From positions 1 to 26,829 of the IMG/VR virus record IMGVR_UViG_3300031774_002399: a stretch of 26,829 nucleotides of DNA, one strand, 5' to 3'. Below, one piece after another: positions 1 to 26,829 of the stretch; the first letter of the stretch is position 1, and each line of letters begins with the position of its first letter. The position numbers and the translations under genes are program-made. This DNA comes from a virus. A model generated the notes under the pieces. That model did no database searches. It was not told the DNA's origin and was given only the letters and a program-made list of their open reading frames with translations.

Positions 1-1284
1 GTTTCAGAAACATTTTGTATTTTACCATGGGTACATTTACATTCATGGCCCAATGGTACGACTAAGTTATGTTGTCTATCTGACAACGCAGGAGACGTAG
101 GAGACTTAACAAAGAACACAATAACTGAAATACAAAATAATGAAACAATGAAAAAAATTAGGAAATCTCTTCTTAAAGGAGAAAGAGTTTCCTTTTGTAA
201 GTCCTGCTATAAGTTAGAAGATGCCGGCATTAATAGTTGGAGAGCAGACTTCAATAGAAGTTTTGATCATTTAATTGAGAACAGAATTAATAATACATTA
301 GAAGATGGCGCATTAAAAGATCCTAAATTGTTTTATATGGATTTTAGATTTAGTAATTTATGTAATTTAGAATGCAGAACATGTGGACCTGATTTAAGTA
401 GCTCTATTGCAGCAAACATAAAAGAAAGAAAATTTCACCCAGACCAAATAAAAGATTATAAGGAGAAAGGAATAATTTCAAAGTCTGAAAACATTATTGC
501 TTATTCGGGTGCTCCTAAATATAACAATTATTTTAATGAAGAAATAAAAGACCAACTACATAATGTTGAACAGTTTTATTTTGCAGGAGGCGAACCTTTA
601 CTACAACCAGAACATGCACAAATATTAAAGTACTTAGTTGATAATAAATTATTTAATAAGACATTAATATACAGCACAAATGCTACTTCTTTTGTTTATA
701 AGAAGCATGACTTTTTTGAAGATTGGAAAAAGTTTAAAGCAGTTAATGTAATTCATAGTATTGATGGACACCATAAAGTTTTGGAATATATAAGACAAAA
801 TGGAATACACGATAAAATATATGGCAACTTAGAAAAATGTATTGAACAACCTAATATAGGAGCAGAAATATGTCATGTTATAAGCATATACAATGCTTGG
901 GAGTTTTTTGATTTCCTAGAATATATAGATCACTATATGCCTAAACTACATTCGTTTCATTTAAACTTTGCTTTTGGAGAACATAATGCAATAGGAATAC
1001 TTCCTAACTTTGCCAAGAAAGAATTATTTAAAAAATTTGAAGAACAATTTGAAACTAATGAATCATGTAAGAAGTTTTTAATGTGGAATAAGGAACATAC
1101 AGAAAAGATAGCAAACTTTAAAGAAATGGTAGAGAATCAATATCCACATGATGAACACAATAAAATATGGGAAGAATTTGTAGATAGAACTAAAAGATGG
1201 GATAAATTATATAACAAGAATATTGGAGAACACATTCCTTGGTTAACAGATGTAATAAAAAGATATGAGTCAGGGCAACGATAA
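1..1284 (+). CDS. Twitch-domain radical SAM protein, 5' end outside the window
   Basis: The frame is open from base 1, so the gene begins upstream; the ATG at 148 is internal. Counting codons from base 1, an N-terminal cysteine set (C6, C24, C25, C66, C69; the segment FCILPWVHLHSWPNG is typical) looks like an auxiliary iron-sulphur (twitch/SPASM-like) domain placed before the catalytic core. The core carries the radical SAM CX3CX2C motif CNLECRTC (C121, C125, C128), which binds the [4Fe-4S] cluster that cleaves S-adenosylmethionine, and a GGEP motif near codon 196, usual for SAM binding. Proteins of this plan occur in phages and marine bacteria, but their substrate is unknown to me. The gene overlaps the next, related gene by 20 nt, so the two are probably translationally coupled and may act together. 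Confidence 0.85.
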   Translation, partial: VSETFCILPWVHLHSWPNGTTKLCCLSDNAGDVGDLTKNTITEIQNNETMKKIRKSLLKGERVSFCKSCYKLEDAGINSWRADFNRSFDHLIENRINNTLEDGALKDPKLFYMDFRFSNLCNLECRTCGPDLSSSIAANIKERKFHPDQIKDYKEKGIISKSENIIAYSGAPKYNNYFNEEIKDQLHNVEQFYFAGGEPLLQPEHAQILKYLVDNKLFNKTLIYSTNATSFVYKKHDFFEDWKKFKAVNVIHSIDGHHKVLEYIRQNGIHDKIYGNLEKCIEQPNIGAEICHVISIYNAWEFFDFLEYIDHYMPKLHSFHLNFAFGEHNAIGILPNFAKKELFKKFEEQFETNESCKKFLMWNKEHTEKIANFKEMVENQYPHDEHNKIWEEFVDRTKRWDKLYNKNIGEHIPWLTDVIKRYESGQR

Positions 1285-2731
1285 AAGATGTGTCCATGTG
1301 GACACAGGCATAAGACTGTTTAATGACGGTACAACAATGTTCTGCTGTCAAAGTAATGAGAAACTTACTACAAAAGATGGCTCAATAGGAAACATACAAA
1401 AACATACTATTGAAGAAATAAGAGAAGGAAAAAAATCTCAGGAAATAAAACGAGCTTTAGAAAAAGGTGTTGAGCACCCTAACTGTTCTAAATGTTGGAG
1501 TGAAGAAGCATCAGGGATGAAAAGTAAAAGGGTAAGAGACAATGAAGAAAATACTGATCTTATAAACTCTGTTGAATTAAAAAATATGGAGATTAACCTA
1601 GGTAATATATGTAATATGAGATGTAGAACTTGTGGACCGTGGTCAAGTAGTTTATGGGGTCAAGAATATTATCATCAAATGCACACATATAGGTCACCCA
1701 GAGATGAAATGATTGCAACCATGGATAAGAAAGACTACAATAAATGGTTGGGACAATTTAGTAAATCATATAGTGATGATTCTAAAGTATGGGAAGAACT
1801 AGACAAGTATTGGAGTAAACTAAAAAATATAGACATATATGGAGGCGAACCTTTCCTTGTAGAAAAACAATGGCAAGCTCTTAAAAAGAATGTAGATAGT
1901 GGAGCAAGTAAAAAACAAAATCTACACTTTAATACAAATGGCACAGTTTACGATCCATCTAAAATAGAAATTATGAAAGGATTTAAAAGAGTTCAAATTA
2001 GTTTTTCTATAGATGGACAAGAAGAACAATACGATTATATTCGTAAGGGTGGACAATGGTTACAAACAAAGACAAACTTATTACAACATATTAAGATAGC
2101 AAACCAAACACCTGGTTGGAATGTTGTTGTTTGTATTACTGTTAGTTTCCTAAATGTTTATTATTTACCAGAGTTATTAGAAGCATTTATGGACATGAAT
2201 GTTTTTGCTTATGTAAACTTTGTCCATGAACCTGCATTTTATAAAATACAAAACTTAAGACCAGATCTAAAAGAATCTATTAAAAAGAAATATGAGAGAA
2301 GTAAAATTTGGAATGCTACAGAAGACGATAAAAAAGTACACTTTGAGAAGTTTCCAAAAGGTGTAACAGGCTACGACATAACAAAAGAAAAACTTGAACA
2401 AGTATTATCTTTTATGGAAATTGAAACATGGAATCCTAGTTCATATAAAGAATTTATATATATGACTGCAAAGGGAGATGAATATAGAAAAGAATCTTTT
2501 AAAGATACATTCCCCGAGTGGTGGGGTTTAATATATAATGATCCTTATACAGAGGATTTAGATGAGAAGTTTCGTACATACAGGCCACATGAAACAATTC
2601 ACCCGGTACAAACTAGAAACATGGATATTGAAAACTTATATGATAAAATAGAATATAAGAGATACAATAACTATAGGCCAGGAGACCCAACAGCAGTGCC
2701 TGATTATTATACAAAAAAGAGAGAAGTATAA
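1265..2731 (+). CDS. Twitch-domain radical SAM protein (second of a tandem pair)
   Basis: This 488-residue protein has the same plan as its upstream neighbour. N-terminal cysteines C9, C27, C28, C74 and C77 are likely ligands of an auxiliary Fe-S cluster, followed by the radical SAM motif CNMRCRTC at C116, C120 and C123 and a GGEP motif near residue 194. The family places an auxiliary-cluster domain before the SAM-cleaving TIM-barrel core; the modified substrate cannot be read from sequence. The start overlaps the previous gene by 20 nt, and no strong ribosome binding site is seen, which fits translational coupling. The C-terminal 200 residues are rich in aromatic and charged residues and have no motif that I recognise. 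The pair may be a duplication that diverged, since only the cysteine framework and core motifs are clearly shared. Confidence 0.85.
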   Translation: MSQGNDKRCVHVDTGIRLFNDGTTMFCCQSNEKLTTKDGSIGNIQKHTIEEIREGKKSQEIKRALEKGVEHPNCSKCWSEEASGMKSKRVRDNEENTDLINSVELKNMEINLGNICNMRCRTCGPWSSSLWGQEYYHQMHTYRSPRDEMIATMDKKDYNKWLGQFSKSYSDDSKVWEELDKYWSKLKNIDIYGGEPFLVEKQWQALKKNVDSGASKKQNLHFNTNGTVYDPSKIEIMKGFKRVQISFSIDGQEEQYDYIRKGGQWLQTKTNLLQHIKIANQTPGWNVVVCITVSFLNVYYLPELLEAFMDMNVFAYVNFVHEPAFYKIQNLRPDLKESIKKKYERSKIWNATEDDKKVHFEKFPKGVTGYDITKEKLEQVLSFMEIETWNPSSYKEFIYMTAKGDEYRKESFKDTFPEWWGLIYNDPYTEDLDEKFRTYRPHETIHPVQTRNMDIENLYDKIEYKRYNNYRPGDPTAVPDYYTKKREV

Positions 2732-2734
2732 AAT

Positions 2735-3037
2735 ATGAGTATTATAAGTAATGATATGAACAATGTAGTACAATTTAAACCTAAACCTAGAGTCATAAAA
2801 GGTTATAGAATGTCTTTTTATGAAGAAATAGAGATAAATCTTGCGGTTATTTGCGTAAATACATTCGGTTTTGATGAAATTGGATACACTAGAAAGACAC
2901 TTAAACAGTTAGACCCATTATACATCAAACGGTGTTTAATAGAGGGCTATAACAGTGATTTAATCTCAAAGAATGGCCGAGACGTTATAAATAAAATTAT
3001 AGACAGTATAGAAGAAATAGCAATTGCTGTTAACTAA
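2735..3037 (+). CDS. Small protein of unknown function
   Basis: A 100-residue acidic protein starting 3 nt after the second radical SAM gene, in the same orientation and probably on the same transcript. It has no signal peptide, membrane segment or cysteine cluster. The middle (about residues 25-95) looks helical, with sequence such as YEEIEINLAVICVNTF and VINKIIDSIEEIAIAV. I do not recognise the family. The tight spacing suggests co-expression with the radical SAM pair, but it lacks the features of a modified precursor peptide (leader plus variable core). A second in-frame ATG at 2756 is an alternative start. The late-promoter octamer at 2986 lies inside its 3' part. Confidence 0.7.
   Translation: MSIISNDMNNVVQFKPKPRVIKGYRMSFYEEIEINLAVICVNTFGFDEIGYTRKTLKQLDPLYIKRCLIEGYNSDLISKNGRDVINKIIDSIEEIAIAVN
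2986..2993 (+). promoter_or_regulatory. Possible T4-type late promoter (TATAAATA)
   Basis: Exact octamer TATAAATA inside the 3' end of the preceding gene, predicted start of transcription near 2999, 47 nt before the ATG at 3046. The octamer also encodes ordinary codons (Ile-Asn) here, so chance occurrence is possible. Confidence 0.4.
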
Positions 3038-3045
3038 GGATTATA

Positions 3046-3381
3046 ATGCCAACATATATTTTTGAAAATACAATAACAGGTGAAGTCTTTGAAAACTTTA
3101 TGGGAATAACAGAGGCTGATAATTACCTGGAAGACAATCCACACATACGAAGACAACCAACTGCTCCTGCAATAGTAAGTGGTAGGGGAGGCGACCGTAC
3201 AAAACCAGACGATGGTTTTAAATCAGTATTATCAAGAATTGCAGATGCTAATCCAACAAGCCCTATGGCAGATGATTTCGGTAAAAAAGATAGAAAGTCT
3301 GTAGCAGTTAGGGACTCATTAAAAAGAGTAAAGAAAAAATTAGGCTCAATCATGGGCGACAACCCAAAACATTTGGGATAG
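3046..3381 (+). CDS. Small phage protein with FmdB-like N-terminus, unknown role
   Basis: A 111-residue protein with a good ribosome binding site (AAGGA, 5 nt before the ATG). The N-terminus MPTYIFENTITGEVFE resembles the opening beta-hairpin of FmdB-type small zinc-ribbon proteins (MPTYxxxC..C), but the zinc-binding cysteines are absent: the protein has no cysteine at all. The central part is Gly/Asp/Pro-rich and probably disordered, and the C-terminus (about residues 78-105) is strongly basic (KKDRKSVAVRDSLKRVKKK), which could bind nucleic acid or a partner. Similar short proteins are common in T4-like marine phages; I cannot name a function. A 6-bp hairpin (3363-3377, CCCAAA/TTTGGG) covers its last codons. 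Confidence 0.65.
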   Translation: MPTYIFENTITGEVFENFMGITEADNYLEDNPHIRRQPTAPAIVSGRGGDRTKPDDGFKSVLSRIADANPTSPMADDFGKKDRKSVAVRDSLKRVKKKLGSIMGDNPKHLG

Positions 3382-3441
3382 GAGGTAACCACGAATAATA
3401 TTTTTTGTTATGTTAAAATCATTTAACAGGAGAAAATATAT

Positions 3442-4182
3442 ATGGCTAGGAAAAACTTAGCGCTAGTACAAGATAATAAAACTAGAAAATCAACCCCACT
3501 TAAAGTCAAATACACAGATCTAAAAAGAATAGATCCAATCACAAAAACACAAAATGACTTTTTCCAACAATATAAACGAAAATCAGCTCTCTTGTTGCAT
3601 GGCTCTGCCGGCACAGGAAAAACTTTTATTGCTTTATATAAAGCATTAGATGATGCTCTATCTAAAGGTGGACCATACAATAAAGTTATAGTTATTCGTT
3701 CAGCAGTTCCTTCAAGAGAGATAGGACATTTACCAGGAGATTATGACGAAAAGATAGACGTATATTCTATACCATATCAAAATATGTGTGATGAATTGTT
3801 GCCACAAAAACAACAACCATTCCAAAGATTAACTGAACAGAAATATCTATATTTTATGTGTACGTCTTTTGTAAGAGGAATTACATTAGATAACTCTATT
3901 ATAATTGTTGACGAATGTCAGAATATGAATGACATGGAAATTAACAGTATAATGACAAGAGTAGGACATAGTTCAAAAATCATATTTTGTGGTGATTATA
4001 GACAAACAGACTTATATAAGAGTAATGACAAATCAGGACTTAAAAAGTTCATACAAATAGCAGAGGATATGCCCTCATTTGGAACAGTAGAATTTGGACC
4101 AGAAGACATAGTTAGGTCAGATTTAGTCAAAGAATACATACTAGCAAGGGTAAAATACGAAGATAAATTTGAAAATAATTGA
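3442..4182 (+). CDS. phoH: PhoH-like ATPase
   Basis: A 246-residue P-loop ATPase of the PhoH family, common in marine phages. The Walker A motif GSAGTGKT is at residues 54-61, the Walker B segment IIIVDECQN at about 153-161, and the family-typical sequence IRSAVPSREIGHLPGD at about 85-100 follows strand 2. Its length matches phage PhoH proteins consisting of the ATPase domain alone. Bacterial PhoH proteins are phosphate-starvation-inducible RNA helicase/nuclease-like ATPases; the role in phages is unproven. A 60-nt gap precedes the gene. The ribosome binding site AGGAG is 9 nt before the chosen ATG. A separate sigma70-like promoter follows the gene, so transcription of the next gene can be independent. 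Confidence 0.93.
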   Translation: MARKNLALVQDNKTRKSTPLKVKYTDLKRIDPITKTQNDFFQQYKRKSALLLHGSAGTGKTFIALYKALDDALSKGGPYNKVIVIRSAVPSREIGHLPGDYDEKIDVYSIPYQNMCDELLPQKQQPFQRLTEQKYLYFMCTSFVRGITLDNSIIIVDECQNMNDMEINSIMTRVGHSSKIIFCGDYRQTDLYKSNDKSGLKKFIQIAEDMPSFGTVEFGPEDIVRSDLVKEYILARVKYEDKFENN

Positions 4183-4190
4183 AAAAATGC

Positions 4191-4219
4191 TTGACTTTTG
4201 GTCCTATAGAGTGCATAAT
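4191..4219 (+). promoter_or_regulatory. Sigma70-type (early) promoter
   Basis: TTGACT at 4191-4196 and CATAAT at 4214-4219, separated by exactly 17 nt, in the 72-nt gap after phoH. It differs from the bacterial consensus at one base in each hexamer. Predicted transcription start near 4226, giving about 29 nt of leader with a GAGGA ribosome binding site before the ATG at 4255. This is a host-RNA-polymerase type promoter, expected to act early. Confidence 0.7.
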
Positions 4220-4254
4220 GTATGTATATTAAATAAAAAAGTGAGGAAAATAAT

Positions 4255-4656
4255 ATGGAAAAAGAGCTAAATATACTACTCGAGGCAATATCAGAAGACT
4301 ACAGAAGATGGAATGAAGCTTCTAAAAGAGCTAATGATTTTGGCTTTGATGTAGATGAAAAAGTTGCTGATTTTAAAGCTAAATTAGAAGTTAAAAAAGG
4401 CCGTAAATTCATCAAAATCATACAAGGCAATAGCGTCTGGGGTTTTGTAAATTTAACTCATGAAAGATTCCGTGAAGGAGATATCCTAAAAGCAGCAGGA
4501 TGGAATGCTCCAGCTCTTAACAGACCAAGAGGCAACATTTTTGAAAACTATAGTGTTGCTTGGACTGGACCACATTACATAGCTGGATACTCAGCAGGTG
4601 GTACTAGAGAAGAAGGTCTCAACAGAGGCAGATCTGAGATGGTTATAAATAAATAA
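4255..4656 (+). CDS. Conserved phage protein of unknown function
   Basis: A 133-residue soluble protein. The first 45 residues are predicted helical and charged (EKELNILLEAISEDYRRW). The rest appears as a compact beta-rich domain, with KKGRKFIKIIQGNSVWGF, GDILKAAGWNAPALNRPRGN and a tryptophan/glycine-rich end (VAWTGPHYIAGYSAGGTREE). Proteins with this GDILKAAGW...ARGNIF type of core are widespread in T4-like marine phages, but I know of no function. It stands first behind a sigma70-like promoter, so early expression is likely. The ribosome binding site is GAGGA, 8 nt before the ATG. Confidence 0.75.
   Translation: MEKELNILLEAISEDYRRWNEASKRANDFGFDVDEKVADFKAKLEVKKGRKFIKIIQGNSVWGFVNLTHERFREGDILKAAGWNAPALNRPRGNIFENYSVAWTGPHYIAGYSAGGTREEGLNRGRSEMVINK
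4644..4651 (+). promoter_or_regulatory. Possible T4-type late promoter (TATAAATA)
   Basis: Exact octamer at the last codons of the preceding gene; the predicted start near 4657 lies 17 nt before the ATG of the nuclease gene. It overlaps coding sequence (Ile-Asn-Lys), so coincidence is possible. Confidence 0.4.
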
Positions 4657-4673
4657 TAATAGGACTTTTTATT

Positions 4674-5336
4674 ATGTTCAATCATTTATCAATTGATATT
4701 GAATCTATCAAGCAAAAGAACACTCCTAATGGAAGGAGATATGAGACCCCAACAGGTCAACTTTATCCTTCTATTACGACAATTCTTTCTCATAAAACGA
4801 AACCATTTATCCAACAATGGAGGAAACGAGTAGGTGCAAAAACAGCAGATAAAATCTCTAGGCAAGCATCTACACGAGGTACCTCTATTCATAAATTGTG
4901 TGAAAGCGCATTAAAAAATCTACCTGAAGAAACAGATATGTTGAGTCTTTTAGACCAGGAAATATATTCAGAGTTTCGTCCGTTGTTAAATGATATTGAT
5001 AACATACATGCACTAGAAGCAAAATTATATTCTGACCATTTACGACTTGCTGGTCAAGTAGATTGTATTGGAGAATATAAAGGTAAGTTATCTGTAATAG
5101 ATTTTAAAACTTCCAAGAAAAGAAAAACACGATCTCAATGTTATAATTACTTTATACAATGTTCAGCTTATGCTATTATGTTTGAGGAAAGAACAGGAAT
5201 ACCTGTTGATCAAACTGTAATTTTAATGGCACAAGAAGATGATGGTCCTGCTATTTGGGTAGAAAAAAGAGATGAATTTGTACCCAAACTTATTGAAGCA
5301 AGAGACGCATACGAAGAACATTTGAGTAATGTATAG
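4674..5336 (+). CDS. PD-(D/E)XK nuclease (RecB-type exonuclease domain)
   Basis: A 220-residue protein with the motif order of the RecB/PDDEXK_1 nucleases: RGTSIHKLCE (H73), an acidic residue E115, GQVDCIGEYKGKLSVIDFKTSKK with D130, D143 and K145 as the metal-binding/catalytic D...DxK, and the following QCSAYAIMFEERTG helix (motif QxxxY). The family cleaves DNA ends or single strands using Mg2+. In a phage it may act in recombination, DNA processing or degradation of host DNA. The next gene starts 8 nt before its stop, so the two are coupled. Confidence 0.85.
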   Translation: MFNHLSIDIESIKQKNTPNGRRYETPTGQLYPSITTILSHKTKPFIQQWRKRVGAKTADKISRQASTRGTSIHKLCESALKNLPEETDMLSLLDQEIYSEFRPLLNDIDNIHALEAKLYSDHLRLAGQVDCIGEYKGKLSVIDFKTSKKRKTRSQCYNYFIQCSAYAIMFEERTGIPVDQTVILMAQEDDGPAIWVEKRDEFVPKLIEARDAYEEHLSNV

Positions 5337-5898
5337 CTTCCAATCAAATTTTTTATCTGAAAAAGAATGTTCTGAAACTATAACATGGTTTGAAAATAAT
5401 GGTGAATACATAGATGCTGAAATTAGCAACTATGCCAATTCTGCTGGTGGTGGAGTAGATAAAAACCAACGCTCAGGTAAAATTATATTCATGAGGAATA
5501 AAACATTTCCTGCACAAGATAAAATTATTAAACAAGCAGAAATATATGCAAAGGAAAAAGGCATTAAATTAAATGCTGGAGAAGTAGATTGGCAATTTGC
5601 TAAATACACTACTGGAGACCATTTTCAAATGCATCGAGATATGTACCCGTCCTATCAGACACATATTACAACTCCTATATGTAGAAAAATTTCGTTGTCT
5701 TTACAATTAAGTGATCCTGAAACATATGAAGGAGGAATATTTAGAATGGAAATTACACCAGGGGTAGTTACACATGCACCCACAGATACAGGTTCTCTTT
5801 TGATATTCCCTAGTTATTATAATCATAGTATATCAGAAATAACCTCAGGTACCCGTTATTCTTTAATAGGATGGTATAGAGGACCCTTTTGGACATAG
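5329..5898 (+). CDS. 2OG-Fe(II) oxygenase (prolyl 4-hydroxylase-like)
   Basis: A 189-residue dioxygenase. The iron-binding triad is visible: HRD (H102-x-D104) and H166 in YYNHSISEI; R176 in SGTRYSLIGWY is the expected 2-oxoglutarate-binding residue. The segment ISLSLQLSDPETYEGGIFRME between them is the typical double-stranded beta-helix core. Such enzymes hydroxylate protein side chains or nucleic acid bases using O2 and 2-oxoglutarate; the substrate is unknown. They are frequent in marine T4-like phages. The gene overlaps the nuclease gene by 8 nt, and a late promoter starts just after it, so it is the last gene of the left-hand block. Confidence 0.87.
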   Translation: MYSFQSNFLSEKECSETITWFENNGEYIDAEISNYANSAGGGVDKNQRSGKIIFMRNKTFPAQDKIIKQAEIYAKEKGIKLNAGEVDWQFAKYTTGDHFQMHRDMYPSYQTHITTPICRKISLSLQLSDPETYEGGIFRMEITPGVVTHAPTDTGSLLIFPSYYNHSISEITSGTRYSLIGWYRGPFWT

Positions 5899-5905
5899 TG
5901 ACTCT

Positions 5906-5913
5906 TATAAATA
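5906..5913 (+). promoter_or_regulatory. T4-type late promoter (TATAAATA)
   Basis: Exact octamer in the 54-nt gap between the oxygenase and the lipoprotein gene. Predicted start near 5919, leaving a leader of about 34 nt with an AAGGAG ribosome binding site before the ATG at 5953. Confidence 0.75.
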
Positions 5914-5952
5914 ACCTATTGAAATAGAACTGACTCTGTTTCAAGGAGTAAA

Positions 5953-6246
5953 ATGAAGAAGATATATTTAATTCTTCCTTTCCTTTTTGCCGTAGGATGC
6001 GCTTCAGTAGCAACCGGTATAGACACAGCTAGAAATGTAGTAGCAACAGGCGTCTCGACAGTAACAACTGCCGGAGCCAACATGGTTGGAGCCGTTGCTA
6101 AAGATGTTTCTGATGTAGTTTCTACCACAGCAGAAGTAACTGCTGGTGTTGTTGATACTGTTGGCAAAGAAGTCAAGGACCAAGCAGCAGAGCTTGAAGT
6201 AAAACAACCTGATTTCCCTACAGCTAAATTGAAAGAAGATAAATAA
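5953..6246 (+). CDS. Small lipoprotein with long amphipathic helix
   Basis: A 97-residue protein starting with a lipoprotein signal peptide: basic MKK, hydrophobic IYLILPFLF, then a lipobox AVGC with the lipidated Cys at residue 16. The mature part (about residues 18-80) is a run of Val/Thr/Ala with regularly spaced charges (ARNVVATGVSTVTTAGANMV...), suggesting a long amphipathic helix. The C-terminus contains QPDFPTAKL, a motif that reappears in the -1 frame extension of the second lipoprotein gene nearby. It has its own late promoter and ribosome binding site and is followed by a hairpin. The role is not known; late expression and the neighbouring cell wall hydrolase suggest a part in lysis or in altering the host envelope. 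Confidence 0.8.
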   Translation: MKKIYLILPFLFAVGCASVATGIDTARNVVATGVSTVTTAGANMVGAVAKDVSDVVSTTAEVTAGVVDTVGKEVKDQAAELEVKQPDFPTAKLKEDK

Positions 6247-6256
6247 AAACACGATG

Positions 6257-6275
6257 AGACCAGCTTAGCTGGTCT
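6257..6275 (+). terminator. Hairpin after the lipoprotein gene, weak terminator
   Basis: Inverted repeat AGACCAGC/GCTGGTCT (8 bp, 3-nt loop) 11 nt after the stop codon. It is followed by a T-rich but interrupted stretch (TGTCTCCTTT), so it may terminate weakly or stabilise the mRNA end. Confidence 0.5.
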
Positions 6276-6293
6276 TGTCTCCTTTGAAAGAAC

Positions 6294-6317
6294 AAAAAGG
6301 GAGGCCGAAGCCTCCCC
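6294..6317 (-). terminator. Intrinsic terminator with UUCG loop, minus strand
   Basis: On the minus strand a perfect 7-bp stem GGGAGGC/GCCTCCC closes a TTCG tetraloop and is followed by TTTTT. This is a strong rho-independent terminator for the minus-strand gene pair whose last stop is at 6345. On the plus strand no T-run follows. A smaller hairpin (AAACTG/CAGTTT, 6318-6335) lies between it and the last gene. Confidence 0.85.
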
Positions 6318-6344
6318 AAACTGTAATCCCAGTTTACATAATCA

Positions 6345-6452
6345 TTAACTTGTCCATTGAACAAACGACCATAAAGCATAAAAAATGCTCATTGGAACGC
6401 ATGCGAATACGACATGTGTTATAACGGTCAGCCCTTTTTGTAGGTGTGTCAT
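6345..6452 (-). CDS. Tiny membrane protein (35 residues)
   Basis: A minus-strand gene whose ATG overlaps the stop of the preceding 61-residue gene in an ATGA arrangement, with GGAGG just upstream; this coupling is the reason for calling such a short gene. A longer in-frame reading from 6557 would overlap the upstream gene almost fully and is rejected. The product has a short N-terminus (MTHLQKG) and one hydrophobic segment (about residues 8-31, LTVITHVVFACVPMSIFYALWSFV). Size and topology are compatible with a holin, antiholin or other small lysis regulator, but there is no family match that I can state. Confidence 0.6.
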   Translation of the reverse strand: MTHLQKGLTVITHVVFACVPMSIFYALWSFVQWTS

Positions 6453-6634
6453 GAAAACATACCTCCTTGAAGATCTGATAAAGTTATTATTATTAAGGGC
6501 AAAAGTAACGGAGCGGACATAATCGCTACTAATTGAACCGCATCGCAGAAGAGACAAAATTTATCATCTTCTCTTAGTCTATCAATGTTGGTTTTCATGT
6601 GCTTCGCTACTTCGCCAAATGTAGCTGTGGTCAT
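6449..6634 (-). CDS. Small single-span membrane protein (61 residues), holin-like candidate
   Basis: The gene reads against its neighbours, behind a late promoter and an AGGAGAGG ribosome binding site 6 nt before the ATG. The N-terminal 30 residues are charged and probably cytoplasmic (VAKHMKTNIDRLREDDKFC); about residues 33-52 form a membrane segment (AVQLVAIMSAPLLLPLIIIT), with only a short tail after it. It contains two cysteines (CLFC). Late timing, small size, one membrane span, coupling with a second tiny membrane protein and closeness to a cell wall hydrolase all suggest a lysis role, but no holin family signature is recognised. Confidence 0.65.
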   Translation of the reverse strand: MTTATFGEVAKHMKTNIDRLREDDKFCLFCDAVQLVAIMSAPLLLPLIIITLSDLQGGMFS

Positions 6635-6706
6635 GAAACCTCTCCTATTTTTTAATATTAATTATACTTATGTAGAGATATTAATTAAATTAATACCTTA
6701 CATACC

Positions 6707-6714
6707 TATTTATA
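6707..6714 (-). promoter_or_regulatory. T4-type late promoter on the minus strand
   Basis: The plus strand reads TATTTATA, i.e. TATAAATA on minus, in a 143-nt AT-rich gap between divergent genes. Predicted start near 6701, about 67 nt before the 61-residue membrane-protein gene. It stands back to back with the plus-strand late promoter at 6745. Confidence 0.75.
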
Positions 6715-6744
6715 AAAAATATTTTTTTAATTACTTCTTAATGG

Positions 6745-6752
6745 TATAAATA
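6745..6752 (+). promoter_or_regulatory. T4-type late promoter (TATAAATA)
   Basis: Exact octamer, predicted start near 6758, about 20 nt before the lipoprotein ATG at 6778 with a GGAGAG ribosome binding site between. It is divergent from the minus-strand late promoter at 6707-6714. Confidence 0.8.
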
Positions 6753-6777
6753 ATTCTACAATTAATGGAGAGCAAGA

Positions 6778-6918
6778 ATGGCTAAAGGATTAGCATTATT
6801 GGTTGTACTAACATTCTTATCAGGTTGTGGAGCAAATATATCACTAACAGCTTCTGTGCCAGAAGGTAAAGATTTAGACGTTACAATCAAAACAACTTCT
6901 GAAACACCGGGAAAGTAA
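6778..6918 (+). CDS. Small lipoprotein, 46 residues (63 with -1 frameshift)
   Basis: The product begins MAKGLALLVVLTFLSGC, a lipoprotein signal with lipobox LSGC (Cys at residue 17), followed by about 29 polar residues (ANISLTASVPEGKDLDV...) ending SETPGK. GGAGAG precedes the ATG and a late promoter precedes that. The last sense codons form the heptamer G_GGA_AAG, followed by the stop TAA, and a -1 slip would extend the protein by 17 residues to 6968 (VISTGKPQVDFPTGALQ). The extension carries QVDFPT, like QPDFPT near the C-terminus of the lipoprotein at 5953, which supports its translation. Function is unknown; a lysis or envelope role is an inference from context. Confidence 0.75.
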   Translation: MAKGLALLVVLTFLSGCGANISLTASVPEGKDLDVTIKTTSETPGK

Positions 6919-6968
6919 TAAGCACCGGGAAACCTCAAGTAGATTTCCCTACAGGTGCATTACAATAA
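6909..6968 (+). promoter_or_regulatory. Probable programmed -1 frameshift signal and extension
   Basis: Slippery heptamer GGGAAAG at 6909-6915 in the correct phase (G_GGA_AAG), a 6-nt spacer TAATAA, then a stem-loop: GCACC (6922-6926) with GGTGC (6954-6958), and GGGAAA (6927-6932) with TTTCCC (6944-6949), an 11-nt loop and a 4-nt bulge. The -1 frame is closed by TGA at 6900 just upstream and open from 6903 to the TAA at 6966-6968. The same heptamer drives the lambda G/GT frameshift. Confidence 0.65.
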
Positions 6969-7010
6969 ACGGTACTATTGATGCTTGATAAAAGCTCTGA
7001 AAGAAGTTAA

Positions 7011-7018
7011 TATAAATA
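7011..7018 (+). promoter_or_regulatory. T4-type late promoter of the tmRNA gene
   Basis: Exact TATAAATA; predicted transcription start at 7024, directly at the beginning of the acceptor piece of the permuted tmRNA. No other gene lies between. Confidence 0.75.
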
Positions 7019-7023
7019 ACATT

Positions 7024-7258
7024 GTTCGTTGAAACTTAACGAAACTTTATGGACGTGGGTGCAATTCCCACCGCCTCCACCATTATCGCTGGTGGTAACC
7101 TAATAGCTCCGGATACGGGGGCGAACAGGTTCGACATAGAGAGGTAAGTAAGTGGAGAACAAAACTATAATCGGCGATAACGATTACGCACTTGCAGCCT
7201 AATTAATTAGGTAGACGGGCTTCGGTGGGTAGCTGTCAACAGAAACCCACCACTTTTT
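7024..7258 (+). ncRNA. ssrA: Permuted (two-piece) tmRNA
   Basis: Circularly permuted tmRNA gene. The acceptor piece comes first: T-arm GTGGG (7055-7059), 7-nt loop, CCCAC (7067-7071), then acceptor strand CGCCTCC (7072-7078), A and CCA (7080-7082). After a 34-nt spacer the coding piece opens with GGGGGCG (7117-7123), which pairs with all 7 bases of the acceptor strand, with a G-U at the third pair, the alanyl-tRNA synthetase identity element. GAACAGGTTCGAC follows as in bacterial tmRNAs. CATAGAG (7135-7141) pairs with CTTTATG (7045-7051) as helix 2. The tag frame runs from GGC at 7173 to TAA at 7200-7202, giving GDNDYALAA. The 14-nt palindrome 7198-7211 would form the helix holding the stop. 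The RNA would rescue stalled ribosomes and mark their products for proteolysis. The exact ends are inferred. Confidence 0.88.
7224..7258 (+). terminator. Hairpin and T-run ending the tmRNA gene
   Basis: GGTGGGT (7224-7230) pairs with ACCCACC (7245-7251), with a small inner CTG/CAG pairing, followed by ACTTTTT. It would end the tmRNA transcript 18 nt before the ATG of the hydrolase. Partial readthrough would be needed if that gene shares the promoter. Confidence 0.75.
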
Positions 7259-7276
7259 AATAAAGGGAGAATTTAC

Positions 7277-7762
7277 ATGTATATTAAATGGAAATTATTA
7301 CCGATATTATTTTTAGGTATGTTAGGGTTTTCAAACCCTGTGAATGCAAATGATAATGAAATCATTTGTTTAGCTGAAAATATATATTTTGAAGCTAGAG
7401 GTGAATCTACAGCAGGTAGAATGGCAGTTGCACTTGTGGTATTAAACAGAGTTAAGGATAGAAGATTTCCTAACTCGGTTTGTGGTGTTGTTAAACAAAC
7501 TAAATATTATCCTAGTGGTAGGATAGATTTACATTCATGCCAATTTAGTTGGTATTGCGACGGCAAATCTGATGCACCTGCAGATAGATCTTGTTGGGAA
7601 GATGCGTTATTAATAGCAGAAGTTATGTACACATACGACTCAATAGACGTAACAAATGGTTCCTTATGGTACCATTCTAAAAGAGTAAACCCTAATTGGG
7701 CTACACATTATCAACAAACAGTTAGCATAGATAACCATATTTTTTATAAACCACTTGACTAA
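7277..7762 (+). CDS. Exported cell wall hydrolase, SleB type
   Basis: A 161-residue protein of the SleB/CwlJ-like hydrolase family (Hydrolase_2). Residues 1-24 form a signal peptide (basic start, hydrophobic LLPILFLGMLGF, cleavage probably after VNA). The domain shows CLAENIYFEARGES (residues 31-44, with the likely catalytic Glu), AVALVVLNRVKDRRFPNSVCGVV and CQFSWYCDGK near 93-102, all family hallmarks, with several cysteines probably paired in the periplasm. The family cleaves peptidoglycan. With a secretion signal it can reach the cell wall through the host export machinery, so it is a good candidate for the main or a second endolysin. The ribosome binding site is GGGAG. The tmRNA terminator lies directly upstream; no separate promoter is obvious. 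Confidence 0.9.
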   Translation: MYIKWKLLPILFLGMLGFSNPVNANDNEIICLAENIYFEARGESTAGRMAVALVVLNRVKDRRFPNSVCGVVKQTKYYPSGRIDLHSCQFSWYCDGKSDAPADRSCWEDALLIAEVMYTYDSIDVTNGSLWYHSKRVNPNWATHYQQTVSIDNHIFYKPLD

Positions 7763-7783
7763 AGGTTGGAAAGAACCTATAAT
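7755..7783 (+). promoter_or_regulatory. Sigma70-type promoter of the epimerase gene
   Basis: TTGACT (7755-7760), 17 nt, TATAAT (7778-7783): a near-perfect bacterial promoter overlapping the end of the hydrolase gene. The expected start, 7 nt after the -10 box, is 7790, which is the A of the ATG chosen for the epimerase. Confidence 0.75.
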
Positions 7784-7789
7784 AGCACT

Positions 7790-8692
7790 ATGTTAACAGA
7801 CTTACCTAACATAATGATTACGGGCGGTTGTGGGTTTATAGGGTCACACCTAACCCACCGTCTTTTGGATCAAGGATTTTATGTTCATGTTGTTGACGAC
7901 CAAAGGCAAGGTAAAGTAATTTGGAATCATGATAATGTAGAATATCATAAATGTGATGTTGCAAACTTTAATCCTCATGATGCATATATTGAACCGCCAC
8001 AAGCGATATTCCATTTAGCGAATACTCCTAGAGTAAGAAGAGCTTTAGAATATCCAACTGAAACAATTAAAAACAATATAGGAACAACAGCAACAGTTGC
8101 TGATTGGGCTAGAACTTTTAATTGTAAATTATTTTTTGCTACTTCTTCTAGTACACAATACAAAGAAGCAGCATCAAATCCATATACATTTAGCAAAGCA
8201 ATGTGTGAACACATGTTGATGTTATATCGAGATCTATATGGTTTAGATTTTGTATTAATGTATTTTTATAATGTTTATGGGCCGGGTGAAGCAGACTATG
8301 GACCATATAGTACTGTTATCAGAAAATTTAAAAAAGATTACTTGACAGGCAATCCTATAACAATATTTGGCAATGGAAAGAAGGAAAGAGATTTTACTCA
8401 TGTTCATGATGTAATACAAGGTTTATTACAACTAATGGTAGATCATGAAGCACCTTCTGTTGTTCATTTAGGTAAAGGACAACCACAAACAATTCAATCG
8501 ATTGCAGACAATTTTAATTGTCCTATTGTATATGAATTTGATAGGCCAAGTGAAGCATTAATAACCCATTGTGAGAATCCTTATATAGAATGTCCTAATG
8601 ATGTACATTCTTATCTTACACATTGGGTTGAGGAGAATAAAACAAATTATGACACCAAAAATCGTAGTGGACAACACAATAGAAATGACTGA
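7790..8692 (+). CDS. NAD-dependent nucleotide-sugar epimerase/dehydratase
   Basis: An extended short-chain dehydrogenase of 300 residues. The Rossmann dinucleotide motif is ITGGCGFIGSHL (GxxGxxG, residues 10-21), an Asp follows strand 2 (VVDDQRQGK), FHLANTP is the expected H-A segment, SSSTQY carries the active-site Ser/Thr, and YTFSK is the catalytic YxxxK. FYNVYGPGE and the C-terminal RDFTHVHDV motif place it with UDP-glucose 4-epimerases and dTDP-glucose dehydratases. It may alter surface sugars or feed glycosylation of phage parts. A TTG at 7766 gives a longer frame, but that start would lie within the promoter; ATG 7790 is preferred although no ribosome binding site precedes it. The 3' end overlaps the gp33 gene by 44 nt. 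Confidence 0.87.
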   Translation: MLTDLPNIMITGGCGFIGSHLTHRLLDQGFYVHVVDDQRQGKVIWNHDNVEYHKCDVANFNPHDAYIEPPQAIFHLANTPRVRRALEYPTETIKNNIGTTATVADWARTFNCKLFFATSSSTQYKEAASNPYTFSKAMCEHMLMLYRDLYGLDFVLMYFYNVYGPGEADYGPYSTVIRKFKKDYLTGNPITIFGNGKKERDFTHVHDVIQGLLQLMVDHEAPSVVHLGKGQPQTIQSIADNFNCPIVYEFDRPSEALITHCENPYIECPNDVHSYLTHWVEENKTNYDTKNRSGQHNRND

Positions 8693-8948
8693 GAAAAAAG
8701 TTAGTGACGTATTCCTTATTACAAAGGAGTTTCATACATCGACTGAGTTTTCACAGTATATAGAAAAAATGGCATACAATACAAGTTCGCCTTGTATGGA
8801 TATGGTGGTTGATTATTGTATTAAAAAAGAAATTGAAATAGAAAGTATGTCTAAATACTTAACATCATCTTTAAAAGAAAAAATTAAAAACGAAGCATTA
8901 GATTTAAATTTGCTTAAAGAGAAAAGGCAGACAGAAAAACTTTTGTAA
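8649..8948 (+). CDS. 33: Late promoter transcription accessory protein gp33
   Basis: A 99-residue protein resembling T4 gp33, which binds RNA polymerase and couples it to the sliding clamp at late promoters. The conserved C-terminal part is visible: FSQYIEKMA, then MDMVVDYCIKKEIEIESMSKYLTSSLKEKIKNEALDLNLLK. The end, KRQTEKLL, is the likely clamp-binding tail. The gene lies directly before gp59 and gp32, as in T4. A longer in-frame start at 8598 is rejected because it would extend deep into the epimerase gene and adds residues foreign to the family; ATG 8649 has GAGGAG about 13 nt upstream. Its stop overlaps the gp59 start (TAATG). Its presence fits the many TATAAATA promoters here; the late sigma factor gp55 is not in the window. 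Confidence 0.82.
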   Translation: MTPKIVVDNTIEMTEKKVSDVFLITKEFHTSTEFSQYIEKMAYNTSSPCMDMVVDYCIKKEIEIESMSKYLTSSLKEKIKNEALDLNLLKEKRQTEKLL

Positions 8949-9559
8949 TGGACCCATTTGACGTTTATAAAATTTATTTAGCATTAAAACTTCACTTCAC
9001 AACTGAATCATATGATATAACAATACATAAGTTTGCAGCTAAAGGAAAGAAGGAAACTTTTTTAAAGCGTAAAGACTTAATGGTTCTACGAAAATTAGCA
9101 AGGGATTATCCTAGGCAAACAATAATAGATATACTCGTTTCTAATTTTGTAAGTGGAGATCGTTGGGGAGGTATGTTTGATAGTGAAGCATTAGATACAT
9201 ACAAAAGATGGAAAACAAATAAAGAGAAACGAGCTTACACATTTGAACAAGATTTACATGCCATTCAATTAAGAATGGAAAAGGACAATATAGAAGATGC
9301 TACAGTTGCTGACCAGCATCCTCTAATATTGAAAATGCTATTAGGAAAACAAATAGCACTTGAAACAGTCGTTATATTTAATAAAGCGATTAATTTTATT
9401 GATGATTATAGTGATGATCTTATATTGAAAGATACATGTTTATTGGTACGGAAATACAGTCCTTTTGTAGTCAAAAATACCAAAACACTAATAGAAGAAC
9501 ACTTAGGTCTTATAAATAATATTGCAAGAACTAGAAATAGTTCTTATACAAAAATATAA
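8948..9559 (+). CDS. 59: Loader of DNA helicase, gp59
   Basis: A 203-residue, all-helical basic protein resembling T4 gp59 (217 residues). The opening MDPFDVYKIYLALKLHFTTESYD, the FLKRKDLMVLRKLARDYP segment and VSNFVSGDRWGGMF are typical of the family. gp59 binds forked DNA and gp32 and loads the gp41 helicase during recombination-dependent replication. The gene is translationally coupled to gp33 (TAATG) and directly precedes gp32, its protein partner. The 3' end carries a late-promoter octamer and a hairpin that would belong to the gp32 leader. Confidence 0.87.
   Translation: MDPFDVYKIYLALKLHFTTESYDITIHKFAAKGKKETFLKRKDLMVLRKLARDYPRQTIIDILVSNFVSGDRWGGMFDSEALDTYKRWKTNKEKRAYTFEQDLHAIQLRMEKDNIEDATVADQHPLILKMLLGKQIALETVVIFNKAINFIDDYSDDLILKDTCLLVRKYSPFVVKNTKTLIEEHLGLINNIARTRNSSYTKI
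9511..9518 (+). promoter_or_regulatory. T4-type late promoter before gp32
   Basis: Exact TATAAATA inside the last codons of gp59, predicted start near 9524, two bases before the leader hairpin of gp32 and 68 nt before its ATG. T4 gene 32 also has a late promoter. Confidence 0.6.
9526..9545 (+). promoter_or_regulatory. gp32 leader hairpin, possible autoregulatory operator
   Basis: Perfect 8-bp stem AAGAACTA/TAGTTCTT closed by a GAAA (GNRA) tetraloop, at -66 to -47 relative to the gp32 ATG. An A-rich, apparently unstructured stretch with AAGGAG follows. In T4 the gene 32 leader has a pseudoknot at about -67 to -40 followed by unstructured sequence, where gp32 represses its own translation. The equivalence is inferred. 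Confidence 0.55.
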
Positions 9560-9591
9560 CGTAAATACAACGCAATACAAGGAGAATATAT

Positions 9592-10506
9592 ATGTCGTTT
9601 AATACACTTTCAGACCTCAGAAAACAAAGAGGCAACTTCGATAACTTGATGAAGGAAGTCGAAAAAATCTCAAATCCCCAATCAAACTTTAAACAGGATG
9701 ATGGTCGGGAATGGAAACCCACAGTAGACAAAGCAGGAAACGGTTATGCCGTTATCAGGTTTTTGCCTGCTCCTCAAGGCGAGGATATGCCATGGGTTAG
9801 AATTTGGAATCATGGATTCCAAGGACCAGGTGGCAAGTGGTATATTGAGAACTCTCTAACTACTTTAAACAAAGCAGATCCTGTTTCAGAATTAAACTCT
9901 GAACTATGGAACTCTGGTGTTGAAGCTAATAAGGAAATAGCTCGTAAGCAGAAGAGACGTCTTAATTATTATGCCAACATTATGGTTGTTGAAGATAAAG
10001 CAAACCCAGAGAATGAAGGACAAGTATTCCTTTATAAATTTGGTAAAAAGATCTTTGACAAAATTAAAGATGTGATGCAACCACAATTTGAAGATGAACA
10101 ACCAGTAAATCCTTTTGATTTCTGGGAAGGTGCAAACTTTAAATTGAAAATAAGGCAAGTTGAAGGCTTTAGAAATTATGATAAAAGTGAATTTGATAGC
10201 CCTTCAGCAGTAGCAGAAGATGATGCTAGAATTGAAGAACTTTGGCAAAACCAACATTCTCTACAAGAGGAAGTTGCAGATAGTAAATTCAAGACCTACG
10301 AGGAATTGAAAACTAAACTGAATCTAGTTTTAGGAAGTTCAAGTAAAGTTCCTACAGCAGAGTCTATTTCCAGCACAACAGGAGATGCAGAGGACGACCA
10401 TTTTATGGAAAAAGTGAAACAAGTCCAACCAGTATCAAATGTTGATACGTCAACAGATAGTGATGATGATACTTTATCGTATTTCAAACAACTAGCTGAA
10501 GACTAG
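9592..10506 (+). CDS. 32: Single-stranded DNA-binding protein gp32
   Basis: A 304-residue protein matching T4 gp32 (301 residues). The N-terminal cooperativity region contains LSDLRKQRG, the DNA-binding core follows (WKPTVDKAGNGYAVIRFLPAP, WVRIWNHGFQGPGGKWYIE, NYYANIMVVEDKANPENEGQV), and the acidic C-terminal tail after residue 265 (DAEDDHF, STDSDDDTLSYF, AED) is the usual protein-interaction arm. It coats ssDNA in replication, recombination and repair and contacts gp59. The zinc-binding cysteines of T4 gp32 are replaced here: the equivalent stretch reads ENSLTTLNKADPVSELNSE, without Cys. AAGGAG lies 9 nt before the ATG. A strong terminator follows the stop by about 20 nt. Confidence 0.95.
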   Translation: MSFNTLSDLRKQRGNFDNLMKEVEKISNPQSNFKQDDGREWKPTVDKAGNGYAVIRFLPAPQGEDMPWVRIWNHGFQGPGGKWYIENSLTTLNKADPVSELNSELWNSGVEANKEIARKQKRRLNYYANIMVVEDKANPENEGQVFLYKFGKKIFDKIKDVMQPQFEDEQPVNPFDFWEGANFKLKIRQVEGFRNYDKSEFDSPSAVAEDDARIEELWQNQHSLQEEVADSKFKTYEELKTKLNLVLGSSSKVPTAESISSTTGDAEDDHFMEKVKQVQPVSNVDTSTDSDDDTLSYFKQLAED

Positions 10507-10525
10507 CTTAAAACATAAAGTTTTT

Positions 10526-10552
10526 GGAGGCCTCGTATGAGGCCTTCTTTTT
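10526..10552 (+). terminator. Intrinsic terminator after gp32
   Basis: Stem AGGCCTC (10528-10534), loop GTAT, GAGGCCT (10539-10545), extendable by two weaker pairs, followed by TTTTT at 10548-10552. It ends the gp32 transcript; the next gene has its own late promoter 7 nt on. Confidence 0.9.
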
Positions 10553-10558
10553 ACCTGA

Positions 10559-10566
10559 TATAAATA
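10559..10566 (+). promoter_or_regulatory. T4-type late promoter, leaderless geometry
   Basis: TATAAATA, 5 nt, ATG (10572). With the T4 late promoter geometry (octamer at -13 to -6) transcription would start at the A of the start codon. Confidence 0.75.
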
Positions 10567-10571
10567 ATGTT

Positions 10572-11327
10572 ATGGATGTTAATATAATTAATCTTTTTGA
10601 GTTTCCTATATATCATGTTCGTAATTTTGCGCCTGAACATAGAGAAACCTGTGCATCCAATATAACTAATCAATACAAAGAGCGTGCTTATTATATTGAC
10701 AACAATCCTATAAAAGGAGAGTATTGGCGACGTATAAGTTTATATGACGATAAAGGAGTACATGCACATACAAAAGGATTAGATGGAATACAAGGCATTC
10801 CTGAATGGTCTATTGTTAAAAAACAAATAAAAGATCACGCAATTGATTACTTACATAGTTTCACAGATTTAAAAAATACAGTATTACTTAAATCATTAAA
10901 AGAAGATTGGACAGACTATTCTTGGTGGTCTTGTTATGCAGAAAATGATGACTATCCTTGGCACCATCATGCCAATATGTTTTTTACTTCCTGTTGGTTT
11001 ATACAACACGATGAGAAGCATGCACCATTAAGTTTCAGAAGTCCATTACATAGTCTTATAAATGGTTGGTTACCTGGAGATTCTAAACTGAAAAACGAAG
11101 TAGTTATAAAACCAGAACAAGGAGACTTGTTAATATGGCCAGGTTGGTTGGAACATGAAGTACCAGGACCTGATGCTTATATATTTTATAACAAAATGGA
11201 ACAGGGTGCCAACAAATGGCAATACGACCCTGATACAATTAAATACGATCAGTTAAGGATAACCCTCACTTGTAATTTAGGAAAGTTACATGATTCTTTA
11301 ACTACGCATACTAGGGAAGCGATATGA
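10572..11327 (+). CDS. 2OG-Fe(II) oxygenase family protein
   Basis: A 251-residue protein of the type annotated as 2OG-Fe(II) oxygenase in marine phages. Around residues 129-145 PWHHHANMFFTSCWFIQ gives the first metal-binding His group, GDLLIWPGWLEHEV holds the second His (H195), and R229 in LRITLTCNLGKL is the probable 2-oxoglutarate anchor; SFRSPLH is between them. The substrate is unknown. The open frame extends upstream to a TTG at 10524, but that region is the gp32 terminator and late promoter, so ATG 10572 is chosen. No ribosome binding site is present; the promoter position predicts a leaderless mRNA. The last 4 nt (ATGA) overlap the lysozyme gene. Confidence 0.8.
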   Translation: MDVNIINLFEFPIYHVRNFAPEHRETCASNITNQYKERAYYIDNNPIKGEYWRRISLYDDKGVHAHTKGLDGIQGIPEWSIVKKQIKDHAIDYLHSFTDLKNTVLLKSLKEDWTDYSWWSCYAENDDYPWHHHANMFFTSCWFIQHDEKHAPLSFRSPLHSLINGWLPGDSKLKNEVVIKPEQGDLLIWPGWLEHEVPGPDAYIFYNKMEQGANKWQYDPDTIKYDQLRITLTCNLGKLHDSLTTHTREAI

Positions 11328-11770
11328 ACAAACAAGAAGTTTACGAACAATTAAAAATAGACGAAGGAGTAGTTTATGCCATCTACAACGATCACCTCGG
11401 GTATCCCACCTTTGGAGTCGGTCATCTTATCAAGGAAAGTGATGAGGAATTCGGAAGGCCAACTGGAACTGCAGTTGACGAAGAAAGAGTCAGGTCGTGT
11501 TTTGACCGAGACCTTGAAATTGCCATTGGAGAGTGTAATGCTTTATACGGAGAAGGGAGTTTTGGAGAACTACCTGATGAAGTCCAGCAAATCTTGGTTA
11601 ATATGATGTTTAACATGGGACGAACAAGACTATCTAAATTTAGAAAAATGAATACTGCTATTTCAGAAAGTAATTGGAAAGAAGCAGCTATAGAAGGTAG
11701 AGATAGTCGTTGGTATAGACAAGTAACTAAAAGAGCTGAAAGATTAATGTCTAGATTGGAAAAGGTTTAA
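11324..11770 (+). CDS. T4-type lysozyme (glycoside hydrolase family 24)
   Basis: A 148-residue muramidase like T4 lysozyme e (164 residues). The catalytic triad is intact: E14 in KIDEGVV, D23 in IYNDHLGYPTFGVGHL and T29. MMFNMGRTRLSKF and DSRWYRQVTKRAERL match the C-terminal lobe. It cleaves the glycan strands of peptidoglycan. There is no signal peptide, so as an endolysin it would need a holin. Another possibility is that it replaces the lysozyme domain missing from the spike protein at 21205. It is coupled to the upstream oxygenase gene (ATGA). Its stop codon overlaps the stop of the convergent tape measure gene (shared TTAA), with no terminator between. Confidence 0.93.
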   Translation: MNKQEVYEQLKIDEGVVYAIYNDHLGYPTFGVGHLIKESDEEFGRPTGTAVDEERVRSCFDRDLEIAIGECNALYGEGSFGELPDEVQQILVNMMFNMGRTRLSKFRKMNTAISESNWKEAAIEGRDSRWYRQVTKRAERLMSRLEKV

Positions 11771-14700
11771 CCTGTATATCTAGCGTCTTGGTATCTTTGG
11801 ATTGTACTATCAGAACTTCTAACTGTACCTGGAGTTATTAATAAGTTTTCAGGCGGAGGACCAGCGTTATTGTTAGTAATATTATTGACAACTGGTTGTG
11901 CTGCAGCTATATCACCCATTCCATCTGCACCCATATAATCTAATGCAGCTCCTGATTTACCCATAACCATATCTTTTACATTAAGAGCAGCTGTACCGAG
12001 CATGCCTACTGGTCCTAGCGCTGCCGCACCGACCCTTGCCCAAGGTTTTTCCCAAGGGTCTTTTCCCAGCTCTTTCATCGACTTCAGCCATCCACCTTTT
12101 GCATCACCTTCTTTTTCTGTACCAATTTTCAGGCCTGGTCCAGAGCCTCCCACTCCTTTTTCTACCATACTTGCTTTTTCAACTGCTTTTAATTTATCCT
12201 CAGGGTCTGCCGCTGCTTGTTCAATATCAGCAGTTACGTCAGTTACATCTAAAGCATCTGGATCGTCAGGATCTGCTGCATCCATTCCTCCTCCTTGGTC
12301 TGAAACATTATATGCATCTTTTAATTTTTGTCTAAATGCCTTAGCTTCTGGAGTGAAATGTCCACCCATAGAACCACCAGTCAATTCTCTATATGCTGCA
12401 TTCTCTTCTGGAGTGAATACAGTATCAAATGCTTTAGAGACACCACCGTCAAATCTTTCTTTAACTCTCGTCCCGTCTACTGTTCTCGTAATCATGCTAT
12501 TGATTTTATCTTCCCACGCTGGATTAAGTTCGTTCTCTCTTATGATCTTCTCTGCAATTGTTTCATATGCAGGATCATCCATATGGTCTGCGAGGAGTGA
12601 ACCACTACTTGCCGTGCCTTGCGTCGTGGCCGGATCAGTTCCTTCTGGCCCCAATCCATTTGCTTCTCTTAGTCTATCAATAGAACCTTCACTTGATTTC
12701 CTAATTTCCATTTCTTTTTTAACAGCTGCCATGTCTTCTTCATCTAGATCATCATGTTGTATAATCGCTTGTAGTTCATCGTTGGAGGCATCACCAAGTT
12801 TACTACGATCTAATTCTGAATCACCCAACCTATCATGATCATATAAACCACTCGCTTGGGCAGACTCCATACCAGCATCTGTTTTTTCTCTTAGTGTTTC
12901 TGCAATCTTTTTCCTATCAATACCTATAGCAGTAATTGCTGCGCTGTTATTTGACATTGCTTTAACATTAGCAGCATTTCTAAGAGCTGCTTTATCTCTA
13001 TCATCTAACTTCTCGTCGCCACCTGCTTCTTCAACTAAACTATTGTAAATTTCATCTGATTCTTGTTTTATTTTACTTGCTAAGCCACTATCTCTTGCTG
13101 AAATTTGTTTTAATGCTTCTTCTGTTTGTGCAGCGGATTCTGCTAGTTTACCAGGACTTACATCTATTGCATCTGCAATACTACCACCTGTTTTCTCACC
13201 TAACCAACTGCCTGCCATCCAACCAACTGCACCACCTATGATTCCACCTACGGCTACACCTATAGGTCCGCCGAATGCACCAATCATCATTCCTAATTTT
13301 GCACCGCCTATTGCACCGGCTGCTCCACCTACACCTTCTCCTACTGCTTCTGCTCTATCTGTTTGTGCTTCTTCTTGTGTTATTTCACCTGCATCAATCT
13401 GTTCATTTGCTTGACTAACACCTTTATATGCTGTGTATGCTCCGGCACCAACAGCAAGTGCTGCTCCACCAGCTTTCATCAGCATACCGCCTCTGCCGGC
13501 TAACATTCTGCTCATTCGACCGCCACGGCCACCACGGCCACCACGGCTACCTCTTCTACCTCTTCCACCAAAGAAGCCACCGCCACCGCCACCGTCACCA
13601 CCGCCGGCACCTCCGCCTTCTTCTAGTATTTCTCTTATTTTAACTAATTCTTCTAACTGTCGTTGTTGGACGCCTTCTGAATCTGTACCACTTTGAAATA
13701 TACCGCCTGCATTTCCTGGTCTAGCTCTCCCTCTTGCTGGAGCTTGCGCCGCTCCTTGTTGTGATTCTTGTGCTACTTGTTCACCTAATGTAGGTGCTAC
13801 AGGTTCTAAGTTCTCTCCTTTTCTAGCATCATGCTCAAATATGTCTTTACCGGTAAGTCTTAACATATCCTTACCTGTAACATCTTCTAGGTTACTTTGT
13901 TGCGTATCCATTGAAACACCCAACGCACCCGCTTCATCTGCTAATCTGTCTTTCCTTGATTGTGAATATAGATTTGTAATACCGCCTGTACCGGCATCTC
14001 CAAACATTCTATCTAAGCCAAAAAATTGTTTTGCACCAGTAAGTAAACCAGCATCCTGGTCTATATTAAACATGTCTTTAAGACCACTACCTGATTCTAA
14101 TGCACTTCTTTGTCCTTGCACATTTAACAGGTTACCCATTTGTCCAGTGGAATCTGTTGATTGAATTCTTCCTAATTGTTCTGATACTTTTTGTCTTGCT
14201 TCTCTACCTTCATTTCCTCTAAGACCCTGTGCCTTTTCTTGTAATTTTTGTAACTCTGCCATCTCTGCTGCCATTGCAGGATTGTCTTCTACTATCGCTT
14301 GTATTGCTCCGGCATTTTGTTGTAGAGCTGCCCCCATTACCTCTCTTTGTCTTTGTATTCCAACGCCTGTTGCTCTTCTTTGAAATTGTGTATTGGCCCT
14401 TGTTCCTTCTAATGCGCCTTCAAATATATTTCTCCTTCTTTCACTTTGTTGGAATTTTTCTACTCTAGCAAATTCACCTGTTCTCTCATCTCTATATCTT
14501 GTTCTACCATCTCTACCAACTTCTGCTCTTGCCATCTCTCTACCACCGAGAGTTAACTTACGCATTCCTCTTTCTGTTGTTGCATACTGATTATCCATTT
14601 CAGAAAGTCTGTTACCTATACTCCTACCACCTAAACCTCTTAGAGCTGCTCCTGCTCCTCTTCTATCACCTACAAGTCTTTCATTTATTATTCTTCCTTG

Positions 14701-15363
14701 AACGTCTACTTGTTCTCCTGCTCTCCCTAAGAATCCAGTTCTATTCAAAGTTTGTGCAACAGGTTCTTTTCTAAGTCTACTTGCATCTACAAAACCTGTT
14801 TGGTCTACAATACTAGATGTTCTACCACCTCCAGACATTCCACCTGATAAAGGACTACCAGGACCCCAACCACCAGGACCTTCCTGCCAGTTAGAACCGC
14901 CTTGATTGCCACCACCAGGACCTCCTCCAGGACCTCCTCTTCCAACACCCGGTCCTACAACAACTGTACCAGGACCACCAGGACCTGCTCTACCTGGTCC
15001 ACCGCCACCTGGTCCGCCACCTGGTCCGCCACCTGGTCCACCGCCTCTTCCTCCTCTTCTTATGAAACCCATCATGTTATCTTGGTTATTTAGAATTTGG
15101 ATTCTTGCGTCTCTTGCTCCTCTATTGTGTTTCTTTTGTTTGACATAGAACTCTTTCAGGGTTTCATGAAACTGTTTTAAGTCTTTCCCTGTCTTATCAA
15201 TCTTTTTGTTTTGGTTATGTTGCAAGATATTCATAGTTAAGTTAGATAAACCATGAGTCTTTTGATTTCTTTGGTTTTGATGTGTCTTTTGGTCGTTCCT
15301 TTCTTGGGTCTCCGCAAGCCGGTCTACCTTACTATGTAAATCTGTATCCTTCTTATCAGCCAT
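11767..15363 (-). CDS. Tape-measure-type tail protein (gp29-like role), 1198 residues
   Basis: The largest gene of the window. The N-terminal 95 residues are charged and helical (coiled-coil-like); residues about 102-180 are an extreme Gly/Pro tract (GGGPGGGPGGG type); a long helical, Gln/Arg/Glu-rich region follows; about 588-621 is a second Gly/Arg tract; and about 628-730 holds hydrophobic stretches, including a glycine-zipper-like AIGGAKLGMMIGAFGGPIGV. The C-terminus (VVNNITNNNAGPP, then QRYQDARYTG) is like those of T4-like marine phage tail-length proteins. The position right after gp26 and its frameshift extension fits a tape measure, which sets tail length and leaves with the DNA. The assignment to gp29 function rests on context, length and composition. 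GGAG lies 12 nt before the ATG. Confidence 0.65.
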   Translation of the reverse strand: MADKKDTDLHSKVDRLAETQERNDQKTHQNQRNQKTHGLSNLTMNILQHNQNKKIDKTGKDLKQFHETLKEFYVKQKKHNRGARDARIQILNNQDNMMGFIRRGGRGGGPGGGPGGGPGGGGPGRAGPGGPGTVVVGPGVGRGGPGGGPGGGNQGGSNWQEGPGGWGPGSPLSGGMSGGGRTSSIVDQTGFVDASRLRKEPVAQTLNRTGFLGRAGEQVDVQGRIINERLVGDRRGAGAALRGLGGRSIGNRLSEMDNQYATTERGMRKLTLGGREMARAEVGRDGRTRYRDERTGEFARVEKFQQSERRRNIFEGALEGTRANTQFQRRATGVGIQRQREVMGAALQQNAGAIQAIVEDNPAMAAEMAELQKLQEKAQGLRGNEGREARQKVSEQLGRIQSTDSTGQMGNLLNVQGQRSALESGSGLKDMFNIDQDAGLLTGAKQFFGLDRMFGDAGTGGITNLYSQSRKDRLADEAGALGVSMDTQQSNLEDVTGKDMLRLTGKDIFEHDARKGENLEPVAPTLGEQVAQESQQGAAQAPARGRARPGNAGGIFQSGTDSEGVQQRQLEELVKIREILEEGGGAGGGDGGGGGGFFGGRGRRGSRGGRGGRGGRMSRMLAGRGGMLMKAGGAALAVGAGAYTAYKGVSQANEQIDAGEITQEEAQTDRAEAVGEGVGGAAGAIGGAKLGMMIGAFGGPIGVAVGGIIGGAVGWMAGSWLGEKTGGSIADAIDVSPGKLAESAAQTEEALKQISARDSGLASKIKQESDEIYNSLVEEAGGDEKLDDRDKAALRNAANVKAMSNNSAAITAIGIDRKKIAETLREKTDAGMESAQASGLYDHDRLGDSELDRSKLGDASNDELQAIIQHDDLDEEDMAAVKKEMEIRKSSEGSIDRLREANGLGPEGTDPATTQGTASSGSLLADHMDDPAYETIAEKIIRENELNPAWEDKINSMITRTVDGTRVKERFDGGVSKAFDTVFTPEENAAYRELTGGSMGGHFTPEAKAFRQKLKDAYNVSDQGGGMDAADPDDPDALDVTDVTADIEQAAADPEDKLKAVEKASMVEKGVGGSGPGLKIGTEKEGDAKGGWLKSMKELGKDPWEKPWARVGAAALGPVGMLGTAALNVKDMVMGKSGAALDYMGADGMGDIAAAQPVVNNITNNNAGPPPENLLITPGTVRSSDSTIQRYQDARYTG

Positions 15364-15369
15364 ATACTT

Positions 15370-15600
15370 TTAACTCCATCTAGCTTTATCGGCAGCTTCT
15401 TTTTTAGCTTCCTCTTTCTTCTTGAGATGAATTAATAACATATTAATATAAACATCTCTTTCCCATGGCATCATATTTTCAAGTTCAGTGAGACTGTAAT
15501 TATGCTCTTGCATTAACAGGAAATTTGTCCTGTAATAATTTTCAAGAGTCTCCTGGGAAAGAGTTATGCGAAAAAATGTTCGTATCCGTTGATACTAACT
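15370..15600 (-). promoter_or_regulatory. Probable programmed -1 frameshift joining gp26 to a tail chaperone extension
   Basis: The last codons of gp26 contain T_TTT_TTC (15576-15570) in the correct phase. In the -1 frame a TAG lies at 15597-15595 just upstream, and from there the frame is open to the TAA at 15372-15370, giving 66 extra residues (RITLSQETLENYYRTNF..., core MPWERDVYINMLL, basic helical end). The slip lies inside the narrow overlap between the two frames. A weak hairpin (15562-15549) begins 7 nt after the heptamer and a perfect 6-bp hairpin ACAGGA/TCCTGT stands at 15533-15516. The fusion would be 302 residues. An internal ATG at 15513 (47 codons) has no well-placed ribosome binding site. 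Just before the tape measure gene is where other tailed phages make the G/GT-type chaperone pair by -1 frameshifting. Confidence 0.7.
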
Positions 15601-16277
15601 TTATTATCTCTATCACATTTAGGACACTTATAATCTATTATGTGTTCTAAAATAGGCATAGCGAAATAATATTTTCTTATCTCTCCCATTGTCTCTATTG
15701 GCAAGTTTTCCATAAACTCTAGAAGTTCTTCTTTTGAAGTATCTTCTCTAGCATAAACTTGCTCATCATCATATATATGGTCAATACAGTCCAATAATAG
15801 TTCTGTATCATCGGAACCTCCTTTATCCTCTACTAATGCCACTGTTTCATTAGTAGGATATCTAAGAGCAATTCCAATCCCTTTTTCTTTATCTACCGTG
15901 ATTTTATTATCTGGTATATCATCTAAACCATCTAATTGCATATCAGGCAAATTAAGTGTATAATTTATTTTTGCATCGCAACCCTCTCCTCCACAACTTA
16001 AAGTAAAGTCTTGAGTTTCACCTATAGACTTTTCTCTTAATCTTAGAAAGATATTTTGTAGATCATACATTGGTATTTTTGTAGCATCAAGTTCTCCAAA
16101 TGAACAATTTGTAACAACTTGTTGGCATGCTCTTACCATGTCTCCAAAACTATCTTCGTTTGTTGCGAGCATTAATATTTTTTCCTCTTTTACGCGGAAC
16201 GGTCTAAACTTTAAATCTTTATTTAAAGAATAAACCTTCAATTCAAAAGTTGGTGTATCCAACTGTGGTAATGCCAT
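15564..16277 (-). CDS. 26: Baseplate hub assembly protein gp26 (tail chaperone-like)
   Basis: A 237-residue protein of the T4 gp26 baseplate family (T4 gp26 has 208 residues). It opens MALPQLDTPTFELKVYSL, typical for these proteins. Two cysteine pairs, C95/C100 and C218/C221 (CGGEGC and CPKC), could form a zinc site joining the middle and the C-terminus. An acidic region (about 145-185) lies between. gp26 is needed to assemble the hub. The last codons hold a slippery heptamer that would extend the protein by 66 residues, so the gene probably makes two products, with the short form dominant. AGGAG lies 7 nt upstream of the ATG, and a near-match late promoter lies further up. Confidence 0.8.
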   Translation of the reverse strand: MALPQLDTPTFELKVYSLNKDLKFRPFRVKEEKILMLATNEDSFGDMVRACQQVVTNCSFGELDATKIPMYDLQNIFLRLREKSIGETQDFTLSCGGEGCDAKINYTLNLPDMQLDGLDDIPDNKITVDKEKGIGIALRYPTNETVALVEDKGGSDDTELLLDCIDHIYDDEQVYAREDTSKEELLEFMENLPIETMGEIRKYYFAMPILEHIIDYKCPKCDRDNKVSINGYEHFFA

Positions 16278-16300
16278 AATTTTCTCCTATTATAATATTA

Positions 16301-16308
16301 TATTTATT
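16301..16308 (-). promoter_or_regulatory. Possible late promoter variant before gp26
   Basis: AATAAATA on the minus strand, one mismatch to TATAAATA, with predicted start near 16295, 18 nt before the gp26 ATG. It overlaps the stop codon of the upstream gene. Weak evidence. Confidence 0.3.
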
Positions 16309-16888
16309 AACCCCATCCAGATGGTTTACTGCCATCGAATGGGTGTTCAATCGTATCTGACGTCCAATAAGCAGAACTAGCTATTAAAGTAGTTCTTGCT
16401 ACTGACGCAGATCCCCATGCCATTGGTACAAGGTTAAGTACCTTTGGCGTAACTTCATGCAACTTCCATGATGCATGAGCGTTATCGTCTCTGCCTAATT
16501 GAATAATTTCAACTTCGCCCCAAGTTTTTTCCGGGTATTCCATTTCCCTTGAAGTGGTATCTACACATAAGCGAGTCCAAGATTCAAATATAGCTCTTAG
16601 AGACCAATCAACATCAGTTATAAATGTGAAGTTAATTTCATTTCCTAAGAAACCAACATTTGTATTTCTGTAATGAGTAAAAGGACCAATAGGTACTTCT
16701 TTGTTTCCTAATACCATACCAGGTATTTGTACTTCCTCACACATTATAGTCATATGTCTTTCTGTTTCTGTGCCTTGTGTTACACTAGAAGGTAACGACC
16801 ATTTAGTCTCGAACCTTTCGGTCCAAGCCATATTCATTGTCTTTAATTCACTTACAAAATTACTTAATTTGTTAGGACTTTGTGCCAT
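16307..16888 (-). CDS. Tail tube-fold protein, possibly tube initiator gp54
   Basis: A 193-residue protein with the character of the gp19/gp48/gp54 tube fold: a first strand region with RFETKWSLPSSV, then EVQIPGMVLGNKEVPIGPFTHYRNTNVGFLGNEINFTFITDVDWSLRAIFESW, a beta-hairpin with a following helix, and a C-terminal strand pair ending in PMAWGSASVARTTLIASSAYW. T4 gp54 (320 residues) starts polymerisation of the gp19 tube on gp48. The neighbourhood (gp26, gp2, gp4, gp48) fits a tube initiator rather than the main tube protein, which in T4 lies with the sheath gene, but a second tube protein remains possible. Its ATG overlaps the stop of the previous gene (TAATG). Confidence 0.6.
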   Translation of the reverse strand: MAQSPNKLSNFVSELKTMNMAWTERFETKWSLPSSVTQGTETERHMTIMCEEVQIPGMVLGNKEVPIGPFTHYRNTNVGFLGNEINFTFITDVDWSLRAIFESWTRLCVDTTSREMEYPEKTWGEVEIIQLGRDDNAHASWKLHEVTPKVLNLVPMAWGSASVARTTLIASSAYWTSDTIEHPFDGSKPSGWG

Positions 16889-17484
16889 TAAATACTACTC
16901 CTCTTGCGTTCAGGGACTTTATTACTATGTCTCCAAACTGTTCTATCCGATGCACCTGTAAAGTTTTGTACTGGTAAAAATATAGCTGCTTTCCAATGTT
17001 CAGGATCTACTTTTAAAAGTCTACCTTGTATTTGGCTACTTAAATATTTTTTAATTGAATTCCTTACTCCAGGAAATCTTTGAAAGTTTTGTACTATTCT
17101 CCAATCAGATGCTAATTTATCTTGTTTTGTTAATTGATGATCTTGTTTATTTTGTGGTATAAGTTGACCTAGTAATTCCGCTCTTTTTAATGGAGCTAGA
17201 TAATGTAAGTTAATACCACTGAATCCGTTTGCTGAAGGTTCTGAAATCATAACAAGAGGAAACCCATCGTAATATTTTAATGTTTCCTTATGTCTAGGAT
17301 CATATCTAAACATATACATAGAACCTACTTCTAATTTATTAGTTATCTCCCCAATATCTGTTTTAAGAACTTCTGCATAGGTATTCACACCTTCAAGATA
17401 CTTTCTTATAGCTGCTTGATACCATTGTGCTGATCTGTCTATATCTCCAGCCGATGTTCTTATATTTTCAAATGGGTTTGCCAT
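16888..17484 (-). CDS. 2: Probable DNA end protector protein gp2
   Basis: From the chosen ATG the product has 198 residues. The core segment YMFRYDPRHKETLKYYDGFPLVMISEPSANGFSGINLHYLAPLKRAELL is a conserved phage module found beside gp4 in marine T4-like phages, where it is usually named gp2 (T4 gp2 has 274 residues and protects the packaged DNA ends in the filled head). The pairing with gp4 is the same as in T4. The C-terminus is basic. The open frame allows an ATG at 17508 (8 residues longer), but a late promoter octamer lies between the two, and it predicts transcription from 17484 itself; hence the shorter start, with a leaderless mRNA. The gp2 identity is by motif memory and context. Confidence 0.55.
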   Translation of the reverse strand: MANPFENIRTSAGDIDRSAQWYQAAIRKYLEGVNTYAEVLKTDIGEITNKLEVGSMYMFRYDPRHKETLKYYDGFPLVMISEPSANGFSGINLHYLAPLKRAELLGQLIPQNKQDHQLTKQDKLASDWRIVQNFQRFPGVRNSIKKYLSSQIQGRLLKVDPEHWKAAIFLPVQNFTGASDRTVWRHSNKVPERKRSSI

Positions 17485-17489
17485 ACTTG

Positions 17490-17497
17490 TATTTATA
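17490..17497 (-). promoter_or_regulatory. T4-type late promoter, leaderless geometry (minus)
   Basis: On the minus strand TATAAATA, CAAGT, ATG: 5 nt between the octamer and the start codon at 17484, identical spacing to 10559 and 23386. It directly follows the gp4 stop codon. Confidence 0.75.
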
Positions 17498-17944
17498 TTA
17501 GATACCAAGTTCTTTTTCAGTAATAATCATAAATTCCATGTTTTGTTTTTTACAAAACTGTTTAGCACTTTCCCACTTTGCTTCGTTGACACCCCATTGT
17601 GCAACCTCTTGTAGGTATTTCTTAGTTTTTCTTCTGGGTTCTGGCGGTTTTGTAAATCTTTTTGGTTTTACTTCTATAAGATATTTTTTAATTACACCGT
17701 TTGCTTGTTTAATTTCTGCATAAAAGTCTATATAATATTTGTGTATTCTTCTATCAAGAGGACTACGATAGGGCACTACAATCTCTTCTGATACCCAACC
17801 AATTACAGACTCATTAAGATCACACCAATTCATAAACTTTAGTTCATAACTGGACCTGTAGATTATATCAGAGGCTTTGCCTAGATATTTTAATCTATTT
17901 CGAGGAATAAATCGTCCTTTGTATATTTCTTTAGCATAAACCAT
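17498..17944 (-). CDS. 4: Head completion protein gp4 (nuclease fold)
   Basis: A 148-residue protein, almost the length of T4 gp4 (150 residues), with strong family resemblance: KGRFIPRNRLKYLGKASDIIYRSSYELKFMNWCD, then SEEIVVPYRSPLDRRIHKYYIDFYAEI and KYLIEVKPKRFTKPPEPRR. E34, D73 and E91-x-K93 form a PD-(D/E)XK-type site, so it probably has endonuclease activity. gp4 acts with gp2 after packaging, before tail joining. The start at 17942-17944 overlaps the plus-strand late promoter of gp48. No ribosome binding site is visible; the upstream CATAAATA (17974-17981) may be a weak late promoter. Confidence 0.88.
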   Translation of the reverse strand: MVYAKEIYKGRFIPRNRLKYLGKASDIIYRSSYELKFMNWCDLNESVIGWVSEEIVVPYRSPLDRRIHKYYIDFYAEIKQANGVIKKYLIEVKPKRFTKPPEPRRKTKKYLQEVAQWGVNEAKWESAKQFCKKQNMEFMIITEKELGI

Positions 17945-17951
17945 ATAAATA
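17944..17951 (+). promoter_or_regulatory. T4-type late promoter of gp48
   Basis: Exact TATAAATA overlapping the gp4 start on the other strand; predicted start near 17957, a 22-nt leader with GGAG before the ATG at 17979. It opens the rightward structural block. Confidence 0.75.
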
Positions 17952-17973
17952 AGATAAAGATAACTTCATGGAG

Positions 17974-17981
17974 TATTTATG
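17974..17981 (-). promoter_or_regulatory. Possible late promoter variant of gp4
   Basis: CATAAATA on the minus strand, one base from the consensus, with predicted start near 17968, 24 nt before the gp4 ATG. It overlaps the gp48 start codon, so the divergent promoters and starts interlock. Confidence 0.35.
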
Positions 17982-19352
17982 TCAGAATCTGATACTAAAC
18001 CTATAATCGATAACAGGGCAACCAGACCCAATGAGGTTGAGGTGCAAGAACGAAAAACTCTCTGGGAAAAGGCTGACTCATGGATACCTGGCTCTTGGAC
18101 AGATTACGAAAAAGACCGTGATGAAAGAGAGCAAATGAATGAGGACCCTACTTACAAATCAAATGTAGATGATTATCAGAAAGAAAGAATGGGGTATAGA
18201 GATCGTTCAAATGATCCTGACTTTGAAGAAGGTGAAGATAGATGGAAATTTGTAGGCAAAGAAGAAGGCAAAGCTACTAAAAGACCTAGTGCTAAATCAA
18301 TACAGCATGGTGTCAACATGTGGAAATATCCTGCTGAGATAGGTGGTGACCCATATCCACATAGTGTTATATTTTATATAAACGCAAGAGAGAATACAGT
18401 ATCAGGAACAACAGCTATTAGTAAAGGTAGTGATGGAGACGAAAAATCAAAAAATGCTTATAGAGAAGCACAAAGAAGAAAAAATGAAGATTACACTCAA
18501 CAGAACAGAGCAAAATCAGAAGAATACAATGATGTGTTATCAACACAAGCAGCTATAGGTTTAGGTACTGCTGGTTTTGGAATTGCTAAAAAAATGCAAG
18601 GTAATAATGCAGGAGCACAAACAGCTCCACTAGCAGCAGGAGCTAGTGCCGCACTAGGTGCTATTGCTTCTCGAGCAGTAGATATAGTTTCAACTGTTAG
18701 ATTAATGGATGCAATTCAATTACATATACCAGCAGCACAAGTAGCACAATATACAGCTGATTGGAACGAAGACTCATTAGGAACGGCAATGGGATTAATG
18801 GCTTCTGGTAGAGGAGATGTAAAAGATATTTTTTCTAAAGAGGGATTGGAGTTTGTTGGAAGGAATGCAGCAGCAGCAATAGCAGGTATACCTGCTCAAA
18901 TGGGTGTAGGAGATATGAATGCCGGAGCAGCACTAGAAGCAACATCAAAGAAAGTTAATAATCCATATAAAGAACAATTATTTAAAAGTATGGGGTTTAG
19001 AAAGTTTGCATTTAATTATGTATTTGCTCCTAAAAGTGAGGAAGAATATTCCTCAATTACTAAAATTATAAGTACATTTAAATATCATATGCACCCAGAA
19101 ATATCAGCAGATGATTTGTTTATGATTTATCCTTCAGAGTTTGATATAGAATATATGTATAGAAATAAAGAGAATACACAACTACATAGAATATCAACAT
19201 GTGCTTTAACAGATCTTAAAGTAACATATGGTTCAGACGGACAACTTACATCTTTTAAAAATTCTGATGGTGCACCAAACGAAATAGCAGTACAGTTATC
19301 ATTCACAGAACTAGAAACACTAACAACAGACAGAATAGACAGAGGATTCTAA
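17979..19352 (+). CDS. 48: Baseplate tail tube cap gp48
   Basis: A 457-residue protein, longer than T4 gp48 (364 residues). The first 115 residues are highly charged (many Asp/Glu/Arg) and probably extended. Then comes VNMWKYPAEIGGDPYPHSVIFYINARENT, the usual start of the tube-like domain; a hydrophobic Ala/Gly-rich middle (about residues 185-325: AAIGLGTAGFGIAKKM, AAGASAALGAIASRAVD); and the C-terminal half of the tube fold, FRKFAFNYVFAPKSEEEYSSITKIISTFKYHMHPE, FMIYPSEFDIEYMY and AVQLSFTELETLT. gp48 caps the hub and serves as platform for gp54 and the tube. AAG-TTA-type spacing is normal; the gene ends where gp53 begins (TAATG overlap). Confidence 0.82.
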   Translation: MSESDTKPIIDNRATRPNEVEVQERKTLWEKADSWIPGSWTDYEKDRDEREQMNEDPTYKSNVDDYQKERMGYRDRSNDPDFEEGEDRWKFVGKEEGKATKRPSAKSIQHGVNMWKYPAEIGGDPYPHSVIFYINARENTVSGTTAISKGSDGDEKSKNAYREAQRRKNEDYTQQNRAKSEEYNDVLSTQAAIGLGTAGFGIAKKMQGNNAGAQTAPLAAGASAALGAIASRAVDIVSTVRLMDAIQLHIPAAQVAQYTADWNEDSLGTAMGLMASGRGDVKDIFSKEGLEFVGRNAAAAIAGIPAQMGVGDMNAGAALEATSKKVNNPYKEQLFKSMGFRKFAFNYVFAPKSEEEYSSITKIISTFKYHMHPEISADDLFMIYPSEFDIEYMYRNKENTQLHRISTCALTDLKVTYGSDGQLTSFKNSDGAPNEIAVQLSFTELETLTTDRIDRGF

Positions 19353-19876
19353 TGTATTTTAAAACTTTACCAAATATTGTATATCCATTTAAAGAGTCAG
19401 CTACAAGTAAAACAACAAAGTCAAAAGTAGTAAAGGATATTTTTAGACGAATACAATTAGACAAATATATTACAAACAGACAAAATCTAGAAGCTTATTT
19501 TGTTAGAGGTGGTGAAACACCTGAAATAGTTGCACATAAACTATATGGCAATTCTAAATATCATTTTATATTGTTAATATTAAACAATATTATAGATCCT
19601 AGAAAAGAGTGGCCTAAAGGAAATAGAGAATTAACTTTATATGTTAAGCAAAAATATGGTGATAATAATATGTCAGACGTACATCATTATGTAGAAGCAA
19701 CCGATACAGACATTATAGTCGACTGGGATTCAACCAGATTACAAAACGGAGAAATACAAGCAGTTACAAATATGGGGTATGAAGAAGAATTAAATGAACA
19801 GAAAAAACAAATATTCATATTACCTAGCTCACAAATTAAAGACTTTGTAGATCAGTATAAAAAATTGGTAGGTTAA
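19352..19876 (+). CDS. 53: Baseplate wedge protein gp53
   Basis: A 174-residue protein (T4 gp53: 196) with the family features: MYFKTLPNIVYPF at the start, VVKDIFRRI, YFVRGGETPEIVAHKLYGNSKYHFILLILNNIIDPRKEWP (the most conserved part, resembling LysM-type folds), DVHHYVEATDTDIIVD, and a helical end. gp53 joins wedges to each other and to the hub during baseplate assembly. It overlaps the gp48 stop by one base and is followed after 3 nt by the hub gene, so gp48, gp53, gp27 and gp5 form a continuous late operon. Confidence 0.9.
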   Translation: MYFKTLPNIVYPFKESATSKTTKSKVVKDIFRRIQLDKYITNRQNLEAYFVRGGETPEIVAHKLYGNSKYHFILLILNNIIDPRKEWPKGNRELTLYVKQKYGDNNMSDVHHYVEATDTDIIVDWDSTRLQNGEIQAVTNMGYEEELNEQKKQIFILPSSQIKDFVDQYKKLVG

Positions 19877-19879
19877 ATT

Positions 19880-21208
19880 ATGGCAGAAGGCAATCTTGCA
19901 AGTTGGATAAAATGTGAACTTGTTCCTAATGAAGGAGTTCCAGGTGTAGAAACATTAGACATTAGAACAATGGCTATGGAATGTTTAATACATGAAGATA
20001 TATTTTCTCCCACAATGTATGGATCTTTAACATTAGCAGATAGTACTAATTTAATAGGTAACACACCTATAATGGGTGGTGAAAAATTAAATCTTTCTTT
20101 TGTAAACAAAGCAGTTAAAGATATGGGTGAAGACACACCCGATAATATAATAGAAAGAACATTCGTAGTTTATGCAATTGAAGATAGAAGAATAAATAAC
20201 GATCGTCAACAATTTTATACATTAAAATTTATTTCACCCGAAGCATACCTAGATCAAGAAGTTGCATTATCTCAAAGCTTCGAAGGAACAACAGACGAGA
20301 TAGTAAATAAAATTTTCAAAGAAGTCTTTATAGACAATGATGTATCTAGATTTGATGGAGGAGATCCTTCATCGTTAACAGTAGCAGACGCACCACATTT
20401 ATCTAAACTTAAATATATTTCTAATTTTTGGTCACCCTTTCAGAACTTTGCTTACTTAGCTAAAAGAACTAAAGGAGGAACATTATTTGGTAGTGATTTT
20501 TTCTTTTATGAAAGTAATAAAGGGTTTTATTACGCATCATTACAAAGTTTAATAGACGCTCAAAAGGGAGACCCGTGGGCAACATTAGTTTACAATCCTT
20601 TAGTAGGTAGCAATGATAATGAAAAACCATTATTCCCTATGACAATAACTGAAATGAAAGTGCCTAGAACTATTGATATATTAGAAAATCAAGACTCAGG
20701 TTACTTGGCAAGTTCTGTTAGAGCATATGATTTAATGGCAAAGAAGATGGAAGAAAGAACAATTGATATAAGAGAACATTGGAGTAACTTTGTTCATACA
20801 GATGATGGGATACCAATTCCAGCAGGTGTTGGTAGAACACCTTTTGCAAAACAAACATTTAAAGTATTAAATGCAATACCATACAATGACTTTGAATACA
20901 ATCATAAACTTTATATTGATAATGAATTAACAAGGGACAATTATATAAACTCATTTAATAATTATAGATTTGAACTTGAAATGCCTGGTAGAACAGATAT
21001 AGAAGCAGGAGCTATGTTTCGTTTAGAATATCCTAGTATGAAAGAAAAAATTGTAGGTATGTCTCCTGAAGACGTAACTGATAAAATACTTTCAGGCAAT
21101 TATTTAATAACAGCAGTAAAACATAAGATTACTCCGTTGAACTATATAAATCAAATTGAATTTGTTAAAAATGGAATAAGCGGTGGAGACATGGGAGCAG
21201 AAGAATGA
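19880..21208 (+). CDS. 27: Baseplate hub protein gp27
   Basis: A 442-residue protein (T4 gp27: 391) placed directly before the spike gene. The N-terminal beta-barrel region contains VETLDIRTMAMECLIHEDIFSPTMYGSLTLADS and ERTFVVYAIEDRRINNDRQQFYTLKFISPEAYLDQ; a lower region reads SKLKYISNFWSPFQNFAYLAKRTKG; and the C-terminal barrel ends YLITAVKHKITPLNYINQIEFVKNG. This order is typical of phage hub proteins of the gp27/gpD fold, which form a trimer continuing the tail tube to the spike. The last 4 nt overlap the spike gene (ATGA). Confidence 0.85.
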   Translation: MAEGNLASWIKCELVPNEGVPGVETLDIRTMAMECLIHEDIFSPTMYGSLTLADSTNLIGNTPIMGGEKLNLSFVNKAVKDMGEDTPDNIIERTFVVYAIEDRRINNDRQQFYTLKFISPEAYLDQEVALSQSFEGTTDEIVNKIFKEVFIDNDVSRFDGGDPSSLTVADAPHLSKLKYISNFWSPFQNFAYLAKRTKGGTLFGSDFFFYESNKGFYYASLQSLIDAQKGDPWATLVYNPLVGSNDNEKPLFPMTITEMKVPRTIDILENQDSGYLASSVRAYDLMAKKMEERTIDIREHWSNFVHTDDGIPIPAGVGRTPFAKQTFKVLNAIPYNDFEYNHKLYIDNELTRDNYINSFNNYRFELEMPGRTDIEAGAMFRLEYPSMKEKIVGMSPEDVTDKILSGNYLITAVKHKITPLNYINQIEFVKNGISGGDMGAEE

Positions 21209-22770
21209 AATTGAAAAATCATGGTAAGCTAAATACACCTGATTTTATTTGGTGGATAGGTATAGTAGAAAATAGAATTGATCCTTACAAACTAGGAAGA
21301 TATCAAGTAAGAGTAATGGGTTATCATACAGGTAATAAAGAAGCATTACCTACTGAGGATTTACCTTGGGCAACATTATTAAACCCTGTTACATCAGCAA
21401 GCATGTCAGGAATAATGGAAACACCTAATCTAGTAGAAGGAACAACAGTAGTAGGATTCTTTAGTGATGGAGAAGATGGACAAATGCCTATTATAATGGG
21501 TTCATTAGCAGGCATGCCTTACGAGGCCCCTGTTGAAGATGGCTTTGCAGATCCTAGAGGAATATATCCTAGAAGAATAGAAGAGGGTGCAGAAGATGAA
21601 GGATTAAATGTATTAAATGAATCCGACTTACCTAGGTTAGCAAGAGACGGAGAGGCCGAAAAACATATTACATTAATTAATAAAAGAGAACAAAGGGAAG
21701 TAGGAATAAGAACAGCAAAGGCACCGTCAGTATCAGAGGAAAACGGCGATGCTATATTAGATGATAAATCAGGTGCTGATTATGAAGGAGTAACATGGGA
21801 CGAGCCACACCCAAGAGGAGCAGAAACATTAGAATATTTTGACCCACAATCTGATGAAGAGTACCAGGCCGGCCCAGACTTTGAAAAACACAATTCTGTT
21901 TATCCATTTAATAGAGTTAAAGAAACAGAATCAGGACATGTATTTGAAGTAGATGATACACCACAAAATGGAAGGATTCATGAGTATCATAATGCAGGCA
22001 CATTTAGAGAAGTACAAAGAGACGGAACAACAGTAACAAAAATTGTTGGAGACAAATATGAGATAATAGCAGGTAGTGAAAATGTTGTTATAAGGGGTGC
22101 AGCAAATGTTACAATAGCAGGTGATTGTAAGATGTTAGTAAAGGGCGATAAATATGAGGAAATAGAAGGTAATTATTTTGTTTCAGTTTTTGGAGATAGA
22201 GTTACAAAAATTAATGGTAATGATATACGATCAGTTATTACAGATGTTACTGAACAAATTAATGGCAACAGAACAGTAAGGGTTACAGGAGATGACACAG
22301 AAACAGTTGAAGGTAAACAAAGTGAAACAATTGGTAAGGAAAAATCAGTAACTGTTACAGGTAATTTATTACAAACTTATTCATCTAATCATACTTCTAA
22401 TGTAGCAGGATTTAGAATGGATGACGTAGTAGGAAATAGAACTATGATAACAGGCGGTAATATAAAATCAGGTGCTGTTGGAACAAGTTTATTTGCTTCA
22501 AAAGGAGACCAAGAAATTAAAACTGAAGGTAATCAGAAGGTTACTGTAATAGGAAGTATAACGGAAACAGCAGCTAGTGCAGATGAGGCATATACAGGAA
22601 CACATAAAACAGCGGCAGCTACAGCAGATAAAGTATATACTAACGGTGAAATTACAGTAGCTACTATAACACATACTCAACATACACATCAAACAACATC
22701 AATGGATACAGGTGATGGAGCTAACTCAGGTGCTAAGAATGCTTCTGATTCACCAAATAGCGGAACATAA
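21205..22770 (+). CDS. 5: Central spike protein gp5, without lysozyme domain
   Basis: A 521-residue protein. The OB-fold domain spans about residues 12-110 (WWIGIVENRIDPYKLGRYQVRVMGYH, LPWATLLNPVTSASMSG, VVGFFSDGEDGQMPIIMGSL). Residues 110-245 are a charged linker where T4 gp5 has its lysozyme domain; no GH24 motif is present here. From about 260 the repeats of the VxGxxxxx type (KIVGDKYEIIAGSENVVIRGAANVTIAGD...) form the triple-stranded beta-helix of the spike. The end THTQHTHQT has the HxH pattern of spike tips that bind iron (as in P2 gpV), followed by a Gly/Ser/Asp tail. It pierces the outer membrane. It is coupled to gp27 and followed by AGGAGG of the next gene. Confidence 0.87.
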   Translation: MKLKNHGKLNTPDFIWWIGIVENRIDPYKLGRYQVRVMGYHTGNKEALPTEDLPWATLLNPVTSASMSGIMETPNLVEGTTVVGFFSDGEDGQMPIIMGSLAGMPYEAPVEDGFADPRGIYPRRIEEGAEDEGLNVLNESDLPRLARDGEAEKHITLINKREQREVGIRTAKAPSVSEENGDAILDDKSGADYEGVTWDEPHPRGAETLEYFDPQSDEEYQAGPDFEKHNSVYPFNRVKETESGHVFEVDDTPQNGRIHEYHNAGTFREVQRDGTTVTKIVGDKYEIIAGSENVVIRGAANVTIAGDCKMLVKGDKYEEIEGNYFVSVFGDRVTKINGNDIRSVITDVTEQINGNRTVRVTGDDTETVEGKQSETIGKEKSVTVTGNLLQTYSSNHTSNVAGFRMDDVVGNRTMITGGNIKSGAVGTSLFASKGDQEIKTEGNQKVTVIGSITETAASADEAYTGTHKTAAATADKVYTNGEITVATITHTQHTHQTTSMDTGDGANSGAKNASDSPNSGT

Positions 22771-22782
22771 TAGGAGGACAAT

Positions 22783-23382
22783 ATGAGTTGCGGACCAGCA
22801 GAAAAAATGAGGGCGATGGCAGATGAAGTCGATGCTCTAAATAAAAAAGCAGAAGACGCCGTGAATGCTGCAATAGGAGACAAACTAGGCGAGTTACAAC
22901 AGGAAGCACAAGATAAAATTAATGGTATTATGTCTAAAGTAGAGGGTATGATACCTTCTATTGGTATTCCAAAAGCTTCTACCAACAGTATAACTGATTT
23001 AGAAAATATTGCTAAACTTATTTTGTTAGGTAAATTAGCAGAGCCACAAGTTGAAGCAGCAATAAAACAATTTAAATCTGCATGGGGTGGTGATATAGAC
23101 ATAGACAACTTAGCAGATAGATTAAGAATGGGGTCTTTAGCAATAGATCAAATTTGTAAAGCAATTCCAAATTTGGAAACTGATGGTGTACAAATTACAG
23201 CTAAAGGTACACCTACTTCGTTTCCTGAGATAGATGCTGTTGCATTACTAAAGGGAGGAGACTTACCTGAGTACAAATTACCTAAATTAGAGTATGATAT
23301 TACAAAAAGAACAAAAGAGGCAACAGATTCCTTTCTAAAAGTTAAAATGCCTCGAATAAAAATAGGACCGGGACACCTATAA
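22783..23382 (+). CDS. Unknown structural protein between gp5 and gp25
   Basis: A 199-residue protein with a strong ribosome binding site (AGGAGG, 6 nt). The first 60 residues are heptad-like and probably coiled coil (AEKMRAMADEVDALNKKAEDAVNAAIGDKL). The middle is helical (ENIAKLILLGKLAEPQVEAAIKQF), and the C-terminus is basic and proline-containing (LPEYKLPKLEYDITKRTKEAT..., ending KMPRIKIGPGHL). There is no PAAR motif, so it is not the T4 gp5.4 tip. Its position within the baseplate operon suggests a hub or tail-needle accessory, perhaps the counterpart of a T4 hub protein such as gp28, but I see no motif that decides it. Confidence 0.7.
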   Translation: MSCGPAEKMRAMADEVDALNKKAEDAVNAAIGDKLGELQQEAQDKINGIMSKVEGMIPSIGIPKASTNSITDLENIAKLILLGKLAEPQVEAAIKQFKSAWGGDIDIDNLADRLRMGSLAIDQICKAIPNLETDGVQITAKGTPTSFPEIDAVALLKGGDLPEYKLPKLEYDITKRTKEATDSFLKVKMPRIKIGPGHL

Positions 23383-23385
23383 TGG

Positions 23386-23393
23386 TATAAATA
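23386..23393 (+). promoter_or_regulatory. T4-type late promoter, leaderless geometry
   Basis: TATAAATA, CTAAT, ATG (23399). The predicted transcription start coincides with the first base of gp25, and no ribosome binding site precedes the gene. Confidence 0.75.
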
Positions 23394-23398
23394 CTAAT

Positions 23399-23803
23399 AT
23401 GGCAGTTTTAAAGAAAAAAGTATCAAGAATATATAAAGACTTTGACATGGCATTTAACGTCAATGCAACTACCGGCGACCTAATGAAAAAGTTAGATGAC
23501 AATGCCGTTAAACAGTCTATAAAGAACTTACTAATGACAGAAAGATATGAGAGGCCATTTCAACCTGAATTAGGATCAGGAATTTATACAATGTTATTTG
23601 AACCAATGGATTTGTTAGTAGCACAATCTCTAAAAAAACAAATTCATAATATGATTACAAACTTTGAACCAAGGGTTGAAATAAGAGAAATACAAGTTAA
23701 TCCAATATACGACCAAAACTTTTATGGAATAACTCTTAGATATAAAATTTTAGGTGTAAACGAACCACAAGAACTGCAAACAAAATTAACAAGGTTAAGG
23801 TAA
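23399..23803 (+). CDS. 25: Baseplate wedge protein gp25
   Basis: A 134-residue protein of the GPW/gp25 family (T4 gp25: 132). The family core is visible: RIYKDFDMAF, DNAVKQSIKNLLMTERYERPFQPELGSGIYTMLFEPMD, then LKKQIHNMITNFEPRVEIREIQVNP and ITLRYKIL. The short segment ERPFQPELGSGI is diagnostic. gp25 sits in the wedge core with gp6 and gp53 and is the homologue of the sheath-initiator components in related contractile machines. The start has no ribosome binding site but is exactly 5 nt behind a late promoter octamer, so translation from a leaderless mRNA is likely. Confidence 0.93.
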   Translation: MAVLKKKVSRIYKDFDMAFNVNATTGDLMKKLDDNAVKQSIKNLLMTERYERPFQPELGSGIYTMLFEPMDLLVAQSLKKQIHNMITNFEPRVEIREIQVNPIYDQNFYGITLRYKILGVNEPQELQTKLTRLR

Positions 23804-23807
23804 AGAA

Positions 23808-25715
23808 ATGGCACAGTTAAACGTAACAGAATTAGATTTTGATCAGATCAAAACAAATTTAAAAACATATTTAAAATCCCAAACAGAATTTTCAGATTAT
23901 AATTTTGAAGGTTCTTCTTTTGCAGTTTTAATAGATTTATTGGCATACAATACCCATTACAATGGTGTGTTGGCAAGTATGTTAGCAAATGAATCGTTTT
24001 TAGATTCAGCAGTTAAAAGAGAATCAGTAGCATCATTAGCAAAGGCAGTAGGTTATACACCTAGATCTAGCAGAAGTCCTACTGGAAAAGTTAATTTAAC
24101 AATTACACCCGCATCAGGATATACAAGTACAAACCTAACTTTACCTAGGGGCACAACTTTTACTTCAACACTTGACGGGACTACATATCAATATTATCCA
24201 AAAGAAGATGTTACTGTATCAAAATCAGTAGTAGGTAGTGTTGGTGTTTTTGTTTTTAATGACTTAGAACTTAAAGAAGGAATAAGAGTATCAAACCAAT
24301 TTACAGTAGAATCAGCAAATCCACAAGGGCCTTATGTTATACCTAATGACAGAATAGATACTACATCAATGAGAGTAAGAGTACAAACTTCATTATCCGA
24401 TACAACATTAACAACTTGGAATGTAGCAGAAAAGTTTTTAGATATAAAAAATGATACAAAAGCATGGTGGTTAGAAGAGGGAGCAGACGGACTTTACCAA
24501 TTAAGATTTGGTGATGGTGTTATAGGACAAAAACTAACAGTAGATAATCTAATTATTATTGATTATATTGCATCTAAAGGGTCAGAAGGAAATGGTTGTA
24601 AATCTTGGTCAATGAGTTCTACAGTAACAGGAACAGGAGAAACAAATACTATAACAACCGTTGCTAATGCTTCATCCGGAGCAGCAAAAGAATCTATAGA
24701 TAGTATTAGATTTAATGCTCCAAGAGTTAATGCTACAAGAGATAGAGCAGTAACATCTAAAGATTATCAATCATTAATTTTAGCAAGTAATTCAAACATA
24801 CAATCTGTTGCAGTATGGGGTGGCGAGAAAAATGACCCACCTATATATGGTAAAGTGTTTATCTCACTTAACCCTGTATCAGGCTATTCAATAACAACAC
24901 AAGACCAAGACAATATTTTAAACTCTATTATTAATCCTAAAACACCTGTAGCGATTCAACCAGAATTTGTAGATCCAGAATTTGTTCATATAGGATTAAA
25001 AGTTAATGCAATATATGATCCTAAAGTTACAACATTGTCTCAAGGACAAATTAAATCTGCTATAAATTCTTCTATTAATGAATACTTTGATGAAAATTTA
25101 AACAAACTTAATAAAAGTTTTTATATTTCAAGAGTACATGATCTTATAGTTTCAGACTCAGCATCACTTATATCAGTTAATGTAGAACCTTACTTACAGA
25201 AAAGATTAGATCTTACTTTAAATTCTCCTTTTGCTTATGAGGCAAAGTTTAATACAAAGGTACAACCAAGAGAATTAAAGAGCTCATATTTTGATGTAGA
25301 ATTAAGTTCTAATACACATAAGGTTTATTTAAATGATACACCAGCATCAACAGTAGTTGCACCTAATTATAGTGGAACAGGAATAGTAAATTTTGTTGAC
25401 ACAGATGGAACTACAATAGTAGGAGAAGCAGGAACAATTGATTATGATTCTGGCACAGTTTCATTAAATTCAATGATAATTAAATCATTATACGGCACAG
25501 ACAAAAAATTAAAAATAAGAATTAAACCACATGATTCATATAAGGACATTACAACTGATGCTCTTATAAGAACATCGGACACATCAACAGCAGCAGTAGT
25601 AGCAAAACCATCTAGAAACACAGTATTAACTTTAGATGATAGTGCTTCTAGTCCAATAACAAATACAAATGTTGGTGTTGATATTACAGTAACACCTGAA
25701 GTAGAAGAGGTCTAA
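23808..25715 (+). CDS. 6: Baseplate wedge protein gp6 (baseplate J family)
   Basis: A 635-residue protein (T4 gp6: 660) with the typical beginning [80 protein letters not shown] beta-rich part (residues 100-260), the conserved [25 protein letters not shown] (near 290-320) and [33 protein letters not shown] follow. gp6 forms the inner ring that joins wedges in the baseplate. The C-terminal 150 residues ([10 protein letters not shown]... to the end) are Thr/Ser/Val-rich and more divergent. It follows gp25 after 4 nt and shares its last base with the next start (TAATG). Confidence 0.92.
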
Positions 25716-26829
25716 TGACTGATTATATACCAGCCTTTTATAGATATGTTTCATCTATAACGATAACAGCGGCAGGCTCAAATTATACTACTGCACCAAC
25801 AATTTCAATAACTGGTGGTGGTGGTACAGGAGCAACAGCAACTGCAACTGTTTCAACGTCTGGTACAATAACAGAAATAACAATTACTAATAAAGGAACT
25901 GGTTATACAAGTGTTCCTACAGTAACATTAACAGGCGGTGGTGGAACCGGAGCAACAGCAACAGCAGTATTAGATGCTGCACAAGGCAACATTTCAGAAG
26001 AAACACATAAAACATCTTGGACAGTAGAAGAACAATTCCCTTCATATATTAAAGATAGTTATCCTAACTTTGTAACATTCGTTAAAAAATATTATGAATT
26101 TATGGATCAAACAGGAAAACAAAGTGATTCTATAACAAACTTTAATGAAATAGATATTGATTATTCAACTGACGCTTTTTTAGAAAAATGGAGATTAGTA
26201 TTAGCACATGATTTTCCTAAAAAAATATCAGCAGATAAATCCTTTTTCTATAAAAGAGCCAAAGACCTTTATGAAGCAAAAGGAACAAAACGATCTATAG
26301 AAACATTCTTTAGAGTTTTATATAACGAAAATGTTGAAGTTACATATCCAGGTAAATATGTATTAAGAACATCTGATGGTATTTGGAGTAAAGAACAAGC
26401 AATTAAAATACAAGAAGCTGAACATGGAGGCAATAAAGAGCCGTTAACATTAGAAGGTAAAAACATTGACCTTAGATATTATGAAACAGGCGCTTCAAGT
26501 CAGGTTACAATTTTAAAAACATTAAACGCAAGTGTTGCAAGAGTAGAAAAGAATACTTATCAAACAAATGGTTTAACACTACAAAGATATGAATTAGTTT
26601 TAAAATTTCCAGACGGTGTAATTACAGAATCAGAAGTTCATGGACCAGGAGCAGGAGCTGTTGGTACTGTTACAGTAGCTAGTGGAGCAGTAACAGCAGT
26701 AACAGTAACTAATGATGGTTATCAATATAACGCAGCACCGGTTGTTAATTTCTATGGAGATGGCACAGGAGCAAAAGGACACGCATTAGTAGACGGCAAC
26801 GGAAATGTTTCAAGTGTCGTAGTAACAGC
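25715..26829 (+). CDS. Partial baseplate wedge-like protein (gp7/gp8 region) with beta repeats
   Basis: The frame opens with ATG overlapping the gp6 stop and stays open to the window end (371 codons seen). Residues about 14-86 hold two 40-residue repeats sharing [24 protein letters not shown]-type sequence, a modular beta element; a third, weaker copy starts near residue 310. Between them is a conserved phage structural module: [67 protein letters not shown]. In T4 order gp7 follows gp6, so a wedge protein is expected, but similarity to T4 gp7 itself is not visible. The repeats may be host-contacting decoration. Confidence 0.6.
25754..25984 (+). repeat. Two tandem 120-bp coding repeats
   Basis: Imperfect direct repeat with a period of about 120 bp (40 codons) inside the partial wedge-like gene; the best conserved stretch encodes TGGGGTGATATA in both copies (around 25810-25850 and 25930-25970). 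A diverged third copy begins near 26640. Confidence 0.7.

Follow-up and report, generated by a model that had tools for sequence, protein, structure and literature searches.

A permuted two-piece tmRNA gene without pseudoknot 1, behind a putative composite promoter, in a T4-like phage

The permuted tmRNA gene and its surroundings

We analyzed a stretch of viral DNA of 26,829 nucleotides (IMG/VR record IMGVR_UViG_3300031774_002399, positions 1 to 26,829; hereafter 'the window'), in which a circularly permuted tmRNA gene occupies positions 7024-7254 of the forward strand, as ARAGORN and the Rfam models alpha_tmRNA and tmRNA_permuted agree (Table 1). The surrounding gene order (PhoH, PDDEXK nuclease, tmRNA, gp33, gp59, gp32) is that of phage Melnitz, and a tmRNA in the slot between the PDDEXK nuclease and gp33/gp59 is found in Melnitz, Mosig, HTVC008M and many IMG/VR contigs. 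The lysis gene that an earlier note on this DNA had placed beside the tmRNA is indeed there: a cell wall hydrolase gene (PF07486) begins at 7277. Based on the common slot and on the baseplate wedge protein, which is closest to that of HTVC008M (39% identity), the window appears to come from an uncultivated marine T4-like myophage related to the pelagimyophages. At positions 148-2731 of the window, this T4-like phage encodes two radical SAM proteins side by side, of which the second has a SPASM domain.

Table 1. Features of the tmRNA locus, with window coordinates
Feature	Position	Strand	Basis or remark
PDDEXK exonuclease, upstream border of the slot	4674-5336	+	phrog_298; same order in Melnitz and Mosig
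Weak sigma-70-like promoter, TTGATA-17-TAATAT	6985-7013	+	9 of 12 matches; -35 is TTGATT in sisters L004-L006
TATAAATA, T4-type late promoter element	7011-7018	+	predicted start about 7024; lineage enrichment upstream of ORFs; sister conservation
5' hairpin TTCGTT/AACGAA, precursor start	7025-7043	+	sequence; counterpart hairpin in RF01849 alignment
Helix 2, 5' strand	7045-7051	+	7 pairs with 7135-7141; covariation
T arm GTGGG-TGCAATT-CCCAC	7055-7071	+	Rfam models, pairing, covariation
Acceptor 3' strand, discriminator A, encoded CCA	7072-7082	+	Rfam models, pairing
Predicted intervening segment, lost in maturation	7083-7116	+	34 nt, no ORF; inferred from RF01849/RF04321 models
Acceptor 5' strand GGGGGCG	7117-7123	+	Rfam models, pairing, co-folding, covariation
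Helix 2, 3' strand	7135-7141	+	pairing, co-folding, covariation
Single-stranded linker in place of pseudoknot 1, AUAA kept	7142-7172	+	31 nt, shortest of all; MFE 0.0, no pseudoknot found
Tag frame GDNDYALAA-stop	7173-7202	+	ARAGORN; resume codon GGC at 7173
3' hairpin GGTGGGT/ACCCACC (7224-7230/7245-7251), tmRNA-type loop, then five T (7254-7258)	7224-7258	+	sequence, Rfam
Cell wall hydrolase (endolysin), just downstream of tmRNA	7277-7762	+	PF07486, phrog_938
gp33-like late-transcription coactivator	8598-8948	+	PF16805, phrog_254

ARAGORN reported a permuted tmRNA with the tag GDNDYALAA. The covariance search proposed in the earlier note gave scores above the cut-off with both models, namely 78.4 bits for RF04321 (cut-off 47) and 68.1 bits for RF01849 (cut-off 50). 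The acceptor strands 7117-7123 (GGGGGCG) and 7072-7078 (CGCCTCC) form seven of seven pairs, of which the third, G7119-U7076, is the pair of alanine identity, and CCA is encoded at 7080-7082. Helix 2 (7135-7141 with 7045-7051) likewise has seven of seven pairs, one of them G-U, and the T stem five of five. The tetramer AUAA occupies positions -6 to -3 before the GGC resume codon; AUAG or AUAA is preferred ahead of tmRNA resume codons (PMC4236655).

We also collected about 46 distinct permuted tmRNAs from IMG/VR phage contigs; a cell wall hydrolase search returned mostly unrelated phages, yet it added further tmRNAs to this collection. Among 31 representatives, one per tag, pairing was found in 100% of cells for the acceptor (40-57% when the partner strand was shifted by 1-3 bases), 100% for the T stem (54-75%) and 79% for helix 2 (31-48%). 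Columns changed on both sides numbered three, four and seven, respectively, so that the compensatory changes in the acceptor and helix 2 among related phages, on which the earlier note had made its reading depend, are present. When the two predicted pieces were co-folded without constraints, the acceptor, T arm and helix 2 were all recovered at -68.0 kcal/mol, compared with a mean of -49.3 (sd 4.0, lowest -58.8) for 100 shuffles. A chance or pseudogene match is ruled out by the two covariance models, by co-folding against shuffles and by covariation. The model scores, the covarying pairings, the G-U pair with CCA, and the ALAA-stop frame with AUAA place the gene among the permuted two-piece tmRNAs, and its type is alphaproteobacterial. 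ARAGORN, Rfam, pairing, co-folding and covariation thus bear out the earlier description of a phage-encoded, permuted, two-piece, alpha-type tmRNA, including its acceptor pairing with the third-pair G-U and its helix 2. The 'terminator' of that description fared differently: the final hairpin and the five T are present, but this hairpin is a standard alpha-tmRNA element, so that it is no more than a possible terminator.

Two side observations concern the intervening segment. In the window, positions 7077-7095 (CCACCA-TTATCGC-TGGTGG) form a hairpin of six perfect pairs, which would sequester the encoded CCA within the precursor and is possibly a processing or folding signal. In other phages (L167, L169, L170, L172, L184, L187 and L119; also L115, L135, L132 and L082), the segment holds a small SD-preceded ORF with a hydrophobic product of 23-40 aa, for example MKNPLVREVSKWMFRTYILWSICADITLLAGIIYLIFF, whose UGA stop ends 1 nt before the acceptor strand in most loci. 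The main family of these ORFs has a pN/pS of 0.18 (seven loci), and the proteins matched neither PHROG entries at 0.001 nor anything in phage records. We know of no earlier description of a protein-coding gene that lies inside the gene of a permuted tmRNA.

The upstream motif and a variable gene slot

The motif TATAAATA occurs 11 times in the window, compared with 5.0 expected. In the window together with Melnitz, Mosig and HTVC008M sequence, 41 of its 63 occurrences lie 90 nt or less upstream of ORF starts, whereas the 55 other permutations of its letters gave 7.1 such placements on average and 20 at most, which argues for a genuine promoter-like element in this lineage. Its position at 7011-7018, its enrichment upstream of ORFs and the presence of gp33 in the window correspond to a T4-type late promoter; gp55 is annotated in the relative Mosig, and the window's own gp55 would fall outside the window. 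We then considered 44 distinct phage tmRNA upstreams against 100 shuffles. NATAAATA, the late motif of cyanomyoviruses (PMC2984593), was found in 24 of them (2.5 expected) and a sigma-70-like site in 35 (14.1 expected), and the two overlapped in 22 (0.24 expected, maximum 3 in the shuffles). Such overlap at about half of the phage permuted tmRNAs predicts early as well as late supply. A mere extended -10 is a disfavoured reading of TATAAATA, since the motif lies at variable offsets (0, 3 or 5 nt) from the sigma-70 hexamer, yet is invariant in the sisters.

The earlier note had inferred a late promoter that increases ribosome rescue or tagging late in infection, beside a lysis gene. Taken as a late-only reading, in which gp55/gp33 alone transcribe the tmRNA and the adjacent hydrolase ties it to lysis, this agrees with the perfect TATAAATA, which stays unchanged in the sisters while the -10-like hexamer alternates between TAATAT and TATAAT, with the weakness of the sigma-70 half in the window (9 of 12 matches, in a stretch where promoter-like sites are barely above shuffles), and with locus L040, which has TATAAATA and no recognisable sigma-70 site at the motif. 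However, the sisters retain a TTGA-type -35 at 17 nt, the motif is overlapped by strong sigma-70 sites in most relatives, and overlapping early and late promoters have been proposed for middle genes of RB49 and S-PM2 (PMC2984593). Late-only expression therefore seems unlikely to us, and we infer that early supply with a late boost is favoured. In other words, the late-type element pointed out earlier is real in the lineage, but early-to-late expression fits better than exclusively late use, because the element overlaps a weak sigma-70-like site here, as at half of the tmRNA upstreams.

The closest relatives of the window, L004-L006, whose gp59 is 94-95% identical, carry a 43-aa DUF7230 gene (PF23876) exactly at the place of the tmRNA. 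An Rfam scan of 15 sister loci found no tmRNA in L004-L006 or in the other complete loci, which argues against tmRNAs overlooked by ARAGORN, and it found truncated tmRNAs in L072 and L074; no fetched locus has both a tmRNA and DUF7230. In the gp59 tree, the window groups with three carriers of DUF7230 (support 99), and there are at least four changes of the tmRNA state. Given that the nearest relatives do without it, the tmRNA is dispensable. In three further loci (L033:4516-4763, L034:1786-1947 and L035:3911-4072), a tRNA gene cluster fills the slot, here between PDDEXK and an epimerase, replacing the tmRNA or DUF7230.

The spacing to the promoter is the same for both genes. In all 12 loci whose upstream sequence is long enough, a gap of exactly 5 nt separates NATAAATA from the DUF7230 ATG; in the window, L017 and L018, the gap between NATAAATA and the tmRNA 5' hairpin is likewise exactly 5 nt. 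T4-type late transcription starts about 6 nt after the motif, and such a start would fall on the same base for DUF7230 and the tmRNA. With its start codon at this distance, as at L004:3334-3465 and its equivalents in L005, L006, L010, L012, L022, L023, L025-L028 and L038, a T4-type late transcript of DUF7230 would be leaderless. Since the closest relatives have DUF7230 equally spaced behind this promoter, the promoter belongs to the slot rather than to the tmRNA. As to the earlier statement that the phage had put the gene under a late promoter of its own, either the tmRNA entered behind a promoter that serves DUF7230 in the nearest relatives, or the swap ran the other way. The swap marks the tmRNA and DUF7230 as accessory cargo of one promoter slot.

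These observations also bear on the origin of the gene. The nearest tmRNAs found, in a comparison set that is phage-derived, are those of other phages, from which the window tmRNA is strongly diverged overall; its 5' part most resembles that of L017/L018, members of the same phage group (78% over 68 nt). One pattern scan of genome contigs for an alphaproteobacterial tmRNA gave three hits, none of them such a tmRNA; two of the contigs hold non-permuted tmRNAs, and no RF01849 match came from any of the three. As the promoter is that of the slot, with DUF7230 behind it in the closest relatives, fresh capture from an alphaproteobacterial host, which the earlier note had inferred, looks less likely than exchange among phages, and phage-to-phage exchange into a variable slot would be the simpler account.

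Loss of pseudoknot 1 and the proposed function

The window tmRNA has lost pseudoknot 1. The distance from helix 2 to the resume codon is 31 nt, compared with 40-81 nt in other phage tmRNAs, and folding of this segment gave no pseudoknot (MFE 0.0). A stem or pseudoknot is present in the pre-tag segment of nearly all other phage permuted tmRNAs examined; L082 and L188 have no pseudoknot by the criterion used, but their segments do fold. Pseudoknot 1 is a usual, not strictly defining, element of permuted tmRNAs, and it is absent here. An identical tmRNA occurs in contig L003, which differs from the window by 2 SNPs in 6,481 bases, so that an assembly error is unlikely. A pattern scan found no third copy without pseudoknot 1, and the known copies are thus two near-identical contigs; a loss confined to these could equally signal early decay.

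According to review literature (PMC3968760, PMC4236655), E. coli tmRNA requires pseudoknot 1 for tagging, although the element can be replaced by a hairpin or by single-stranded RNA; these two papers cite Wower et al. 2009 for an engineered E. coli tmRNA that lacks pseudoknot 1 and retains tagging. Because the element is replaceable there, it is plausible by analogy that the window tmRNA functions without it, and the missing pseudoknot amounts to a natural test of its dispensability.

Two other explanations start from the same deletion. One is that the tmRNA is a passenger that recombined into a variable slot and is now eroding without function. Its absence from L004-L006, the repeated changes of state on the gp59 tree and the deletion itself would fit, but everything else is intact despite the high overall divergence, including every acceptor, T-stem and helix 2 pair, the tag and the 3' hairpin, and we regard such decay as quite unlikely. 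The other is that an RNA lacking an element that nearly all its phage counterparts possess binds SmpB and stalled ribosomes, tags poorly, and blocks or redirects host trans-translation. There is a precedent in mycobacteriophage DS6A, of which a frame-less tmRNA form inhibited E. coli tmRNA on expression (PMC11915505). However, the tag frame, the ALAA end, the AUAA resume signal and the alanine identity, none of which an antagonist would need, are intact, and the engineered tmRNA without pseudoknot 1 tags; a decoy is therefore likewise quite unlikely in our estimate.

We propose instead, with a probability of roughly two in three, that the window encodes an accessory, probably tagging-competent minimal tmRNA with a composite promoter, supplied early and boosted late, that helps to keep ribosomes usable. 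Transcription would begin near 7024 from the composite promoter, whose weak host sigma-70 site would be active early and whose TATAAATA site would be used by the phage late sigma/gp33 system. Host tRNA-processing enzymes would cut the precursor in two, releasing an acceptor piece with CCA at its end (7082) and a coding piece from 7117, and the acceptor stem and helix 2 would hold the two together. Once it carries alanine and host SmpB, the tmRNA would rescue stalled ribosomes and add a peptide ending in ALAA for proteolysis. The deletion of pseudoknot 1 leaves a single-stranded linker with the frame-setting AUAA, and since this signal is retained the tmRNA probably still tags, perhaps less efficiently. 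During the mRNA degradation of infection, it may in this way help to keep host ribosomes usable. A more far-reaching idea, which we rate as less likely than not, is that a tmRNA has dispensed with pseudoknot 1 in nature, as a still functional or a modified rescue/decoy RNA tuned for infection, and that it is swapped with DUF7230 behind a common composite promoter, both transcripts starting from the same base.

Comparison with known systems

Phage two-piece tmRNAs are not a new kind, as they are already annotated in the cultured T4-like phages Melnitz and Mosig. The authors who published the permuted tmRNA of Melnitz found 53 two-piece tmRNAs across phage genomes, of which 50 were marine or aquatic (PMC9004378). 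They propose an early promoter for the tmRNA, and the main published proposal for why phages of this group carry one assumes early expression (PMC9004378). The SsrA gene of the Methylophilales phage Melnitz EXVC044M (MZ577097, PMC9004378) is also a permuted alpha-type tmRNA between the PDDEXK nuclease and gp33/gp59. The earlier note knew of no phage tmRNA behind a T4-type late promoter; the published Melnitz tmRNA has TTGACA-17-TATAAATA just upstream, although its authors call that promoter early, and this site is akin to the TTGATA-17-TAATAT overlapping TATAAATA of the window. Melnitz differs in its tag (ANDNYVPVDYALAA), its intervening segment of 142 nt, its structured 56-nt pre-tag segment (the pseudoknot 1 region) and a glutamine riboswitch behind the tmRNA, of which Rfam detected none in the window at the gathering threshold. 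This riboswitch is said to control the tmRNA. In our analysis it lies at L002:10399-10447, downstream of the tmRNA 3' end, for which the model match stops at 10391, and shortly before a small SD-led ORF near 10469; from this position, it more likely controls what follows.

The SsrA gene of Pelagibacter phage Mosig (MT647606) and the tmRNA of HTVC008M (KC465899) are also permuted and lie in the same slot next to gp33. The Mosig tag, GEDNFALAA, has 9 aa and a GGC resume codon as in the window, but no TATAAATA stands directly upstream of its tmRNA, and both phages differ from the window in having longer pre-tag segments with predicted pairing. The HTVC008M tmRNA (KC465899.1, about 145103-145461; L200:45103-45461) scores 90.6 bits with RF04321, has the tag ANFNEYALAA and is unannotated in the GenBank record. 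Mosig sequence also contains a manA RNA motif at L199:8164-8371 (RF01745, 64.0 bits).

The overlapping promoters of RB49 and S-PM2 resemble that of the window, in that a sigma-70-like site overlaps the NATAAATA late motif, but they were described for protein genes, whereas that of the window precedes a stable RNA gene. In the engineered E. coli tmRNA, as in the window, single-stranded RNA replaces pseudoknot 1; that tmRNA, however, is a one-piece laboratory construct that still tags, whereas the window tmRNA is natural and two-piece, and its tagging is predicted. What the window copy adds to these known systems is the natural loss of pseudoknot 1 and a putative composite promoter held in common with an alternative gene.
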